Part shown: positions 1 to 64,000 of the stretch, piece after piece
How positions within the stretch are numbered: the first letter of the stretch is position 1
How the letters are laid out: each line of letters begins with the position of its first letter
Assembly (NCBI RefSeq): GCF_000215975.1
Contig: NC_015682.1
Coordinates: forward strand, 434,001 to 498,000
Direction of reading: 5' to 3'
Source of the DNA: Thermodesulfobacterium geofontis OPF15
GTDB taxonomy: Bacteria > Desulfobacterota > Thermodesulfobacteria > Thermodesulfobacteriales > Thermodesulfobacteriaceae
Length of the DNA stretch: 64,000 nt
Position numbers and translations under genes: made by a program
Notes under the pieces: generated by a model
Told to the model about the DNA's origin: nothing
The model's database searches: none
What the model saw: the letters and a program-made list of their open reading frames with translations, nothing else

Positions 1-3000
1 CTTCATACAGAATGGAGTCTCCTTGATGGAGCTATAAGAATAGAAGATCTTACTAAAAGACTCATAGAATATGGAATGCCAGGGTGTGCTGTAACTGATC
101 ATGGAACTTTATATGGAATTATTCATTTTTATACCAAGTTAAAAGAAGTAGGTCTTAAGCCCATTATAGGTTGCGAATTTTATGTAGCTGAGGGGTCTCG
201 TTTTGAAAAAAAAGCATCAAAAAGAGGAGAAGCCGGGACACATTTAGTTTTGCTTGCCAAAAATAAAGAGGGTTATCAAAACCTTTTAAAATTAGCCTCA
301 ATTGCATATTTAGAAGGATTTTACTATAGACCTCGCATAGATAAAGAAGTTCTTAAGCAATATCATCAAGGGCTTATAGCAATGAGTGCCTGTTTGGAAG
401 GGGAAATTCCGAGACTTCTTTTAGCAGGAAATTTAAATAAGGCTATAGAAGTAGCCAAATGGTACAAAGAGTTATTTAAGGATGATTTTTATTTAGAACT
501 TCAAAAAAATGATTTACCCGAACAAGACAAAGTTAACGAGGGGATTTTAGAGATAGCTGAAAAATTGAGAATTAAATGTGTTGCTACTGCAGATTGTCAT
601 TACTTAGATAAAGAGGATGCTCTTGCTCATGAAGTCCTTTTATGTATTCAAACAGGACATAAACTTTCTGATCCCGATAGATTTAGGTTTAATACAGATA
701 AGCTTTATTTTGCAAGTGCTGAAGAAATGAGAGAAAGATTCAAAAATTATCCTTTAGAAATTATTACTAATTCTATGGAAATTTTTGAAAAAATAGATTT
801 AGAAATCAAAACTGATGAAATTTTATTTCCTAAGGCGAAAATTCCAGAAGGTGAAACTGTAGAAAGTTATTTTATTAAAAAAGCAAGAGAGGGTTTAGAA
901 AGGAAACTTAAAGAACTTAAAGCCAAAGGTCAACTTGCAGAAGATGAAGAAAAATATTGGCAAAGATTAGAATATGAGATAGATACTATAATTGAAAAAG
1001 GGTATGCAAGTTATTTTTTAATTGTGGCGGACTTTGTAAATTGGGCAAAATCTCGTGGAATTCCTGTTGGTCCAGGAAGAGGTTCTGCTGCAGGTGCACT
1101 TACATCATATGCTCTTGGAATTACAAATTTAGATCCTTTGAGATGGGGACTTCTTTTTGAAAGATTCTTAAATAAAGAAAGGCCAAGTCTTCCTGATATA
1201 GATGTAGATTTTTGCATGGAAAGAAGAGATGAGGTTATAGAATATGTAGCTAATACTTACGGAAAGGAATATATTGCTAAAATTGCAACCTTCGGGCAAC
1301 TGAAAGCAAGACAAGTAGTAAGAGATGTAGGAAGGGTACTTGGATTTAAACCTAAGGAAATAGATCCTATAGCAAAGATGATAAGTCCTGGAATAAATGT
1401 AACCTTAGAAAAGGAATTACAAAGAGAGGAGTTTAAAGAATTAATTAAAAGATCTGAAAAAATAAAAAAACTTTTTGAACTTGCCAAAAAACTTGAAAGA
1501 TTACCAAGGCATGTAAGTCAACATGCAGCAGGAGTTATTATAGCAGGAAAACCAATTACAGAAGTTGCGCCTTTAATGAAAGGAGATGAAGGGGAAATTC
1601 TTGTTCAATTTGATATGAAAGCTTGTGAAGCTGTAGGACTAATAAAATTTGACTTTTTAGGTTTAAAAACCCTCACCATCATTGATCATACCTTAAAGCT
1701 TATAGAAAGATATGAAGGAATAAAAATAAATATTGATGATATCCCCTTAAATGATGAAAAAACTTATGAACTTTTAAGGAAAGGAGAAACTGATGGAGTA
1801 TTTCAATTAGAATCAGACGGAATGAAAGAGTTATTAAGGAGGCTTAAACCTACAGATTTTAACGATCTTATTGCAGTATTAGCTTTATATAGACCAGGCC
1901 CCTTAGAAGGAGGATTAGTTGATCAGTATATAGAAACAAAACATGGAAAAAGAAAACCAGAATATTTGCATCCACTTTTAGAGCCTATTTTAAAAGAAAC
2001 CTATGGAGTAATAGTATATCAGGAACAGGTAATGGAAATAGCAAGAGCATTTGCAGGTTATACCTTGGGAGAGGCAGATTTATTAAGAAGGGCTATAGGT
2101 AAAAAAGAAAAAGAACTTATGGAAAATCTAAAAAAAGAATTTATTTCTCGTTCTGTTGAAAGAAATATACCTCTTGAAATAGCTGAAAAGGTATATGATT
2201 TAATTGAAAAATTTGCAGATTATGGATTCAATAAAAGTCATTCAGCAGCCTATGCTCTTCTATCCTATCAAACTGCTTATTTAAAAGCACATTACCCCGT
2301 ATACTTCATTGCAGGAATTCTTACCTATTCTGCTAACAAAAGCGAAGAAGTTAGTAAATATATAGCTTTAGCAAATGAGATGGGAATAAAAATTTTACCA
2401 CCAGACATAAATAAAAGTGAAGCAGGATTTACAGTAGAAGGTTCAGCCATTAGAATAGGACTTTATGCCATTAAAAATGTAGGAGAAGAAGCTGTAAATG
2501 AAATTTTAAAGAAAAGACCTTATGAGTCTTTTATAGATTTTTGTAGTAAAGTGGATACTAAAAAGGTAAATAGAAAAACTATAGAAGCCCTTATTAAAGC
2601 AGGTGCTTTTGACAGTTTAGAACCTAATAGAGCTAAACTTATGCATAATCTTCCTTCAGTTCTTTCTATTTCTAACCAAGCTAAATTTTCTATTCTTTTT
2701 AAACAAGGTTCTTTACTAAGCTTAGATAAAACCTTTAATTTGGAAGAGGTTCCTCCTTGGGATTTAGATGAAACATTAAATTTTGAAAAATCCGCTTTGG
2801 GATTTTATCTTACTGATCATCCAATGAGAAGATTTAGAAAATGGATCAATATTTTTTCTTCTTATTATGTGGAAAAAATAAAAGAAATTGAGGAAGGAAC
2901 AAAAATTATTGTAGCTGGAGTTATTTCAGAAATAAAAGTAAAAAGCACCAGAAACGGAGAAAAAATGGCTATTATAAAAATAGAAGATGAAAAGTCATCT

Positions 3001-3405
3001 TTAAAAGCTCTTGTTTTCCCCGATTTGTATAATCAGTATATGCACCTTTTAAAAGAAGGAGCAATGCTTTGGTTTAAAGGGGAAGTAGATAAAGAGGAAG
3101 AAAACAAGGTTCTTTTAATAGAAGATTTGGCAGAGTTAAAAGATTTAAAATTTTTTAAAGATGGGAAATTAAATATTCTATTTTCTTCTGAAAATTTTAA
3201 AGAAGAAAAATTAGAATATTTTAAGAATTTTTTGATAAAAGAAGAAGATTTAAAATCAGGATTACCTATCCAACTTTATTTAAAATATCCAGACTATTTA
3301 GTATGTTTTGAAATAAACGGATATAAAATAGACCCCTCTTATGAACATTTATCTTTATTATTGGACACCTTTGAAGAAATTCATTTAAAAGTGATTTTTT
3401 CATAA
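1..3405 (+). CDS. dnaE: DNA polymerase III alpha subunit, 5' end outside window
   Basis: Catalytic subunit of the replicative DNA polymerase (C-family). The reading frame is open from base 1, where it reads LHTEWSLLDGA, the PHP-domain motif found a few residues from the start of DnaE. Only a handful of N-terminal codons are therefore missing. The in-frame ATG at 76 is internal and is not the start. TDHG of the PHP domain lies near base 95. The polymerase catalytic motif PDIDVDF is at about 1192-1215, and the FDFLGLKTL segment is near 1650. The C-terminal region around 2900-3110 looks like the OB-fold (tRNA-binding-like) domain. Length and domain order are normal for DnaE1 rather than PolC. 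Confidence 0.97.
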   Translation, partial: LHTEWSLLDGAIRIEDLTKRLIEYGMPGCAVTDHGTLYGIIHFYTKLKEVGLKPIIGCEFYVAEGSRFEKKASKRGEAGTHLVLLAKNKEGYQNLLKLASIAYLEGFYYRPRIDKEVLKQYHQGLIAMSACLEGEIPRLLLAGNLNKAIEVAKWYKELFKDDFYLELQKNDLPEQDKVNEGILEIAEKLRIKCVATADCHYLDKEDALAHEVLLCIQTGHKLSDPDRFRFNTDKLYFASAEEMRERFKNYPLEIITNSMEIFEKIDLEIKTDEILFPKAKIPEGETVESYFIKKAREGLERKLKELKAKGQLAEDEEKYWQRLEYEIDTIIEKGYASYFLIVADFVNWAKSRGIPVGPGRGSAAGALTSYALGITNLDPLRWGLLFERFLNKERPSLPDIDVDFCMERRDEVIEYVANTYGKEYIAKIATFGQLKARQVVRDVGRVLGFKPKEIDPIAKMISPGINVTLEKELQREEFKELIKRSEKIKKLFELAKKLERLPRHVSQHAAGVIIAGKPITEVAPLMKGDEGEILVQFDMKACEAVGLIKFDFLGLKTLTIIDHTLKLIERYEGIKINIDDIPLNDEKTYELLRKGETDGVFQLESDGMKELLRRLKPTDFNDLIAVLALYRPGPLEGGLVDQYIETKHGKRKPEYLHPLLEPILKETYGVIVYQEQVMEIARAFAGYTLGEADLLRRAIGKKEKELMENLKKEFISRSVERNIPLEIAEKVYDLIEKFADYGFNKSHSAAYALLSYQTAYLKAHYPVYFIAGILTYSANKSEEVSKYIALANEMGIKILPPDINKSEAGFTVEGSAIRIGLYAIKNVGEEAVNEILKKRPYESFIDFCSKVDTKKVNRKTIEALIKAGAFDSLEPNRAKLMHNLPSVLSISNQAKFSILFKQGSLLSLDKTFNLEEVPPWDLDETLNFEKSALGFYLTDHPMRRFRKWINIFSSYYVEKIKEIEEGTKIIVAGVISEIKVKSTRNGEKMAIIKIEDEKSSLKALVFPDLYNQYMHLLKEGAMLWFKGEVDKEEENKVLLIEDLAELKDLKFFKDGKLNILFSSENFKEEKLEYFKNFLIKEEDLKSGLPIQLYLKYPDYLVCFEINGYKIDPSYEHLSLLLDTFEEIHLKVIFS

Positions 3406-3423
3406 AAATTTTAAAGTTTTTAC

Positions 3424-3452
3424 TTGAAAATTAAATTTCTATAGGCTACAAT
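3424..3452 (+). promoter_or_regulatory. Sigma-70-type promoter of the mini-ferritin gene
   Basis: A -35 box TTGAAA (3424-3429) is followed by a 17-nt spacer and a -10 box TACAAT (3447-3452). The expected start of transcription is near 3459, with AGGAGG just ahead of the ATG at 3483. It lies in the 77-bp gap after dnaE, so the ferritin gene is probably transcribed on its own. Identified by eye. Confidence 0.65.
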
Positions 3453-3482
3453 AAAATTTTAAAAACTCTAAAGGAGGAAGAT

Positions 3483-3782
3483 ATGCTTTCCAAAATTCCC
3501 TTTGATCTTTCAAAAATTGAAGATGAAGATCTTGACAAACAAATCCTTAGAGTAGCAATTATTGCAGAACTTGATGCCATTAATCTTTATGAACAATTGG
3601 CAGCTATGACTGAGGATGAAAATTTAAAAGCTGTTTTTCTTGACATAGCAAGAGAAGAAAAAACCCATGTAGGAGAATTTTTGACTATGCTTCTTATGAA
3701 AGATGAAGAACAAGAAGAGGAATTGTCAGCTGGAGAAGAAGAAGTAGAAGAAATTTTAGAAGGTGAAGAAGAGGAAGAATAA
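3483..3782 (+). CDS. Encapsulated-ferritin-type (EncFtn-like) mini-ferritin
   Basis: A 99-residue ferritin-like protein. Residues 24-70 carry one two-helix ferritin half with E29, E59 and H62. The 30- and 3-residue spacings match the EncFtn ferroxidase triad (E32, E62, H65 in the Rhodospirillum protein). The core AIIAELDAINLYEQ and DIAREEKTHVGEF closely resembles the ferritin domain fused to the Pyrococcus furiosus encapsulin shell protein, as recalled from that family. The last 25 residues are almost all acidic. EncFtn proteins dimerise to build the iron-oxidising site and usually work inside an encapsulin shell. No shell gene is in this window. A good promoter and AGGAGG Shine-Dalgarno precede it. 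Confidence 0.85.
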   Translation: MLSKIPFDLSKIEDEDLDKQILRVAIIAELDAINLYEQLAAMTEDENLKAVFLDIAREEKTHVGEFLTMLLMKDEEQEEELSAGEEEVEEILEGEEEEE

Positions 3783-3799
3783 ATTTTTAAAATAAGTGA

Positions 3800-5953
3800 A
3801 TGCTTTATTTATGTAATTTTATTATAATTATTCTTTTCTTCTTTTCTTTTATCATATCTTCTTGTTTTTCAGCTTATAAAAAAACTTTTGAAATTACAGC
3901 ACAAAAGATAGAGGTTTTTCATAAACCAGAAATTGTCATTGCAAAAGGAGATGTAGTTATAAATAGCAAAGAATTTCTAATCTGGGCTCAAACTGCTAAA
4001 TATGAAGTTGAAACAGAATATTTAATTTTGGAAAATTTTAAAATTTTTGATTTTCAAAAAAATGCAACTACTGAAGGAAATAAAGGGTTTTTAGATTTAA
4101 GAAATGAGGAAATTTGGGCAGATAGAGCCTTTATTTTTTTAAAAAAGGAACAAATAAGAATAAAAGCTATAGATTTTCATAAAAATGCTTTAAATGAATA
4201 TTTTGCTAAAAAAGCACTTATCACTACTTGTGAACTTGATTGTGAAAATGAAAAAGATTTTCCTCCTTGGAGTTTAGAAGTTGATAATTTTTTATTAACA
4301 CCAGAAGGTATAAGTAGTGGAGAAGCAACCAAATTTAAAATTAAAAATGTTCCTATAGGATATTTCCCTAAAGCTGCCTATATTCCTAAAGTTAATTTGC
4401 CTATAACTATTCCCAGAAAAACTGGATTTTTAACTCCAAAATTTTTTCAAGGAAGTAGATTGGGATTTGGGATACAGATACCCCTTTTTTGGGCTTTTAC
4501 AGATCAAATAGATTTTACTATATCTCCCTTTTATCTTACTAAAAGAGGAATGTTAATGGATATAGAAAACCAATTTAAATTTGAAAAAGAATTTCAAGGG
4601 CTAATAAAAATTAGATACTTAAAAGATATAGCGAAAGAAGGATATGCTATTGAAGAAAAACCAGAAAAAAATAAATGGTGGGTTGTTGGAAAAATAGATT
4701 ACGGAATGAAACCTAATTTAGATGCCCATTTAGATTTTGATGTGGTATCAGAGAGAGGATTTTTAGAAGAATTTGATGTAGGAGAAGGGGGTTACTCAAA
4801 CACAAGGGCACAAATTTTAGGAAGATTTAATAGAGATATAGAAGATAAGGCACAGGAATATAGAACTTCAAAATTTTGGATTCAATATTATAGAAATAGT
4901 TTATATACAAGACTTGAAAATACCTATTTAAATTATCATGGAGCAATTGATAGTGATACCATTTTACAGCCCCTTTTTAATTTTAATTTTAACTTTTTAC
5001 CTACAAGTATTTTAAATATCTTATTTCCTGAAGCATCTTTAAAATATCTTTATACTTACAGAAAAGAAGGATATTATGGAGACAAAATTGATACCAAAGT
5101 GGGTATTACTTATCCTTTTAAAATTGGTATGTTTTTTAATTCTGCAAGCTTTAATTATAATTTTAGTTTCTATAACCTAAGAGAAAAAGAGAGTTTTAAA
5201 GAAAGTAGTATAAACCGAAATTATTATGAATTTTTGATAAATTCTTATGTTTTGCTTTATAAATATTATGATTTTTTAACTATTTTTGATAAAAATTTAA
5301 GATTTTTACATACTTTAAAGCCCTATGCTACTTATTTTTATCGTTCTAAACCAAGTGAAACTAACATTCCCCAATTTGATTATGAAGACTTAATTAGTAA
5401 TAAAACTCACACCTTAGAATATGGACTTTGGCAATATTTTAGTTTCCCCTCTCGTAAAAATTTTTTAATAATCAGAGCCTATCAGCAATATGATTTTGTA
5501 AAGGGAGAGCGCTCAGCTACGGCTACCAAACCTGAAGAAAAACCCTTTTCTGACATATTCTTACAAGTCCTACTTAATTACAGTCCCTTTATTTATGCAA
5601 GATATGATACAGCTTATAATTTTTATGGACTTGGATTAAAAAAACATTCTCTTAGTTTAAGCTTAAGAGATGTATATCTTGATTATATAGATTTAATTTA
5701 TCAAGAAGATTCTGCATGGAATACAAAACAACTTACTCTTGATTTAAAATCTAAAATTTTAAATCACTTCTTAGCAGAATTTTATATAAGCAGAAATCTT
5801 ATAAGAGATGAAACTACAGAAATGAAACTTATAGGAACTTATTTACAGGACTGTTATACACTCAGTTTGGGATTTTCTGTTACTCCGAAAGATACAAAAT
5901 TTTATTTTCATTTTCAATTAAAAGGATTAGGAGGTTATGGAATAGAAAAGTAG
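3800..5953 (+). CDS. lptD: LPS assembly outer-membrane protein LptD
   Basis: A 717-residue LptD/OstA protein that inserts lipopolysaccharide into the outer leaflet of the outer membrane. A hydrophobic signal peptide covers residues 1-24. Next comes the periplasmic beta-jellyroll (ITAQKIEVFHKPEIVIAKGDVVI, an OstA repeat). The rest is a long beta-barrel rich in aromatic and alternating polar residues. The PPWSLEV stretch near residue 155 is typical of the family. It begins 18 nt after the ferritin stop with a weak ribosome site. Together with lptC, kdsA and kdsC elsewhere in the window, it shows that the cell makes LPS. Confidence 0.92.
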   Translation: MLYLCNFIIIILFFFSFIISSCFSAYKKTFEITAQKIEVFHKPEIVIAKGDVVINSKEFLIWAQTAKYEVETEYLILENFKIFDFQKNATTEGNKGFLDLRNEEIWADRAFIFLKKEQIRIKAIDFHKNALNEYFAKKALITTCELDCENEKDFPPWSLEVDNFLLTPEGISSGEATKFKIKNVPIGYFPKAAYIPKVNLPITIPRKTGFLTPKFFQGSRLGFGIQIPLFWAFTDQIDFTISPFYLTKRGMLMDIENQFKFEKEFQGLIKIRYLKDIAKEGYAIEEKPEKNKWWVVGKIDYGMKPNLDAHLDFDVVSERGFLEEFDVGEGGYSNTRAQILGRFNRDIEDKAQEYRTSKFWIQYYRNSLYTRLENTYLNYHGAIDSDTILQPLFNFNFNFLPTSILNILFPEASLKYLYTYRKEGYYGDKIDTKVGITYPFKIGMFFNSASFNYNFSFYNLREKESFKESSINRNYYEFLINSYVLLYKYYDFLTIFDKNLRFLHTLKPYATYFYRSKPSETNIPQFDYEDLISNKTHTLEYGLWQYFSFPSRKNFLIIRAYQQYDFVKGERSATATKPEEKPFSDIFLQVLLNYSPFIYARYDTAYNFYGLGLKKHSLSLSLRDVYLDYIDLIYQEDSAWNTKQLTLDLKSKILNHFLAEFYISRNLIRDETTEMKLIGTYLQDCYTLSLGFSVTPKDTKFYFHFQLKGLGGYGIEK

Positions 5954-5961
5954 CATTAAGA

Positions 5962-6432
5962 ATGCTTCAGAAAATAAAAATTTTAATGCCAGGTCCAATA
6001 AAATTTAACTTTGTTAAAGAAGGATTAGGGTATTATCTAAATAAATTAGAAAAATTTGTTGAAATTTCCGCTCTATTTCCAAAAGTAAAAATCAAAGAAT
6101 CTGAAAAAAATATAAGAATAAAAAAAGAAGGAGAGGTATTAAAAAGATACATTTCAGATAAAGAATATTTGATAGTTCTTGATGAGAAAGGAAAAGCGTT
6201 TAAAAGCTTTGAGTTAGCTAAAAAGTTGGAAAATTTAATGCAAAATCAAACTTTTATTACCTTTGTTATAGGTGGACCAGAGGGATTATCTGAAGAATTA
6301 AAAAAGGATGCTAAAGAGATTTGGAGTATTTCTTCTCTAACCTTAAATCACGAAATAACTCTTTTAGTTTTAGTTGAAGCGCTTTATAGAAGTTTTACAA
6401 TTATAAAAGGTATTCCCTATCATAAGGAGTGA
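5962..6432 (+). CDS. rlmH: 23S rRNA (pseudouridine1915-N3)-methyltransferase RlmH
   Basis: A 156-residue SPOUT-class methyltransferase acting on pseudouridine 1915 of 23S rRNA. The SAM-binding knot shows GGPEGL at 104-109, then the [19 protein letters not shown] segment, and a C-terminal YHK (153-155); all are diagnostic of RlmH. The length is normal. It starts 8 nt after the lptD stop, and the HDAC-like gene begins 4 nt after it ends, so it probably shares a transcript with both. Confidence 0.95.
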
Positions 6433-6436
6433 AAAG

Positions 6437-7489
6437 ATGAAAAAATTTGCAATAATCTATGATGAGATATTTTTAAAACATAATCCAGGAGCTTTTCACC
6501 CAGAATCTCCTCAAAGACTCCAGGCTATTTGGGAAAGATTACAAAAAGAAGATATAGCGCCTTATATTGAAGTTTTCCCCCCTGATATAGCAACAAAAGA
6601 AGAAATTTTATGGAATCATAGTGAATATCTTTATAATTTAATTGAACACACTAAAGGAAAACCTTATACTCAACTTGATCCAGATACAGCTACCAATGAA
6701 TATTCCTTTTTTGCAGCCTTAAAAGCAGTAGGAGCACAAAAAACAGCTTTAAAACTACTTTTTGAAGAAGGTTATAGAGGAACCTTTGCTCTTGTTAGAC
6801 CACCTGGTCATCATGCTGAGAAAGATCGTGCTATGGGATTTTGTTTATTTAACAATGTTGCTATAGCAGCCTATTATGCCAAAAATTACTATGGACTAAA
6901 AAAAATTTTAATAGTGGATTGGGATTTACATCATGGAAATGGAACACAAAAGAGTTTTTATTCTGATCCAGAAGTTCTTTATTTTTCAGTTCATCAATAT
7001 CCCTATTATCCTGGGACAGGACATTATTCTGAAATCGGTGAAGGTAAAGGAATAGGTTTTACTTTGAATGTTCCTCTCCCTGCTTATTGTGGAGATGAGG
7101 AATATATCTATATCTTTAAAGAATTTTTAGGACCTATAGCTTTGCAATTTGAACCAGAAATTATTATGGTTTCAGCAGGATTTGATCTCTGTGAGGGAGA
7201 CCCTTTGGGGAATATGGAAGTTACTCCACACTTTGGAATTCCCATGTTAACTTTAATTTTAAAAAACATTGCAGAAAAAACTTGTCAAGGGAGAATCCTT
7301 TTTACTTTAGAAGGTGGTTATAATGCAGTTAATCTTCAAGAGAGTGTAGCTAACTTAATTTTAACTTTTCTGGGATTAAAAGATCTTCCAGAAAAAATAA
7401 CCTTTTCAGAAAGAGCTGAAAGAATAGAAGCAAAAATTCTTAAACCACTTAAGGAGCTTTTAAGATATGCAACCAGCTGGCTTATTTAG
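6437..7489 (+). CDS. Histone deacetylase-family amidohydrolase (AcuC/acetylpolyamine-type)
   Basis: A 350-residue zinc-dependent deacetylase of the arginase/HDAC fold. RPPGHHAE (121-128) gives the catalytic His pair. [11 protein letters not shown] holds zinc ligands D163 and H165, and SAGFD gives the third ligand, D250. The C-terminal LEGGYN is also canonical. Bacterial members remove acetyl groups from acetoin-related targets, polyamines or proteins; the substrate cannot be told here. There is a good ribosome site (GGAGTG). The 3' end overlaps the HlyD gene by 23 nt, so it is coupled to the efflux operon. Confidence 0.9.
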
Positions 7490-8432
7490 AATAAATGTAA
7501 AGAAAATTTTTATTGTAGCTTTATTATGGTTAATTCTTTTTGGAGCTGGATATTTTTATTTTTTTAAATATAAAAAGCTCCCCAAAGGGGTTCTTATTTT
7601 ACATGGGAGAATTGAAGGGAAAGAAATAAACATATCCTCTAAGGTTCAGGGCAGGATTATAAAGCTTTATAAAAGAGAAAGTGACAGAGTTAAAGCAGGA
7701 GAAATACTTGCTGAACTTCGTCCAGATGAATTTTTGGCTCAATTCAAAAGTGCTAAAGAAGAGGTCGAAGCAACTTATCAAAACAAACTTCTTGCAGAAA
7801 GTTATCTTTTAAAATCAAGAGTTAAATTAGAACAAGCTAAAAGAGATTTAGAAAGATTTGAAAAATTGTATAAAGAGGGGGTAATTTCTAAAAGAGATTT
7901 AGAATTAGCAGAACTTAATTATAAATCAGCTCTTGCTGAATTTAGAGTTAATGAGAGATTTATTGCCCAAACCGAAGCAAAATATAAATCAGCTTTACAA
8001 AAATTAAAAGAGGTAGAAGTTATTTATAAAGAGACAAAAATTTATGCACCCACTCACGGGGTTATTTTATCAAGACCTGCAGAAGAAGGAGAAATAGTAA
8101 ATCCAGGGCAAACAATTTATACCATGGTTGATCTTCAAAAACTTTATGTAAAAGTTTACATACCTGAACCTGATCTTGGTAAAATTAAATTAGGTCAAAT
8201 AGCAAGGATATATGTAGATGCTTATAAAGATCGCTATTTTAATGGTACAATTACCAGAATTTATGAACAAGCTGAATTTACACCTAAAAATGTGGAAACT
8301 AAAGAAGAAAGAGTAAAGCTTGTTTTTGGTGCTGAGGTCTTTGTAGATAATAAAGAAGAACTTCTTAAACCAGGTATGCCTGCAGATGTGGTGATAAAAA
8401 TTGATCCTAAAGCAGAATGGATAAGACCTTAG
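7467..8432 (+). CDS. HlyD-family membrane fusion protein (YbhG-like)
   Basis: A 321-residue periplasmic adaptor for an ABC exporter. One N-terminal membrane helix covers residues about 12-31. A lipoyl/barrel-sandwich half ([24 protein letters not shown]) follows, then a long coiled-coil hairpin (about 85-190). The second lipoyl half ([24 protein letters not shown]) and a beta-barrel domain complete it. The order and size match YbhG. It is followed, with overlap, by a tandem ATPase and two permeases, so it is the adaptor of that system. The start at 7467 lies inside the HDAC-like gene, with no clear alternative. Confidence 0.88.
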
Positions 8433-10132
8433 GTTCTCCTGTTATCACGGTTAAAAATTTATCAAAAGTCTACGGAAAATTAAAAGCTGTAGAAGGGGTT
8501 TCTTTTGAAGTAGAAAAAGGTGAAGTTTTTGGGCTTATCGGTCCTGATGGAGCAGGTAAAACAACCCTTATACATGTTTTGGCAGGAGTTTTAGAACCTT
8601 CTTCGGGGGAGGCTTATATAAATGGAATTAATGTGGTTAAAGAACCTGAAAAAATAAAAAAACTTATTGGATATATGCCTCAAGGGCTTGGGCTTAATCT
8701 TTATGACAACCTTACAGTAGAAGAAAATATGAATTTTTTTAAAGATTTAAGACTTATCTCTGAAGATACCTTTCAAAAAAATAAAGAAATACTTCTTGAG
8801 ATAACAAGACTAAAACCTTTTCTTTCAAGACCTGCAAAAGCTCTTTCAGGAGGTATGAGACAAAAGCTTGCCCTTATATGTACCCTTCTTCATCTTCCTG
8901 AAGTGATACTTCTTGATGAACCTACTACAGGTGTTGACCCATTATCAAGACAGGATTTTTGGGAGATTATTCATACCTTGGTTCAGGAAAGAGAAATAAC
9001 TGTTCTTTTGACTACTGCTTATATGGATGAAGCAGAAAGATGTAATAGAATTGCGCTTATTCATAAGGGGAAGCTTCTTCTTCAAGATAAACCTGAAAAT
9101 ATACCCGATTTAGAGGGTGCATTTATATCCGCTGTTTCTGGAGAAAGACCTAAGTCCTTTTTGAAAAAAAGTTCATCCTTTTCTGAAAAAGAAACTAATA
9201 TTCTCATTTGTAATAGAGTAAGCAAACTTTTTGGAAAATTTAGAGCAGTTGATAGAGTAAGTTTGGAAGTAAAGAAAGGGGAAATTTTGGGGCTCCTTGG
9301 TCCAAATGGAGCGGGTAAAACAACCCTTATAAAAATGATGTGCGGACTTCTTCCTCCCTCAGAAGGTGAAATTTTTATTTCAGGAAATAATGTAGAAAAA
9401 GAAAAGGCGAAGGTCTGGAGATTAATAGGATATATGTCTCAAAAATTCTCCCTTTACAAAGATTTAACTGTTTTAGAAAATATTAAACTTTATGCAGGAC
9501 TATATGGAGTAAAAAATAAAAATTTTGGAGAACTTTTAGAAAAGCTTGGTTTATTAGGCTGGGAAGGAAGATTAGTTAAAGATATTCCCTTTGGGATAAA
9601 ACAAAGGTTAGCCCTTTCTTGTGCAGTTTTACACAAACCCTTAATAGTATTTTTAGATGAACCTACCTCAGGAGTTGACCCAGTTGCAAGAAGATCTTTT
9701 TGGGAGATGATACATTTTCTCTCAAGAGAAGAAGGGATAACAGTAATTCTTTCAACTCACTATATGGATGAAGCAGAAAATTGTGACAGGATTGGACTTA
9801 TGAATAAAGGAAGACTTATTGCCCTTGGAACACCTGAAGAACTTAAAATGACTTCAGAAAAGATTTCAGGAAAACTTTTACAAATAAGAACCTCAGAATT
9901 TAGAGAAGTTTTTAAAAAGCTTAAGAGTGATTTTCCCAATTTATCTCTTTATGGGAATAAAATTTTATTAAGAACCTTTTCTCCAGAAAAAGATAAAGAA
10001 AAAATAGAAAAAATTTTAATTAAAGAAGGAAAATTTAAAATAGAAATTTCTCAGACTTTACCATCTTTACAAGAAACTTTTATAGATTTTATAAAGAAAG
10101 ATTTAGAAGAAAATCCAGAAAACTATGTTTAA
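8417..10132 (+). CDS. Tandem ABC transporter ATPase (YbhF-like)
   Basis: A 571-residue protein with two ABC domains in one chain, as in YbhF. Domain 1 has Walker A GPDGAGKTT (42-50), signature LSGGMRQ (143-149) and Walker B VILLDEP. Its H-loop position holds Ala (TTAYMDEA, A201). Domain 2 has Walker A GPNGAGKTT (295-303) and an intact H-loop (H448), but its signature is the degenerate IPFGIKQ (390-396). This should give one competent and one degenerate ATP site. It overlaps the adaptor gene by 16 nt and the first permease by 8 nt. It powers export by the two following permeases; the substrate is unknown. Confidence 0.93.
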   Translation: MDKTLGSPVITVKNLSKVYGKLKAVEGVSFEVEKGEVFGLIGPDGAGKTTLIHVLAGVLEPSSGEAYINGINVVKEPEKIKKLIGYMPQGLGLNLYDNLTVEENMNFFKDLRLISEDTFQKNKEILLEITRLKPFLSRPAKALSGGMRQKLALICTLLHLPEVILLDEPTTGVDPLSRQDFWEIIHTLVQEREITVLLTTAYMDEAERCNRIALIHKGKLLLQDKPENIPDLEGAFISAVSGERPKSFLKKSSSFSEKETNILICNRVSKLFGKFRAVDRVSLEVKKGEILGLLGPNGAGKTTLIKMMCGLLPPSEGEIFISGNNVEKEKAKVWRLIGYMSQKFSLYKDLTVLENIKLYAGLYGVKNKNFGELLEKLGLLGWEGRLVKDIPFGIKQRLALSCAVLHKPLIVFLDEPTSGVDPVARRSFWEMIHFLSREEGITVILSTHYMDEAENCDRIGLMNKGRLIALGTPEELKMTSEKISGKLLQIRTSEFREVFKKLKSDFPNLSLYGNKILLRTFSPEKDKEKIEKILIKEGKFKIEISQTLPSLQETFIDFIKKDLEENPENYV

Positions 10133-11234
10133 AAGACTTTTAGGTATTGTTAAGAAAGAATTTAAAGAGCTTATAAAAGATAAACTTTATCTTACATTTG
10201 TATTTGTAATACCTATGGTGGTAATGTTTCTTTTAGGATATGGATTAAATCTTGATGTAAAACATTTACCTGTAGCCTTTCTTGATTACGATAAAAGCAA
10301 ATTAAGCAGAGAATATGTAGATAGATTTATTAACAACGAATATTTTGAAATTTATGCTTTTGTAGAAGATTATAAAATTGCAGAACATCTTATAAATTTG
10401 GGAGAAATAAGAGCTCTAATTGTTATACCTCAGGATTTTTCAAGAAAACTCTATAAAGGAGAAAGAGCAGAGGTTCAGATTTTAATAGATGGAACCTATC
10501 CAAGTAGAGCAGAAGTTGTTAAAGGATATGTTACTGCCATAAATACTATGTTTAATCAAAAATTGCTTGAAAAGTATAAGACTTTAAAATTTCCTGTAGA
10601 GGTTGAGGTAAGAGCTTGGTATAATCCAGCATTGGAAAGTAAAAATTTTATTATGCCAGGTATGTTAGTTACTACACTTTGTTTTTATCCTGTTTTTCTT
10701 ACCTCACTTGTTGTAGTTAGAGAAAGAGAATTTGGAAGTATTTTTAATTATTATACTTCACCTGCAAGACCATGGGAAATTATTTTTGGTAAAGCTCTTC
10801 CCTATGTATTTGTTTCTTTTATAACTTATCTTATGCTTTTTTTTATAACAGTTTTTATTTTTAAGGCTAAATTTATAGGAAGTTTTTTAGTTTTATCCTT
10901 GGCAAGTTTACTCTATCTTTTTTGTACTGTAGGAGTGGGGCTTTTAATTTCAACCTTTACTAAAACCCAGATTACTGCTATGTTAATTGCCTTTATCACT
11001 ACAGTTATTCCTACCTACCTTTATTCAGGATTTCTTTATCCTGTTAGTAGTATGGAACTTAGCGGAAGGATTATAAGTAGATTTATTCCTGCTACCTACT
11101 TTTTAGGAGTAGTAAGAGGAATTTATTTAAAAGGTCTTCCAGGAACCTACTTTTCAGAGAATTTATTTAATCTTTTCCTTTATGCCTTTATAGTTTACTC
11201 TACCACTATATTTAAATTTAAAAAGAAACTTTAA
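10125..11234 (+). CDS. ABC-2 type permease (YbhS/YbhR family)
   Basis: A 369-residue ABC-2 membrane protein. It has one N-terminal helix (about 25-42), a periplasmic domain of about 130 residues, then five helices in the C-terminal half. The family sequence REREFGSIFNYYTSPARPWEIIFGKALPY marks the ABC2 coupling region. It is the first of two paralogous permeases and probably forms a heterodimer with the next product. It follows the ATPase with an 8-nt overlap. Confidence 0.92.
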   Translation: MFKRLLGIVKKEFKELIKDKLYLTFVFVIPMVVMFLLGYGLNLDVKHLPVAFLDYDKSKLSREYVDRFINNEYFEIYAFVEDYKIAEHLINLGEIRALIVIPQDFSRKLYKGERAEVQILIDGTYPSRAEVVKGYVTAINTMFNQKLLEKYKTLKFPVEVEVRAWYNPALESKNFIMPGMLVTTLCFYPVFLTSLVVVREREFGSIFNYYTSPARPWEIIFGKALPYVFVSFITYLMLFFITVFIFKAKFIGSFLVLSLASLLYLFCTVGVGLLISTFTKTQITAMLIAFITTVIPTYLYSGFLYPVSSMELSGRIISRFIPATYFLGVVRGIYLKGLPGTYFSENLFNLFLYAFIVYSTTIFKFKKKL

Positions 11235-11240
11235 AAATTT

Positions 11241-12356
11241 ATGAGATTATTTTCTCTTCTCAAAAAGGAGTTTTTACAGTTTTTTAGAGATAGGGTTTTG
11301 ATTTTCATTTTAATTTATGCCTTTACTGTAGTTGTTTATACAGGAGGAAGAGGAATAAGCTTAGAAGTTAAAAGGTTTCCAGTTATTATCCAAGACCAAA
11401 GTAATAGCAGAGCAAGCAGAGAATTTATAGCCAAAATAAGGCTTCCCTATTTTAAAATTCTTGGATTTGTTAATTCTGACAAAGAGCTAATTGAATGGCT
11501 TGACAGAGGTAAAGCCTCTATGGCAATAATTATTCCTCCTGATTTTGAAAGAAAACTTAAAAAAGGAAAGGCAAAAATTCAGGTTATAATTGATGGAACC
11601 ATGTCTATGACCTCAACTATGGCAATTTCTTATATTTCAGACATTACTTACAATTATTCTTTAGAAATTTTGGAATATGATCTTTATAAAAAAAATTACT
11701 CAATTCCTATGACTGAAGAAAAACTTAGGGTTCTTTTTAATCCCAATGTTCTTAGTACTTGGTTTATGAGTCTTTTAGAGCTTTTTAATATGATAACCAT
11801 GACCTCTCTTCTTATTACTGCTGCAGCCCTTATAAGAGAAAAGGAATATGGGACAATTGAACAACTTCTTATAACACCAGTTAAAAGCTGGGAAGTTTTT
11901 CTAGCTAAAATTATTCTTACTATAATAGTGATTAGTATTTTATCCCTTATTAGTCTTTTTATAATGGTTAAAGGTGTTTTTGGAGTCCCTGTGAGAGGTA
12001 ATATATTTTTATTTTTTACAGTAACCTGTATTTATGTTTTCAGTATGGCCTCCATTGGTATTGCTATTGCAACAATGGTTAATAATCTTCCTCAAGCTAT
12101 GATGGTAATAATTGCAATTCTTGTTCCTATGCTTATGATTTCAGGTGCATGGAGCCCTCCTGAAGCAATGCATCCAGTTATTAAATATATTAGTCTTCTT
12201 TCCCCTATGAGATATTTCTTAGACTTTGGATATGGAGTTTTATTAAAAGGAAATAACTTAGAATATGTATGGAAAGATATTTTAGGAATTATATTAATTG
12301 GAATTCTTCTTTTAATCTTTTCAGCATTAAGATTTAGACAAAGTTTTGCTAAATAG
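11241..12356 (+). CDS. ABC-2 type permease (YbhR family)
   Basis: A 371-residue paralogue of the preceding permease with the same plan: an N-terminal helix, a large periplasmic loop and a five-helix C-terminal block. Its coupling segment is REKEYGTIEQLLITPVKSWE, a classic ABC-2 signature. It starts 6 nt after its partner. It should form the second half of the membrane channel for the tandem ATPase. Systems of this type export drugs, dyes or lipophilic cations; nothing in the sequence fixes the substrate. Confidence 0.92.
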   Translation: MRLFSLLKKEFLQFFRDRVLIFILIYAFTVVVYTGGRGISLEVKRFPVIIQDQSNSRASREFIAKIRLPYFKILGFVNSDKELIEWLDRGKASMAIIIPPDFERKLKKGKAKIQVIIDGTMSMTSTMAISYISDITYNYSLEILEYDLYKKNYSIPMTEEKLRVLFNPNVLSTWFMSLLELFNMITMTSLLITAAALIREKEYGTIEQLLITPVKSWEVFLAKIILTIIVISILSLISLFIMVKGVFGVPVRGNIFLFFTVTCIYVFSMASIGIAIATMVNNLPQAMMVIIAILVPMLMISGAWSPPEAMHPVIKYISLLSPMRYFLDFGYGVLLKGNNLEYVWKDILGIILIGILLLIFSALRFRQSFAK

Positions 12357-12366
12357 GAGGGAAAAA

Positions 12367-12738
12367 ATGAGAATAAAGCTTATTTTTGATGAAAAAGAGG
12401 AGGTTTTGGCAGAACTTTTTGATACAGGTTGTGCAAAAGCTATTTATGACATTTTGCCTATTGAAGCAAATCTAAATACTTGGGGAGATGAATTTTATTT
12501 TTCTATCCCTTTAGAATATCCTCTTGATGAAACAGCCACCCTTAAAGTTAAAGCAGGAGATATTGGATATTGGCCTCCTGGAAAAGCAATGGCTATCTTT
12601 TTTGGTCCTACCCCAGCTTCAGTAGATGAAAATCCAGTTCCTGCAAGTGAAGTTAATATAATAGGTAGACTTTTAGAGGATCCAGCTAAGCTTAAGAAAT
12701 TTAAGAAATTTAAGAAAATAAAAATAGTTTCTCTTTAA
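12367..12738 (+). CDS. Cyclophilin-like fold protein (TM1367/DUF369 type)
   Basis: A 123-residue protein resembling the Thermotoga TM1367 group, which has a cyclophilin-like barrel without proven prolyl-isomerase activity. Recognisable parts are KAIYDILPIEANLNTWGDEFYFSIP and the DIGYWPPGKAMAIFFGPTPAS segment. The tail carries a short KKFKKFKK repeat. The ATG at 12367 was chosen over an in-frame ATG at 12346 because GGAGGG sits 6-11 nt ahead of it and the upstream ATG overlaps the permease end. The biochemical role is unknown. Confidence 0.8.
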   Translation: MRIKLIFDEKEEVLAELFDTGCAKAIYDILPIEANLNTWGDEFYFSIPLEYPLDETATLKVKAGDIGYWPPGKAMAIFFGPTPASVDENPVPASEVNIIGRLLEDPAKLKKFKKFKKIKIVSL

Positions 12739-12777
12739 AAGTAATTTTGGAAATAACTAAAAACTTTGGAGGATAAA

Positions 12778-13218
12778 ATGAAAGGTCAGGAGAAGGAAAA
12801 GGTTTGGAAGATTGCTAAATTTATGAGGGAGAAAGATAAAGTTGCTGTTTGGCTAAATGTAGATTTAATAGAAGTAGACTTAGGCTATGCCTTAATAGGT
12901 ATGAAAGTAAGAGAAGATATGCTTAATGCAGCTAAGGTGTGTCAAGGAGGTGCTATTTTCTCTTTTGCAGATTTTGCTTTTGCTATTGCTTCAAACTCTC
13001 ATGGAAGGTTAGCTTTAGCTATTTCATCAACTATCTATTTTTCTTCTTCTGCCAAGGAAGGAGAATATCTTTATGCTGAGGCTAAAGAATTAGGTCTTAC
13101 TAAAAGAACAGGGCTTTATGAAGTAAAAGTTTTTGAAAAGGAAAGCAAAAGATTAATTGCTCATTTTACTGGGCAAGTTTATCGAAAAGAAGAAACTTTA
13201 ATTGGTGATTTTTCATGA
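12778..13218 (+). CDS. PaaI-family hot-dog thioesterase
   Basis: A 146-residue single hot-dog domain. The helix motif VCQGGAIFSFADFAFAIASNS corresponds to the PaaI signature (HGGxxxxLADxA) that sits over the acyl-CoA thioester. The LAISSTIYFSSSAKEGEYLYAEAKE strand region also fits. It is expected to hydrolyse acyl- or aryl-CoA. The ATG at 12778 follows GGAGGA by a few nt; the in-frame TTG at 12766 lies in that ribosome site and is rejected. It overlaps the next gene by 4 nt. Confidence 0.85.
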   Translation: MKGQEKEKVWKIAKFMREKDKVAVWLNVDLIEVDLGYALIGMKVREDMLNAAKVCQGGAIFSFADFAFAIASNSHGRLALAISSTIYFSSSAKEGEYLYAEAKELGLTKRTGLYEVKVFEKESKRLIAHFTGQVYRKEETLIGDFS

Positions 13219-13859
13219 ATTTAATAAGCAGTTTTTGTCAAAACTTAATCTTTATAAGACATGGTTTTATTGCTGAAGAATATAGAAAGATATTTTATGG
13301 ACAGCTTGATGTCCCCCTCTCTGAGGAAGGTAAGATAAAATCTCTAAAGGTAGTTGATGAGCTTTCCAATTATTCTATAAAAGCAATTTTTTCAAGCCCT
13401 CTTCAAAGGGCTTTTTTTCCTGCAAAGATTTTATCAGAAAGAAAAAAAATTCCTTTAATTATAAAGGAGGAATTAAAAGAGATAAATTATGGAATTTGGA
13501 CAGGTAGACCAAGAGAGGAAATTTATAAAGAGCCTCTTTTTTGGGAAAGATTTAAAAATGATACTATTTCTCCTCCAGAAGGGGAATCTATTAGAGATTT
13601 AAGAAAAAGAGCAAAAAGTTTTTGGGAAGGTTTAAAAGATTTAGAAGAAGGATTATATGTAATTTTTACTCATGGAGGATTTATAAGGGCGCTTCTCTGT
13701 GAACTTTTAAATTTGGAGAGTCGTTTTCTTTTTACTTTTGAGATATATCATTTAAGAGGAGTTCTTATAACCCATTTTGAAGATAATCAAATTCTTGTTC
13801 GTGGAATTAATATAGATGTAAAGGATCTTGGGGTATTGCTTGAGAGTGCTTATTGGTAA
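13215..13859 (+). CDS. Histidine phosphatase family protein (CobC/phosphoglycerate-mutase-like)
   Basis: A 214-residue branch-1 histidine phosphatase. The catalytic RHG is in LIFIRHGFIAEE near residue 17. SSPLQRAFFPA supplies the second Arg, EINYGIWTGR the Glu loop, and VIFTHGGFIRALL the second catalytic His. Small proteins of this type include alpha-ribazole phosphatase (CobC) and broad phosphatases. No cobalamin genes are nearby, so the substrate is left open. ATGA overlap with the thioesterase gene implies translational coupling. Confidence 0.88.
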   Translation: MNLISSFCQNLIFIRHGFIAEEYRKIFYGQLDVPLSEEGKIKSLKVVDELSNYSIKAIFSSPLQRAFFPAKILSERKKIPLIIKEELKEINYGIWTGRPREEIYKEPLFWERFKNDTISPPEGESIRDLRKRAKSFWEGLKDLEEGLYVIFTHGGFIRALLCELLNLESRFLFTFEIYHLRGVLITHFEDNQILVRGINIDVKDLGVLLESAYW

Positions 13860-13864
13860 ATTTT

Positions 13865-13892
13865 TTGAAAAAAGTTAAAAAGGTATTATAAT
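13865..13892 (+). promoter_or_regulatory. Promoter of the SRP RNA / tRNA-Sec unit
   Basis: A -35 box TTGAAA (13865-13870), a 16-nt spacer and a perfect -10 box TATAAT (13887-13892) lie 10 nt before the 5' end of the SRP RNA. Spacing and position fit a strong stable-RNA promoter that could serve both RNA genes. Confidence 0.7.
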
Positions 13893-13901
13893 TTTAAATA
13901 A

Positions 13902-14002
13902 GGCTATTGGGACCTGTGCGACGGATCCTGGTGAACCCCGCCAGGCCCGAAAGGGAGCAACGGTAGCCAGGCTCTCCGGGTGCCACAGGTATCCCAATAG
14001 CC
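13902..14002 (+). ncRNA. ffs: Small bacterial signal recognition particle RNA (4.5S)
   Basis: About 101 nt. The ends (GGCTATTGGGA and TCCCAATAGCC) pair perfectly, giving one long hairpin. The apical part has the conserved domain IV features: a CCAGGCCCGAAAGGGAGCA tip with a GNRA-like loop, and the asymmetric internal loop that binds Ffh. It is much more GC-rich than its surroundings, as expected for a structured RNA in a thermophile. It binds Ffh to deliver membrane proteins to the translocon. Confidence 0.93.
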
Positions 14003-14015
14003 CCATTTTATAATT

Positions 14016-14112
14016 GGAAGCGTAAGGGGGCTGGTGTCCCTCCCGGGCTTCAAACCCGGTGCACCCCAAAATAAAAGGGGTGGGTGGGTTCAATTCCCAC
14101 ACGCTTCCGCCA
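14016..14112 (+). tRNA. selC: tRNA-Sec, anticodon UCA
   Basis: A 97-nt selenocysteine tRNA. The acceptor stem has 8 bp (GGAAGCGT with ACGCTTCC), then discriminator G and an encoded CCA. The D stem is long. The anticodon loop is CTTCAAA with anticodon TCA, in a CGGG-type stem. A long variable arm pairs CACCCC with GGGGTG across a 9-nt loop, and the T arm is GTGGG-TTCAATT-CCCAC. The 8-bp acceptor, UCA anticodon and long extra arm together are specific to tRNA-Sec. It begins 13 nt after the SRP RNA, so the two may be co-transcribed. No selA, selB or selD and no Sec-containing gene were recognised in this window. Confidence 0.95.
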
Positions 14113-14152
14113 AAAAATAAAAATTTTAAACTTTTTTAAAATATCTTACAAA

Positions 14153-15577
14153 TTGAAAAAAATATTATTAAAAATTTTTCTTTATTTTCTTGCTTTTCTT
14201 CTTTTAACTAATCAATTAAGCTATGCCTTAATAACTCTTCCTGAAGAAGAAAAAATAGGAAAACAGGTTCTTCAAGAACTATCCTCAAAGGTTGAGTTTA
14301 TTCAGGATATGGAATTAGTAGCCTATATAAATAGTATAGGAAATTTATTAACTAAAAGGGGATTAGATTTTTCTCCCTTTAATTTTAGATTTTACCTTAT
14401 AAAAGAAGATTCTTTTAATGCCTTTTCTGTTCCCGGAGGATATATTTTTTTAAACTCTGGTATTTTTGAAAGTATAGAATCAGAGGATGAACTTGCTGGG
14501 ATAATGGCTCATGAAATGGCACATAATATATGTAGACACATAGCAAGAAGATTGGAAGATATAAAAAAAATGCAAATAACAATTACAGCTGCGACTTTAG
14601 CTGCGATTTTATTAGGTGGAGGTAAAGCTGGAGAAGCTGTAAATATAACTTCTTTAGCTCTTGCAGAAACTAAACTTTTGTCTTATAGCAGAGCTGATGA
14701 AGAAGAAGCTGATAGAACAGGATTTCAAATTTTAACTAAAACTGGATATAATCCCTGGGGAATGGTTAAAATAATGGAAAAACTTTCTCAAAAAAGTAAT
14801 TTGGCTATAGAACTTAGTTATAGATATTTACTTACCCATCCTTTACCTCAAGAAAGAATGAGTTATTTAATTGATTTAGCTAATAAATATGGATCTTCTA
14901 ATTATTCTTCAGCCATTATAAGTTCAGACCTCTATTATTTTAAAAGAATAGCTATCAAAGCTAATGTAATGTCTAAGGATCCTGCAGATTTAGTATTAAG
15001 GTATAGAGAAGAATTAAAAACTAAAGAAGATCCTTGGCTTAAATATTCTTTAGCCCTTGCTTTAGCACAACAAAGATTTTTTAAAGAGGGAATTTCTGAA
15101 ATGGAAGAAGCCTTGAAGGAACTTCCATGTAAACCATATTTTTTATTAGATCTTGCTGAAATGTATTTTAATTCAGGAGATTATCAGAATGCGTTGGTTA
15201 TTCTTGAAAAGGTTGAAAACTTAGTAGGAACTGATAAACCCTTTGAAAAAATAGTTTATTTAAAACAGCAATATCTAAAAGCAAGAGCATTAGCAGAAAC
15301 TCTTCAAACTTTTCAGGCTTATGAAATCTTTAATAAATTAAAAGAAGAAAAAATATTAGAAAATGACCCTTATTTTTATTTTTATTTTGGAAAAGTTTGT
15401 TCTAAAATTAATAAAGATGGAGAAGCCCATTTTTATTTTGGCAAATATTTTGAATTAAAAGGTGATTATAAGACAGCTTATTTTCATTATAAAAAAGCCC
15501 TTTCTTTTTTATCTGAAAAAGATAAAATGTATAATGAGGCAAAAAAAATTATAGAAACTATAGAGAAAAAGGAATAA
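14153..15577 (+). CDS. M48-family metalloprotease with TPR repeats (BepA-like)
   Basis: A 474-residue periplasmic zinc protease. It has a signal peptide (residues 1-26), the zinc site HEMAH (120-124) and the downstream EEEAD (about 183-187) that supplies the third ligand. A C-terminal TPR-rich half runs from about 270 to the end. This layout matches BepA/YfgC, which survey outer-membrane protein assembly, including LptD. The start is taken as TTG at 14153, giving LKKILLKIFLYFLAFLLL. The in-frame ATG at 14084 lies inside the tRNA-Sec gene and would put an unlikely extension before the signal peptide. Confidence 0.88.
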   Translation: MKKILLKIFLYFLAFLLLTNQLSYALITLPEEEKIGKQVLQELSSKVEFIQDMELVAYINSIGNLLTKRGLDFSPFNFRFYLIKEDSFNAFSVPGGYIFLNSGIFESIESEDELAGIMAHEMAHNICRHIARRLEDIKKMQITITAATLAAILLGGGKAGEAVNITSLALAETKLLSYSRADEEEADRTGFQILTKTGYNPWGMVKIMEKLSQKSNLAIELSYRYLLTHPLPQERMSYLIDLANKYGSSNYSSAIISSDLYYFKRIAIKANVMSKDPADLVLRYREELKTKEDPWLKYSLALALAQQRFFKEGISEMEEALKELPCKPYFLLDLAEMYFNSGDYQNALVILEKVENLVGTDKPFEKIVYLKQQYLKARALAETLQTFQAYEIFNKLKEEKILENDPYFYFYFGKVCSKINKDGEAHFYFGKYFELKGDYKTAYFHYKKALSFLSEKDKMYNEAKKIIETIEKKE

Positions 15578-15599
15578 TTTTGAGGGAGGAAGTTTTAAT

Positions 15600-15869
15600 A
15601 TGGCAGAAAAGAATGTTTCTTCAATAAGAACCCATAAAATAAAAATTAGAAAACCCTTTAGTATAGAATATAAAGAAAAAATAGTTTGCCCCTATTGTAA
15701 TAATAGTGAGGATTTTTATGAAGTAATAGAAAATGCAACTATCTTTATTACTTATATTCAAAATCCAGATGGCACCTTAGAACCTATAGAAGAAGAATTG
15801 GAAGTTTTAGGTCCTATAAAATTCTTTTGCGGAATATGTAATGCTGACCTTACAAGACTAAAAAGATAA
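15600..15869 (+). CDS. Small zinc-ribbon-like protein, function unknown
   Basis: An 89-residue protein with two Cys pairs, CPYC (about 31-34) and CGIC (about 77-80). They are separated by a beta-rich insert, which suggests one zinc-ribbon module with a strand-rich domain between the knuckles. I do not recognise a named family. It has an excellent ribosome site (GAGGGAGGAAG). It sits 22 nt after the M48 protease gene and 18 nt before the ATP-grasp gene, so it belongs to the same unit. Confidence 0.75.
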   Translation: MAEKNVSSIRTHKIKIRKPFSIEYKEKIVCPYCNNSEDFYEVIENATIFITYIQNPDGTLEPIEEELEVLGPIKFFCGICNADLTRLKR

Positions 15870-15887
15870 CAAAATTGGTAAATAGAT

Positions 15888-16691
15888 TTGCGTCCCTATT
15901 ATATAGTTCTTAGTTACCAAGCTTTTAAAAAATATTTTCAAGAACTTAAAGAAGGGGATCTTATAGGGATAAGATTACCTTTAAAAAAAGAAGAAATAGG
16001 ATTAATAATAGATTTATTAAATAGAAAGGTAGAAGCCTTTCCATCATTTTTATCTCAAGTTTTAAGTACCTCTAAAACTTTACAAGCAGAAATCTTAAAA
16101 GATTTTATTCTTCCTCATACTTTTGCCATTCGTGATAAAACTACATTACTTTCAGCTATTTCAGAATTGTCTAAATTAGAAAGTACCTTTAAAAAATTTG
16201 TCACAAAAGATGATAGAGCAAATTGTGGATTAGGAGTAAGACTCTGGAATTCTTTGGAAGAGATTTTTAATATTGCAGGGAGTCCAGTTTTACCTTATCC
16301 CTTTGTATTACAACCCTTTTTTGAAAATGTAAGAGATATAAGAGTTGTGGTTTTAGGAGAATATTATATAGAAGCTTATGAAAGAGTGAACCCCTATAAT
16401 TTTAGAAAAAACTTATTTATGGGAGGAAAAGCAAATTCTTATGAATTAAATAAAAAGGAGATAGAATTCTGTAAAAAAGTTATGGAAAGAGGCAAATTTC
16501 CTTATGCCCATTTAGATTTAATTTATATTGGAGATAAAGGACCTTATATCTCAGAAATAAGTCTTAAAGGAGGAATAAAAGGAGCTAAAATAAATCATAA
16601 AGAATATGAAGAAATTATTAAAAAGATACATCAAGAATTTTACAAAAAATGGGAAGAAAAATATAGTCCTGTTGAATATCTTACTCCCTAA
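15888..16691 (+). CDS. RimK-like ATP-grasp protein
   Basis: A 267-residue ATP-grasp ligase-like protein. The N-terminal part resembles the RimK pre-ATP-grasp domain. The segments FVTKDDRANCGLGV, LQPFFENVRDIRVVVLGE, NFRKNLFMGGKA and YAHLDLIYIGDKGPYISEISLKGG follow the order of RimK/LysX-type enzymes, which form amide bonds using ATP. The usual EVN metal-binding motif reads EIS here, with Ser in place of Asn, so the metal site may be altered. The start is a TTG at 15888 (LRPYYIVL); there is no better ATG. The substrate is unknown. Confidence 0.75.
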   Translation: MRPYYIVLSYQAFKKYFQELKEGDLIGIRLPLKKEEIGLIIDLLNRKVEAFPSFLSQVLSTSKTLQAEILKDFILPHTFAIRDKTTLLSAISELSKLESTFKKFVTKDDRANCGLGVRLWNSLEEIFNIAGSPVLPYPFVLQPFFENVRDIRVVVLGEYYIEAYERVNPYNFRKNLFMGGKANSYELNKKEIEFCKKVMERGKFPYAHLDLIYIGDKGPYISEISLKGGIKGAKINHKEYEEIIKKIHQEFYKKWEEKYSPVEYLTP

Positions 16692-16700
16692 AGATTATTT

Positions 16701-18452
16701 TTAAGACAGGTTTTTAATTTGTGGGATAAGATAGTTTTCAATTACATAGTCCCAATTAAGTTTATGACCTACTTTTGCAATTTCTTCTAAAAATTTCTCT
16801 TTATCTTTTAAGGTTTTTGGTATCTTTTCAAAGATTTTAGAAATATTGTTAGTTATATAGTATTCTTCCAAAGCGTATCTTTTTTCTTCAGTTAAGTTTT
16901 TAAGGGAATCGATTGAGAAATTTTTTCCTGCAGAAATAAAATCTAAACTAAAGTAGGGTTTAAAAGTGTTTTCAAAGGTTTTTTCTAAGAAAAAGGAAAC
17001 CCCACAAGAGGTAGAATGGATAGAAAAACCTCCAAAAGGTAAAGTTTCTATGTGAGCAATACCAAAGGGTTCATAAATAGACATCCCCAGCTCTATATCA
17101 GAGCCAACTCTTAAATCAAGAGTATCAATATCTTCAGTAAATAGAGTAGGACATTTTCTTTTAGAAAGTCCAAATTGATTAATGAAAAGGGCTTTTATAT
17201 TTTTTGATCTTAGATTAAAGGTTTTTACATATTTATATATTTCTATTTCATAACCTATCAAATCAGGCCAGCCAACTCTATGTTCAAAGGGCCAACAATA
17301 TTCTTTTACCATTTTTTCTACCTCTTGAGGAGATCTACCAGTTGCAACTAAAGAAGAAAGAAGGATATAAATTCCATATAAATTGTTTTTTTCAAAAAGA
17401 TTATCTAAATAAGGTAAAAGAATAAAATCACGCCATATTCCTTTACTTTTAACTAATCTACAAACATGGGTAATAATAAGGTCTATTTCAGGAAAGCCGA
17501 ATCTACTTTTTAAATTCCTTTTAATTTTTTCTTGGGATTTTAATTTTGCTTCTAAGCTATAATGATCTGAAGAGGTAGCATTATAAACAATAGCAATTTT
17601 ATCTTGAGAAATATCGGGGCATAAAAATTTGTATTCTTCAACTATCCAATCTCCAACTGCAAATATTTTATCAAATCTTTTAGCAAGTTTTACCAAGGGA
17701 GTACGATACCAATCATCTTGAGGACCAAAAATATCTTCTAAAGAAAGCCCTCTTTCTTTCCCAAACTTAAGAATATTATAAAAACTTATATCTGAACCTC
17801 CCAAATTTTCTACAATTCTTCTAACAGGAGCAACTTCATGGGCATAAAAGATTCTTTTGTGATTTTGTGCTTTAAAAGAGGGGTTTAATTCAAGGCTTAA
17901 CAAAGAAGGTATTCCCATGTATTCATGAGCAAAATGATAGAATTCTTTTGCAGAAGGATATAAAAGGGAAATTAATTCAAAATAGGGAATCCCAATTCTA
18001 AAGTATTGTTCATAATCCCAATCTTGTTCATATCTATCTGAAGGAAGTCCAAAATTTTCCCAAAATAGATATTTAAAAAAGTTTATCACCTCTTTATTCA
18101 TATGGGTTATATCAATTAACAAAACTTCTACAGTAGAAGTTTTGTTAGGATTTAGCTCATTAACAATTTTTCTTTCTCCATAAACTATATCAATGTTATA
18201 TTTTTCAAGAAGAAACTTAAAAAGCTGGTTAAAATTTTTAGTATCGTAATGATCTTTACTTGAAAAAAAGACTGTTCCGTCTTTTCCAAGCCTTGTACTT
18301 GGAGAACCTATATATTCAAAAAGGGGTCCATATAAAAGAGTTTTATCAAAAAAGGAAAGATAAGAAGAAGAGATACACAATTGATTTATCACCTCTCCTA
18401 TTCCACCAATTTTATATAAAGCTTCATGAGTTATGTGTATAGCAACTCTCAT
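16701..18452 (-). CDS. GT-B glycosyltransferase, glycogen/starch synthase-like
   Basis: A 583-residue glycosyltransferase on the reverse strand. The N-terminus HITHEALYKIGGIGEVINQL resembles the GT5 signature (KxGGLGDV) that holds the nucleotide sugar. FYAHEVAPVRRI and IFAVGDWIVEEYKF mark the N-terminal Rossmann half. YNATSSDHY, ITHVCRLVKSKGI and SIYEPFGIAHIETLPFGG mark the C-terminal half, with the E-x7-E-like donor loop (EPFGIAHIE). It is longer than GlgA (about 480) because of inserts. Glucan synthesis is a reasonable guess, but no glgB, glgC or glgP is nearby. Confidence 0.72.
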   Translation of the reverse strand: MRVAIHITHEALYKIGGIGEVINQLCISSSYLSFFDKTLLYGPLFEYIGSPSTRLGKDGTVFFSSKDHYDTKNFNQLFKFLLEKYNIDIVYGERKIVNELNPNKTSTVEVLLIDITHMNKEVINFFKYLFWENFGLPSDRYEQDWDYEQYFRIGIPYFELISLLYPSAKEFYHFAHEYMGIPSLLSLELNPSFKAQNHKRIFYAHEVAPVRRIVENLGGSDISFYNILKFGKERGLSLEDIFGPQDDWYRTPLVKLAKRFDKIFAVGDWIVEEYKFLCPDISQDKIAIVYNATSSDHYSLEAKLKSQEKIKRNLKSRFGFPEIDLIITHVCRLVKSKGIWRDFILLPYLDNLFEKNNLYGIYILLSSLVATGRSPQEVEKMVKEYCWPFEHRVGWPDLIGYEIEIYKYVKTFNLRSKNIKALFINQFGLSKRKCPTLFTEDIDTLDLRVGSDIELGMSIYEPFGIAHIETLPFGGFSIHSTSCGVSFFLEKTFENTFKPYFSLDFISAGKNFSIDSLKNLTEEKRYALEEYYITNNISKIFEKIPKTLKDKEKFLEEIAKVGHKLNWDYVIENYLIPQIKNLS

Positions 18453-18576
18453 GTTTTTACTCTATCATAAAGAATTAAATTTAAAAGCAATTATTTTAAT
18501 TTTTCGGCAAATTGTTATTTAAATCTTAATATAAGAACTTGCTTAAATTGGAAATGGTTTTATATTGGAAAATGTT

Positions 18577-19791
18577 ATGAAACTTCCTAATAAAAGGGGT
18601 TATTTTGGAAAATTTGGTGGACGTTTTGTTCCGGAAACACTTATCCCAGCTTTGTATGAGTTAGAAAGGGCTTATTTTCAAATTAAAAAAGATAAATCCT
18701 TTTGGAAAGAGTGGAAAACTTTACTTCAAGAATACGCAGGTAGACCAACTCCTCTTTATTATGCCGAAAATTTTTCCAAATACTTAGGGGGACATATAAA
18801 AGTTTATCTCAAAAGAGAAGATCTTTTACACACAGGGGCTCACAAGCTCAATAATACAATTGGTCAAGTTCTTCTTGCAAAAAGAATGGGTAAGGAACGT
18901 ATTATTGCTGAAACTGGAGCAGGTCAACATGGAGTAGCTACTGCTACAGCTTGCGCTCTTCTCAATATGAAATGTGTTGTTTATATGGGTGCCAAAGATA
19001 CTGAAAGACAAGCTTTAAATGTTTTTAGAATGAAACTTTTAGGAGCAGAAGTTATACCTGTTTATTCTGGAACACAGACCTTAAAAGATGCTATAAATGA
19101 AGCATTAAGAGATTGGGTTACAAATGTTAGAAATACTTTATATGTAATAGGTTCTGTAGTGGGCCCCCATCCTTATCCCACAATAGTTAGAGATTTTCAA
19201 AGCATTATAGGTATAGAAACAAAAAGACAAATACTTAAAAAAGAAGGAAAACTTCCTGATATAATTATAGCATGTGTAGGTGGTGGTTCTAATGCTATGG
19301 GCATTTTTTATCCCTTTTTTAAAAATAAAAAAGTAAAATTTATAGGAGTTGAGGCAGCAGGACACGGATTAAATACAGATTATCATTCAGCAACACTCTC
19401 TGTTGGAGAGCCAGGAGTGCTTCATGGTATGTTAAGCTATCTTTTACAGGATAAGGTAGGACAAATAAAGGGAGCTCATTCTATTGCTCCGGGTCTTGAT
19501 TATCCAGGTGTAGGGCCTGAACATTCCTATTTTAAAGAAATTAAAAGGGCAGAATACGTTGCAGTAACAGATGAAGAGGCTTTATCTGCTTTCCAAATTC
19601 TTTCCGAAACAGAGGGTATAATCCCTGCACTTGAACCAGCTCATGCTATAGCTTATCTAATAAAAATTGCTAAAGAAATTCCTAAGGGAAGTATAGTAGT
19701 TGTAAATCTTTCAGGAAGAGGAGATAAAGATGTAATGGCTGTAAAAGAATATTTTGAAAAAAATAAAAAATCCTATGAAAAAGGGAGCTAA
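18577..19791 (+). CDS. trpB: Tryptophan synthase beta chain
   Basis: A 404-residue PLP enzyme joining indole and serine. The N-terminus [16 protein letters not shown] is typical of TrpB1. The PLP lysine is in HTGAHKLNN (K90), the [10 protein letters not shown] loop follows, and the phosphate-binding GGGSNAMG is near 230. The ATG at 18577 is preferred to the in-frame TTG at 18565 because it gives a normal N-terminus and has GGAAA ahead of it. It overlaps trpA by 17 nt. No other trp genes lie in the window. Confidence 0.95.
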
Positions 19792-20566
19792 ATTAATAGA
19801 AAAACGTATAAGAGATTTAAAAGAAAAGGGAGATATTCCTTTTATCCCTTATATAACTTGCTGGGATCCAGATTTAGAAACTACATCTGCTATTCTCTGG
19901 GAACTTGCAGAAATAGAACCTGCTTGTATAGAACTTGGATTTCCTTTTTCTGATCCTGTTGCAGATGGTCCAACTATTCAAAAAGCTGTAGTTAGAGCTT
20001 TAAAAAATAAGCCTGATTTTTCCGCATTTTTTGAATTTATAGAAAAACTAAATCAAAATAAATATCCCATCCCTATAGTTTGTATGACCTATTATAATAT
20101 TATTTATCGTTTTGGCTTAGAAAAAACAGTTGAAAGTGCTTTAGCTTCTGGTCTTTCAGGTTTTATAATAGCTGATCTTCCTATTGAAGAAGCTGGTCCC
20201 TGGCTTAAAGCAAATAAAGGGAAAGGTCTTGCTACCATCTTTTTGGCTGCACCTACTTCCCCAGAAGAAAGGATTAAAAAAATTGCTAAAAAATCTTCTG
20301 GATTTTTATATTATGTTTCTTTAACAGGAATTACTGGAGCAAGAGATAAACTTCCTGATGATGTAGTAGAAAGATTAAAAATGGTTAAAAACCAGTCTTT
20401 GATTCCTGTTGCTGTAGGATTTGGCATTTCAAAGCCAGAACATGTAAAAATGCTTTCTCCTTATACAGATGCCATTATTATAGGAAGTGCTATTGTAAAA
20501 ATTGTAGAAGATAAAGAAAAAAAGGCACCTAAGGAAATCAAGAAATTTCTTAAATCTCTAAAATGA
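19775..20566 (+). CDS. trpA: Tryptophan synthase alpha chain
   Basis: A 263-residue TIM barrel that cleaves indole-3-glycerol phosphate and passes indole to TrpB. The catalytic Glu is in [20 protein letters not shown] and the catalytic Asp is in [29 protein letters not shown] and the phosphate-binding VGFGIS and IIGSAIV complete the set. The ATG at 19775 sits inside the end of trpB; the in-frame TTG at 19754 is discounted. Overlap implies coupled translation with trpB. The stop overlaps the aroB start (ATGA). Confidence 0.95.
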
Positions 20567-21651
20567 AAATTCTTAAAGTAAAAACTAAACCTTCTTACGA
20601 AATTATAATTAAAGAAAATGTTTTTGAAGATATTCCTAATGACTTAAAGAAAAATTTTAATTTTGGTAAAATTGCCATAGTTACAGATCATATAGTTGAA
20701 GACCTTTATGCTAAAAGGTTATATGAAAACCTTAAAAAAAACCAAATAAAAGCAGAAATTTTTTCTTTTCCTGCAGGAGAGGCTTCAAAAAATATAGATA
20801 CAGTTATTTCTCTTGCAAGAGCACTTATTCAAAAGAATTTTGATAGAAAAGATATAATTATAGCTTTGGGAGGGGGTGTAGTTGGTGATGTAGCTGGTTT
20901 TCTTGCAAGTATTTATCTAAGAGGTATCCCTTATATTCAGATTCCTACTACCCTTCTTGCTCAAGTTGACTCCTCTGTTGGAGGGAAAACCGGGGTTGAT
21001 CTCCCTGAAGGCAAAAATTTAATAGGCACTTTTTATCAACCAGCAAAGGTTTATATAGATCCTTTAGTTTTAAAAAGTCTCCCCATAGAAGAAATAAAAA
21101 ATGGGCTTGCAGAGGTTATTAAGTATGGATGTATTTTGAAAAGGAGGCTATTTAGTTTTCTTTCAAAAAAGGGTAAAGAGCTTTATAATTTAAATTCTCA
21201 GGATCTTGAATACATAATTTTTGAAAGTACTTCAGCTAAAGCTTATGTAGTTTCTAAGGATGAGAAAGAAAAGGACTTAAGAAGAATTCTTAATTTTGGG
21301 CATACCATAGGACATGCTATAGAGACTGAGCTTAATTATAGTATACCTCACGGGCTTGCTGTAGCTGTAGGAATGGTTATAGAAGCAAAAATTTCAGAAA
21401 TTTTAGGAATTGCTGAAGAAAGCGTTTCAGAACCATTGATCAAACTTCTTAAAAGTCTTGATATGCCCTATGAAATTTCTCATCTATCTTCTAATTTAGA
21501 TCCTTCAAAGCTAATTTCTCATTTTTCTAAAGATAAAAAGGTATGGAAAGGGAAATTAACCATGGTTCTTTTAAAAAAAATTGGTAAAGCTCAATTTTAC
21601 GAATTTTCTTCTTTTGAAGAGGCAAAGGAAGTTTTTTTAAAGTGTTTTTAG
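20563..21651 (+). CDS. aroB: 3-dehydroquinate synthase
   Basis: A 362-residue NAD- and metal-dependent enzyme converting DAHP to 3-dehydroquinate, the second step of the shikimate pathway. Evidence includes ALGGGVVGDVAGFLASIYLRGI (NAD-binding), PTTLLAQVDSSVGGKTGVDLPEGKN, and the metal-binding Glu and His in LAEVIKYG and NFGHTIGHAIE. The length is standard. The 4-nt overlap with trpA places aromatic amino acid steps in one transcript. Confidence 0.95.
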   Translation: MKILKVKTKPSYEIIIKENVFEDIPNDLKKNFNFGKIAIVTDHIVEDLYAKRLYENLKKNQIKAEIFSFPAGEASKNIDTVISLARALIQKNFDRKDIIIALGGGVVGDVAGFLASIYLRGIPYIQIPTTLLAQVDSSVGGKTGVDLPEGKNLIGTFYQPAKVYIDPLVLKSLPIEEIKNGLAEVIKYGCILKRRLFSFLSKKGKELYNLNSQDLEYIIFESTSAKAYVVSKDEKEKDLRRILNFGHTIGHAIETELNYSIPHGLAVAVGMVIEAKISEILGIAEESVSEPLIKLLKSLDMPYEISHLSSNLDPSKLISHFSKDKKVWKGKLTMVLLKKIGKAQFYEFSSFEEAKEVFLKCF

Positions 21652-21698
21652 AAATATAATTTTGAAAAATTTGAAAGGTTTGCTAAATTTTAATTTTG

Positions 21699-22559
21699 AT
21701 GGATGAAAAATTAGACCGTTTATTTAAAAAGATAAAAGATCAGACTTTTTATAAACTTTCTGCTTCAGGAAATGACTTTATAATCTTCTTAAATTTTGAT
21801 GAAAAAATAACCTCAGAAGAAGGAAAGATCCTTGCTAAAAAACTTTGTAGACCAAAATTTTCAATTTCAGCAGATGGTCTTATTTTATTAGAAAAGCCGA
21901 GTACTTCTTCTGCAAGCTTTTCTTGGAAATTTTTTAATTCAGATGGAAGTGAAGCTGAAATGTGTGGGAATGGAGCAAGATGTGTTGCAAGATTGGTTGA
22001 AGAACTTGGGCTTTTTAAAAGTCCCTTTTATTTTGAAACCAAAGCTGGACTTATTTATGCTGAAGTAAAAGGGGAAAGGGTAAAAGTAGCTTTAACTTCA
22101 CCAAAGGATTTAAAGCTTAATTTGGTTATAAGAACTGATTATGATTGGTTTATGGCACATTTTGTTAATACCGGGGTTCCTCATGTGGTTATTTTTTGGG
22201 ATGATATAGAGTCAGCACCAGTAGAAAAAATAGGTCTTAAGATAAGATATCATGAAATTTTTAAGCCTGCAGGAACAAATGTAAATTTTGTAGAATTAGT
22301 AGAAGGTGATAAAAAATATTTAAAAATTAGAACTTATGAAAGAGGAGTTGAAGCAGAGACTTTAGCCTGTGGAACAGGTGCAAGCGCATCAGCTTATATC
22401 TCTTATAAACTTGGTTTGGTTGATAAAAAAGTTGATCTTTTAACTAAAAGCGGAGAAATTCTTACAGTTTATATTGAAGATGAGGAAAACAAAATATATC
22501 TTGAGGGAGATACAAGATTTGTCTTTGAAGGAAAAATAAAAAAAGAGGCTATACTATAA
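21699..22559 (+). CDS. dapF: Diaminopimelate epimerase
   Basis: A 286-residue enzyme interconverting LL- and meso-diaminopimelate for lysine and peptidoglycan. The two catalytic cysteines are in EMCGNGARC (C89) and ETLACGTGAS (C224). N-terminal KLSASGNDFI is diagnostic. The ATG at 21699 is chosen over the overlapping TTG at 21696. It lies 47 nt after aroB and 19 nt before dapA, making a lysine/peptidoglycan pair. Confidence 0.95.
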   Translation: MDEKLDRLFKKIKDQTFYKLSASGNDFIIFLNFDEKITSEEGKILAKKLCRPKFSISADGLILLEKPSTSSASFSWKFFNSDGSEAEMCGNGARCVARLVEELGLFKSPFYFETKAGLIYAEVKGERVKVALTSPKDLKLNLVIRTDYDWFMAHFVNTGVPHVVIFWDDIESAPVEKIGLKIRYHEIFKPAGTNVNFVELVEGDKKYLKIRTYERGVEAETLACGTGASASAYISYKLGLVDKKVDLLTKSGEILTVYIEDEENKIYLEGDTRFVFEGKIKKEAIL

Positions 22560-22578
22560 TAAAAGGAGGTAAGAGGAT

Positions 22579-23460
22579 ATGAAACTACAAGGCTCTATAG
22601 TAGCATTAGTAACACCATTTAAAGATGGAAAAGTAGATGAAGCCTCATTAAGAAATCTTATAAAATGGCATCTTCAAGAGGGAACTCACGGAATTTTAGT
22701 TCTTGGAACAACTGGTGAGGCAGTGACCATAGATTTAGAGGAAAGAAAAAGGGTAATGGAGATAGCTTTAGAAGAGGCAAAGGGGAAAGTCCCTTTAATT
22801 GTTGGGACAGGAACAAATGATACTCAGAAAGTTCTCAAATATACTAAACTTGCAGAAGAAATGGGTTTTGATGCAGCTTTGATAGTAACTCCCTATTATA
22901 ATAAGCCAACTCAAAATGGTCTTTATGAGCATTATAGTTATATTGCTAAAAATACTAATATTCCCATTATTCTTTACAATGTGCCTGGAAGAACCTCTGT
23001 TAATTTATTACCTGAAACAACTGCTAAACTTTCTCAAATTGAAAATATTGTGGCTATAAAAGAGGCTTGCGGTGATATTAAACAGGTAACTGAGCTTTTA
23101 CTTAAATGCCCTAAGGATTTTACTATTCTTTCGGGAGATGATTTTACTGCTTATGCAACAGTTATGCTTGGTGGAAAAGGAGTTATTTCTGTTGCAGCAA
23201 ATGTTATGCCAAGAGAAATGTCTCAACTTATGGAAAGTGCTTTAAATGGAGAGGTAGCTAAAGCTCAAGAATTAAATTTAAAACTTTATCCTCTTTATAA
23301 AGCTATGTTTGTTGAAACCAATCCAGTTCCAGCTAAGGCTGCACTTTGGCTTATGGGTAAAATTGAAACTCCAGAGGTAAGGCTTCCTTTGTCTCAACTT
23401 TCAGAAAAGTCCTTAGAAACTCTAAAGACTATTTTAAAAGAAAATTATGGCTTAATTTAA
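22579..23460 (+). CDS. dapA: 4-hydroxy-tetrahydrodipicolinate synthase
   Basis: A 293-residue TIM-barrel aldolase condensing pyruvate with aspartate semialdehyde. It shows GTTGEAVTI (43-51), Y133 in ILYNVPGRTS, and the Schiff-base lysine K161 in IVAIKEACGD. There is a strong AAAGGAGGT ribosome site. Its stop codon is immediately followed by the parS-like palindrome. Confidence 0.96.
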   Translation: MKLQGSIVALVTPFKDGKVDEASLRNLIKWHLQEGTHGILVLGTTGEAVTIDLEERKRVMEIALEEAKGKVPLIVGTGTNDTQKVLKYTKLAEEMGFDAALIVTPYYNKPTQNGLYEHYSYIAKNTNIPIILYNVPGRTSVNLLPETTAKLSQIENIVAIKEACGDIKQVTELLLKCPKDFTILSGDDFTAYATVMLGGKGVISVAANVMPREMSQLMESALNGEVAKAQELNLKLYPLYKAMFVETNPVPAKAALWLMGKIETPEVRLPLSQLSEKSLETLKTILKENYGLI

Positions 23461-23476
23461 TGTTCCACGTGGAACA
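23461..23476. other. parS: parS-like ParB-binding site
   Basis: A perfect 16-bp palindrome, TGTTCCACGTGGAACA. It matches the widely conserved chromosomal parS consensus TGTTNCACGTGNAACA at every fixed position. It starts on the first base after the dapA stop. ParB loads at such sites to build the partition complex, and chromosomal copies cluster near the replication origin. No parA or parB is in the window. The palindrome has no loop and a poor T-tract, so it is not a good terminator. Confidence 0.85.
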
Positions 23477-23510
23477 TTAAATTTTTTAAAATAAAAATTA
23501 GGAGGGGATT

Positions 23511-24662
23511 ATGGAAAACTTTGAATTTTATGTGCCTACAAAAATAATTTTTGGTAAAAAAACTGAAGAAAAAATTGGAGAGATTTTAAAGAAAGATGGG
23601 ATTAAGAAAGTGTTATTTGTTTATGGTAGAGAATCAATTAAAAAGATTGGTCTATATGATAGAGTAGTAAAAGCTTTAAAAGAATCTGGTATTGATTTTA
23701 TAGAACATTCAGGGGTTAAACCTAATCCAGTTTTATCTCATACAAGAGAGGGAATTAAAAAAGCTAAAGAAAATAAAGTGAAAGCTATACTTGCTGTAGG
23801 TGGAGGTTCAGCAATTGATGAAGGAAAAGCTATAGCAGTGGGAGCAAAAACTAAAAAAGATATATGGAAATATTTTAAAGGTGAGGAAGTTATTGAAACT
23901 GCTTTACCTATTTATACTATCCTTACTTTAGCTGCAACAGGTTCTGAAATGAATGGATTTGCTGTAATTACTAATGAGGAAACTAAAGAAAAATTAAATA
24001 TTGCCTCAGAACATATTTTTCCAAGAGTCTCTATTCTAAATCCAGAACTAACTTATACAGTAACTTCTCAGTATCAAGCCTATGCTGCAGTTGATGTAAT
24101 AGCACACATAATTGAGTACTATTTTACTTGTAAAGTTTGTCCTAATTTGTCAAATAGAATTTCAGAAGGGCTCATAAAGACAGTTATGGAAACTACAGAA
24201 ATCATATTAAAGGATCCAAAAAACTATAAAGCCCGTGCTGAATTTATGTGGTCTTCAACACTTGCTTTAAATGGATTAACAAGAACTGGAGTTGGTGGAG
24301 GTCTATTTCCTAATCATTTAATAGCACATGCCTTGGGAGGTATCTATGACCTTCCTCATGGAGCCTGTTTATCAATTGTAATCCCTGCATGGATGAGCTG
24401 GTATAAAGAGGAAAATAAATCTCAATTTGAAAGATTTGCTAAAGAAATCTTCGGTGTTTCTTCTGCTGAAGATGGTATATCTGCACTTAAAAACTGGTTT
24501 AAAAAAATAGGTGCTCCTGTAAGTTTAAAAGAAGTAAATATCTCAGAAAAAGAAATTCCAGAGATTGCAGAAAAGGGATATAATATTGCCAAAATTTGGG
24601 GAATAGAAAACCTTTATTCTAAAGAAGTAATTGAAGAGATATTAAAAAAAGCAATAAAATAG
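23511..24662 (+). CDS. Iron-containing alcohol dehydrogenase (butanol dehydrogenase type)
   Basis: A 383-residue group III alcohol dehydrogenase of the YqhD/BdhA type, reducing aldehydes with NAD(P)H. AVGGGSAIDEGKAIAVGAK is the dinucleotide-binding region. AAVDVIAHIIEYYFT gives the metal Asp and first His. The C-terminal iron ligands are in HLIAHALGGIYDLPHGACLSIV. It follows the parS-like site with a good AGGAGG ribosome site. It is probably monocistronic or paired with the next gene, 37 nt away. Confidence 0.92.
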   Translation: MENFEFYVPTKIIFGKKTEEKIGEILKKDGIKKVLFVYGRESIKKIGLYDRVVKALKESGIDFIEHSGVKPNPVLSHTREGIKKAKENKVKAILAVGGGSAIDEGKAIAVGAKTKKDIWKYFKGEEVIETALPIYTILTLAATGSEMNGFAVITNEETKEKLNIASEHIFPRVSILNPELTYTVTSQYQAYAAVDVIAHIIEYYFTCKVCPNLSNRISEGLIKTVMETTEIILKDPKNYKARAEFMWSSTLALNGLTRTGVGGGLFPNHLIAHALGGIYDLPHGACLSIVIPAWMSWYKEENKSQFERFAKEIFGVSSAEDGISALKNWFKKIGAPVSLKEVNISEKEIPEIAEKGYNIAKIWGIENLYSKEVIEEILKKAIK

Positions 24663-24699
24663 AGCTTTTATTTTTTTAAATAAGTTTTAAAATAAAAAT

Positions 24700-25617
24700 A
24701 TGTATATTGCAAGAAGACCTGTAGCTGGACATTTTGAATACTCTTTAAAAGAATCCTATTATGAAGCTCCCTATTGGAAAAGTAAAACTATCTTAAATCT
24801 TGGGGAATTTCCAGAAAATTATATAACCTATTACAGTGAAGTTGCATTTTCTATAGATTTAGAAGAAAAATTAGAAGAACTTGGATATAAAGTAGATCAA
24901 TGGGAATTAGAAAGGCTATTTTTTAGATTTTTAAATCCTGAAGCACAAAGAATAATTCTTCAATTTACTCGACCTAAAAGTATTAAAAAAGTACACAAAA
25001 CCTTTTCTATAAAAGATATCCATCCCTTTGATATTAAAAGAAGATTGGTTTTAAAATTTGGGATCTCAAATCCAGAAAAATATATGGATATTCCTTATCC
25101 CTTTTTAAGTGAACTTTGTGAGAAATCAAGAGATGAATTGGAAAACTATTTTTGGGATTTAGAAGATAGACTAAAACATAGAGAAAAAATAAGATATCTT
25201 ATGGCAATTTTTGGTCTTTCTTATATATCTTCCAGAGCAACTCAAGAAGATATAGATAGGCTTTTTTTAAATAATTTTTGTCAAATTTTGGAAGATGAAA
25301 CCTTTAGAATGGGTATAAGCTCAGAGGAACTTCATAGAAATTATTTTTGTAGATATATATGGATATATTTTGATATGGTTCCCTTTTTCCCAAGACCAAA
25401 GGAGTTTTATTTTAAAGAAAAAGAGATCTATTTTAAAGCTTTTGAGCTCCTTGGTATTCCTGTTGAAGAATTAAAAAGATTATCAAGAAAGGAGTTGTTG
25501 AAAATTTTTAGAAAAAAGGCAAAAGAGCTTCATCCAGACAAAGGAGGTTCTCACGAAAGATTTATAGAATTAAGAAAAATTTTTGAAGAACTCCTTAAAA
25601 TAAAAAAGGGGGATTAA
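24700..25617 (+). CDS. J-domain protein with uncharacterised N-terminal region
   Basis: A 305-residue protein with a J-domain at the very C-terminus. A helix (ELLGIPVEELKRLSRKELLKIFRKKAKEL) leads into HPD at 278-280, then KGGSHERFIELRKIFEELL. The intact HPD means it should stimulate a DnaK ATPase. The 240-residue N-terminal region is charged and mostly helical, and I do not recognise it. There is no G/F-rich or zinc-finger region, so it is not DnaJ proper. Its last codons overlap a terminator hairpin that serves the opposite strand. Confidence 0.85.
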   Translation: MYIARRPVAGHFEYSLKESYYEAPYWKSKTILNLGEFPENYITYYSEVAFSIDLEEKLEELGYKVDQWELERLFFRFLNPEAQRIILQFTRPKSIKKVHKTFSIKDIHPFDIKRRLVLKFGISNPEKYMDIPYPFLSELCEKSRDELENYFWDLEDRLKHREKIRYLMAIFGLSYISSRATQEDIDRLFLNNFCQILEDETFRMGISSEELHRNYFCRYIWIYFDMVPFFPRPKEFYFKEKEIYFKAFELLGIPVEELKRLSRKELLKIFRKKAKELHPDKGGSHERFIELRKIFEELLKIKKGD

Positions 25618-25625
25618 AATCCCCC
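25608..25625 (-). terminator. Intrinsic terminator of the reverse-strand porin gene
   Basis: GGGGGATT and AATCCCCC pair around a 2-nt loop. Read on the reverse strand, the hairpin lies 31 nt after the porin stop and is followed by TTTTTTATTTT, a good intrinsic terminator. On the forward strand it covers the end of the J-domain gene and is followed by AAAAATAATA, so it is a poor terminator in that direction. Confidence 0.75.
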
Positions 25626-25656
25626 AAAAATAATAGGTGTAGTATGAAGGTAAGGA

Positions 25657-27045
25657 TTAAAATGCTACTTGCAAGGTTAATTGTAATCTTTTGTCATCCT
25701 TAAGCAATTTATCTTCATAATTTACATAATCATAATCAAGAACAAGCATATTTTTGTGAGGTTTATCAAGATGATAAACAATTCCCAAAATGTATCTTTT
25801 ACTTTCATCTACTATTTTATCAGCTAAATCCTTTTGATCATCATTTTGGTCAAAATAATCATATCTTGCAATTAAACTTATAGGAAGGCTTGAGAAGGCA
25901 TAAGGTTTAAGTTCTAAGAAAAAGGAATAGCCATCCTTATCATAATCATCAGAACCCTTTTGATTTGAATGTCCCCAGTAATATTGAGCAGTAGCAGTAA
26001 AATATTCATGTTCATAACTTGCAAAAAGAAGATTTACTCGCCAGTTAGGAGGATTTTTCTCTACGTTCCCCTTTCCTCTAATTCCGAAATAGGAGATCTG
26101 AAAACCAGGTAAGAGATCTGGTAGGGGTCTTAAAGTAATTCTTGCCTCAATAGGTTTATCATTATTTTTTTCTCTATCATGATATCCTGCACCATTATAA
26201 ATTCCTAAAGCAATGCTTCCATATCTTCCTGCATAAGAGGGATTAACCCTTTTTTTGTACCATTCAGGCATTTCTTCACCAAGAAGTGCCATGAAGGTAA
26301 TTCCAAAATCTGCAGAATTAAATAGACCATTTCTTTCTGTAAACATTGTATCTTGACATCTATACCAATTTAAATTTTCTTCATAATCAAGCCAAGGAAA
26401 ATGAACCTGTCCAAATTCTAAGAAAGGCTTTTTTAAAAATCCCATATCCGGGAATTTAAACTTTCCATAAATATATTTAGTTCTTACCATTATAGAACCA
26501 TCTATATTAGTTTTATTTGGTTTTTGAAGCTCTTCTTTTACTTGAGTTACATCAAAAGTTACATGGGCATCAAACCAAGGAGTTATATTTTTGGTAAATC
26601 TTACATATCCTCTTTTAATAGCAACTTGACTTCTCTGTTTATCATCTCCAGCTTCACCTCCCACATCTTTCCCCTTTCCATTCATATAAGAGATATACCA
26701 CAAACCATTTACATTTAATCCTTTTAGAGCCTTAATAATTTCATCAAGCTTCTTATTTTTTTTCTCCACTTCATCTTTAGCCTTTTCTACCTTTTCAACC
26801 ATAGAAGTTAAGGTGCCTTCTTTTTGCTTAAGCTCTTTTTCTTTTTGTTCTAATTCTGAAAGAAGTTTTTTAATCTCTTCCTTTTTCTTTTCATAATCTT
26901 CAAGAAGAGTTTTTAGTTCAGCAATTTTTGCATCTAAAGACTTTTCTTCTGTTAAAGCCTTAGCATAAGAGGGAAAAAGACTTAAAACTCCTAAGGAAAG
27001 TGCTAAAGCTAATCCTTTTTTAAAGCGTTTTTTAGTTTTTCCCAT
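25657..27045 (-). CDS. Outer-membrane porin with coiled-coil N-terminus (OprP-like)
   Basis: A 462-residue outer-membrane protein. Residues 1-31 are a signal peptide. Residues about 33-107 form a strongly charged heptad-rich coiled coil (EKKKEEIKKLLSELEQKEKE). The rest is a beta-barrel with alternating aromatic residues, ending in LQVAF with the C-terminal Phe used for outer-membrane assembly. The coiled coil plus barrel resembles S-layer-like/phosphate-selective porins. It lies 23 nt after the pstS remnant on the same strand, which makes phosphate uptake plausible. A strong terminator follows. Confidence 0.8.
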   Translation of the reverse strand: MGKTKKRFKKGLALALSLGVLSLFPSYAKALTEEKSLDAKIAELKTLLEDYEKKKEEIKKLLSELEQKEKELKQKEGTLTSMVEKVEKAKDEVEKKNKKLDEIIKALKGLNVNGLWYISYMNGKGKDVGGEAGDDKQRSQVAIKRGYVRFTKNITPWFDAHVTFDVTQVKEELQKPNKTNIDGSIMVRTKYIYGKFKFPDMGFLKKPFLEFGQVHFPWLDYEENLNWYRCQDTMFTERNGLFNSADFGITFMALLGEEMPEWYKKRVNPSYAGRYGSIALGIYNGAGYHDREKNNDKPIEARITLRPLPDLLPGFQISYFGIRGKGNVEKNPPNWRVNLLFASYEHEYFTATAQYYWGHSNQKGSDDYDKDGYSFFLELKPYAFSSLPISLIARYDYFDQNDDQKDLADKIVDESKRYILGIVYHLDKPHKNMLVLDYDYVNYEDKLLKDDKRLQLTLQVAF

Positions 27046-27068
27046 AGCAAACCTCCTTAATTTTTTAT

Positions 27069-27946
27069 TTAAGGATTAATTTTATATTTCCCCCAGTATT
27101 CATAGATGAGATGAACTAAATTCTTGGGTAAAGGAATATAGTATAAGTCTTCTGCTATTTTACTACCCCTTTCAAAAGCCCATTTAAAAAATTTAGTTAC
27201 CTCTTTTGCATTAGGTTTATCAAGAGGTATAAGAATAAAAGATGCTCCTTCTCCATTTTCCATTTTGCATTGCTTACAGCAGATTGCATTGATTTTACTG
27301 AAGGAGTAATAAAGGCACTTCCCTTAGCATTTAAAAGATTGGCTCCTATTCCCACAGGCCAATTTACTGAGGTTCCAGCTCCTACTTTTTCTCTCCACTC
27401 AGGACAAGCTTTACTTAAATAGGTAGTAAAAAGCCATGTTGTTCCAGAGCCATCAGATCTTCTAACCACTACAATAGGACGTTCAGGAAGATTGACTTTT
27501 GGATTTAATTTTTTCAAATATGGGTCATTCCAGTTTTTAATTTTACCCAAGTAAATATCACAGATAGCTTTATGATCTAAATTTAAAGAAATATTTTTTA
27601 ATTCTGGCAAATTATAAGTGATTACTACAGCACCAATTATAAAAGGGAATTGAACTAAGTTATATTTTCTTAATTCTTCAGAAGCCAAGGGTTTATCACT
27701 TGCTCCAAAATCAACTGTCTTTTCTTGAGCCTGTTTTATTCCTCCTCCAGAACCTATTCCTTGATAATTGATTTTTACTTTAGTGAGTTTATAATATTCA
27801 TAAGCCCAAGCTTCAATTACAGGTTGAGGGAAAGTAGCTCCTGCACCAGTTAATTCAATAGCTTGAGATAAAGAAGGACTCAAAATGCAAAAGATTATGA
27901 TTAAAAGACACCAAAATTTAAAAATTAAAGACTTCATCATATTCAC
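27069..27946 (-). pseudogene. pstS: Phosphate ABC transporter substrate-binding protein PstS, decayed
   Basis: PstS binds periplasmic phosphate for the Pst importer. The first 230 residues are clear: a signal peptide, then ELTGAGATFPQPVIEAWAY, QGIGSGGGIKQ and RSDGSGTTWLF. Two lesions follow. After WPVGIGA about 30 residues normally present (the KGNEGV...GAIGYVEYAYA block) are missing. About 60 nt later the frame shifts near 27263, and the family C-terminus (FILIPLDKPNAKEVTKFFKWAFERG, then LPKNLVHLIYEYW) continues in another frame to 27069. Roughly 50 residues are lost overall. The ribosome site (GGAGGTGAAT) and promoter region look intact. No pstC, pstA or pstB is adjacent. Confidence 0.82.
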
Positions 27947-27988
27947 CTCCTTTTTAAGATTTTTTGTGAAAAGTATAAAAAAGTAATT

Positions 27989-28032
27989 TTAAAAAAGAGT
28001 TAAAAAAATGTTAAAAATAGGTTAAAAATCAG
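27989..28032 (+). promoter_or_regulatory. Four tandem 11-nt repeats, probable PhoB-type operator
   Basis: Four contiguous 11-mers, TTAAAAAAGAG, TTAAAAAAATG, TTAAAAATAGG and TTAAAAATCAG, start at 27989, 28000, 28011 and 28022. OmpR/PhoB regulators bind direct repeats with an 11-bp period. The array fills the gap between the divergent pstS remnant and the PhoB-like gene, ending 7 nt before the regulator start. It is therefore placed to control both. The binding protein is inferred. Confidence 0.7.
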
Positions 28033-28039
28033 ATATTAA

Positions 28040-28714
28040 ATGGAAAAAATTTTAATAGTGGAAGATGATAAAGAGATAGGAAAAATTCTTTCAGAGGGCT
28101 TTTCTTCTCAAGGTTATAAATGTCATATAGTTAGTTCTTTGTCTGAGGCTTACATTTACCTTTTATCTTCTTCAGATCTATCTCTTGTTATACTTGATCT
28201 TATTCTCCCAGATGGTGACGGATTAGAACTTTTAAAGTATCTTCGTTCAACCCTTAAATTTAAAAAATTACCAGTAATTATAATTTCAGCCAGAGGAGCA
28301 GAGCTTGACAGAATTTTAGGTTTAGAATTGGGGGCAGATGATTATGTGGTTAAGCCATTTAGTCTAAGAGAAGTTATAATAAGGGCTAATAAAATTTTAA
28401 AAAGAAATTTACAACCAGAAGAGATTTTAAATTATGGTCCCCTTAAAGTGGATAAGAAAAAAAAGATTATTTTACTTGAAGAAAAACTCCTTACTCTTAC
28501 ACCTACAGAATATAAGATTTTAGAAACCTTAGTAGAAAACTCAGAAAGAATTATTACCAGAGAAGAGCTTATTAGAATAATTTGGCCTGTAGAAAAGGAA
28601 TATTACTCAAGAGTTTTAGATGCTTATATTTGTAGATTAAGAACCAAGCTTGGTAAATATGGAAAAATCATAGAAACTGTTAGAGGCTTTGGATACCGTT
28701 TAGCTCAGATATAA
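28040..28714 (+). CDS. phoB: Two-component response regulator, PhoB/OmpR family
   Basis: A 224-residue regulator. The receiver domain (1-120) has acidic residues D9 and D10, the phospho-acceptor D53 (VILDLILPDGDG) and K104 (VVKPFS). The C-terminal winged helix has LTPTEYKILETLVEN and LRTKLGKYGKIIETVRGFGYRL, typical of PhoB. The Pho assignment rests on the pstS remnant, the porin and the 11-nt repeats beside it. It has no clear Shine-Dalgarno, because the repeat array reaches to within 7 nt of the start. The kinase gene starts 2 nt after its stop. Confidence 0.85.
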   Translation: MEKILIVEDDKEIGKILSEGFSSQGYKCHIVSSLSEAYIYLLSSSDLSLVILDLILPDGDGLELLKYLRSTLKFKKLPVIIISARGAELDRILGLELGADDYVVKPFSLREVIIRANKILKRNLQPEEILNYGPLKVDKKKKIILLEEKLLTLTPTEYKILETLVENSERIITREELIRIIWPVEKEYYSRVLDAYICRLRTKLGKYGKIIETVRGFGYRLAQI

Positions 28715-28715
28715 A

Positions 28716-29789
28716 ATGAAAATCCCCCTTTCTTTATTAATTTTCTTAATAATAGCCCTTTTAATAGCCATATTTTTTCTTCTCAAAAAATTTTTAAAAA
28801 TTAAAAAGGAAAATAGCCTTTTAAAAAGAGAGCTTAATTTTTGGATAGATTTTTTCTCTAATTATCCTTTTCCTCTTTTTATAATTGAAAAAGATGAAAT
28901 AAAATGGCAAAACAAAAAGGCTCTTGAGATTTTAGGAGATCTTAGGGGTAAGAAAAAAGACCAAATAGAGTTATTTTTAAAAGATTCTTATTGGGATCGA
29001 AAAGTCCTTTTTCTTTCACCAGAATCGGCAGCTTATCTTTTGATTGATAAAAAGGAGGAAAAAATTTTAAAAAGAAGTTATGAAATAGCTTTAGCCTATC
29101 TTTCTCATGAATTAAAAACACCCTTTACTATGGTAAAAAACTATGCAGAAAAATTGGAAGAAAAACTAAAAGAAATTAAATCTTTTGAAGCTCTTTTAAA
29201 AGATTTTGAAGCTTTAAAAAATTCTTTAGAAAGGGTTGAAAGATTAATTTATAAACTATTTTCATCCTTAGAGTATTTAGTTAAGGATTTAAAAATAAAA
29301 AAGGAAAATTTTTCTTTAAAACCTGCAATAGAGGAGGTAATTTTTTGGGTAACCCCACTTTGTAAGGATAAAAATATAGAGTTAGAGGTGGATATACCAG
29401 AGGATATAGAAATAGAGGGAGATAAAGAATGGTTAATGCAAGCTATTTTAAATCCTTTAGAAAATGCTATTAAATTTTCCCCACCTGGAGAAAAAGTGAT
29501 TTTAAAGGTTTACCGAAGAGAAAATGATTGGATTAATATTTTGATAAGAGATATGGGTCCAGGGGTTGCTTATGAAGAGCTTCCCTTTTTAGGAATGCCC
29601 TTTTTTAAATCAAGTGCTGAAAAGGGATTAGGTTTTGGGCTTTTTCTTACTAAAAAAATAATATCTGCTCATGGGGGAAAACTTAGATTTAATCTTCCTT
29701 CCCAAGGAGGCTTAGAAGTATTAATAGAAATACCTTATAATTTGAAAAGAGTTTCTATTTCTTCTTCTGACATGGGTTTTGCTAAATAA
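28716..29789 (+). CDS. phoR: Sensor histidine kinase, PhoR-like
   Basis: A 357-residue membrane kinase. One N-terminal helix (3-24) leads into a short PAS-like region (about 42-110). The H-box is YLSHELKTPFTMV with phospho-acceptor H131. The ATPase domain shows the N-box (NPLENAIKFSPPG), G1 (DMGPGV) and G2 (GLGFGLFLTKK). The lack of a periplasmic sensor domain is like PhoR, which senses through the Pst system. The last 55 nt overlap the 3' end of the convergent GGDEF-EAL gene. Confidence 0.85.
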   Translation: MKIPLSLLIFLIIALLIAIFFLLKKFLKIKKENSLLKRELNFWIDFFSNYPFPLFIIEKDEIKWQNKKALEILGDLRGKKKDQIELFLKDSYWDRKVLFLSPESAAYLLIDKKEEKILKRSYEIALAYLSHELKTPFTMVKNYAEKLEEKLKEIKSFEALLKDFEALKNSLERVERLIYKLFSSLEYLVKDLKIKKENFSLKPAIEEVIFWVTPLCKDKNIELEVDIPEDIEIEGDKEWLMQAILNPLENAIKFSPPGEKVILKVYRRENDWINILIRDMGPGVAYEELPFLGMPFFKSSAEKGLGFGLFLTKKIISAHGGKLRFNLPSQGGLEVLIEIPYNLKRVSISSSDMGFAK

Positions 29790-32782
29790 AAACCTTGAAC
29801 ATAATCACACTTTAGTTTTTTAAGAAGCTTAAGTTGTTCCTCTGTTTCTACTCCTTCAGCTACAGTTTTTATGTTTAAAGAATGGGAAAGATTAATGATA
29901 CTTTCTACAATATAATAGGTTTTAGGGTCTTTAACCAAATCCCTTGTAAAGGAAATATCAATTTTAAGAAGATCAATAGGAAAATCTTTCAAATAGTTTA
30001 AAGAGGAAAAACCTGTCCCAAAGTCATCTAAGATAACTTTTATCTTTAAAGATTTAATAGTTTCTATTATCTCTTTTGCCATCTCTATGTTTTCTGCTAA
30101 GGTGTGTTCTGTGATTTCTATTTCTAAAAAATAGGGATATTGAGAAAAAAATTCTTTGAAATGGGTTAAAAGATTTAAAAATTGGGCAGATTTAAAGCTT
30201 TGAGAGGATACATTTATAGAAATAGGTATTTTCCACTTTTTAATTTTCTCTATATTTTTCTTTAAGCATAAAGACTCAAATTCTGATAAATAGGGGCTAT
30301 TTTCAAGAAAGTTTATAAACTCGGATGGTAAAATAAGTTTTTTATTTTTCTTAATTCTTACAAGGGCTTCTAATCCAGCTAATTTTAAAGTTTCTGTTTC
30401 AAAATAGGGCTGATAATAGAAAACAAAAAGATCCTTTTCAAAGGCAGTTTTAATAAGTAAATCAGTTTTAAAATCTTTTTCTACTTTTCTTTCTATTTCA
30501 GTGTTATAGATTTCTATATGAGAAGGACCTCTCCCTTTGGCTTCAACTAAAGCCAAATTGACTTTTCTCCAAAGTTCATCAACTGTATTTCCATCTTGTG
30601 GAAATATAACTATTCCCATATTCCAATCTAAGGAGATACTTTTATCTTCATAAGAAATGGGTTCTTTTAAAATATTTTCTAATATTTTTATCCATTCATA
30701 TATTTCCTCTTTTGTGATATCTATAACAAAGAGGCAAAACTCATCTCCTCCAGTTCTTCCTAAAATCCCCTTATCTTTTATAGCATCTTGAAGTTCTCTT
30801 GCCAATTCCTTTAAGCAGTAATCTCCTACCTCATATCCATAGAAATGATTTATATAAGAAAATCTATAAAAATCTATTAGAAAAAGTACAGAAGGTTTAT
30901 TGAGAATATTTAAAAGCTCAGTTAATTTTCTTTGAAATCCTTGTCTATTTGGAAGACCAGTTAAAAGGTCTTGGTATTGAAGAGATTCTCTTTCCTTTTC
31001 AAATTCTAATTCCTTAGTTAAATCCCTTCCTACAATTATTACCTTAGTTTTAGTAGGTAACTTAATAAAAGAAATTTTTAATTCTAAGATCAATCTTATC
31101 CTATCTGGTTTATGGTAGATAACAAATCTTGTGGTATCCTTTTTGAGCTTAATTATTTCTTCGGGTATAAAAAGAAGTTTAAAACAATTTTTTTTAAGTA
31201 AATCTTTTTTTTCAAAGCTAAGAATTTTTTCTCCGAAAGGATTAATATATTCAATTCTTCCTTCTTCATCAGCAATTATAGTTAGTTCTTCTGCTTTTTC
31301 TACAAGCTTACCTAAGGTTAAATCTCTTTCAATTAATTTTACTTTTTTTAAGGCAAAATTTAAATCTTCTTGAAGCTCATTTAATAAGGATAAAATATCT
31401 TTTGAAAAGAAGCCTTTTTCAGAGGAAAGTAGATTTAAAAAAGCTATAATATTTTCCTCTTTTATAAGGGGGATGATACCAAGGGAATAGGAGTTAATAT
31501 CTTGAAAAAAAGGTGTTTTTTCGGTTGTAGTAATTATTAAATTTTTAGAGGGTTTAAAATCTTCTGGATAAGAATAAAGGACTTTTCCATTTTTATCACT
31601 TATCCATACTCCTTCTAATTCTAAAGATTCATGCACAGTAGGTAATATATTTTTATAAATTTCTTCTTCAAAATTGCAGTGTATAAGTATTTGATTAACT
31701 TTTCTTAAAAGATTAAAAAATCTTTGTAATTTTTTAAGCTCAGTTATATCAACTCCTATAATAAATCCACAGTATTTATTTCGATAAAAAATGGTTGAGG
31801 CAAATAAAAGAACTTCTATTTTTCTTCCATCTTTTGATTTAAATGTTATGGGCTCATAAGGGGAAAAGAAGTATTCACCTTTTAATCTTCTTTCTACAAC
31901 CTTTTTAACCCCTTCTCTATCTTTTTCATAATAAAGAATTTCCCAGGCAGCTAATTTTTTAATTTCCTCAAGGGTATATCCCAATAATTTAAGAAAATAA
32001 GGATTTACATAAAGATAAGTGTCATGATATATAGCAATACCAAAAAAGGGGGCATTTAAAAAGGTTTCTAAGATAGTAGCTTTTTCTATTAATTGAGGAA
32101 AGATTTTACTTATATAAGAAAAGAATTTAATTAAATTTTCTTCCCATATATTTACTTCTTCTATTTCTTCAAAACCAAGAGTTTTTATTATCTTTTTATC
32201 TATGGAAAATAGGGAAGTTTTTATTTCGTTAAAGAAGGGACTTTCAGAGGAAAGCATAAAATAATGAGTAATTGGAAAAGGAAACTTTTCTATATAAGGA
32301 AATTTATCTAAATAGGGTTTTGCTCTTAATTCTGAAAGTATATAAAGATCACCTTTATCATTAAGAATTTCAGCCTCAACTTCTTCATAAAAATCTTTAA
32401 AGATTGCTTGAATTTTGGAAAAGTTAAAATCAAATTTTAAAACTAAATAAAATAATAGAGCATAAAAAATAGCTTGATTAACAGTAACAATTCTAATTTT
32501 TTCTTCTTTTTTAATTTCTGAAAAAGGTTTTTTAGAGATGGCTAAATAGTGATCAATTTTATCTTTAAATTTAGCAATAGGTCTATAGTTTTTCTCAATT
32601 AAGTGTAAAGAAAGGGAAAAGGAGGCATAAAATAAATCAACTTCTTCTAAATCCTGAGGAAATTTTTCAAAGACACTAAGTTTTACCTCTTTATTTAATA
32701 AATCTTTTAAATTCTCAGAAAATTTTTCCCAAAGACTTAATTTTTCCCTTTGACAACTGCAGATTCTTAATTTAATATCCAT
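29735..32782 (-). CDS. PhnD-like/PAS/GGDEF/EAL cyclic-di-GMP enzyme
   Basis: A 1015-residue protein with no evident signal peptide or membrane helix. Residues 1-210 look like a PhnD/PstS-type ligand-binding fold placed in the cytoplasm. A PAS domain (about 235-355), a GAF-like region (about 360-490) and a second PAS (about 495-600) follow. The diguanylate cyclase domain has GGDEF intact at 678-682. The phosphodiesterase domain has EAL at 805-807, DDFGTGFSSL and AEGVETEEQ. Both enzymatic domains look competent. The residues before GGDEF lack the RxxD inhibitory site. A phosphate or phosphonate ligand is suggested by the fold and neighbours, not shown. Confidence 0.85.
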   Translation of the reverse strand: MDIKLRICSCQREKLSLWEKFSENLKDLLNKEVKLSVFEKFPQDLEEVDLFYASFSLSLHLIEKNYRPIAKFKDKIDHYLAISKKPFSEIKKEEKIRIVTVNQAIFYALLFYLVLKFDFNFSKIQAIFKDFYEEVEAEILNDKGDLYILSELRAKPYLDKFPYIEKFPFPITHYFMLSSESPFFNEIKTSLFSIDKKIIKTLGFEEIEEVNIWEENLIKFFSYISKIFPQLIEKATILETFLNAPFFGIAIYHDTYLYVNPYFLKLLGYTLEEIKKLAAWEILYYEKDREGVKKVVERRLKGEYFFSPYEPITFKSKDGRKIEVLLFASTIFYRNKYCGFIIGVDITELKKLQRFFNLLRKVNQILIHCNFEEEIYKNILPTVHESLELEGVWISDKNGKVLYSYPEDFKPSKNLIITTTEKTPFFQDINSYSLGIIPLIKEENIIAFLNLLSSEKGFFSKDILSLLNELQEDLNFALKKVKLIERDLTLGKLVEKAEELTIIADEEGRIEYINPFGEKILSFEKKDLLKKNCFKLLFIPEEIIKLKKDTTRFVIYHKPDRIRLILELKISFIKLPTKTKVIIVGRDLTKELEFEKERESLQYQDLLTGLPNRQGFQRKLTELLNILNKPSVLFLIDFYRFSYINHFYGYEVGDYCLKELARELQDAIKDKGILGRTGGDEFCLFVIDITKEEIYEWIKILENILKEPISYEDKSISLDWNMGIVIFPQDGNTVDELWRKVNLALVEAKGRGPSHIEIYNTEIERKVEKDFKTDLLIKTAFEKDLFVFYYQPYFETETLKLAGLEALVRIKKNKKLILPSEFINFLENSPYLSEFESLCLKKNIEKIKKWKIPISINVSSQSFKSAQFLNLLTHFKEFFSQYPYFLEIEITEHTLAENIEMAKEIIETIKSLKIKVILDDFGTGFSSLNYLKDFPIDLLKIDISFTRDLVKDPKTYYIVESIINLSHSLNIKTVAEGVETEEQLKLLKKLKCDYVQGFYLAKPMSEEEIETLFKL

Positions 32783-32890
32783 ATAAGCCTAAAAAAAATA
32801 TTTTTAATTTATGAAAAGTCAATATACATATTATCATAGTATTTTTTATATTCGGATATTTTTAAAAAAGAGTTAAATTAAAAATTAATT

Positions 32891-33670
32891 ATGAAGCTTG
32901 AAGATATACAAAGTTTAGCTCCAGAAAATAAGATTCCTTTAGACAAGGTAGGGATAAAAGGTTTTAAATATCCTGTAAAAGTTCTTGATAGAGAAAAGGG
33001 TATTCAGCACACAGTTGCAGAAATTAACCTTTATGTAGATCTTCCTGCAAGGTTTAAAGGAACCCATATGAGTAGATTTATTGAGGTTTTAAATGAATTC
33101 GGAAGAGAAATTCATATGAAAAATGTAATAAAGCTTTTAAAAAGGCTAAAGAAAAAACTTTCTTCAAGGTCTGCTCATATAGAAATGTATTTTCCCTATT
33201 TTTTAGAAAAAAAAGCACCTGTAAGTGGAATAGCAAGTCTTATGGAGTATCAGGCATTTATCTTAGCTTCCTATTCTCAGAAAAAAAAGGATTTAATAGT
33301 AGGGGTAGAGGTTCCTGTTATGACCCTTTGTCCCTGTTCTAAAAGTATAAGTAAATATTCTGCTCATAATCAAAGGGGAAAAGTAACTATTAAAGTAAGG
33401 TTTAAGAATTTTATTTGGTTAGAGGAACTAATTGAAATTGCTGAGACTTCTGCCTCAAGTCCAGTTTATTCCCTTTTAAAAAGACCAGATGAAAAGTTTG
33501 TTACAGAACATGCCTATGAGAATCCCAAATTTGTAGAAGATGTAGTAAGGGAGGTTGCAAGAAAGCTTTTAGAACATCCAGAAATTACCTGGTTTTCAGT
33601 TGAGGCAGAAAATTTTGAATCAATTCATGCTCATAATGCCTATGCCTTTATAGAAAGGACTAAATCTTAA
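32891..33670 (+). CDS. folE2: GTP cyclohydrolase FolE2 (type IB)
   Basis: A 259-residue enzyme making 7,8-dihydroneopterin triphosphate from GTP, the first step of folate and of queuosine-type pathways. The type IB hallmarks are GIKGFKYPVKV, the metal-binding Cys in MTLCPCSKSIS, and AHNQRGKVTI. FolE2 works with several divalent metals, unlike zinc-dependent FolE. It has a poor ribosome site. It ends in a 4-nt convergent overlap with the second porin. Confidence 0.93.
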   Translation: MKLEDIQSLAPENKIPLDKVGIKGFKYPVKVLDREKGIQHTVAEINLYVDLPARFKGTHMSRFIEVLNEFGREIHMKNVIKLLKRLKKKLSSRSAHIEMYFPYFLEKKAPVSGIASLMEYQAFILASYSQKKKDLIVGVEVPVMTLCPCSKSISKYSAHNQRGKVTIKVRFKNFIWLEELIEIAETSASSPVYSLLKRPDEKFVTEHAYENPKFVEDVVREVARKLLEHPEITWFSVEAENFESIHAHNAYAFIERTKS

Positions 33671-35052
33671 AAATTAGCATAAATTCCTAAATACCAAGTA
33701 AAGTTTGTAGGATCCCAACCTTTATTATTTGTTTTAGCAGCTTTATCTTTTATATAAGCTTTTAAGGCATCTTCAGCCTTTACATAATCAAAACCAATTC
33801 CAATTCTATTAGTAACATCAATACCTTTTTTGCCTCTTATAGGATAAAGGCTTAAGCATGCTCCATATCTTTCATAAACAAGGTCTTTATGAATTTTACC
33901 TGTGGTATCCCTATAATTTCCGTCTACATCTACATATTCATATCTAAATCCAATTCCTGGATAACCAATTCCAATTTTTTCATCATATATTAGATGAATC
34001 TCTCCATACCATGTCCAAACATCTCCTTTTTTATACTTATTAATCACTTCTTCATAAAAATGGGTATCTTTAAAATACATATATCCAAGCTCAGCGCCTA
34101 TAAGATATTTTTGGTAAAACTTCTTTTCAAAGGCAAAATCAGCAGCATAAGCCTTTCTTGTAAGAGAAGATGAACCATATTTATTGGTATTAGCATTTTC
34201 TAAATGGGTTTCATGATGATATCCTATTCCAAAGGTCATAAAATCAAGGCTTCCTCCATAGGTTTGATATTCTCTTGAGGAAGGGTCAAAAACATTGGGC
34301 TCTTGTTTAAATCCCCAAAAAGTGGGAGTAAATTCAAGTCTTACATCATACTCAAAATTTTTAAATGATTCTTGAGGCCCTGTTGTTTGAACATTCCCAA
34401 AACCTCCAGTAGTAAGACTCCAAACTTTTGAACTATTAGATCTATCCTCACTAAAAATTCCAGCAAAGTATTTTATTAAACCATCTTTTATAGAGCCTTT
34501 AACCATCATTCCCATATCTGTTCTTTTATAAGCTTGATTTCCTCTATATCCACCTTCATAAGGATTAACAGGTTTTAAAGCCTCTTTAAATTGATTGGCT
34601 AAAAAATAATCTCCATCACTTGACATAACAGGACTATTATGACGACCTATAAAATTGTGTCTACTAAAAGGAGTTCTTATTTTTCCAGCACCTATTATAA
34701 ATTCAGGACGAAAATTAAAATAAATAGCTCCCTCCCAAAGCATACCTTCATATCCTTCATTATCATTAAAGTCAAAATTTCCATAAAAACTTATTAATTT
34801 AGTTATTTGCCCTTTTGCACCAAGCCTATATTTGTAAATTTGAAATTGTTGTTGTCTATAATCTTTATATTGTTTCATAATATCTGTAGGTGAAAAACTA
34901 TAAGCCCCCTTATCTAAATTTAAATAAAAAACCCTTATTTGTGCTTGCAAATCTGCAAAGGTATCTTCACTTACTTTAATTTGAACAGCATTAGCCTTTA
35001 AGGAAAAGCAAAAAATCCCCATTCCAATTAATCCTAATAATTTCTTTTTCAT
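33667..35052 (-). CDS. Outer-membrane porin, phosphate-selective porin-like
   Basis: A 461-residue outer-membrane protein. A signal peptide (1-22, ending KANA) is followed directly by beta-barrel strands without a coiled coil. YRLGAKGQITKLISFYGNFDFND and AIYFNFRPEFIIGAGKIRTPFSRHNF resemble the OprO/OprP porin family. It ends GIYANF with a terminal Phe. It has its own promoter at 35090-35117 and a GGAGGTG ribosome site. It is weakly similar in plan to the porin at 25657-27045, but the two are not close copies. Confidence 0.8.
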   Translation of the reverse strand: MKKKLLGLIGMGIFCFSLKANAVQIKVSEDTFADLQAQIRVFYLNLDKGAYSFSPTDIMKQYKDYRQQQFQIYKYRLGAKGQITKLISFYGNFDFNDNEGYEGMLWEGAIYFNFRPEFIIGAGKIRTPFSRHNFIGRHNSPVMSSDGDYFLANQFKEALKPVNPYEGGYRGNQAYKRTDMGMMVKGSIKDGLIKYFAGIFSEDRSNSSKVWSLTTGGFGNVQTTGPQESFKNFEYDVRLEFTPTFWGFKQEPNVFDPSSREYQTYGGSLDFMTFGIGYHHETHLENANTNKYGSSSLTRKAYAADFAFEKKFYQKYLIGAELGYMYFKDTHFYEEVINKYKKGDVWTWYGEIHLIYDEKIGIGYPGIGFRYEYVDVDGNYRDTTGKIHKDLVYERYGACLSLYPIRGKKGIDVTNRIGIGFDYVKAEDALKAYIKDKAAKTNNKGWDPTNFTWYLGIYANF

Positions 35053-35089
35053 TCTTTAGACACCTCCTGCAATTTTTAAATTTAAATAA

Positions 35090-35117
35090 CTTATAAGGGT
35101 AGTTTTTGATAAGTCAA
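35090..35117 (-). promoter_or_regulatory. Promoter of the second porin
   Basis: On the reverse strand, -35 TTGACT (35117-35112), a 16-nt spacer and -10 TATAAG (35095-35090) lie about 38 nt ahead of the porin ATG. The remaining part of the 281-bp gap (35053-35333) is very AT-rich. It holds two direct repeats and the hyp promoter, and no gene was seen. Confidence 0.5.
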
Positions 35118-35204
35118 ATTTTTTTAGAAAGAATTAAAATTGAAAAATTTTAATTGATTAGAGTTATAAAGGAATAAAATAAGTTTTTTTAATTTTTTAA
35201 AATC

Positions 35205-35242
35205 TTTTTAAATAATTTTTAGAAATTTTTAAATAATTTTTA
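35205..35242 (+). repeat. Two 17-nt direct repeats upstream of hypB
   Basis: TTTTTAAATAATTTTTA occurs at 35205-35221 and again at 35226-35242, a period of 21 nt or two helical turns. The copies lie 24-61 nt upstream of the hypB -35 box. They could be a regulator-binding pair or phased A-tracts that bend DNA; in such AT-rich sequence chance is also possible. Confidence 0.45.
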
Positions 35243-35265
35243 AGCCTTTATAGAAATTACCAAAA

Positions 35266-35295
35266 TTGCTTTAAAAAATTTTAAAAATATATTAT
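35266..35295 (+). promoter_or_regulatory. Promoter of the hyp genes
   Basis: A -35 box TTGCTT (35266-35271), an 18-nt spacer and a -10 box TATTAT (35290-35295) lie about 38 nt ahead of the hypB start. Identified by eye. Confidence 0.5.
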
Positions 35296-35333
35296 ATTTG
35301 TAGTAAATATTTAAAAACTAAAAGGAGAGGAAT

Positions 35334-36050
35334 ATGTGTAAAGAATGTGGGTGTGGAGTAACTGAAAGTTCTGATAAAAAGGCATTAGAGGTTTTTGAAG
35401 ACATTTTGAAATATAATAAATTCCAAGCTATGCATAATAGAGAACATTTTGAGGAACATAAAATTTATGCTATTAATCTTATGAGTGCTCCTGGAGCAGG
35501 GAAAACTACTCTTTTAGAAAAAACAATTGATTTTTTAAAAGAAAAGTACCGTTTAGGAGTAATAGAAGGAGATTTAGAAACTGAGAGAGATGCAGAAAGA
35601 ATAAGAAAAAAGGGAATCCCTGTTTATCAAATAACTACAGGAAGTGCTTGTCATCTTGATGCCTCTTTAATTCACAAAGCTATGCATCATCTACCTCTTG
35701 ATGAAATAGACCTTCTTTTTGTAGAAAACATAGGAAATCTTGTTTGTCCTGCCAATTATGATTTAGGTACCCATTTAAATGTAACCCTTCTTTCTGTTCC
35801 TGAAGGGGATGACAAACCAGAAAAGTATCCTCTTATTTTTAAAGTTTCAGATTTAGTATTGATTACTAAAGTTGATTTATTACCCTATTTTGATTTTGAT
35901 TTAGATAAGGTAAAGGAAGATATAAAAAAGACAAATCCCAAGGCTCATATAATAGCTCTTTCTGCAAAAGATGGAATAGGTTTTGAAGAGTGGATTAAAT
36001 TTTTAGAAGATAAATTTAATGAATATCGCAAAAACCTCAATTTTAGGTAA
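35334..36050 (+). CDS. hypB: Hydrogenase nickel incorporation GTPase HypB
   Basis: A 238-residue SIMIBI-class GTPase that delivers nickel to [NiFe]-hydrogenase. The N-terminal CKECGCG is a high-affinity nickel motif like the CxxCGC of E. coli HypB. The P-loop is SAPGAGKTT (51-59). EGDLETERDAERI, TGSACHLDA (metal Cys/His), ENIGNLVCP and TKVDLLPYF follow. There is no His-rich nickel-storage stretch. GGAGAGG precedes the start. It leads hypE and hypA. Confidence 0.95.
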   Translation: MCKECGCGVTESSDKKALEVFEDILKYNKFQAMHNREHFEEHKIYAINLMSAPGAGKTTLLEKTIDFLKEKYRLGVIEGDLETERDAERIRKKGIPVYQITTGSACHLDASLIHKAMHHLPLDEIDLLFVENIGNLVCPANYDLGTHLNVTLLSVPEGDDKPEKYPLIFKVSDLVLITKVDLLPYFDFDLDKVKEDIKKTNPKAHIIALSAKDGIGFEEWIKFLEDKFNEYRKNLNFR

Positions 36051-36055
36051 AACCT

Positions 36056-37066
36056 ATGAAAATTGATAAACTTCTTCTTTCTCATGGTGGAGGAGGAGAA
36101 GAAACTTATTTTCTTATAAAAGAATATATTCTTAAATACTTTTCTAATCCTATTCTTAATCAACTTGAAGATTCTGCCATATTAACTGATAGTTTTTCAG
36201 AATTAGCTTTTACTATAGATGGTTTTACAGTAAAACCTATATTTTTTAAAGGTGGAAATATTGGTAAACTTGCAGTAACAGGCACTATAAATGATCTTGT
36301 AGTAGTTGGAGCAAGACCACTTTATTTGACAGTGGGCTTTATAATTGAAGAAGGTTTTTTGATGGAAGATTTTGAAAAAATTCTTAAAAGTATAAAAGAA
36401 GAGGCTGAAAAAAATAAAATTTTTATAGTAGCAGGAGATACAAAAATAGTTCCTAAAAAAGAAATTGACGGAATATTTATTACTACTTCAGGAATAGGGA
36501 AAATTGTTTATAAAGGAATTTCTTGTTCCAATTTAAAGCCAGGAGATGTTATTATAGTTTCGGGTTCAATTGGAGATCATGGAGCATGCATCTTAGCAGA
36601 AAGAGAGGGAATTAAATTTGATATAGAGTTACAAAGTGATTGCGAAAGTCTTTTACCTTTAGCAGAAGAACTTTTTAATTCAAAAATAGAGATTCATGCT
36701 ATGAGAGATCCTACAAGGGGAGGGCTTGCAGCAACCCTTTATGAGTGGGCTTATAGCTCTCAAGTAAATATTATAATTGAAGAAGCTCTTATTCCTGTAA
36801 AACCTCAAGTAAAGGCTTTTTGTGAAGCTCTTGGATTTGAACCCTATCATCTTCCCTGTGAAGGAAGAATGGTTCTTTCAGTTCCAGAAAAATTTGCTGA
36901 AAAAGTTTTAGAGATTTTTAAAAATCATCCCTCAGGAAGTTCTGCTCAAATTATAGGAAAAGTTTTAGAAAAAAGTTCCTTTCCTCAAGTGATTTTAAAA
37001 ACCCTTTATGGGACAGAGCGTGTTCTTGAAAATACCTCAGGAGAACTTTTTCCCAGAATTTGCTAA
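36056..37066 (+). CDS. hypE: Hydrogenase cyanide-ligand synthesis protein HypE
   Basis: A 336-residue PurM/AIR-synthase-like protein that dehydrates the carbamoyl group on its C-terminal Cys to make the CN ligand of the [NiFe] site. LLSHGGGGEE near the start, the ATP-binding VAGDTKIV, and the obligatory C-terminus PRIC (C336) are all present. It starts 5 nt after hypB. The partner HypF and the HypCD complex are not in this window. Confidence 0.95.
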   Translation: MKIDKLLLSHGGGGEETYFLIKEYILKYFSNPILNQLEDSAILTDSFSELAFTIDGFTVKPIFFKGGNIGKLAVTGTINDLVVVGARPLYLTVGFIIEEGFLMEDFEKILKSIKEEAEKNKIFIVAGDTKIVPKKEIDGIFITTSGIGKIVYKGISCSNLKPGDVIIVSGSIGDHGACILAEREGIKFDIELQSDCESLLPLAEELFNSKIEIHAMRDPTRGGLAATLYEWAYSSQVNIIIEEALIPVKPQVKAFCEALGFEPYHLPCEGRMVLSVPEKFAEKVLEIFKNHPSGSSAQIIGKVLEKSSFPQVILKTLYGTERVLENTSGELFPRIC

Positions 37067-37067
37067 A

Positions 37068-37409
37068 ATGCACGAATATTTTATTGTTCAAAATATACTT
37101 AAAACTGTAGAAGATGTTTTAAAAGATTATCCAGGAAAAAAAGTTACTAAAGCAGTTTTACTTATAGGTAAATTTTCAGGAGTTGAACCAGATTTACTAA
37201 AGACAGCCTTAGATTTTTTTAAAAAAGGTAGTCCCCTTGAAGAAGCTGAAATAATTATAGAATTGGAAGATTTAAAAATAAAATGCTTAGATTGTGGTAA
37301 GACCTCGGTTAAAGAAAGATGGGATATTATTTGCCCTTTTTGTAAATCGTTTAATACTCAGATAATCTCAGGTGAAGAAATGTTTCTTAAGACTTTGGAA
37401 TTGGTTTAA
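37068..37409 (+). CDS. hypA: Hydrogenase nickel metallochaperone HypA
   Basis: A 113-residue HypA. It begins MHEYFIVQNI with the nickel-binding His2. The zinc site has C73, C76, C89 and C92 (CLDC and CPFC). The ATG at 37068 is used because HypA must start Met-His; an in-frame upstream start at 37008 lies within hypE and would bury His2. It works with HypB in nickel insertion. Its 3' end overlaps the convergent protease gene by 23 nt. Confidence 0.95.
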   Translation: MHEYFIVQNILKTVEDVLKDYPGKKVTKAVLLIGKFSGVEPDLLKTALDFFKKGSPLEEAEIIIELEDLKIKCLDCGKTSVKERWDIICPFCKSFNTQIISGEEMFLKTLELV

Positions 37410-37938
37410 TTCCCCATTCTTTGAGTTGAGCTAAAACTTCCTCTAAAAGTTTATCATAATTTTTTTCTACCACCTCTGACAGCCCAATTTTTAGCTCTAA
37501 AGAATAGGGTTCAATTCCAATAATAACTAATTCTTCTGGATATTTATCTCTTAATTTAACAAGGCTTAAAATATCAGAAAAACTTAATTCATGCATAGAG
37601 ATCTTTTCTATTACTTGATAAGGAATATCTTCGCCTTTAAATTTGTAAATTGTTCCTGGTGGTTTTCCTCCTGAGATAGCATCTATAACAAGAAGTTTTT
37701 TAGCAGATTCTATATAATGTAAAAGAGAAAAGCCCCCAACTCCACCATCAACCAATTCTACATTTTCTGGGAATTTATAATGGGTAGATAGGTCTTGTAC
37801 TACCTTAACTCCTACCCCTTCATCAGAAAGAAGTAGATTTCCAATACCTAAAATTACAATTTTGGTTTCACACACCTTAATTTTTCCTAATTTTTTTTTT
37901 AAATTTAATTCCACCAAGGATTTTATATTAATTTTCAT
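37387..37938 (-). CDS. Hydrogenase maturation protease (HyaD/HybD/HycI family)
   Basis: A nickel-dependent endopeptidase that trims the C-terminus of the [NiFe]-hydrogenase large subunit after metal insertion. GIGNLLLSDEGVGVKVV carries the metal-binding Glu, LLVIDAISGG the Asp, and SMHELSF the His. The ATG at 37938 gives 183 residues with a 21-residue extension. An in-frame GTG at 37875 gives a more usual N-terminus (ETKIVILGIGN) with AGGA at good spacing, and may be the true start. It faces the hyp genes. Confidence 0.9.
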   Translation of the reverse strand: MKINIKSLVELNLKKKLGKIKVCETKIVILGIGNLLLSDEGVGVKVVQDLSTHYKFPENVELVDGGVGGFSLLHYIESAKKLLVIDAISGGKPPGTIYKFKGEDIPYQVIEKISMHELSFSDILSLVKLRDKYPEELVIIGIEPYSLELKIGLSEVVEKNYDKLLEEVLAQLKEWGIKPIPKS

Positions 37939-38023
37939 ACATTTTCAAGTTTAATTTTAATAAGGATGTTTTTAATAAGAATGTTTTAATATAAAAAATA
38001 AAGAAAAATAAAAAAATTTATCA

Positions 38024-38061
38024 AAAAAATGCTCTAAAATTTTTAAATTTTTTTATAAAAG
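38024..38061 (+). repeat. 38-nt upstream element, copy 1 (usp promoter)
   Basis: An AT-rich element that recurs at 39082-39119 with one mismatch in 38. It lies exactly 42 nt ahead of the -35 box in both places. Part of a duplicated promoter module; probably a regulator site or an UP-like element. Confidence 0.75.
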
Positions 38062-38103
38062 TTAATTTTATTCAAAATTAAGCCAATTAGGTCAAAATTA
38101 ACT

Positions 38104-38132
38104 TTGACTTTTTAGAGAAAGAAATGTATTTT
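38104..38132 (+). promoter_or_regulatory. Promoter of the universal stress protein gene
   Basis: A -35 box TTGACT (38104-38109), a 17-nt spacer and -10 TATTTT (38127-38132). The 14-nt string TTGACTTTTTAGAG is shared with the TSUP promoter 1058 bp downstream. Confidence 0.65.
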
Positions 38133-38169
38133 GAAATTATCAAATTAATAGAATGCAGGAGGAATAAAA

Positions 38170-39066
38170 ATGAAGGTTTTTCAACTTTATGAAAAAATGT
38201 TAGTTGCTTGTGGATCAGAACCTTCAGGTTTACACGCTTTAAAAGAGATAATTAAATATATTAAAGAGGATGGTAAACCGATTATTGTTTTATCAGTAGT
38301 TCCTTTTTATGAAGAATTCTATGAAGGAGATTTATATTTATTTACTTCTAAAGAAGATATTTTGGAGAAATTTTATAAACCCTTTAAAGAGGCTTTAGAA
38401 AAGGCTAAAGAAATAGGGGATCAGGAAAAAGTTATTGTAAAAACTGTTTTAGAAGAGGGTGATCCATTTATTAAAATTGTAGATACTGCTTTAAGCGAAA
38501 ATTGTGATTTAATAGTTCTTGGAAGAAAAAAAGAATTAGGTTTAATGGGGAAATTATTAGGAGCAAATGTAGCAAGAACTATAGGGCAATCTCCTATTGA
38601 TATTCTTGTAATTCCTGAAGGTTCAAATTTATCTTTTAATAAAATATTGGTTCCTATAGATGGCTCTATTTACAGTGAAATTGCTTTGAAAAAAGCCTGT
38701 AAAATAGCACAAACTTTTTCTTCAGAACTTTTTATTTTGTCAGTAGTTGATATTCCTGTAGAGATTTCTGCAGAATATCCTGATTTAAGAGAAAGGGTTT
38801 ATAGTAAAGCTAAAAACATCTTAGAGGGAGCGCAAAAATTGGCTGAAAATTTATGTAAGAAGGTAGAGACTGATATAAGAGAAGGTGATCCTGCAGAGAA
38901 AATTTTATCTTTTATTAAAGAGAAAGGTATAGAGACTGTGGTAATAGGTTCTCATGGGAAAACAGGAATGAAGAGATTACTTATGGGAAGTGTTGCTGAA
39001 AAGGTTCTTACATTTGCTTCTATTCCAGTATTGGTTTCTAAAAGTTTAGAATTTAGAGCAATTTAA
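38170..39066 (+). CDS. Universal stress protein with two UspA domains
   Basis: A 298-residue tandem UspA protein. Domain 1 (about 9-152) starts KMLVACGSEPSGLHALK. Domain 2 (about 157-295) starts ILVPIDGSIYSEIALKKA and ends with GSHGKTGMKRLLMGSVAEKVL, the GxxG-x9-GS ATP-binding motif. Domain 1 has the weaker VLGRKKELGLMGKLLGANVART version. Such proteins bind ATP and signal stress or energy state. It has a strong AGGAGG site. It shares its promoter module with the TSUP transporter gene behind it. Confidence 0.93.
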   Translation: MKVFQLYEKMLVACGSEPSGLHALKEIIKYIKEDGKPIIVLSVVPFYEEFYEGDLYLFTSKEDILEKFYKPFKEALEKAKEIGDQEKVIVKTVLEEGDPFIKIVDTALSENCDLIVLGRKKELGLMGKLLGANVARTIGQSPIDILVIPEGSNLSFNKILVPIDGSIYSEIALKKACKIAQTFSSELFILSVVDIPVEISAEYPDLRERVYSKAKNILEGAQKLAENLCKKVETDIREGDPAEKILSFIKEKGIETVVIGSHGKTGMKRLLMGSVAEKVLTFASIPVLVSKSLEFRAI

Positions 39067-39081
39067 TTGTAAAAAATTATG

Positions 39082-39119
39082 AAAAAATGCTTTAAAATTT
39101 TTAAATTTTTTTATAAAAG
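39082..39119 (+). repeat. 38-nt upstream element, copy 2 (TSUP promoter)
   Basis: Matches 38024-38061 at 37 of 38 positions and sits the same 42 nt ahead of a -35 box. It lies 16 nt after the usp stop codon. Confidence 0.75.
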
Positions 39120-39161
39120 GAAATTTTTCTTAAAATTAAAAAAATTTAAATAAATTTGGTT

Positions 39162-39190
39162 TTGACTTTTTAGAGGGAAAATTATAATTT
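39162..39190 (+). promoter_or_regulatory. Promoter of the TSUP transporter gene
   Basis: A -35 box TTGACT (39162-39167), a 17-nt spacer and -10 TAATTT (39185-39190); TATAAT at 39183-39188 is an alternative with a 15-nt spacer. It aligns without gaps to the usp promoter at an offset of 1058 bp. Confidence 0.65.
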
Positions 39191-39225
39191 TAATTATTTA
39201 AAATTTTTATAGAGGAGGGAGGGAG

Positions 39226-40194
39226 ATGTGCAAATTTAAAAAATGGATTTGGTGGATCTGTGGATTATTTTTGATTTTTCTAATTCTTTATTCTTTATCT
39301 TTTGCAGAGGTGAAAGAAGCAACTCAACAAGTTAGCACAAGTTCTTCACTTCCTTGGTGGTTTTGGCCTTTAGCTTTATTCATTTTTACTTTTATTTTAG
39401 GAATTTTAGCTGTTTTAGCTGGTGTAGGAGGAGGTGTTCTTTTTGTTCCTTTAGTAAGTAGTTTTTTCCCTTTTCATATTGATTTTGTAAGAGGAGCTGG
39501 TCTTTTTGTAGCTTTAACTGGTGCATTAGCTGCAGGTCCTGGTCTTTTAAGGCAAGGATTTGCAGATTTGAGACTTTCTATTCCTATGGCTCTTATTGCT
39601 TCAACTTGTTCTATAATAGGGGCTTTAATAGGATTAAAACTTCCTTCTAATATAGTTCAAATTCTCCTAGGAGTTACTATAATTTTTATTGTTATTGTAA
39701 TGGCTATGGCAAAAAAATCAGAATTTCCAGAAGTTAAAGAACCAGACGCCCTTTCCCAAGCTTTACAAATTAGTGGTATTTTTTATGATCCTTCTATAGG
39801 AAAAGAAGTTGAATGGAAAATTCATAGAACACCCTTAGGACTTGGATTATTTTGTTTAATTGGAATCATTGCAGGGCTTTTTGGACTTGGAGCTGGATGG
39901 GCTAATGTTCCTGTTTTAAATCTTATTCTTGGTGCACCAATTAAAGTAGCTGTTGCTACAAGTAAATTTTTGCTTTCTATTACTGATACCTCAGCTGCAT
40001 GGGTATATTTAAATAGCGGAGCAGTGCTTCCTATGATAGTTGTTCCTGGTGTTGTAGGAATAATGCTTGGTTCAGTAGTAGGAGTTAAAGTACTTGCTAT
40101 TACAAAGCCTAAAATTGTAAGATGGATTGTAATTTTAGTTCTCGGTTTTGCAGGGGTAAGAGCTTTACTTAAAGGTTTAGGTATTTGGACATAA
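39226..40194 (+). CDS. TSUP-family (TauE/SafE) membrane transporter
   Basis: A 322-residue polytopic membrane protein of the sulfite/sulfonate exporter family. It has an N-terminal helix (8-27) and then two homologous helical blocks. GVGGGVLFVPLVSSFFPF in the first corresponds to GLGAGWANVPVLNLILGAP in the second, the repeated TSUP motif. A soluble loop separates them (about 168-205). Members move sulfite, thiosulfate or organosulfonates; which one is not visible. It has a strong GGAGGGAGGG site. Confidence 0.88.
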   Translation: MCKFKKWIWWICGLFLIFLILYSLSFAEVKEATQQVSTSSSLPWWFWPLALFIFTFILGILAVLAGVGGGVLFVPLVSSFFPFHIDFVRGAGLFVALTGALAAGPGLLRQGFADLRLSIPMALIASTCSIIGALIGLKLPSNIVQILLGVTIIFIVIVMAMAKKSEFPEVKEPDALSQALQISGIFYDPSIGKEVEWKIHRTPLGLGLFCLIGIIAGLFGLGAGWANVPVLNLILGAPIKVAVATSKFLLSITDTSAAWVYLNSGAVLPMIVVPGVVGIMLGSVVGVKVLAITKPKIVRWIVILVLGFAGVRALLKGLGIWT

Positions 40195-40215
40195 AACCTA
40201 AGGAGGAGGTAGAAA

Positions 40216-40629
40216 ATGACCCAAAATAAATATGTAAAAGAAGAACAAATAGCTTATGCTAATCTTCTTGATATAGGAATGAAATTAGGATTAGTTGCTC
40301 TTATAATAACCTTCATAATCTATCTTTTAGGACTTCTTCCTAATCAAATTCCTATAAATGAATTGCCTAATCTTTGGAAATTAAGAGCACACGAATTCAT
40401 AGAAAAAACCGGGCTTCCTACAGGATGGGGATGGCTTAAAAATATAAATAAAGGCGATTATTTAAACTATATTCCTATTGTCTTTTTAGGAGGTTTAACC
40501 ATTTTATGCTATATTAGGATTTTACCTATTTTTATAAAGAAAAAGGATACTGCTTATACAATTCTTACTTTATTAGAAGTTTTAATTTTAATTCTTGCTG
40601 CTATTGGTATTTTTAAAGTGGGGCATTAA
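40216..40629 (+). CDS. Small membrane protein linked to the TSUP transporter
   Basis: A 137-residue protein with three membrane helices (about 23-43, 84-104, 113-133). A loop between the first two contains WKLRAHEFIEKTGLPTGWGWLKNINKGDYLNYI. I do not recognise a named family; it has the size and topology of the DUF1634-type proteins often found beside TSUP genes. It starts 21 nt after the transporter with AGGAGG, so it is co-transcribed and probably a partner subunit. Confidence 0.72.
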   Translation: MTQNKYVKEEQIAYANLLDIGMKLGLVALIITFIIYLLGLLPNQIPINELPNLWKLRAHEFIEKTGLPTGWGWLKNINKGDYLNYIPIVFLGGLTILCYIRILPIFIKKKDTAYTILTLLEVLILILAAIGIFKVGH

Positions 40630-40632
40630 GTT

Positions 40633-41583
40633 TTAAAGAAAATTCCTTAAATGTATACAGTCTCCAGAATAGATTTTTAAAATTTTTGTGTCTTCAGTTT
40701 TTAAAAGGAGTGCTCCATCATCAGAAATATCTAAAGCTAAACCCATTTTTTCTCCCTCAGGATGAATAATTTTTACTTTTCTTCCTAAGGTTAAGCTTTT
40801 ATCTTTCCATAGATTTAAAATTTTAATGCTTTCCACTTTTAATAAATCTTTAAACTCCTTTATTAGCTCTTTAATTATATCCTTTCTTTTAAGTTCTTTT
40901 TTAAGAATTTCTTTTAAAGATATAGCTTCTGGGACAAGAGAGCTAATTTCATTATTTACATTTATTCCTATTCCTATAATAGCGTAATCTATTTTATCAA
41001 TTTCAGCTTTCACTTCCAATAATATTCCTGCAAGTTTTTTTTCTTTATCGTTTTCTTTATAAATAATGTCATTAGGCCATTTTAAAAAAACTTTTATTCC
41101 TGCTATTTTTTCAATAGCTAAAGCTGTAGCTAAGGATGCTATATAGGTAAGGAGATAGGCTTCTTTTAAAGAAAAAGACGGTTTAATAACAAGGCTCATC
41201 CATATTCCACCTTTTGGAGAATACCAAAATCTTCCCATTCTTCCCTTTCCCTTAGTTTGGGTTTCAGCAATTATAAGAGCCTCTTCTCCTTTTTCGGCTA
41301 TTTCTTTTGCTATATCCATGGTTGAGGTAACTTCTTTATAATAATAGACTTTATAGGGAAGGTAAGCTAATTCTTCTTCATTTAGTAAATCACCATTATC
41401 TATTAAGGAATAGCCCTTAGGTGTAGCCTTAATTAGATATCCTTTTCTTTTTAGATCTTTTATATGTTTCCAGACAGCAGTTCTTGATATACTAAGAATT
41501 TTAGCTATTTTTTCGCCAGAGATAATTTTATTTTCTTTTAAAAGTTTAAGAATATCCTGTTTGGTATTTTTTGTTTTTTTCAA
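40633..41583 (-). CDS. birA: Bifunctional biotin ligase / biotin operon repressor BirA
   Basis: A 316-residue class II biotin protein ligase. The N-terminal winged helix (about 1-62) has ISRTAVWKHIKDLKRKGY. The catalytic domain has the biotinyl-AMP loop KGKGRMGRFWYSPKGG and FLKWPNDI. The C-terminal SH3-like domain follows. The DNA-binding domain implies that it also represses biotin genes, none of which are in the window. It sits directly downstream of tRNA-Ser on the same strand, with a 24-nt gap. Confidence 0.93.
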   Translation of the reverse strand: MKKTKNTKQDILKLLKENKIISGEKIAKILSISRTAVWKHIKDLKRKGYLIKATPKGYSLIDNGDLLNEEELAYLPYKVYYYKEVTSTMDIAKEIAEKGEEALIIAETQTKGKGRMGRFWYSPKGGIWMSLVIKPSFSLKEAYLLTYIASLATALAIEKIAGIKVFLKWPNDIIYKENDKEKKLAGILLEVKAEIDKIDYAIIGIGINVNNEISSLVPEAISLKEILKKELKRKDIIKELIKEFKDLLKVESIKILNLWKDKSLTLGRKVKIIHPEGEKMGLALDISDDGALLLKTEDTKILKIYSGDCIHLRNFL

Positions 41584-41607
41584 AGGGATTTTTTAAAAAT
41601 TTTTATG

Positions 41608-41697
41608 CGGAGGAGGAGGGATTCGAACCCCCGAAGGGAGATTTGCTCCCTTAGCCGATTTCGAGTCGGCCCCCTTCGTCCACTCGGGCACTCCTCC
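41608..41697 (-). tRNA. tRNA-Ser, anticodon CGA
   Basis: A 90-nt class II tRNA on the reverse strand. The acceptor pair is GGAGGAG/CTCCTCC with discriminator G (41608); CCA is not encoded. The anticodon stem-loop GCCGA-CTCGAAA-TCGGC gives anticodon CGA. The long variable arm and a GGGGG-TTCGAAT-CCCTC T arm are typical of tRNA-Ser. It decodes UCG. Confidence 0.95.
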
Positions 41698-41705
41698 TTT
41701 TAAAA

Positions 41706-41733
41706 ACTTTAAAATTTCTTTTCATTCTGTCAA
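41706..41733 (-). promoter_or_regulatory. Promoter of tRNA-Ser
   Basis: On the reverse strand, -35 TTGACA (41733-41728), a 16-nt spacer and -10 TAAAGT (41711-41706) lie about 9 nt ahead of the tRNA 5' end. The -35 is a perfect consensus. birA may be read from the same promoter. Confidence 0.55.
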
Positions 41734-41844
41734 GAAGTTGAAAAATTCAAATTTTCAAATGAGATATTGCAAAATTTTAAAAAAGTGATTAATAAAAAAA
41801 TTATTTTTAAAAGTAATTTTTAGAAGACCTTAAGGTTTAGGCGA

Positions 41845-42723
41845 ATGAAAGTCAAAGATATAATGAAACCAAATCCAATTACTCTTACCTTGCAAAATAG
41901 TTTAAAAGATCTAATTGAGATATTTAGAGAAAATGAAATAGGAAGTGTTATAATTGTTGATCAAAAGAAAGAACCCTATCAAATTGTTACCTTAAGAGAC
42001 TTAAGTAGAATATGTTTTTTAAATTTATTTACTGATTCTATTTTGGAGGCATTAAAAGAGTTAAATAAAGACAAAAATTCCTTAATAACTGTTTCCCCTA
42101 ATGATTCATATATAGAAGCCCTTTCTTTAATGAAAAAATTTAATATAAGTCATTTGCCTGTGGTAAATCAAAAGAAAAAACTTGTAGGTATTTTAAGTAT
42201 AAGAGATATTGCTAAAAATTTCCCAGAACTAATTTTTATAGACCCTTTAACAGAAGTAAATAATAGAGCCTATTTAAATATAATAAATACCAAAATAAAA
42301 AAAATAAACGGACCTGCAACTATTTTAATGATAGATATAGATAATTTTAAAGAGATAAATGATACCTTTGGTCATGTAGTAGGAGATAAAGTTTTAAAAA
42401 AACTTGCTCAAACTTTGAGGAAAAATGTTAAAATTACAGATGAAGTCATAAGATATGGAGGAGAAGAATTTTTAATTATAGCTTATAGATGTGATTTAGA
42501 AGAAGGAAAGATTTTAGCTGAACGCTTGAGAAAAAGGGTAGAAGATATTAAATTTAATAAAATATGCCCTAAATTTAAAATTACTGTTAGTATAGGAATA
42601 TCAATTTATGAACCTCAAGAAGACCTTTTAACTGCTATTGAAAAAGCAGACAAAGCTATGTATAAGGCAAAACAAAAAGGGAAAAATAGAGTAGAAGTTT
42701 TTGAAAATAGCTTATCTTCTTAA
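41845..42723 (+). CDS. CBS-pair diguanylate cyclase
   Basis: A 292-residue protein with two CBS motifs (about 1-57 and 75-126) followed by a GGDEF domain (130-290). The active-site motif is GGEEF (205-209) and the ISIYEP region is complete, so it should make cyclic-di-GMP. The usual RxxD inhibitory site reads KITD (196-199), with Lys replacing Arg, so product feedback may be weak. CBS pairs bind adenine nucleotides, suggesting control by energy charge. The 3' end overlaps tadA by 12 nt. Confidence 0.92.
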   Translation: MKVKDIMKPNPITLTLQNSLKDLIEIFRENEIGSVIIVDQKKEPYQIVTLRDLSRICFLNLFTDSILEALKELNKDKNSLITVSPNDSYIEALSLMKKFNISHLPVVNQKKKLVGILSIRDIAKNFPELIFIDPLTEVNNRAYLNIINTKIKKINGPATILMIDIDNFKEINDTFGHVVGDKVLKKLAQTLRKNVKITDEVIRYGGEEFLIIAYRCDLEEGKILAERLRKRVEDIKFNKICPKFKITVSIGISIYEPQEDLLTAIEKADKAMYKAKQKGKNRVEVFENSLSS

Positions 42724-43170
42724 TTTAAAAAATTCTTTTAATAAATTCTGAGCTTCCTCTTTTAATAAACCCTCTCTTATTTTTATTCTATGATTAAATC
42801 TTAAGTCTTGAACAAGGTTATATATGCTTCCACAGGCTCCAGTTTTTTCATCTCTTGTTGCAAAGATCAATTCTTCAATTCTTGCAAGGACTAAAGCATA
42901 GGCACACATAGGACAGGGTTCAAGGGTGACATAAATTTTACAACCTAAAAGTCTAAAATTTCCTAAATTTTTGCATGCCTCTCTTATAGCTAAAATTTCT
43001 GCATGAGCTGTAGGATCATTAAGTTTTATTATCTGATTTCTTCCCTTCCCAATTATTTTACCTTCAGGGCTTACAATTACTGCTCCTACAGGGACTTCCT
43101 CTTCTTTAAAGGCAAGTTCAGCCTCAACTAAAGCTTCCTTCATAAAAATTAGATCTTTTTCATCAAACAT
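42712..43170 (-). CDS. tadA: tRNA-specific adenosine deaminase TadA
   Basis: A 152-residue zinc deaminase converting wobble A34 to inosine in tRNA-Arg(ACG). The zinc site is H56 with proton shuttle E58 (HAE) and C86/C89 (EPCPMC). The RIEELIFATRDEKTGACGS segment is typical of TadA. It is the last gene of the kdsA-to-tadA operon and overlaps the ispH fusion gene by 8 nt. Confidence 0.93.
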   Translation of the reverse strand: MFDEKDLIFMKEALVEAELAFKEEEVPVGAVIVSPEGKIIGKGRNQIIKLNDPTAHAEILAIREACKNLGNFRLLGCKIYVTLEPCPMCAYALVLARIEELIFATRDEKTGACGSIYNLVQDLRFNHRIKIREGLLKEEAQNLLKEFFKLRR

Positions 43171-44800
43171 AACTTAGAAGTATACTTAATAAATTAAAAG
43201 TAAAAGGTAAAAGAAAAGACAAATTTTCTAAATAAATTATCTGTCCAAGTGGTCTATTTTTAGAAAAAATATAAAGTTTATAAGCAAAAATCCACAATAA
43301 TAAAAGAATAATATAAGTTTTTTTAACGTAGATAAAAGGTAAAGTTAAAAGAGCACCTAAAAAGATAAGAAATAGCATTAATTTATAGAGCCTTTCCTCT
43401 TTATAGCCAAAAAGGGAAAATAAAAAATTAGAGGGTAAAAAGCCATCTGTTTGGGAATAAATAGATTCAAAATAGAGACGTAAAAAAATTAAAATAAATA
43501 AAGTTTGTAAAAAAATTAGGAAAGATAAAAGGTTAAAAAGAGGGTAAAAAAATAAAATAAGTATAGTAAAAATAAGAGGCTCTATAATGAAATATAAAAT
43601 ACTTCTAAATAAAAATTGATTTAAAATTAATAAAACTATAAATAAAGCTAAAACTTTCGGATTATATAGAATACTACTTATAATGCAGAAAAGAGAAAAA
43701 AGAGGTAGTATAAATTTAATTAATTTTTCATGCTTTTTTATAAAGATAGCTTTGATAGAGTAATAGAATTCAAAGGATGTTAGGTTTTGTAGATTTTCAA
43801 GGTTATATTTTAACATTAAAAAAGAAAAAAGAGAGCATAGTAAAAGAAAGTTTTTAGGATTAAAAGGGTGTGTAAAATTTAAAAAGCCCCAAAAAAGAAG
43901 GACTAAATTGAAGGAGTGAAGAAAGGAAAGAAAAGAAAAGGATTTTAAAAAGAGATAAAATTTAGAGGTATGAGATTTTAAAAAATCTACTACTTCATTA
44001 ATTAGCCAATTAGGAGTTGAGGCACCAGCTGTTATACCAACTATTCCATTTTTTTTGATTTCTTCTAAAGGGATTTCTTCAGGTTTTTCTATCAAATATA
44101 CTTTCTTTCCTTCTTTTTTAGCAATCTCAGCAAGTCTATTGGTGTTGGCACTGAATTTTCCTCCAATAACTATAATAGAAGAAGATATTTTACTTAAGTT
44201 TCTTACTTCATTTTGTCTTACTTCAGTTGCTTTACAAATAGTATTTATAATTTCTCCTTGGGGATATTTTTCAAGAATAGCTTGAGAAAGAGTTTTAAAA
44301 AGTTTTTCGTCCTGAGTTGTTTGAGAAAGGATTACATAATTTTTAAGTCCAGGTAAGTTTTTAAGATCTTCAAAGGAACTTACTACGTATCCCTTATTTT
44401 GCAAGACACCAAGGATACCTTTTATTTCTGCATGTTCTTTATCCCCAATAATAACTACCTCTTTTCCTTCTGAAATAGCTTTTTTAGCAAGTGCTTGAAC
44501 TTTTAAAACCCTTGGACAGGTTCCATCAAGAATTTCGTGTTTTTTAGAGAGTTCTTCTTTTTCCTGAGGTGGTATCCCGTGAGCCCTAATAATACAAACT
44601 CCAGAAGGAAAATCATCTTTGAGATCTCTTATAATTTTAACTCCAAGTTTATTTAAAAGTTCTAAGGTTTGGGGATTATGAATAAGTGGTCCATAAGTAT
44701 AGATAGGATATTTTCCCTGGTTTAAAGCAGATAAAACAAGATTTACAGCTCTTCTAACTCCCATACAAAATCCAGCTTTTTTTGCTATTCTTATTTTCAT
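43163..44800 (-). CDS. ispH: IspH (HMBPP reductase) fused to a polytopic membrane domain
   Basis: A 545-residue fusion. Residues 1-278 are a complete IspH, the last enzyme of the MEP isoprenoid pathway, which makes IPP and DMAPP. It has the [4Fe-4S] ligands C12, C95 and C189, substrate His H41 and H74, and SANTNRL. Residues about 283-545 form some eight membrane helices. Their layout recalls UbiA prenyltransferases, but both Asp-rich motifs appear lost (YNLENLQNL near 332 and LRLYFESIYSQTD at 440-452). The membrane part is unusually Phe/Leu-rich. It overlaps radC by 4 nt and tadA by 8 nt. IspH function is sure; the UbiA relation is inference. Confidence 0.9.
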   Translation of the reverse strand: MKIRIAKKAGFCMGVRRAVNLVLSALNQGKYPIYTYGPLIHNPQTLELLNKLGVKIIRDLKDDFPSGVCIIRAHGIPPQEKEELSKKHEILDGTCPRVLKVQALAKKAISEGKEVVIIGDKEHAEIKGILGVLQNKGYVVSSFEDLKNLPGLKNYVILSQTTQDEKLFKTLSQAILEKYPQGEIINTICKATEVRQNEVRNLSKISSSIIVIGGKFSANTNRLAEIAKKEGKKVYLIEKPEEIPLEEIKKNGIVGITAGASTPNWLINEVVDFLKSHTSKFYLFLKSFSFLSFLHSFNLVLLFWGFLNFTHPFNPKNFLLLCSLFSFLMLKYNLENLQNLTSFEFYYSIKAIFIKKHEKLIKFILPLFSLFCIISSILYNPKVLALFIVLLILNQFLFRSILYFIIEPLIFTILILFFYPLFNLLSFLIFLQTLFILIFLRLYFESIYSQTDGFLPSNFLFSLFGYKEERLYKLMLFLIFLGALLTLPFIYVKKTYIILLLLWIFAYKLYIFSKNRPLGQIIYLENLSFLLPFTFNLLSILLSYV

Positions 44801-45540
44801 TTCAAAATACTTAATATTTCTTTTTCAAGATTTTCTATAATCCCCTTTTCTGCCATACTAAAATATCCATTTTTTCCTATAATAATGTGGTCAATAATTT
44901 TACATTGTAAAAGAAGACCAGCTAAAATTAGATTTTTAGTAAGTCTAATATCTTCCTTAGAGGGAGTTACGTCTCCAGATGGGTGATTATGTACAAGTAT
45001 TAAAAAAACAGCTTTTTTTTCAAGGGCTTTGTTGAAAATTTCTCTTGGATAAATAGCGCTTTCTGTTATAGTTCCTTCAAAAAGGGTCTCTATACCCAGA
45101 ACCTTTGATTTTGCATCTAAGAAAATAGTTTTTAGAGTTTCTCTTGAAAGGTTTTGCATTTCATATTTTAAATAATTATAAACTTCCTCTGGTGATCTAA
45201 GATATTCAGTTTTTAAAGCCTTAGCTTTTAGATATCTTCTGGCAACTTCTTTTACTACTTTTAAAGGTAAGGTTCCTTTTTCTTTAAGTCCCTTAAATTT
45301 TGATAAATCCTCTAAAGGGGCATCAAGGACATTATCAAGGGTTTTATAATGGCTTAAAAGTTCTCTTGCCAATTTTCTTGTATCTTTAAAAGGAAGATTT
45401 AACATAAGAAGAAGTTCTAAAAGATCTTCATCTGTAAAAGTTTCTGGTCCTTCTTTTAAAAATCTTTCTTTTACTCTATTTCTATGCCCTTTTGCTTTTT
45501 CATAAGCGGTAAGAAGAATTTTTTCTTTATTAATAGCCAT
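44797..45540 (-). CDS. radC: RadC-family JAMM protein
   Basis: A 247-residue protein of the RadC/DUF2466 family. The N-terminal half has a helix-hairpin-helix-like region (LEDLSKFKGLKEKG). The C-terminal JAMM metal motif is intact: LVHNHPSGDVTPSKED. The cellular role is debated; a DNA repair role was claimed and later doubted. The ATG at 45540 (MAINKEK) is preferred to a GTG at 45555 within lptC. Confidence 0.9.
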   Translation of the reverse strand: MAINKEKILLTAYEKAKGHRNRVKERFLKEGPETFTDEDLLELLLMLNLPFKDTRKLARELLSHYKTLDNVLDAPLEDLSKFKGLKEKGTLPLKVVKEVARRYLKAKALKTEYLRSPEEVYNYLKYEMQNLSRETLKTIFLDAKSKVLGIETLFEGTITESAIYPREIFNKALEKKAVFLILVHNHPSGDVTPSKEDIRLTKNLILAGLLLQCKIIDHIIIGKNGYFSMAEKGIIENLEKEILSILK

Positions 45541-45542
45541 TA

Positions 45543-46025
45543 TTAAATTTTCCACTTAACCTTTGTTTTTCCTTCAATTTTAAAGTTTCCTGTTTTAATT
45601 TCATATATAAGCCCCTTTCCCCTTATAGTTAAGCCCTTTTTTATTAATATAACTTCTTCGTCTGTAAAAATGAGATATTTTTTAGGATAAAAAATTAGTT
45701 TTTGAGTATAAACTTCTCCATAGGAAAGCGTAACAAGGTGGACATTTTCTTGAAGTATAAATTTATCTTCCTCCTTTTGATAAAATCCTCTATTTGCCCA
45801 AATTTCTAATCCTTTTTCTTTATTTATAAGATAAATGTTTTTGCCTTCAAAATCTCCGTTTTCTTTTTGTAAAAACTCTTTTATTTTAAAACCCCAAACA
45901 AACTGATTATTTTTATAAAGAGCATATTCAAAATCATGAGAAACAATTTGAAAGGGGTAAATGTTATGAAAAGATAAAAAAATAAGAGTGATTATACTAA
46001 ATAGGAGTTTAATAAAATTTCCCAT
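45543..46025 (-). CDS. lptC: LPS export periplasmic protein LptC
   Basis: A 160-residue single-pass protein. The N-terminal helix (about 6-24) anchors it in the inner membrane. The rest is a beta-jellyroll with the OstA/LptC pattern, WANRGFYQKEEDKFILQENVHLVT. LptC passes LPS from the LptBFG exporter to LptA. It sits after kdsC, as in many diderms, but lptA and lptB do not follow here; radC does. It overlaps kdsC by 34 nt. Confidence 0.82.
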   Translation of the reverse strand: MGNFIKLLFSIITLIFLSFHNIYPFQIVSHDFEYALYKNNQFVWGFKIKEFLQKENGDFEGKNIYLINKEKGLEIWANRGFYQKEEDKFILQENVHLVTLSYGEVYTQKLIFYPKKYLIFTDEEVILIKKGLTIRGKGLIYEIKTGNFKIEGKTKVKWKI

Positions 46026-46525
46026 TTTCCCTTTGCTTTTAAAATAAGATCACAAACTTCTCTTACTGCCCCATTTCCTCCAGGATATCTGGTTACATAA
46101 TCTACATATTCATTAACAGGATACCAAGCATTAGGAACCCCTATGGCAAGTCCCACTCTTTTCAAAATAGGAAGATCTACCCAATCATCTCCTATATAAG
46201 CAACTTCTTCGTCTTTGAGATTTTTTTCCTTTAAAAGTTTTTCGTAAGCTTCAAGTTTTTTAAGTTCTCCTTGAATTAAAACCTCAATCCCAAGTTCTTT
46301 TGCTCTATGTTCTATTGCTAATGAAAATCTACTTGAGATAATTCCTACTTCAACACCAATTTTTTGTAGAAGCTTAATCCCCATTCCATCAAGTACATTA
46401 AAATGTTTAATTTCATTATTTTGACTATCTATAATTATTTTTCCATCTGTAAGAACTCCGTCTACATCAAGAAGAAGAAACTTTATTTTACTTGCCTTTT
46501 TTAAGATTTCTTCAGGATATTCCAT
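45992..46525 (-). CDS. kdsC: KDO-8-phosphate phosphatase KdsC
   Basis: A 177-residue HAD phosphatase without a cap domain. LLLDVDGVLTDG carries the nucleophile Asp and general acid. Later motifs include ISSRFSLAIEHRAKELGI and YIGDDWVDLPIL. It releases KDO from KDO-8-phosphate for LPS core synthesis. It overlaps kdsA by 14 nt. Confidence 0.94.
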   Translation of the reverse strand: MEYPEEILKKASKIKFLLLDVDGVLTDGKIIIDSQNNEIKHFNVLDGMGIKLLQKIGVEVGIISSRFSLAIEHRAKELGIEVLIQGELKKLEAYEKLLKEKNLKDEEVAYIGDDWVDLPILKRVGLAIGVPNAWYPVNEYVDYVTRYPGGNGAVREVCDLILKAKGKWEILLNSYLV

Positions 46526-47306
46526 ATTTTTCTACTACACTTCTTAGATCTTTTATTTGTTTTAAAATATTTTCAACTTCTGCCAAAGGTAAAGAATTTG
46601 GTCCGTCACAGAGTGCCTTATCAGGTTCTGGATGAACCTCCATAAATATTCCATCAGCCCCTACTGCAACTGCTGCTCTTATAAGATAGGGGACAAATTC
46701 TCTTTCTCCTCCAGATTTTCCTTCCCCTGCTCCAGGTAATTGAACACTATGAGTGGCATCAAAAATAACCCTCACTCCAAAATTTTTCATAATTGGAATG
46801 GATCTAAAATCAACTACTAAATTTCTATATCCAAAGGAATATCCTCTTTCAGTAAGAAGAACTTCTTGAGGATTAAAAGCTTGAGCTTTTTGTAAAACAT
46901 ATTTCATATCCCAAGGAGACATAAATTGTCCTTTTTTGATATTAATAGTTTTTCCTGTTTGAGAAGCAGTTACCACCAGATCTGTTTGTCTACAGAGAAA
47001 AGCAGGTATTTGAATAATATCTACCACCTCAGAAACAGGTTTTACTTGCCATGTTTCATGAACATCAGTTGTAATTTTTACTTTAGCTTTCCCCTTAATC
47101 TCTTCTAACCAAGAAAGCCCTTTTTCTAATCCAGGACCTCTATAAGAGAAAAGAGATGTCCTGTTAGCTTTATCAAAAGAGGCTTTGAAAACATAATCAA
47201 AATCATATTTTTGAACCAAATCTTTTAAGACTTGAGCAATATAGAAGGCTGTATCAAAATCTTCTAATACACAAGGACCAGCAATTATTAAAAATTTCTT
47301 TTCCAT
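46512..47306 (-). CDS. kdsA: KDO-8-phosphate synthase KdsA
   Basis: A 264-residue TIM-barrel enzyme condensing PEP with arabinose 5-phosphate. Diagnostic parts are IAGPCVLED, FKASFDKANRTS, IPAFLCRQTDLV, KKGQFMSPWDM and FDATHSVQLPGAG. The Cys in AFLCRQTD would be the metal ligand of the metal-dependent class. It is the first gene of the reverse-strand operon kdsA-kdsC-lptC-radC-ispH-tadA. Confidence 0.96.
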   Translation of the reverse strand: MEKKFLIIAGPCVLEDFDTAFYIAQVLKDLVQKYDFDYVFKASFDKANRTSLFSYRGPGLEKGLSWLEEIKGKAKVKITTDVHETWQVKPVSEVVDIIQIPAFLCRQTDLVVTASQTGKTINIKKGQFMSPWDMKYVLQKAQAFNPQEVLLTERGYSFGYRNLVVDFRSIPIMKNFGVRVIFDATHSVQLPGAGEGKSGGEREFVPYLIRAAVAVGADGIFMEVHPEPDKALCDGPNSLPLAEVENILKQIKDLRSVVEKYGIS

Positions 47307-47352
47307 AAAAATATTTTATAATCAAAAAATAACCTTGCAAGTATAAGGACTT

Positions 47353-48912
47353 ATGGATTATTTAAAGTTTGAAAGAAATTATATTAAAAAGAAATGGAGA
47401 AACAAAATTTCTATTGCTCTCATATTTCCTAATTATTATCATGTAGGCATGTCAAATTTAGGATTTTTATATATTTATGAAAGGTTAAATAGATATGAAG
47501 AAATAGTTTGTGAAAGAGTGTTTTTGCCTGAAAAAGAAACTCCTCTAAGATCTATAGAAAGCAATAGACCCTTAAAAGATTTTGATCTTATAATTTTTTC
47601 TATTTCCTTTGAGGTTGATTATATAAATATTTTGAAAATATTAAAATTAGGAGAAATAGATTTAGAACCTCTTAAGAGAAAAGAGATTGTTTTAGCAGGA
47701 GGGGTTGCTACTTGGTTAAATCCTGAACCTCTTTCACCTTTTATTGATGCCTTTTTATTAGGGGAATGGGAAGAAATAGAAGAAAAGATAATTCCTATAA
47801 TTTTAGATTATTTTCAAGATAAAAAGAAATTTCTTGAAAAATTAGATGCCTTTCCATTTGTTTATATTCCTTTTAAGGAAAAAAAAGAAATAAAGGTAGC
47901 TAAGAGTAAGGAGTTAAAAAAAGTTATTTATTCAAAGATCATTAGTAAAAAAGCTGAATTTTCCGATACCTATTTAATAGAAGTTTCTAAGGGATGTGGA
48001 AGATCTTGTAGATTTTGTGCTGCAGGATTTGTTTATAGACCTCCAAGAAGTTATGTAGAAAACCTTTTAAGTGAAGCAGTAGAGGAGATCCCTGACAACT
48101 CAAAGGTTGGATTAATAGGGCTTGAATTTGCAGATAAAAAAGAAATTCTTATGCTTGGGAATAAGCTTTTAGAAAAGGGTTGTGTGCTTACTTTTTCATC
48201 TTTAAGAATAGACGCATTAAATAATGAATTTTTAGAGCTTTTAAAAGGAGCTAAAAGTGTTGCTGTAGCTCCAGAGACAGCCTCTTTAAAATTAAAAAAG
48301 GTTATAAATAAGAATTTGACAGAAGAAGAAATCTTTTGGGCATTAAGTAAGTTTCAAGAAAAGGGATTAAAAAAGGTTAAGTTTTATTTTATGCTTGGTT
48401 TACCTCTTGAAAATTTGGAAGATTTAAAAGAGATAGTAGAATTTATAAAAAAATTATTAGAAAAAAAATATAAGCTAATTTTTTCTTTCACTTTCTCTTT
48501 TTTTATTCCTAAACCTCATACACCTTTCCAATGGGCTAAATTTTTAGATTTAAAGGAGCTTAAAGAGAGGGAAAGGTTTATTAAGCGGGAGCTTTATTAT
48601 ATAAAAAATTTAAAAATAGAATCACCAAAGTCTGCTTTTATTCAAGCATTAATAGCAAGAGGGGGAAGGGATTTGAAGGAGTTTATTTTTTTACTTTCTA
48701 AGGGGGTGAGTTTAAAGGAGGCATTAAAAAGCATTCCTAATATTGAAGATATTTTATCTCCTAAGGATTCCTTAGAAACAGTTTTCCCATGGGATAAAAT
48801 TGATATAGGGGTTAAGAAGGAGTATCTTTGGAGGGAGTGGAAGAGAGCTTTAAGATTAGAGTTTACAGCTTTTTGTAATACCAAGAAATGTAAAATTTGT
48901 GGAGCCTGCTAA
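47353..48912 (+). CDS. B12-binding-type radical SAM protein (TIGR03960-like)
   Basis: A 519-residue radical SAM enzyme. Residues about 1-165 resemble the B12-binding-like Rossmann domain (IALIFPNYYHVGMSNLG). The cluster motif is CGRSCRFC with C215, C219 and C222, in the C-x3-C-x2-C form. VAPETASLKLKKVINKNL is family typical. The C-terminus ends NTKKCKICGAC, a possible second Cys site. The YgiQ/TIGR03960 group is mostly uncharacterised. Its last 126 codons are repeated at 51212-51587 beyond the restriction-modification genes. It is divergent from kdsA (46-nt gap). Confidence 0.88.
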   Translation: MDYLKFERNYIKKKWRNKISIALIFPNYYHVGMSNLGFLYIYERLNRYEEIVCERVFLPEKETPLRSIESNRPLKDFDLIIFSISFEVDYINILKILKLGEIDLEPLKRKEIVLAGGVATWLNPEPLSPFIDAFLLGEWEEIEEKIIPIILDYFQDKKKFLEKLDAFPFVYIPFKEKKEIKVAKSKELKKVIYSKIISKKAEFSDTYLIEVSKGCGRSCRFCAAGFVYRPPRSYVENLLSEAVEEIPDNSKVGLIGLEFADKKEILMLGNKLLEKGCVLTFSSLRIDALNNEFLELLKGAKSVAVAPETASLKLKKVINKNLTEEEIFWALSKFQEKGLKKVKFYFMLGLPLENLEDLKEIVEFIKKLLEKKYKLIFSFTFSFFIPKPHTPFQWAKFLDLKELKERERFIKRELYYIKNLKIESPKSAFIQALIARGGRDLKEFIFLLSKGVSLKEALKSIPNIEDILSPKDSLETVFPWDKIDIGVKKEYLWREWKRALRLEFTAFCNTKKCKICGAC

Positions 48913-48913
48913 G
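48537..48913 (+). repeat. 377-bp direct repeat, upstream copy
   Basis: Covers the 3' end of the radical SAM gene including its stop codon. It aligns without gaps to 51212-51588, offset 2675 bp. Seven mismatches were counted by eye: 48575, 48611, 48615, 48616, 48624, 48802 and 48861. Five of these are within 90 bp of the left edge. Confidence 0.95.
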
Positions 48914-48978
48914 CAAAAGTTTTTTGAATTTTAAGTTTGGGATTTTTAATTTTAGAGTTATGTTATATTATTTAAAAA

Positions 48979-50277
48979 ATGTTTAATAAAGAATCGTCTA
49001 AACAATTGATATTTTTTAATTTCTTAAATCAAGAAAATAGCAAAATAAAATCATCTTTATTTAACCAAAATAAAAAAGTTGCTATACTTTTTAGAAATTC
49101 CATACCTGAAATTCCATCTACAACTTATGGAACCTTTGCTATTTATAAATATCCAGCCAAATTTATTCCCCAAGTAGTTGCTTTTATTCTTAAAAATTAT
49201 GCTAAACCTGGTATGAAAATTTTTGATCCTTTTGCTGGTTATGGTACTGTTGGAATTGTGTCAAGAGTTTATGGTTATAATTATGAACTATGGGATTTAA
49301 ATCCTATATTGGAAGTAATTCATAACACAGCTATAATGAAAAATTTTAAAATAAATCTTTTTAAGTTGATAAAAGAAATAAAAACTTCTGAGAAAATTTT
49401 TATTCCAAAATGGTCCAACCTAAACTATTGGTTTCCTGAAGAATTTATTTCTGTCCTTTCTAAAGCTTGGGGATATGCTCATTCATTGCCGGAAGATGTT
49501 AAATATTTTCTTTTAATTCCTCTAATTAATGTAACAAAATATTTTTCCTATAGTGATGAGAAGGTTCATAAACTTTATAGGTCAAAATATTCTAAAGAAA
49601 AAATAGAAAATCTATTAAAAAGTGATTGGGAAAAAGAATTTTATAATATGCTTGAAAAAGAAATAGTTAAACTTTTAAAAAAAGTTTGGGAGTATAATAG
49701 ACTAAATCCTAAAGATGTAGATTATGAGATAAAAATAGGTATAGATGCATTAGAAACAGACCTTAAAGATGAAGTAAATATTTTAATAACTTCTCCTCCC
49801 TATTTACAAGCACAAGAATATATAAGATCCACTAAATTAGAACTTTTTTGGCTTGGATATAATGAAAATTTCATAAAAGAATTAAGCAAAAAAGAGATAC
49901 CCTATAGAGATGTTAAAGAGATTAAGATATACTCTGAAAAATATTATGAATTTCGAGAAAAAATAGAGGAAAAACATCTTAAAATTTTATATGATAGATA
50001 TTTTTTTAGCATTTTAAAGATTTTTCAAGAACTCGGAGAAAAAGTAACAGATTACATGTGCATTTTTGTTGGTCCGGCTAAAATAAGAACAATTCCAATC
50101 CCAATAGATGAAATAATTATTCAACATCTAACTAATTTTGGATGGGAACATGAAATTACATTTGTAGATAAAATTGTATCAAGAGTTATGTTTGAATCAA
50201 AAATAAATCCAGCCTCTAAAAAAAAAGATAGTAGAATAAAAACAGAACATTTAATAATTCTAAAAAGAAAGATATAA
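48979..50277 (+). CDS. Site-specific DNA methyltransferase (type II, amino-group class)
   Basis: A 432-residue DNA methyltransferase. The SAM-binding motifs X and I (KYPAKFIPQVVAFILKNY and DPFAGYGT, residues 83-90) precede the catalytic motif IV TSPPY (271-275). About 180 residues, probably including target recognition, lie between. TSPPY is most common in N4-cytosine enzymes, so m4C is likelier than m6A, but this is not certain. The gene appears intact. It is followed 1 nt later by the endonuclease, forming an operon within the inserted segment. Confidence 0.88.
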   Translation: MFNKESSKQLIFFNFLNQENSKIKSSLFNQNKKVAILFRNSIPEIPSTTYGTFAIYKYPAKFIPQVVAFILKNYAKPGMKIFDPFAGYGTVGIVSRVYGYNYELWDLNPILEVIHNTAIMKNFKINLFKLIKEIKTSEKIFIPKWSNLNYWFPEEFISVLSKAWGYAHSLPEDVKYFLLIPLINVTKYFSYSDEKVHKLYRSKYSKEKIENLLKSDWEKEFYNMLEKEIVKLLKKVWEYNRLNPKDVDYEIKIGIDALETDLKDEVNILITSPPYLQAQEYIRSTKLELFWLGYNENFIKELSKKEIPYRDVKEIKIYSEKYYEFREKIEEKHLKILYDRYFFSILKIFQELGEKVTDYMCIFVGPAKIRTIPIPIDEIIIQHLTNFGWEHEITFVDKIVSRVMFESKINPASKKKDSRIKTEHLIILKRKI

Positions 50278-50278
50278 C

Positions 50279-51204
50279 GTGATTGAAATACCAAAACAAA
50301 TACTAAAATCTCCCTATAAATTTAAAGAAAAATTAAGTGATTTTATTAAGATCCAGATAGAAAATATTCAAAAAATTCATAATGTTTATTTTAATTTTGA
50401 AGAATTAAGTGATCTTTTACTTTCTGCTTGTAGAAGTAATGATTTTAATGTCCTTTATTTTGAAAGGAGAAAATTATTTATTAATGAAGATAAAATTTCT
50501 GAATGGATTCATAAAAAGCTTTTATCTAATACTATAGCATTAAAAATAGATGATGAAGATATACTTAGGTTACTTATATTTTGTATTGAAATAACTTATC
50601 AAATGTTTTCTGGTGGGACAAGAGCAACAATAACTGCGAAAGCATTTAGAGAAAGAAGAAGAACTTTTGAATCTATTTTAGTAGATCAGTTTGTTGGGAA
50701 ATTAGGGGAGGTTATGCTAAAAAAATTTTTAGAGCAAAATTTTCCAGGAATTAAAATAGAATTGGATTGGAGGATATCTACTCAACTTGAAAAACACAAA
50801 AATGATATTATCAATGCGAAGAAAAAAGTAAGTATAAAATCAACACCGACTTTAGCTGGAATATGGGCAGAAGCAGATATAGGGTATGATTATGGCATTA
50901 TGGTTAAATGTTCTGTACCTAAACAACCAATTTTACAATTTTTTATTGAAGTTTGTGGATTTAAAAAACTTATTGATTTTGTTGAAGGTAAAATTCCTAC
51001 TTATGTGAAAAGATACAAACAGAACTGAAAGGTTTTGTTTGTGGTTATTTTAAAACAAGTGAATATAAACCTATTGAAGTAGGAAAGGAACTTCCTTATA
51101 TGGGTAAAATTAGAGAGAAAAGATATCTTGTAAATATTAATGAGTTGAAATATGAAAAAATCTTCATGGAGAGCCTTTCTTCAGGATACAGGACTTATAC
51201 TTGA
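50279..51204 (+). pseudogene. Type II restriction endonuclease, frameshifted near its end
   Basis: Partner endonuclease of the adjacent methyltransferase. The open frame from a GTG at 50279 runs 249 codons to a TGA at 51026. It contains a PD-(D/E)xK-like pattern: KLGE (E144), D176 in KHKNDI, and VSIK with K187. About 51017-51021 the frame slips by -1, and about 61 further codons stay open to a TGA at 51202. They read GFVCGYFKTSEYKP and IREKRYLVNINELKYEKIF in good protein-like sequence. One missing A in the ACAAAC run would explain it. The long frame is the likely ancestral product. Activity without the last 60 residues is unknown; the specificity is not recognisable. Confidence 0.75.
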
Positions 51205-51211
51205 ACAATCT

Positions 51212-51587
51212 TAAATTTTTAGATTTAAAGGAGCTTAAAGAGAGGGAAATGTTTATTAAGCGGGAGCTTTATTATATAAAAAATTCAAAGGTAGAATCCC
51301 CAAAGTCTGCTTTTATTCAAGCATTAATAGCAAGAGGGGGAAGGGATTTGAAGGAGTTTATTTTTTTACTTTCTAAGGGGGTGAGTTTAAAGGAGGCATT
51401 AAAAAGCATTCCTAATATTGAAGATATTTTATCTCCTAAGGATTCCTTAGAAACAGTTTTCCCATGGGATAAAATTAATATAGGGGTTAAGAAGGAGTAT
51501 CTTTGGAGGGAGTGGAAGAGAGCTTTAAGATTAGAATTTACAGCTTTTTGTAATACCAAGAAATGTAAAATTTGTGGAGCCTGCTAA
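51212..51587 (+). pseudogene. Duplicate C-terminal fragment of the radical SAM gene
   Basis: Encodes the last about 122 residues of the radical SAM protein (from FLDLKELKERE to CKICGAC), with five amino-acid changes and no catalytic domain. An ATG-less open frame from 51201 covers it, but there is no ribosome site and no cluster motif. It is best read as a remnant made by the long target duplication. It overlaps the treT stop by 4 nt. Confidence 0.88.
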
Positions 51588-51588
51588 G
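51212..51588 (+). repeat. 377-bp direct repeat, downstream copy
   Basis: Second copy of 48537-48913, about 98% identical with no gaps. Its right edge runs directly into the native treT end, whose stop codon lies inside the repeat. Recombination between the copies would remove 2675 bp and restore one clean radical SAM-treT junction. Confidence 0.95.
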
Positions 51589-52792
51589 AATTTTGATTTA
51601 AAATTTTATATATAAGAAGAAGATAGTCTCTTAAATGACGTATAATTAAAAATCTGTGTTTTACTCTTTCTTTTGCGTGAAATCCCATTTTTTCTCTTAA
51701 ATGTTTATTAGCTAAAAGCTGTTTAATTCTCATCGCAGCTCCTTCAACACTTTCTACGAGATATCCTGTAATACCATGAACAATTTGTCTTTTAATCCCT
51801 CCAACATTTGATCCTACAACAGGTTTTGATTTCCACATAGCTTCTGAAACAACAAGTCCAAAACCTTCTTTTAAAGATTTTTGAACTACTACAGTTGCAC
51901 CTCTTTGAAAGGCATTTATCTCTTTATGACTATCAGGAGGGAGATTAAGAACAAGTATATCCCTTTCATCAGCAATAAGATTCAAAAGTTCTTTATAAAC
52001 CTCTTCTCCTTCGGGATCATCTGAAGCAAAAGAGCCAGCTAAAATAAGCTGACAATCATATTTTTTCTTTACAAGTTTAAAAGCTTCAATAACTCCAAAG
52101 GGATCTTTTAATCTATCAAAACGAGAAACTTGAAGAATGATAGGCTTTTCAGGATTTATTCCAAATTTAGTTAAAGTATTTTTAATTTCCTCTTCTGAAA
52201 GATCTATATTTTTGGGATGCAGGGGATCTATAGAAGGAAGAATTGTGTAAGTAGGAATTTCAATTTTTTCATAGACAAATTCAGGCATATGGAAAATACA
52301 AGCATCATAAGAATTTAGAAAGTTTTCAATAAAATTCCAAGCTCTTGGATCAGGGGTTGAGGTGTCTATATGACATCTCCAGATCCATTTCTGTTTTTTT
52401 TGCTTATTTACAATAAGTCCCATAGGTTGAGGATCGTGAATAAAAACTACATCATAGTTTTCTGTGTCTATCTCTTTTAGATTTTCATAAGTAATTTTCA
52501 AATAATAAACAAATTCTTCACTACTGATACCTTTTTCAGAGGGTAAATGAAGTAAATTATGTAATTTTTTAGTGAAACTAAAAAATTTTTCATCACCTTT
52601 AAAAACTTTCCAATCTGTCTTTATTCCAAGTTCATTCATAAGAGGAATAAATCTTTGTAGAATTTCAGCAACCCCTCCTCCTTTATAGGTAGAATTTACA
52701 TGAAGTACTTTTAAATCCTTTAATTTTCTACTTAAGATAAAAAGTTCCTGAAGAGTTTCTTCACCAACAAAAGGTATATATTGTTCTAACAT
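51584..52792 (-). CDS. treT: Trehalose glycosyltransferring synthase TreT-like (GT4)
   Basis: A 402-residue GT-B enzyme. HVNSTYKGGGVAEILQRFIPLM near the N-terminus is the TreT/trehalose phosphorylase hallmark. VVFIHDPQPMGLI, RCHIDTSTPDP, LQVSRFDRLKDPFGVIEAF and the donor motif EGFGLVVSEAMWKSKPVVGS follow. TreT joins NDP-glucose and glucose to trehalose. It is the last gene of otsAB-DUF5752-treT and overlaps the middle gene by 7 nt. Its stop codon lies within the 377-bp repeat. Confidence 0.88.
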   Translation of the reverse strand: MLEQYIPFVGEETLQELFILSRKLKDLKVLHVNSTYKGGGVAEILQRFIPLMNELGIKTDWKVFKGDEKFFSFTKKLHNLLHLPSEKGISSEEFVYYLKITYENLKEIDTENYDVVFIHDPQPMGLIVNKQKKQKWIWRCHIDTSTPDPRAWNFIENFLNSYDACIFHMPEFVYEKIEIPTYTILPSIDPLHPKNIDLSEEEIKNTLTKFGINPEKPIILQVSRFDRLKDPFGVIEAFKLVKKKYDCQLILAGSFASDDPEGEEVYKELLNLIADERDILVLNLPPDSHKEINAFQRGATVVVQKSLKEGFGLVVSEAMWKSKPVVGSNVGGIKRQIVHGITGYLVESVEGAAMRIKQLLANKHLREKMGFHAKERVKHRFLIIRHLRDYLLLIYKILNQNS

Positions 52793-53415
52793 ATTTTTTC
52801 TTCTAAAATTTTTATTATTTCTTCTTTGATTTCATATAAAGTCAGGGTATAAGGGTCTAATTTATTTATTTTTTCTGCTTTTTTAGCCTCTCCTATACTG
52901 TATAACCAGGCAGAATAATCGTTTATAATGGTTTTATTTTCTATTCTTGAAGTTATGAGATGATAAAAAAGGGAGTTTATACTTGATTTTTTAATTCCTT
53001 CTATAAATTCATCTAAATTATGAGCAATCTTTCCACATTCTATAATTTCTCTTTCAGCAGTAATAAAATAAAAGGGATATTTTTCTTTTCTATTCCAATT
53101 TTTATCATAATTTTTTTCAAGAATATTTATTAGGGCAATTCTTAATTCTTCAAGATCAAAATAATCTAAAGGGTCGATAATAGATAGTTTTTCAGCTAAT
53201 AAAAGATAGCCATTTTTAAAAAACCAATAGGATATACTATTAGTGTAAAAGGTAGGCAAATTATGATAATTAAAAATATTTATATACATGTGATAAAAAA
53301 TGGAAAATTTGTCAACCTCTTTTAGAGCTTTTATAAATTCATTAATAGAATAAACTTTAATTCCTGTATACTTGGGAATCCATAATTCAGATTTAAAAAT
53401 AAAGGGATTATTCAT
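52786..53415 (-). CDS. DUF5752-like protein with internal duplication
   Basis: A 209-residue protein made of two similar halves of about 85 residues. EFIKALKEVDKFSIFYHMY with WFFKNGYLLLAEKLSIIDPLDYFDLEELR matches EFIEGIKKSSINSLFYHLI with WLYSIGEAKKAEKINKLDPYTLTLYEIK. I believe it belongs to DUF5752, which co-occurs with trehalose genes, but that is from memory. There is no catalytic motif. It overlaps both neighbours by 7-8 nt, so it is translated together with OtsAB and TreT and may regulate or scaffold them. Confidence 0.7.
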   Translation of the reverse strand: MNNPFIFKSELWIPKYTGIKVYSINEFIKALKEVDKFSIFYHMYINIFNYHNLPTFYTNSISYWFFKNGYLLLAEKLSIIDPLDYFDLEELRIALINILEKNYDKNWNRKEKYPFYFITAEREIIECGKIAHNLDEFIEGIKKSSINSLFYHLITSRIENKTIINDYSAWLYSIGEAKKAEKINKLDPYTLTLYEIKEEIIKILEEKIC

Positions 53416-55597
53416 TTTTTAGAAAACTTTCTAAAAGGTTTCTGATTTCAATGTATGATTTTGCACTATATTTAGCTGATGATCTTCCCATTCCTATTTT
53501 TATAGTGATTGTATTTTCTGGAAGATTAATAAATAAATCTTCATCAGTGGTGTCATCTCCCGCAGCAAGTATAAAATCATAAGGTTTTTCTCTTAAAAAT
53601 ATATTAGCTGCAACCCCTTTATCAATCCCTGCAGGTCTTACTTCTACGACTTTATTTCCCAAAATAAGATTAACTTGCATGTTTCCAGTTAATATCAATA
53701 ATTCATCAATTAATTCTGCAACCCTTAAATTTGCAAGTTCTGGATCTGCATTTCTATAATGAAAAACTATAGAAAATTCCTTTTCTTCAATAAAGGATTG
53801 AGGCAAACGGTCTACATATACTTCCATTATATTTTTGATAGTTTTTTTAAAATCAGAAGACAAATTAGTAAGAGTTTCCCAATCTTTGTTATATCTTTTA
53901 ATAAATATTCCGTGTTCACAAATAAAATTTAATTTTAATCCATTAAACCATTTTTCTAAATCTTCTTTTTTTCTACCAGAAATAATTACTATATCTGTAT
54001 TAGGAATTTCAGAAAGTGATTTTAAAAGATTTTTTAATTCTTTATCTGGAGCAGCCAAATAGGGTTTTGATACCAAAGGTACTAAGGTTCCATCGTAATC
54101 AAGGAAGAGTATTTTATTAGACGATTTATGGAAAGCTTCTTTTATTTCATCAATAAGAGGAGGGGTTAGAAGTTGAGTACTAAATTTAAATTTTTTCTCA
54201 TTAATAGATTCAAGGGTTGTAAGGAAATCATTTCCCCATTTTATTATATTATATCTTTTTAATCTTTCTTGCATAGAAGAAATCCTTTCTTTTTGTTCTT
54301 CTTCAGAGATCTCAAAGGCTTTTTCAATAGCATTAGTTAATTCATCAATTGAGTTAGGATTTACAATAAAAGCCTCTCCTAATTCTTTAGCACTTCCTGC
54401 GAATTCAGAAAGTATTATAACTCCCCTTTTATCTTTTCTTGAAGCTACAAATTCTTTAGCAATTAAATTCATACCATCTTTTAAGGGGGTAACTAAAATC
54501 ACATCTGTAGCTAAATAATGCGCTACAAGTTCTTCAAAATCAAGTGATCTATAATAATACAATACAGGAATCCAGTGTATTTTACCAAATTTCCCGTTAA
54601 TTTCACTTATTTTTTCCTCTAATTGTTTTTTCATTCTTTGATAATGTTCTACTCCTTCTCTTGAAGGAACAACTACCATAATTAAAACTACCTTTTCATG
54701 AAAATCTGGGCGTTTAAGTAAAAGTCTTTCAAAGGCTAAAAGTCTGTTATAAATCCCTTTAGTATAATCAAGTCTATCTACGGAAAAAATAATTTTTTTC
54801 CCTTTTAATTGGTTTTTGATATTTTTAACTAATTTTTTTATTTTTCTTTTTTCGCAGGCATTATAAAATAATTCAAAATCAATCCCCATGGGAAAGGTTT
54901 CTACTTTTATTAATCTATCCTGATACAAAATTAATCCAGTTTTATGATCAATTCCCAAGGTACGAGAAAGGGTTCTTAAAAAATTAGCAGTATATTCATA
55001 AATGTGGAACCCTATTAAATCACATCCTAAAAGACCTTCAAGGAGTTCCCTTCTCCAAGGAAGTTGCATAAAAAGTTCAGGTGGTGGGAAAGGTATATGG
55101 AGAAAAAAACCTATAGTTGCAGAGGGGAAAAGATTTCTTATCATAGAGGGTAAAAGAAGTAAATGATAATCATGAATCCATATTATTGAATCTAAAGTCA
55201 CATATTTTGCTACCTCATTACAAAAAAGTTTATTTACCTCTATATAAGTTTCCCAATAACTTTCATCATAAACAACATGACTTGGGAAACCGTGAAAAAG
55301 TGGCCAAAGCACTTTATTGCAAAATCCATTATAAAATTTGTCAAACTGCTTAGCAGGAATAAAAACAGGATGGTTTTTTAGTCTTTTTGCTTTTTCCTTT
55401 ATAATTTTGAAAGTAGATTTATTTAAATGTGAACCAGGCCACCCAATCCAGACATAATCTTTAATTTTAGATTTTTTTAAAAAAGTTGTTAAACCAGAGA
55501 CCAATCCTCCAGGGCTCTTAATAAAACTTAAGTCCGACTTGATAGTAAAAGGAAGTCTATTTGCTACTATAATTAGTCTTTTAAAAGAATTTTCCAT
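53408..55597 (-). CDS. otsAB: Fused trehalose-6-phosphate synthase/phosphatase (OtsA-OtsB)
   Basis: A 729-residue bifunctional enzyme. Residues 1-470 are a GT20 synthase: ANRLPFTI, SPGGLVSGL, WIHDYHLLLLPSMIR, SVDRLDYTKGI and the donor motif DGMNLIAKEF. Residues about 485-729 are a HAD trehalose-phosphatase: LFLDYDGTLVPLVS, IISGRKKEDLEKW and AAGDDTTDEDLF. It converts UDP-glucose and glucose 6-phosphate to trehalose. The fused order resembles eukaryotic TPS/TPP and some thermophiles. It is the first gene of the trehalose operon. Confidence 0.95.
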   Translation of the reverse strand: MENSFKRLIIVANRLPFTIKSDLSFIKSPGGLVSGLTTFLKKSKIKDYVWIGWPGSHLNKSTFKIIKEKAKRLKNHPVFIPAKQFDKFYNGFCNKVLWPLFHGFPSHVVYDESYWETYIEVNKLFCNEVAKYVTLDSIIWIHDYHLLLLPSMIRNLFPSATIGFFLHIPFPPPELFMQLPWRRELLEGLLGCDLIGFHIYEYTANFLRTLSRTLGIDHKTGLILYQDRLIKVETFPMGIDFELFYNACEKRKIKKLVKNIKNQLKGKKIIFSVDRLDYTKGIYNRLLAFERLLLKRPDFHEKVVLIMVVVPSREGVEHYQRMKKQLEEKISEINGKFGKIHWIPVLYYYRSLDFEELVAHYLATDVILVTPLKDGMNLIAKEFVASRKDKRGVIILSEFAGSAKELGEAFIVNPNSIDELTNAIEKAFEISEEEQKERISSMQERLKRYNIIKWGNDFLTTLESINEKKFKFSTQLLTPPLIDEIKEAFHKSSNKILFLDYDGTLVPLVSKPYLAAPDKELKNLLKSLSEIPNTDIVIISGRKKEDLEKWFNGLKLNFICEHGIFIKRYNKDWETLTNLSSDFKKTIKNIMEVYVDRLPQSFIEEKEFSIVFHYRNADPELANLRVAELIDELLILTGNMQVNLILGNKVVEVRPAGIDKGVAANIFLREKPYDFILAAGDDTTDEDLFINLPENTITIKIGMGRSSAKYSAKSYIEIRNLLESFLKNE

Positions 55598-55648
55598 GAT
55601 TTTTTACAATTTATGAATGTTTTTGATTAATTTTTATTAAAAAACTAA

Positions 55649-55667
55649 GACATATTATATTTATGTC
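55649..55667. promoter_or_regulatory. Inverted repeat upstream of the trehalose operon
   Basis: GACATA and TATGTC flank a 7-nt centre (19 bp in all), about 52 bp ahead of otsAB. The right arm overlaps TTGACA read toward otsAB (55669-55664), a perfect -35 box, though no convincing -10 follows. Possible operator. The rest of the 155-bp gap between otsAB and the thiamine-binding gene is plain AT-rich sequence. Confidence 0.4.
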
Positions 55668-55752
55668 AAGTTTTTGTTATTTTAGAGAAATTTGATTAAT
55701 AATTTTTAAATAGGTTGATATTGAAAAATCTTATTGTAAAATTTGTTTTATT

Positions 55753-56070
55753 ATGAGTGTCTTAATAGGAATTAGTATTTTTCCCTTAGATAAAGGTGAA
55801 AGCGTTAGTGAATATGTAGCAAGGGCTGTAGAGGTAATAGAAAAATCAAAATTTCCTTATGTATTAACTCCTATGGAAACAGTTGTTGAAACTGATACTA
55901 TAGAGTCTGCTTTAAAACTTGTTGAGGATTGCTTTAAAGCTTTAGAAATAGATTGTAACCGTATTATAATAAATATAAAAATAGATTTTAGAAAAGGAAG
56001 GGTTGATCGTATCAAGGGTAAAATTGAGTCAGTAGAAAAGAAACTTGGCAAGTCTTTAAGTAAGGTTTAA
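55753..56070 (+). CDS. MTH1187-family thiamine-binding protein
   Basis: A 105-residue ferredoxin-like protein of the YqgV/MTH1187 family, small cytosolic proteins that bind thiamine or its pyrimidine. Features are GISIFPLDKGESVSEYVARAVEVI, YVLTPMETVVE and the C-terminal IKIDFRKGR, all family typical. The start has a poor ribosome site. No thiamine genes or TPP riboswitch are nearby. It is followed 9 nt later by argG. Confidence 0.87.
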   Translation: MSVLIGISIFPLDKGESVSEYVARAVEVIEKSKFPYVLTPMETVVETDTIESALKLVEDCFKALEIDCNRIIINIKIDFRKGRVDRIKGKIESVEKKLGKSLSKV

Positions 56071-56079
56071 GGGGGTTTT

Positions 56080-57285
56080 TTGAATCCTAAAAAAATAGTT
56101 TTAGCCTATTCTGGTGGTCTTGATACTTCAGTAATTTTAAAATGGCTTATAGAAAGGTATAAATGCCCAGTAATAGCTTTTTGTGCAGATCTTGGACAAG
56201 AAGAAAATTGGGAGGAAATAAAAGAAAGAGGATTAAAATGTGGAGCTGAAAAGGTTATAATAAGGGATTTAAAAGAAGAATTTGTTAGAGATTACGTATT
56301 TTTTGCTATAAAGGCAGGTGCAAGGTATGAAGATTGGTATCTTATGGGAACTTCAGTTGCAAGACCTCTTATTGCAAAAGAACAAGTTAAGATTGCTCTT
56401 GAAGAGGGAGCAGATGCAGTTGCTCATGGAGCAACAGGAAAAGGAAATGACCAAATAAGATTCGAATTAACCTATACAGCTCTTGCACCAGAATTAAAAA
56501 TTATCGCACCTTGGAGAGAATGGGACTTTAAAGGAAGAAGTGATCTTATAGAATATGCTAAAAAACACAATATTCCTATTCCAGTAACTCCCGAAAAACC
56601 TTATAGTATTGATGCTAACCTTTTTCATATAAGCTATGAGGGAGGTATACTTGAAGATCTTTGGCAAGAACCTCCTGAAGATATGTTTATTATGACTGTT
56701 TCTCCTGAAAAAGCATCCGCACATCCTGAATATATAGAAATAGAGTTTGAAAAAGGAGAACCTGTTTCAATTAATGGGGAGAGATTAAGCCCTGCTGAAC
56801 TTCTAAAAAGATTAAATAAAATAGGTGGAAAACATGGAATTGGAAGAATCGATATGGTAGAAAATAGATTTATAGGCTTGAAAAGTAGAGGAGTTTATGA
56901 AACTCCAGGAGGAACTATTTTACATATAGCTCATAGAGCCTTAGAACAAATTACTTTAGATAGAGAGGTAATGCGATTTAAAGATAGCTTAATGCCTAAA
57001 ATTGCAGAATTAATTTATTATGGATTTTGGTATGCTCCGGAATTTCAAGCTCTTAAAGTTTTTATAGAAAAAACTCAAGAAAGGGTATCAGGCACAATAA
57101 GACTTAAGCTTTATAAAGGAAATGTAATTGTAGTTGGTAGAAAAAGTCCTTATAGTCTTTATAAAAAAGATTTGGTAAGTTTTGATAAAAGTGAGGAATA
57201 TAATCCTAAGGATGCAGAAGGGTTTATAAGACTTCAAGGATTAAGATTGAAAATTTATCATTTATTAGAAGGGGGAGGTTTATGA
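56080..57285 (+). CDS. argG: Argininosuccinate synthase
   Basis: A 401-residue enzyme joining citrulline and aspartate with [20 protein letters not shown] is the PP-loop. [36 protein letters not shown] and [18 protein letters not shown] are all canonical. The start is TTG at 56080, with AAGGGGG ahead of it; no ATG fits. No other arg genes are present. Confidence 0.96.
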
Positions 57286-57938
57286 AAATCTTTGTAGATA
57301 CAGCTAAAATTGAAGAAATAAGAAAAGTTAAGGAATGGGGGATTCTTGATGGTGTTACTACAAATCCTACTCTTCTTTCCCAAACTGGTAAACCTTGGAA
57401 AGAAGCAGCACTTGAAATATTAAAAGAAGTTCCTGATAAACCTGTTTCTTTGGAAGTAATAGCTACAGATTTTGAGGGAATGGTAAAAGAAGCAAAAGAA
57501 CTTGCTAAAATGGGAGATAATGTAGTAGTTAAAATACCTTTTACTTATGAAGGAATAAAAGCAGTTCAAGCTTTAAAAGCAGAAGGGATTAAAACTAATG
57601 TAACCTTAGTTTTTTCATCTTTACAAGCTTTACTTGCTGGTAAAGCTGGGGCAACCTATGTTTCACCCTTTATAGGAAGGGTGGACGATATAGCTTATAA
57701 TGGAATGGAAGTTTTAGAAGAAATAATTCAAATTTATAATTTATATGATTTTGAAACCCAAATTATTGCTGCAAGTATTCGTCATGTAGATCATGTTAAA
57801 AATTGTGCACTTTTAGGAGTTGATATAGCAACTATTCCTTTTAAAGTAATAGAACAGATGTTTAAACATCCTCTTACAGATGTAGGATTAAAAAGATTTC
57901 TTGAAGATGCAAAAAAAGCAAATATAACTATACTTTAA
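57282..57938 (+). CDS. Fructose-6-phosphate aldolase/transaldolase-like protein
   Basis: A 218-residue short TIM barrel of the FSA/TalC group. The N-terminus [31 protein letters not shown] is diagnostic, and the Schiff-base lysine is K84 in [22 protein letters not shown] and ASIRHVDHV follow. Many thermophile members work as transaldolases in the pentose pathway; sequence alone does not separate this from FSA. ATGA overlap with argG. Confidence 0.92.
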
Positions 57939-58501
57939 TGTCTCAACTGGATATTCAGTTTTTTTACTTAATAAATCATTTTAGAAATTCTATTTTAGAT
58001 AATATTTTGCCAATTTTTAGTGATCCTAAGTTTATTAATGCATTTTATATATTAGTTAGCTTTTTTTTATTGATTAAATATTCTTTTAAAAAATATTTGG
58101 TCATTTTTTTATTTATGATTTTAGGTTTTTTTATAACAGATTTCAGCTGTGCAAGAATTTTTAAGCCCTATTTTAAAAAAGAAAGACCCTTTGTTAGTAT
58201 TCCTAAGGTTTATTATTATTCTGATGGAAAATTTGAATTTCTTTCTCAACCCAAGAGTAAAAAGAATACACTTAGTTTTCCTTCTTGTCATGCAGGAAAT
58301 TCATCCTTTATTTCTTTTTTTCTCTCTTTTTTCTATCCAAGATTAGCTCTTATCCTTTATCCCTTTTTTATTTTAGTGGGATGGTCAAGGATTTATTTAG
58401 GGGTCCATTTTCCTTTTGATGTGCTTGGAGGGTGGCTTTTAGGCTTAATCTTAGCCTTTATATTTTTCAAACTTTGTAAAAAAGTTTTATATAAAACCTG
58501 A
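57938..58501 (+). CDS. PAP2-family membrane phosphatase
   Basis: A 187-residue protein with about five membrane helices. The three phosphatase motifs are KPYFKKERP (K-x6-RP), PSCH in place of the usual PSGH, and SRIYLGVHFPFD (SR-x5-H-x3-D). The Gly-to-Cys change in motif 2 is unusual but leaves the catalytic His. Likely substrates are undecaprenyl diphosphate or lipid A phosphate. The GT39 gene next to it, with a 1-nt overlap, suggests envelope lipid modification. Confidence 0.87.
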   Translation: MSQLDIQFFYLINHFRNSILDNILPIFSDPKFINAFYILVSFFLLIKYSFKKYLVIFLFMILGFFITDFSCARIFKPYFKKERPFVSIPKVYYYSDGKFEFLSQPKSKKNTLSFPSCHAGNSSFISFFLSFFYPRLALILYPFFILVGWSRIYLGVHFPFDVLGGWLLGLILAFIFFKLCKKVLYKT

Positions 58502-59919
58502 TGCAAAATAGGAGATTTACATTTGCTCTTCTTTTCATTTTAATTCTTTTCTTTTTAAAAACTATTTATCTTTATTTTTTAGATCTTCCTCTTTCTTATG
58601 ATGAAGCCTATTATTGGGATTGGTCAAGGTTTTTAGATTTTGGTTATTACAACAAACCTCCTATGATAGCTTGGATTATAAGATTGGGAACTGAAATTTT
58701 AGGAAATACCGAATTTGCAGTAAGATTTCCAGCCTTAATTTTTATTACCCTAACTTTATTTTTTTCTTATTTATTAATTTATAAATATTTTAACGAGTTT
58801 AATGCTTTTTTACTTTTATTAACCCTTTCCTTTATCCCTATTTTAACAGTTTACAGTTTCATAATGACTATAGATCCACCTTTATTATTTTTTTGGGTTT
58901 TGTCTTTATTTTTCTTTATAAAATATTTAGAAAATCCCAATTATAAAAATGCCACTTTTACAGGAATCTTTATAGGATTTGGTCTTTTAACTAAACAAAC
59001 TATGTTTGCTTTTTTATTTCTTAGTGCACTTTATTTGTTAATCCTTAAGAAGGAATTAGTTTTTAAAAAAGAAACTTTTCTTCTTTTTTTTATATCTCTT
59101 TTAATTTACTTTCCTAATTTTTATTGGAATTATACTCATCAATTTCTTTTAATAAAACATACTGAAGAACATTTTAGCAGAAAAACTTTATCCATTTATT
59201 CTTTTTTGAGTTTTTTAAGAGACTCAATAGGTGTTTATACACCTCTATTTTTATTTTTTCTTTATACAGGAAAGACTTATACTAAAGAATTTCTTAGAAA
59301 AGGATCTTCAAAAAGTTTAAAATTTTTATATTTTCTTTCTTTTCCTGCTGTTTTAGGTTTTATATTTCTATCTTTTTTTATTAAATTAAATGTAAACTGG
59401 ATTTTACCTTTTTGCCTAACAGGTTTTATTTTTTTCTTTGCTTATGTTTCTTTTTCTAAGAAATGGAAAATTTTAGTTTTCACTAATTTAATTTTAAGTT
59501 TAATTTTGTCTTTTTTAATTTATCTTTTTGGTTATTTTTCGGATAAATTTCCAGAGCCTTTTCAAGTTTTATTAGAGAAGTTTAAGGGATGGAAAATTCT
59601 TGCAGAAAGGGTTGAAAGACATTATAATGAAAAATTAGCTTTAGTGACAGATCGTAGAGATATTGCAGCAGTTCTTTCTTTTTATGTTAAAGGACATCCA
59701 GAAGTTTACGTTATTCAGTTTAGTAAGTATCCTGAAAATCAATATCATTTATGGAGAAATGCAAATACTTTGATAGGAAAAGAGGTGTTAGTAATAAAAA
59801 AGGGTTTTTTAGCACCCTCCTATTTAGAAAAATTTGAAAAGGTTGAGGAAATAACTATAAAAATAACCAAAAAAAGGTATAAAAACTATTCCCTTTGGAA
59901 AGGTATTTTTAAACTATAG
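58501..59919 (+). CDS. GT39/ArnT-like membrane glycosyltransferase
   Basis: A 472-residue polytopic enzyme with about eleven helices. The first outer loop holds SYDEAYYWDWSRFLDFGYYNKPPMIAW, the acidic motif of GT39/ArnT enzymes, which transfer sugars from a polyprenyl-phosphate donor. ALLTKQTMFAFLFLS follows the same family. The C-terminus is a small soluble domain. Pairing with a PAP2 phosphatase suggests lipid A or surface-glycan modification; the sugar is unknown. Confidence 0.88.
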   Translation: MQNRRFTFALLFILILFFLKTIYLYFLDLPLSYDEAYYWDWSRFLDFGYYNKPPMIAWIIRLGTEILGNTEFAVRFPALIFITLTLFFSYLLIYKYFNEFNAFLLLLTLSFIPILTVYSFIMTIDPPLLFFWVLSLFFFIKYLENPNYKNATFTGIFIGFGLLTKQTMFAFLFLSALYLLILKKELVFKKETFLLFFISLLIYFPNFYWNYTHQFLLIKHTEEHFSRKTLSIYSFLSFLRDSIGVYTPLFLFFLYTGKTYTKEFLRKGSSKSLKFLYFLSFPAVLGFIFLSFFIKLNVNWILPFCLTGFIFFFAYVSFSKKWKILVFTNLILSLILSFLIYLFGYFSDKFPEPFQVLLEKFKGWKILAERVERHYNEKLALVTDRRDIAAVLSFYVKGHPEVYVIQFSKYPENQYHLWRNANTLIGKEVLVIKKGFLAPSYLEKFEKVEEITIKITKKRYKNYSLWKGIFKL

Positions 59920-59927
59920 AATTAGTT

Positions 59928-61241
59928 ATGGCTTATTATTGTCAAGAATGTGGCTATAAAAGTTTAAAATGGTTTGGGAGATGTCCTGAGTGTGGGGCAT
60001 GGAATACTCTTGTTGAAGAAAAAGAAAGTAAGGATAAGAAAAAAGCCACTTTTGAAAAGGCAAAAGTTCAAAAACTTTCTGAAATTATTTTTAAACCGCA
60101 GAAAAGATTAAAAACGGGTTTAACAGAATTTGATCAAGTGTTAGGAGGAGGGATTGTTTCTTCATCTTTAATTCTTATAGGAGGAGATCCTGGTATTGGT
60201 AAATCTACTTTATTAACTCAAATAGCAGGATTACTTTCTGAAAAAAAAGTAAAAGTAGTTTATGTTTCGGCAGAGGAATCTCTTGAGCAAATAAGTTTAA
60301 GAGTTGAAAGATTAAAAATAAATAGGGATTTTTATTTTATTTCTGATACCAATTTAACTTCAATTTTAGAGACAGTAGAAGAGATAAAGCCACAGCTTTT
60401 AATTATAGATTCTATACAGACTGTTTATCTTCCAGAGCTTGAAAGTTCTCCTGGGGGAGTTTCTCAAGTAAGAGAATGTGCTAATGTACTTATGCGTTTA
60501 GCAAAGGAAAAGGGTATTATTGTAATTTTAGTAGGGCATATTACAAAAGGTGGTATTATAGCAGGCCCCAAAATTTTAGAACATCTTGTAGATGTGGTTC
60601 TATATTTAGAAGGAGAAAAAGAAACAGGTTTTAGAATTTTAAGAGCTGTTAAGAATCGCTTTGGTCCTGTAAATGAGATAGGAGTTTTTTTAATGACTGA
60701 AGAAGGACTTATCCCCCATTCTCAATATGAAGACTTTTTCTTATCAGAAGAAGGAAGCTATTTTTGTGTGATAGAAGGAACAAGACCTATTTTAGTTACT
60801 GCTCAGGCCTTAGTAACTAAGAGTTATTTTGCTGTTCCAAGAAGAACAGCTGTTGGATTTGATCCTATTAGACTTTCTCTTTTAGTTGCTATTTTAGAAA
60901 AAAAACTTGGTTTTAACTTTAGAGATCAGGATATTTATGTAAAAATAGCAGGTGGTTTAAAAGTAAGAGATCCTTCTGCAGATTTAGCAATTGCAATGGC
61001 ATTAATTTCAAGTTTACTTGAAAAACCACTACCAACTAAAACAGTTTTTATAGGAGAAATAGGGCTTTCAGCAGAATTAAGAACTGTAAGAGATATAACT
61101 TTAAGGCTAAAAGAGGCTGAGAAAAAGGGTTTTAAAAAAGCCTTTATTCCAGAGTCAGCAAATATTAAAGAAAAGGAATTTAAAATAGAGATTTTACCTT
61201 GTAAAAGGGTATCTGAAGTATGTAAATATGTTTTTAGTTAA
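59928..61241 (+). CDS. radA: DNA repair protein RadA (Sms)
   Basis: A 437-residue protein. The zinc finger uses C5, C8, C19 and C22 (CQEC, CPEC). The RecA-like ATPase has Walker A GGDPGIGKST (85-94), and the RadA-specific KNRFG is in AVKNRFGPVNEIGVF. The C-terminal third is the Lon-like domain (GGLKVRDPSADLAIAMAL). RadA drives branch migration in recombination. The length is standard. Confidence 0.96.
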   Translation: MAYYCQECGYKSLKWFGRCPECGAWNTLVEEKESKDKKKATFEKAKVQKLSEIIFKPQKRLKTGLTEFDQVLGGGIVSSSLILIGGDPGIGKSTLLTQIAGLLSEKKVKVVYVSAEESLEQISLRVERLKINRDFYFISDTNLTSILETVEEIKPQLLIIDSIQTVYLPELESSPGGVSQVRECANVLMRLAKEKGIIVILVGHITKGGIIAGPKILEHLVDVVLYLEGEKETGFRILRAVKNRFGPVNEIGVFLMTEEGLIPHSQYEDFFLSEEGSYFCVIEGTRPILVTAQALVTKSYFAVPRRTAVGFDPIRLSLLVAILEKKLGFNFRDQDIYVKIAGGLKVRDPSADLAIAMALISSLLEKPLPTKTVFIGEIGLSAELRTVRDITLRLKEAEKKGFKKAFIPESANIKEKEFKIEILPCKRVSEVCKYVFS

Positions 61242-61243
61242 AA

Positions 61244-61825
61244 ATGTTTGATAATCTACTTTCTTTATGGAATAATAGAGAAGAATTAAGAATCTTTTTA
61301 GGGAAACATCCTTATTTAGGTCCAATTTTATTTATAGTTCTTCAAGCTTTACAAGTTATCATAGCTCCCATACCTGGAGAGGCAACAGGATTTTTAGCAG
61401 GTTTTTTCTTTGGAGCTTTTAAGGGTTGTTTAATAAGTACTATTGGAATTATCATAGGTTCTTCTTTTGCCTTTTATATAGGAAGATTTTTCAAAAAAAA
61501 GATTTTAAGTAGATACGAACAATCTCCTTATTATTTAAAAATTAAAAAAGTCTTTAAAAAATATGGAATTACTGGAACTTTTTTTCTTTATTTATTCCCA
61601 GGTTTTCCTAAGGATATTTTAAATTACCTTTTAGGAGTTATGCCCATTTCTTTTAAAGCTTTTATTTTTGTGTGTACCTTAGGAAGAATTCCAGGAACAT
61701 TTGCTCTATCTTTACAAGGGGATGTAGTATATGGAGGGCATCCCTATAAAATTTTCTTTGTATCCACTATATTTGGGCTTTCTTTTATAATTTTTTTTCT
61801 TTTTAAGAAAAGATTTACCATTTAA
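61244..61825 (+). CDS. DedA/TVP38 (VTT-domain) membrane protein
   Basis: A 193-residue VTT-domain protein. [38 protein letters not shown] and [18 protein letters not shown] are the two re-entrant segments of the family. DedA and TVP38 proteins help flip polyprenyl or phospholipids across membranes. It begins 2 nt after radA and overlaps convergent hisF by 11 nt. Confidence 0.88.
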
Positions 61826-62594
61826 TTCTTACTTTAACTCCTCTTTCAGCTAAATATTCTTTAATTTCTTTTATAGTATACATTCCATAATGAACCATAG
61901 AAGCAATAAGTGCAGCATCTGCTTTTCCTTCTGTTAAAACCTGATAAAGATGTTCTGGATGCCCAGCTCCACCAGAAGCTATAATTGGGATATTTACAGC
62001 CTCTGCTATCATTCTTGTAATAGTAAGTTCATATCCTTCTTTTGTTCCATCTGCATCAATAGAATTTAGACATATTTCTCCAGCACCGAGATTTTCTGCC
62101 TCCTTTGCCCACCAAACTGCATCTATTCCCATAGGTTGTCTTCCGCCCTTAATCCAAACTTCATATCCAGAGGGTATTTTAGAAGAGGGTTCTACTTTTT
62201 TTACATCCATTCCAAGCACTATACATTGAGAACCAAAGGCTTTAGCTCCTTCATATATAAGTTTAGGGTTTAAAACAGCAGCAGTATTTATTGATACTTT
62301 TTCAGCTCCTGCCAGTAATACTTCTCTCATATCTTCTAAACTTTTGATTCCTCCCCCCACTGCGAAGGGAATAAAAATGCGTTCAGCAGTTTTTCTTACT
62401 ACATCAATCATTATTTTTCTATGTTCTGCACTGGCTGTAATATCATAAAAGACTATTTCGTCAGCACCTTCCAGATAATATTTTTCAGCCATTTCAACAG
62501 GGTCTCCTACTTCTATATTATTTTTAAATTTGATTCCTTTAGTAGTTTTTCCGTCTTTTACATCTAAACAAACAACAATTCTTTTACTTAACAT
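61815..62594 (-). CDS. hisF: Imidazole glycerol phosphate synthase cyclase subunit HisF
   Basis: A 259-residue TIM barrel. The catalytic Asp residues are D11 (VCLDVKDG) and the one in [36 protein letters not shown] and [11 protein letters not shown] are diagnostic. HisF makes IGP and AICAR, using ammonia from HisH. Motif 1 reads [13 protein letters not shown] rather than the common PCLDVxxGRVVKG. No hisH or other his gene is adjacent. Confidence 0.93.
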
Positions 62595-62634
62595 AATTTT
62601 TAAATTTAAAATGAGATTTTAAAAAGTGAAGACC

Positions 62635-62655
62635 TGAGGAGAAAACTTCTCCTCA
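62635..62655 (-). terminator. Possible terminator after the FmdB-like gene
   Basis: TGAGGAGAA and TTCTCCTCA pair (9 bp) around a 3-nt loop, 11 nt beyond the reverse-strand stop of the zinc-ribbon gene. The T-run that follows is delayed and short, so termination may be partial and hisF could still be read through. Confidence 0.45.
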
Positions 62656-62666
62656 AGACTTTAAGC

Positions 62667-62867
62667 TCAAGTAAACCTAAATCCTCCACCGCTACAAGAA
62701 GAATTTTTTAGAGAAGAATCTTTATTAGAATAAAAATTGGAAATAAGTTTTTTTATATTTTTAGAATTGCAATATGGGCATCTTAATTCATAGATTTCTT
62801 TATCTTTTAGAACAAGTTTTTCAAAAACTTTTCCACAATTTAAACAGCTAAATTCATAAATTGGCAT
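62667..62867 (-). CDS. FmdB-family zinc-ribbon protein
   Basis: A 66-residue protein starting MPIYEFSCLNCGKVFEKL, the FmdB/YgcR-type ribbon. Cys pairs at CLNC and CPYC bind zinc. The tail is Ser/Gly-rich with one more Cys (SCSGGGFRFT), as is common in this family. Members are called putative regulators, but their function is unsettled. It has a good AGGAGG site. Confidence 0.88.
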   Translation of the reverse strand: MPIYEFSCLNCGKVFEKLVLKDKEIYELRCPYCNSKNIKKLISNFYSNKDSSLKNSSCSGGGFRFT

Positions 62868-62925
62868 AATTAAAACCTCCTTTCTAATTTAAAGCATTTT
62901 TAAAATAAGGATTTTTTAAAAAAAT

Positions 62926-63663
62926 TCAAGAAAGTTCTGAGAAAATTTTAAAAAGGATTTCTCCTGCTTTTCCTTTTAAAAAATAATCGGTAATAGAATG
63001 GGTGTAAGGAGTTTCTTCAAGGTTTATTTCTATGATAGTAGCTTTATTTAATTTTGCCATATAAGGGAGTTGAGAAGCTGGATAAACAACGCCTGATGTT
63101 CCAATTATTAACAAGAGATCACACCTTTGAACTTCCCTTTCTGCTTTGGTTTTAGCTTCAAAAGGTATGGCTTCTCCAAAAAATACTACATCAGGCTTTA
63201 AAGGAGCTTCGCATTCTTTACATTTGGGATAGGGAAGCATCTCAATAAGTTCTCTTTTTACTTCTTCTTTTTTTCCACAACTTAAACATAAAAGCCATTT
63301 ACAATTTCCGTGATATTCTATAACATTTTTACTTCCAGCAAGTTGATGGAGTCCATCTATGTTTTGAGTAATTATTGCTTTTAGATAGCCTCTTTTTTCC
63401 ATTTCAGCTAAAATTTCATGAGCAGGATTGGGTTTAGCTTCAAAAATTATCGCAAACATTTCTCTTATCATTTTCCAAACCTTAGCAGGGTTTCTTATAA
63501 ATGAGTCAATATGAGCAAATTCTTCAGGATCATATTTACTCCAAAGCCCCTGAGAACCTCTAAAAGTTGGAATACCGCTTTCTACAGATATACCAGCACC
63601 TGTAAAAGCTAAAGAATATTTTGAATTTTTTATAAGATCTGCAATTTCTTTATATAAGTTCAT
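62926..63663 (-). CDS. cobB: Sir2-family NAD-dependent protein deacylase
   Basis: A 245-residue sirtuin. It has GAGISVESGIPTFRGSQGLW, TQNIDGLHQLAGSKNVIEYHG with the catalytic His, and four zinc Cys (CLSC, CKEC). GTSGVVYPASQLP closes the NAD site. The region matching the Tyr/Arg acyl-selecting pair of CobB and SIRT5 reads WKMIR, lacking the Tyr, which favours deacetylation over desuccinylation; this is an inference from alignment by eye. It follows cutA by 0 nt. Confidence 0.94.
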   Translation of the reverse strand: MNLYKEIADLIKNSKYSLAFTGAGISVESGIPTFRGSQGLWSKYDPEEFAHIDSFIRNPAKVWKMIREMFAIIFEAKPNPAHEILAEMEKRGYLKAIITQNIDGLHQLAGSKNVIEYHGNCKWLLCLSCGKKEEVKRELIEMLPYPKCKECEAPLKPDVVFFGEAIPFEAKTKAEREVQRCDLLLIIGTSGVVYPASQLPYMAKLNKATIIEINLEETPYTHSITDYFLKGKAGEILFKIFSELS

Positions 63664-63990
63664 TTAAATAGGTTTAGTTTCTTTAAGTAACCAATTTAAA
63701 AAGCACTCATTGGTTCTTTCTATTTCTATTTTAGCTATACAAGGACAGGTATAAGAGTGTAATTGAAGAATTTTTTCCTCTACCAAATTTATTAGAGATT
63801 CTTTAGTTTTAACAATCATAATAGCTTCTTTAGATTCTTCAATTTTCCCCTCCCACCAGTACATTGAGCTTATTTGAGGATAAATATTAACACAAGCACA
63901 AAGTCTTTCTTCAAGAAGGGCTTTTCCTATTTTTTTAGCCTCTTCTTCAGATGCGCAGGTTACATAAAGAAACACTATTTTGTCTTTCAT
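63664..63990 (-). CDS. cutA: Divalent-ion tolerance protein CutA1
   Basis: A 108-residue trimeric ferredoxin-like protein. VTCASEEEAKKIGKALLEERLCACVNIYPQISSMYWWEGKIE and the SYTCPCIAKIEI segment are characteristic. CutA1 is linked to copper tolerance in E. coli, but its role elsewhere is unclear. The whole gene lies within the window, with its start 10 nt from the right edge. Confidence 0.95.
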   Translation of the reverse strand: MKDKIVFLYVTCASEEEAKKIGKALLEERLCACVNIYPQISSMYWWEGKIEESKEAIMIVKTKESLINLVEEKILQLHSYTCPCIAKIEIERTNECFLNWLLKETKPI

Positions 63991-64000
63991 AAAAGTTCCA

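Follow-up and report, generated by a model that had tools for sequence, protein, structure and literature searches.

The window, the 64,000-nucleotide stretch of the Thermodesulfobacterium geofontis OPF15 genome (G000) analyzed here, carries a phosphate-binding protein gene and a PhoB-like regulator gene in divergent orientation. On the minus strand lies pstS (27072–27940), which was assigned by its match to TIGR00975 (247 bits, cut-off 205) and which is damaged in comparison with the intact protein of a related genome, G008. Directly downstream of pstS and on the same strand, a gene at 25657–27045 encodes a porin-like protein of the outer membrane, 462 amino acids long and with a coiled coil at its N terminus; this gene is the proposed second gene of the operon. 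On the plus strand lie a phoB-like gene for an OmpR/PhoB-family response regulator (28040–28714), with a receiver and a Trans_reg_C domain, and a phoR-like gene for a sensor histidine kinase (28716–29789), with HisKA and HATPase domains. The best NCBIfam model for the regulator is PhoB, with 183 and 186 bits against curated cut-offs of 296 and 270, and the kinase scores 105 against a cut-off of 334 with the PhoR model, its second-ranked match; since both fall below the curated cut-offs, the names PhoB and PhoR rest on the neighborhood. A Pho box calls for a PhoBR-type two-component system in the same genome, and the adjacent regulator and kinase provide one.

The intergenic region between the pstS reading frame and the regulator gene is 93 nt long (27947–28039) and holds an array of direct repeats. 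Read on the plus strand, the array consists of four units of the form TTAAAAANNNN at 27989–28032, in the order TTAAAAAAGAG TTAAAAAAATG TTAAAAATAGG TTAAAAATCAG, and the 7-nt cores of all four units are identical. A Pho box has at least two direct repeats of 11 nt, with 7–8 conserved and 3–4 variable positions; here there are four. When the region was scored for self-match (four copies of a 7-nt core, any period from 8 to 20), the best value was 21 of 21 at period 11, which none of 2000 dinucleotide-preserving shuffles reached (mean 14.7, maximum 19). Across the whole 1.63-Mb genome, three exact GTTAAAA copies at this period are found at a single place, in this array. Allowing up to three mismatches gave 4 + 3 places compared to 2 + 2 for the reversed-pattern control, and three of the seven are the same array in shifted registers. 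Two copies of TTAAAAA at 11 nt were found in the own genome at background frequency (10 + 10 places against 12 + 12 for the control); a single pair is therefore uninformative and the pair search was dropped as a marker. These results confirmed what the sequence-only reading had noticed, namely four contiguous 11-nt repeats between pstS and the PhoB-like gene, reaching to within 7 nt of the regulator ATG at 28040. Random scattering of such arrays in the genome, which that reading had named as grounds against a regulatory role, was looked for in the genome scans and not found.

The array acquires a different appearance when it is read towards pstS. On the minus strand, from 28026 to 27983, it reads as three TTTAAC-N5 units followed by one TTTAAA-N5 unit (TTTAACCTATT TTTAACATTTT TTTAACTCTTT TTTAAAATTAC), and exactly 5 nt past the fourth unit stands a –10-like hexamer, TATACT (27972–27977), followed by a GGAGG-like ribosome site ahead of pstS. 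We propose this register as the functional one, on the basis of conservation and spacing. In the three genomes with a compact intergenic region (G000, G008, and G012), the array and the –10 form the best conserved block of the region: compared with the window, the array and the TATA[CT]T hexamer (TATATT in G008 and G012) are almost unchanged in the two relatives, and the flanks are divergent. In four further genomes (G013, G006, G001, and G010), the regulator start lies 227–245 nt from the pstS start, the array lies 41–46 nt before the pstS start, and it reads as tandem TTAACA-N5, with three literal TTAACA-N5 units in G013, G006, and G001. Because the array stays beside pstS in the genomes with a distant phoB, it belongs to the pstS promoter, and its closeness to phoB is limited to the three compact genomes.

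The conservation of this arrangement was measured in 17 pst-type upstream regions of the genus (g1) and a sister genus (g6), which were scored for four tandem TTTAAC hexamers at 11 nt (maximum 24). Sixteen of the 17 regions scored 20–23, values that none of 300 shuffles of each region reached, and in these 16 no other period between 7 and 16 gave a score above 18. The exception was a phosphate-binding gene in G007, which scored 14 and has no array. The upstream regions of second-copy pstS genes, most of them pyrE-linked, reached 20 in one of 14 cases (G022), with 17 in G020 and 12–15 in the other 12. When the array was placed without use of the –10, all 16 array-bearing regions (G007 being left out) had a TANNNT hexamer exactly 5 nt past the array, and no other offset in the range 0–19 had one in more than three of them; the genomes are related, so the counts are not independent, and by eye the 16 sites make up roughly eight distinct spacer groups. 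The same offset was found in seven of eight other array-bearing regions, which precede three porin-like genes, one pstS-remnant/porin pair, and a 189-codon unknown gene in four genomes; the one miss was the G002 porin. This spacing puts 10 nt between the last core and the –10, and the array occupies the fixed position, in place of a –35 and about 10 nt before the –10, that is typical of a Pho box. For 13 pstS upstream regions taken from other genera in the family and order, lag 11 did not stand out in a de novo period test. A wider family box therefore rests on inspection by eye, by which some other genera of this family show TTCACA-like pairs ahead of pstS, with a non-significant lag test.

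A scan of 31 genomes for the full promoter pattern (four TTTAA-N6 units, N5, and TANNNT, with up to two mismatches) found 37 places compared to 14 for the reversed pattern. The matches fell in 13 of the 31 genomes, all belonging to g1 or g6, and 16 other genomes had none. Eight places were free of mismatches: five before pst genes, one before a porin-like gene, and two before small unknown genes on one G003 contig. Other arrays precede an alkaline phosphatase (G018:C1:484224; PF00245, E 3.3e-68) and a phosphonate-binding protein (G010:C1:680572; PF12974, E 3.6e-55). Together with pstS and the porin-like gene of the window, these place the array upstream of phosphate-acquisition genes, as a Pho box should be. 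Among 13 inspected loci, those at G000:C1:139926, two in G006, two in G002, and one each in G012, G008, and G009 looked like background, lying within genes or ahead of genes without a phosphate link. An earlier scan of 14 genomes of the genus for three TTAAC-N6 units with one mismatch had given 35 places against 15 in the control; nine loci were mismatch-free, of which six are the pstS–phoB intergenic region and three lie in G003.

Several of the loci carry genes of less obvious function. A gene of 188–189 codons without a Pfam match has the same array and –10 in G013, G001, G006, and G010 (L172–L175) and is a candidate Pho-regulon gene. A Pho-type array before an EAL-domain protein at G018:C1:881758 (L302) hints at a link from phosphate to cyclic-di-GMP. 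On a 6.8-kb contig of G003 (C46, L307), three Pho-type arrays accompany small unknown genes and a protein that matches S1/P1 nucleases below threshold.

In the window's own genome, two mismatches gave 13 places against 18 in the control, and the neighbors of 10 loci, picked from these places and from those of the three-copy GTTAAAA search, included no phosphate gene. No second good array was found there; the other promoter match with two mismatches overlaps gene starts, and the control is equally frequent. Since the window array is the only convincing one, the regulon in this organism may be very small. A second, intact pstSCAB set is present at 3122–6827 of locus L106 (G000:C1, about 529600–533300), after a PilZ/pyrE-like gene named by eye. 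No array was found upstream of this operon, which may therefore fall outside the control of this promoter type. A PhoU-family match (G000:C1:1139889–1140521) lies inside a 449-amino-acid open frame away from the pst operon, as it does in other members of the genus.

Collectively, the 11-nt units, their place in 16 of 17 pst-type upstream regions, the fixed spacing to the –10, the genome scan, and the company of phosphorus genes support both earlier suggestions, that the array is an operator of the PhoB class and that it is the Pho box of this lineage. As judged from sequence comparison, the array very probably serves the pstS(–porin) promoter as its Pho box, with binding by the regulator and control by phosphate as predictions. 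It is best classed as a true Pho box of the TTAAC subtype whose place and spacing are conserved; the neighboring regulator is expected to bind to it and would act positively from it under phosphate starvation.

The position of the array next to phoB raises the question of whether it also, or mainly, serves as an operator at which the bound regulator blocks its own transcription. The array fills most of the possible phoB promoter region, there are only 93 nt between the two genes, and the layout in which the array adjoins phoB is kept in G008 and G012. In addition, a TAATTT or TAACTT hexamer at about –57 of phoB is common to the three compact genomes, and the array would lie just downstream of a start at such a site. 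However, this hexamer is a weak TANNNT without a good –35, and it overlaps the fourth unit, so that its conservation is explained by the box; a scan for promoter-like sites on the plus strand found none. The array remains with pstS in G013, G006, G001, and G010, where phoB is farther off. Moreover, phoB lies behind the pst genes, in the same orientation, in G018, G009, G020, and others, an order that suggests positive rather than negative feedback. Autorepression of phoB is possible but not indicated, and we consider it doubtful. The related idea that phoB is transcribed without a leader did not hold: a leaderless promoter requires a –10 at about 6–14 nt before the ATG, the phoB ATG has no TANNNT closer than about 20 nt in G000, G008, or G012, and the plus-strand scan was negative, as noted. 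The lack of a Shine–Dalgarno sequence before phoB lends it no support, since such a lack is common in the window (an SD-like core was seen in 15 of 45 open reading frames examined and was missing in 30).

Two other explanations dispense with the neighboring regulator as the binding protein. The A-runs of the array recur at 11 nt, near the helical period, and phased A-tracts of this kind could form intrinsically curved DNA or an UP element to which no specific regulator binds. Relatives break the A-runs, however, and keep TTTAAC with its C, as in TTTAACATTAC, which occurs twice in G018. The arrays stand before phosphate genes and are missing from 13 of the 14 second-copy pstS regions in these genomes, and the reversed-pattern control falls well short of the promoter pattern (14 against 37 places). 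Curvature or an UP element is thus an extremely improbable explanation, and random A-tracts were rejected on the lineage scores, the –10 spacing, and the 31-genome scan. The array could also bind a different OmpR-family regulator. Several OmpR-family proteins bind direct repeats of 10–11 nt, and 16 OmpR-family matches were counted in the own genome. Nevertheless, it is the regulator in question that adjoins the array-bearing pst genes in G000, G008, G012, G013, G006, G001, G010, and G004, and the remaining array-bearing genes are phosphorus genes, which makes a role for another family member very unlikely.

A Pho box of the pstS promoter can be compared with those already known. The PhoP box of Bacillus subtilis consists of TTAACA-like repeats at about 11 nt. 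Like it, the array has four units of the TTAACA-N5 kind, which lie on the coding strand of the gene that it serves, and this placement of the TTAAC core is that of the Bacillus and cyanobacterial subtype; unlike it, the last unit (or the last two) reads TTTAAA rather than TTAACA, and the host is not a Firmicute. The sequence-only reading had held that the array differs from the Bacillus type, a difference that proved to be an artefact of the strand: the pstS strand reads TTTAAC-N5 three times and then TTTAAA-N5, relatives have literal TTAACA-N5, and the likeness to the TTAACA and CTTAACCT boxes was hidden because the array had been read on the regulator strand. The cyanobacterial SphR Pho box is described as at least three copies of the 8-nt CTTAACCT with a 3-nt linker (PMC1906773). 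In the SphR frame the window reads TTTAACCT att TTTAACAT ttt TTTAACTC ttt TTTAAAAT, with the same core and the same 11-nt register; compared with the SphR box as given there, it has four units, a fixed distance to the –10, and T instead of C as the first letter.

The box of E. coli PhoB is a direct repeat of CTGTCAT-N4 (PMC3465305, PMC4415409), about 10 bp away from the –10 (PMC1906773), and an 11-nt register is common to the E. coli and SphR boxes (PMC1906773, PMC4415409); by eye, the same register can be seen upstream of E. coli phoB. The array shares these 11-nt direct repeats and the distance of about 10 nt from core to –10 but has the core TTTAAC in place of CTGTCA, and its regulator shares 33% identity with E. 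coli PhoB, from which it departs at several positions of the recognition helix. For comparison, the regulator is 86% identical to its counterpart in G008 and 65% to that in G013. When genome contigs were scanned with the regulator, 80 loci of other lineages were found with a best identity of 42%, too distant for a comparison of boxes. The Streptomyces PHO box, GTTCACC (PMC4415409), also has 11-nt units and a TT-AC core but a GC-rich consensus. Literature searches on the Pho regulons of Thermodesulfobacteria and Thermodesulfobacterium found no description of a Pho box. What is new is the Pho box of a further lineage, of a kind that is already known.

The state of the genes behind the promoter deserves separate consideration. 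Compared with that of G008, the window's pstS lacks about 33 internal codons and changes frame near its end; a 249-amino-acid open reading frame covers 27197–27946, with the C-terminal piece in another frame. Since the frame change comes together with an internal deletion, a sequencing error is less likely to be the only cause of the break. The porin-like gene and the promoter are intact though pstS is damaged. In G008 an intact pstS is followed by the porin-like gene. G004 and G009 retain no more of this pstS than a C-terminal remnant, placed between an array and a porin-like gene, and the porin-like gene comes directly after the array in G003 and G005. From these arrangements it seems that the promoter is kept for the porin-like gene while the adjoining pstS decays. 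The porin label draws on a signal-like start, the coiled coil, and weak Porin_5 and Porin_O_P matches; among 12 members of the family, Pfam gave Porin_O_P for one and Porin_5 for two, all weak, and a profile search of the PDB with 12 members gave no match. A structure prediction of the single protein had a mean pLDDT of 39 and was not used. The family, which has no Pfam match at cut-off, is a candidate phosphate porin. In several genera its members are found next to phoB or pstS, including genomes from outside the genus such as G030, G035, G037, and G038.

The mechanism that we propose would begin with phosphate starvation, under which the PhoR-like kinase would phosphorylate the PhoB-like regulator. 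The regulator would then bind head to tail to the four minus-strand TTTAAC-N5 repeats, one molecule per 11-nt unit, and would recruit RNA polymerase to the TATACT hexamer 5 nt past the last unit, so that pstS and the porin-like gene behind it would be switched on. In the compact genomes (G000, G008, and G012), the array might in addition act as a two-way switch, activating pstS–porin and limiting phoBR from the phoB start, with the promoter of the window taken over by the porin-like gene as pstS decays. This extension is unlikely as a whole; if true, it would mean that PhoB control is retained for entry across the outer membrane and not for the binding protein.

These observations illustrate a common trap, in which an operator between divergent genes seems unlike the known consensus when it is read on the wrong strand. 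They provide a position-exact promoter definition for the genus, four TTTAAC-N5 units, 5 nt, and TANNNT, which can be used to list the probable Pho regulon of each genome, and they would link the TTAAC-type Pho boxes of Bacillus and cyanobacteria to a third lineage.

Follow-up and report, generated by a model that had tools for sequence, protein, structure and literature searches.

We analysed a window of 64,000 nucleotides from the Thermodesulfobacterium geofontis OPF15 chromosome, i.e., the whole stretch of DNA presented above. At 47353-52792 of the window, a restriction-modification (RM) module lies between two direct copies of the 3' end of a radical SAM gene, followed by the convergent gene treT. 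The features are as follows (window coordinates):

47353-48912, plus strand: radical SAM gene (519 aa; Pfam Radical_SAM, Radical_SAM_N2), the target, kept whole by the left copy of the repeat
48537-48913, plus strand: left copy of the duplicated target, in frame as the 3' end of the radical SAM gene
48914-51211, plus strand: insert of 2298 bp with a 65-bp leader, M, and R; missing from the empty sites of six congeners, its boundaries set by the repeat
48979-50277, plus strand: M, an intact DNA methyltransferase (432 aa) of the amino-methyltransferase type that carries the motifs FDPFAGYG and TSPPY
50279-51028, plus strand: front part of R (249 aa), restriction-endonuclease-like; 67% identical to an intact 336-aa homologue, PADLOC REase_II 2e-4
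50986-51156, plus strand: C-terminal remnant of R in another frame, past a frame-breaking deletion; profile match with E 7e-16 and frame-aware alignments
51157-51214, plus strand: possible last remnant of R past a second frameshift, suggested by a short frame-aware alignment
51212-51588, plus strand: right copy of the duplicated target, a radical SAM 3' end that lacks its head and abuts treT
51584-52792, minus strand: treT (Pfam TreT_GT1), the convergent neighbour, with its stop codon in the right copy

The two copies of the 377-bp repeat are gap-free, are offset by 2675 bp, and differ by 7 mismatches (98.1% identity). The stop codon TAA of the radical SAM gene is at 48910-48912, and its duplicate is at 51585-51587. 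The stop codon of treT (51584-51586, minus strand) is located within the right copy and overlaps the copied radical SAM stop. The initial annotation had reported an ungapped 377-bp repeat 2675 bp downstream that includes the radical SAM stop and, in its right copy, the treT stop; we recovered the same coordinates and the same positions of the stop codons.

A 322-kb sample of the genome was surveyed for dispersed direct repeats with a length of 45 bp or more, an identity of 80% or more, and copies within 20 kb of each other. The survey yielded two in all, the 377-bp repeat and a copy of the 3' end of nfi at an hsd operon. Because only one other such repeat was obtained, the 377-bp repeat is far beyond chance; the sample was chosen to take in the restriction loci, so that the enrichment is indicative only.

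The substitutions between the copies were polarized against 12 relatives. The left copy has the common base at 48611 and 48802, and the right copy carries protein-changing substitutions at the matching sites (L to S and D to N, respectively). At the synonymous site 48861, the common base is kept by the right copy. From this polarity, the right copy therefore appears to be free of constraint, and the duplication is not of very recent date. The divergence of 1.9% suggests that the copies have coexisted for some time. In principle, recombination between them is predicted to be able to excise the module cleanly.

Repeats this near-identical can misassemble. The two copies differ at 7 sites, however, and each continues into distinct unique sequence. 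Moreover, the circular chromosome of OPF15 (1,634,377 bases; source Obsidian Pool, Yellowstone) is a finished genome, whose assembly combined 454 and Illumina reads with a 7-kb paired-end library and gap PCRs, the additional PCRs numbering 75 (PMC3624685). An assembly artefact was rejected on these grounds and has next to no probability.

The radical SAM gene is akin to TIGR03960, with a score below the cut-off of this family, and its orthologues across the genus are of equal length. Six congeners (G004, G008, G012, G002, G009, and G007) have empty sites with one copy of the repeat and no module. The gene order in these genomes is a DAHP/KDO8P-synthase-like gene, the radical SAM gene, treT, a DUF5752 gene, and a trehalose-phosphate synthase/phosphatase gene, and the radical SAM gene and treT stand tail to tail in all six. 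Joining the window flanks in silico restored an empty site in which both the radical SAM gene (519 aa) and treT (402 aa) are intact. This sequence (positions 1-2765) gave a single end-to-end match to each of G004, G008, and G002, whereas the occupied locus was split into two matches, both of which span the repeat. The sequence that follows the right copy is similar to intergenic DNA in close relatives; the sequence that follows the left copy is unlike it. We also looked for relatives that lack the module and still carry both copies, and two adjacent copies were found in no relative searched. In these alignments, the empty sites together with the split match are the signature of an insertion with target duplication. 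The congeners thus agree with the earlier proposals that the pre-insertion locus was the radical SAM gene facing treT, that the outer flanks are native, and that the 5' copy keeps the host gene whole, its 519 aa being the length found in congeners.

M and R are co-directional and are the sole genes in the insert. M matches Pfam N6_N4_Mtase, PADLOC MTase_II (3.6e-28), and phrog_18146 (1e-119). The G+C content of M and R is 25-26%, compared with 29.5% for the window. Both genes are absent from 13 of 13 other genomes of the genus that were searched, and R has a match in 3 genomes of a 395-genome phylum sample, T. geofontis OPF15 being one of the three. The family-level relative G022 has an M-R pair with 45% (M) and 43% (R) identity. 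A closer pair is present in the Candidatus Hydrogenedentota MAG SKW61 (L048), in which M is 66.7% and the adjacent R 67% identical. The gene order of this pair is the same as in OPF15; in contrast, its R is full length (336 aa), its neighbours are different, and no target duplication flanks it. Around the M-R pairs of G022 and L048, no flanking repeats were found save for a CRISPR-like array; this array (L048 6762-7062) has 37-nt repeats every 66 nt and lies downstream of the Hydrogenedentota pair.

M is also 66.5-68% identical over nearly the whole protein to the methylases of the Sulfolobus viruses STSV1 and STSV2, which are annotated as similar to PspGI methylase. One further feature line belongs here:

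L071 2971-4209: STSV1 methylase, about 67% identical to M

The 7.2-kb stretch of STSV1 that was examined contains no homologue of R. Searches of plasmid records and viral contigs gave no match for R, and M had weak plasmid matches. Avoidance of CCWGG was considered as a sign of PspGI-like specificity and rejected, the observed/expected ratio of 0.79 being unremarkable among the 5-mers compared. Judged by the distribution, best relatives, and base composition of its genes, the module is foreign and was most likely acquired horizontally.

The initial annotation had described a methyltransferase/endonuclease pair. The methyltransferase part stands, as the reading frame of M is intact; the endonuclease gene is damaged, and the ORF at 50279-51028 is its front part. 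Two homologues of R (313 and 336 aa) have a conserved C-terminus in common, and the frame in OPF15 ends at 249 aa. Frame-aware alignment to each of the two homologues places a frame-breaking deletion at about 50997 and a second frameshift at about 51154. Compared with the Hydrogenedentota gene, the net loss in the deletion is 61 nt. The evidence for the second frameshift is a short alignment, and a sequencing error in an A-run could account for it. Read through both breaks, R would end at the TAA at 51212-51214. The right copy opens with these three bases, which would place the end of the module exactly at the repeat. The join between insert and repeat may have used this short shared TAA. Against its homologues, R reads as a decayed gene and is not intact. 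Having two frame breaks in R, the module is thus probably now a solitary methyltransferase. With the methyltransferase frame intact and the cognate endonuclease gene broken relative to two homologues, these are the type II RM features of the locus.

The assignment of R as an endonuclease is based on its place beside M, a weak PADLOC REase_II match, and conserved D/K/E residues (D176, K187, and E198). The R homologue of G022 matches the same PADLOC family with 8.7e-6. In endonucleases recognizing CCGG/CCNGG, such as PspGI, R-(D/E)R comes after a permuted active site of the form PD...K...D/E (PMC6344858). By eye, the conserved lysine of R is not closely followed by R-(D/E)R. Comparison of R with solved structures, PHROG, and a fold search gave nothing useful, and the fold model was poor (pLDDT 63).

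The insert and the nearby genes scanned contain no transposase or integrase gene, the nearest tRNA is about 7 kb from the insert, and inverted repeats of at least 25 nt are absent from 46000-54000. An element using an integrase, a transposon, or a tRNA site was rejected, as no such gene or site was found; the initial annotation had likewise seen none of the three. A tyrosine recombinase that integrates site-specifically and rebuilds the 3' end of the target gene, as with many islands, would explain why the module landed at the 3' end of a gene and why this gene stays whole. Apart from the missing integrase, the homologous M-R pairs of G022 and L048 are located elsewhere and are not flanked by gene-end repeats. 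Attachment cores are usually far shorter than 377 bp, which also counts against this explanation, and we regard it as very unlikely.

Campbell-type integration would start from a circle that bore the module together with 377 bp of the radical SAM gene, and would take one homologous crossover. Such an event yields direct repeats at both ends and does not need a transposase. However, the insert holds just M and R and no replication or mobility gene, the circle would have to capture a T. geofontis gene fragment beforehand, and the plasmid searches gave nothing for R and weak matches for M. Integration of a circle is therefore an improbable origin of the locus.

Nobusato et al. in 2000 and Furuta et al. 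in 2010 reportedly described RM systems that inserted with long target duplications. Insertion of RM systems with a long and variable target duplication is a published category (PMC3031569, PMC3874152, PMC1643837), in agreement with the precedent in other bacteria that had been claimed for this locus. As in the published cases, the OPF15 locus has an RM module, no mobility gene, and a long direct repeat of the target, and module-free relatives carry one copy. It differs from them in that 377 bp exceeds the published length on the "order of 100 bp" (PMC3874152), in that the host is a hyperthermophilic Thermodesulfobacterium and the endonuclease is decayed, and in that the empty sites are in other species and not in strains of the same species. 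Another published class of restriction units combines a short duplication with imperfect terminal inverted repeats (PMC3874152); inverted repeats of 25 nt or more were not found around the insert in OPF15, which is in this respect unlike that class. By its sequence features, the OPF15 locus matches the category of RM insertion with long target duplication.

Long duplications are present at two of the four restriction-type loci of the genome, namely the M-R module and the hsd operon. No long flanking duplication was found at the MjaI-like pair (L064) or at the SNF2 helicase/Eco57I-type methylase locus (L066). The former (L064 9175-11089; G000:C1:1157174-1159088) is a further type II pair of OPF15, made up of an N6/N4 methylase gene and an MjaI-family endonuclease gene; an ABC transporter gene borders it on one side and a polynucleotide phosphorylase gene on the other. 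The latter (L066 5139-11921) contains an SNF2/PLD helicase gene, then an Eco57I-type methylase gene, and is possibly a further defence system.

Elsewhere in the window, a direct repeat of 121 nt with 76% identity (38024-38144 and 39082-39202) is located upstream of two adjacent ORFs (38170-39066 and 39226-40194); an Rfam scan of this repeat gave no family match. A bacterial SRP RNA at 13905-14112 is directly followed by a selenocysteine tRNA.

The type I hsd operon lies after the endonuclease V gene nfi at G000:C1:135347-143036 (= L065 8848-16537). Its order is hsdM, a gene for a 143-aa protein, a gene for a ThsB-like TIR protein, hsdS, two small ORFs, and hsdR. From reading the sequence alone, the two small ORFs resemble a nucleotidyltransferase/HEPN pair. 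The duplication is as follows:

L065 8704-8764 (G000:C1:135203-135263): 3' end of nfi
L065 16555-16615 (G000:C1:143054-143114): copy of this 3' end after hsdR, 61 bp with 92% identity

The hsd locus is like the radical SAM locus in that the 3' end of the host gene is repeated just past the module. It is unlike it in that the system is of type I, the repeat is 61 bp at 92%, the site is also occupied in G010 and G012, and the mscL gene to the right is specific to OPF15 among the genomes searched. In the empty sites of G008, G011, and G002, nfi faces a P-type-ATPase-like gene. In OPF15, mscL sits between the nfi duplicate and the ATPase-like gene, and it is absent from 14 relatives searched. We had considered nfi-mscL as the ancestral pair and rejected it, since mscL is in no relative searched and nfi faces the P-type-ATPase-like gene in the empty sites. 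The stretch L065 16620-18290 to the right of the nfi duplicate comprises mscL and adjoining P-type-ATPase-like pieces in two separate ORFs. It is a mosaic, the ATPase pieces being closest to G010 and the next gene 97% identical to G004. Sequence comparison suggests that the nfi-hsd block moved by recombination in flanking genes.

This locus bears on another possible origin of the 377-bp repeat. If the module had first stood next to the radical SAM gene of another strain, with no duplicate, its DNA could have undergone homologous recombination inside the radical SAM gene of an empty-site strain and an illegitimate join on the right. Such homology-facilitated illegitimate recombination would leave the recipient's own 3' end as the right copy. 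The 1.9% divergence of the copies would then be strain divergence. G010 has the hsd operon without a duplicate, and the block in OPF15 is unusually G010-like, which shows that blocks recombine between lineages; this is our main reason for keeping the explanation. On the other hand, for this module, which is absent from all congeners searched, an occupied site lacking the duplicate is not known, and by eye both copies at the hsd locus are nearer to each other than to G010. We consider this origin possible and rather doubtful. The same tentative standing is given to the broader idea that long target duplications around restriction modules in this lineage were left behind when occupied and empty haplotypes recombined at tail-to-tail gene junctions, with one homologous and one illegitimate side, and are not products of an intrinsic transposition-like activity. 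If this were true, a single genome would show it for two modules of different type (II and I).

Our preferred reading, to which we assign a probability of about 0.82, is that a foreign type II RM module was inserted at the radical SAM/treT junction with target duplication and decayed later. For its central part, an insertion with target duplication in the T. geofontis lineage, our confidence is high. The horizontally acquired module would have entered the tail-to-tail junction, and the insertion would have duplicated the final 377 bp of the radical SAM gene. One end of the module would have been joined just past the radical SAM stop codon, and the other end 377 bp upstream in a second copy of the target, at TAAATTTTT. 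This geometry requires module ends joined 377 bp apart in two target copies; these could come from sister chromosomes, or one copy could be resident and the other incoming. The joining itself may have been an illegitimate end joining or a template switch involving the two locus copies, a mechanism for which we see roughly even odds, and a dedicated recombinase would have had no part in it. Since the host stop codons overlap, an insertion without duplication would tend to damage one gene. The duplication would have left both overlapping convergent genes whole, which may be the reason why it was tolerated. Afterwards, the headless right copy would have drifted and the endonuclease decayed, and the methyltransferase most likely remains as a solitary enzyme.

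How RM genes enter chromosomes without a transposase has been a question since long target duplications were described in 2000. Outside Helicobacter, the OPF15 locus provides a clean example, for which six congeners show the empty site. It suggests why such a duplication is tolerated, as two overlapping convergent genes stay whole. The kinship of the M-R module to the methylase of an archaeal virus and to an M-R pair of Hydrogenedentota points to genes being exchanged between phyla and between domains. A second restriction locus in OPF15 with a similar scar makes the mechanism testable in hot-spring populations.
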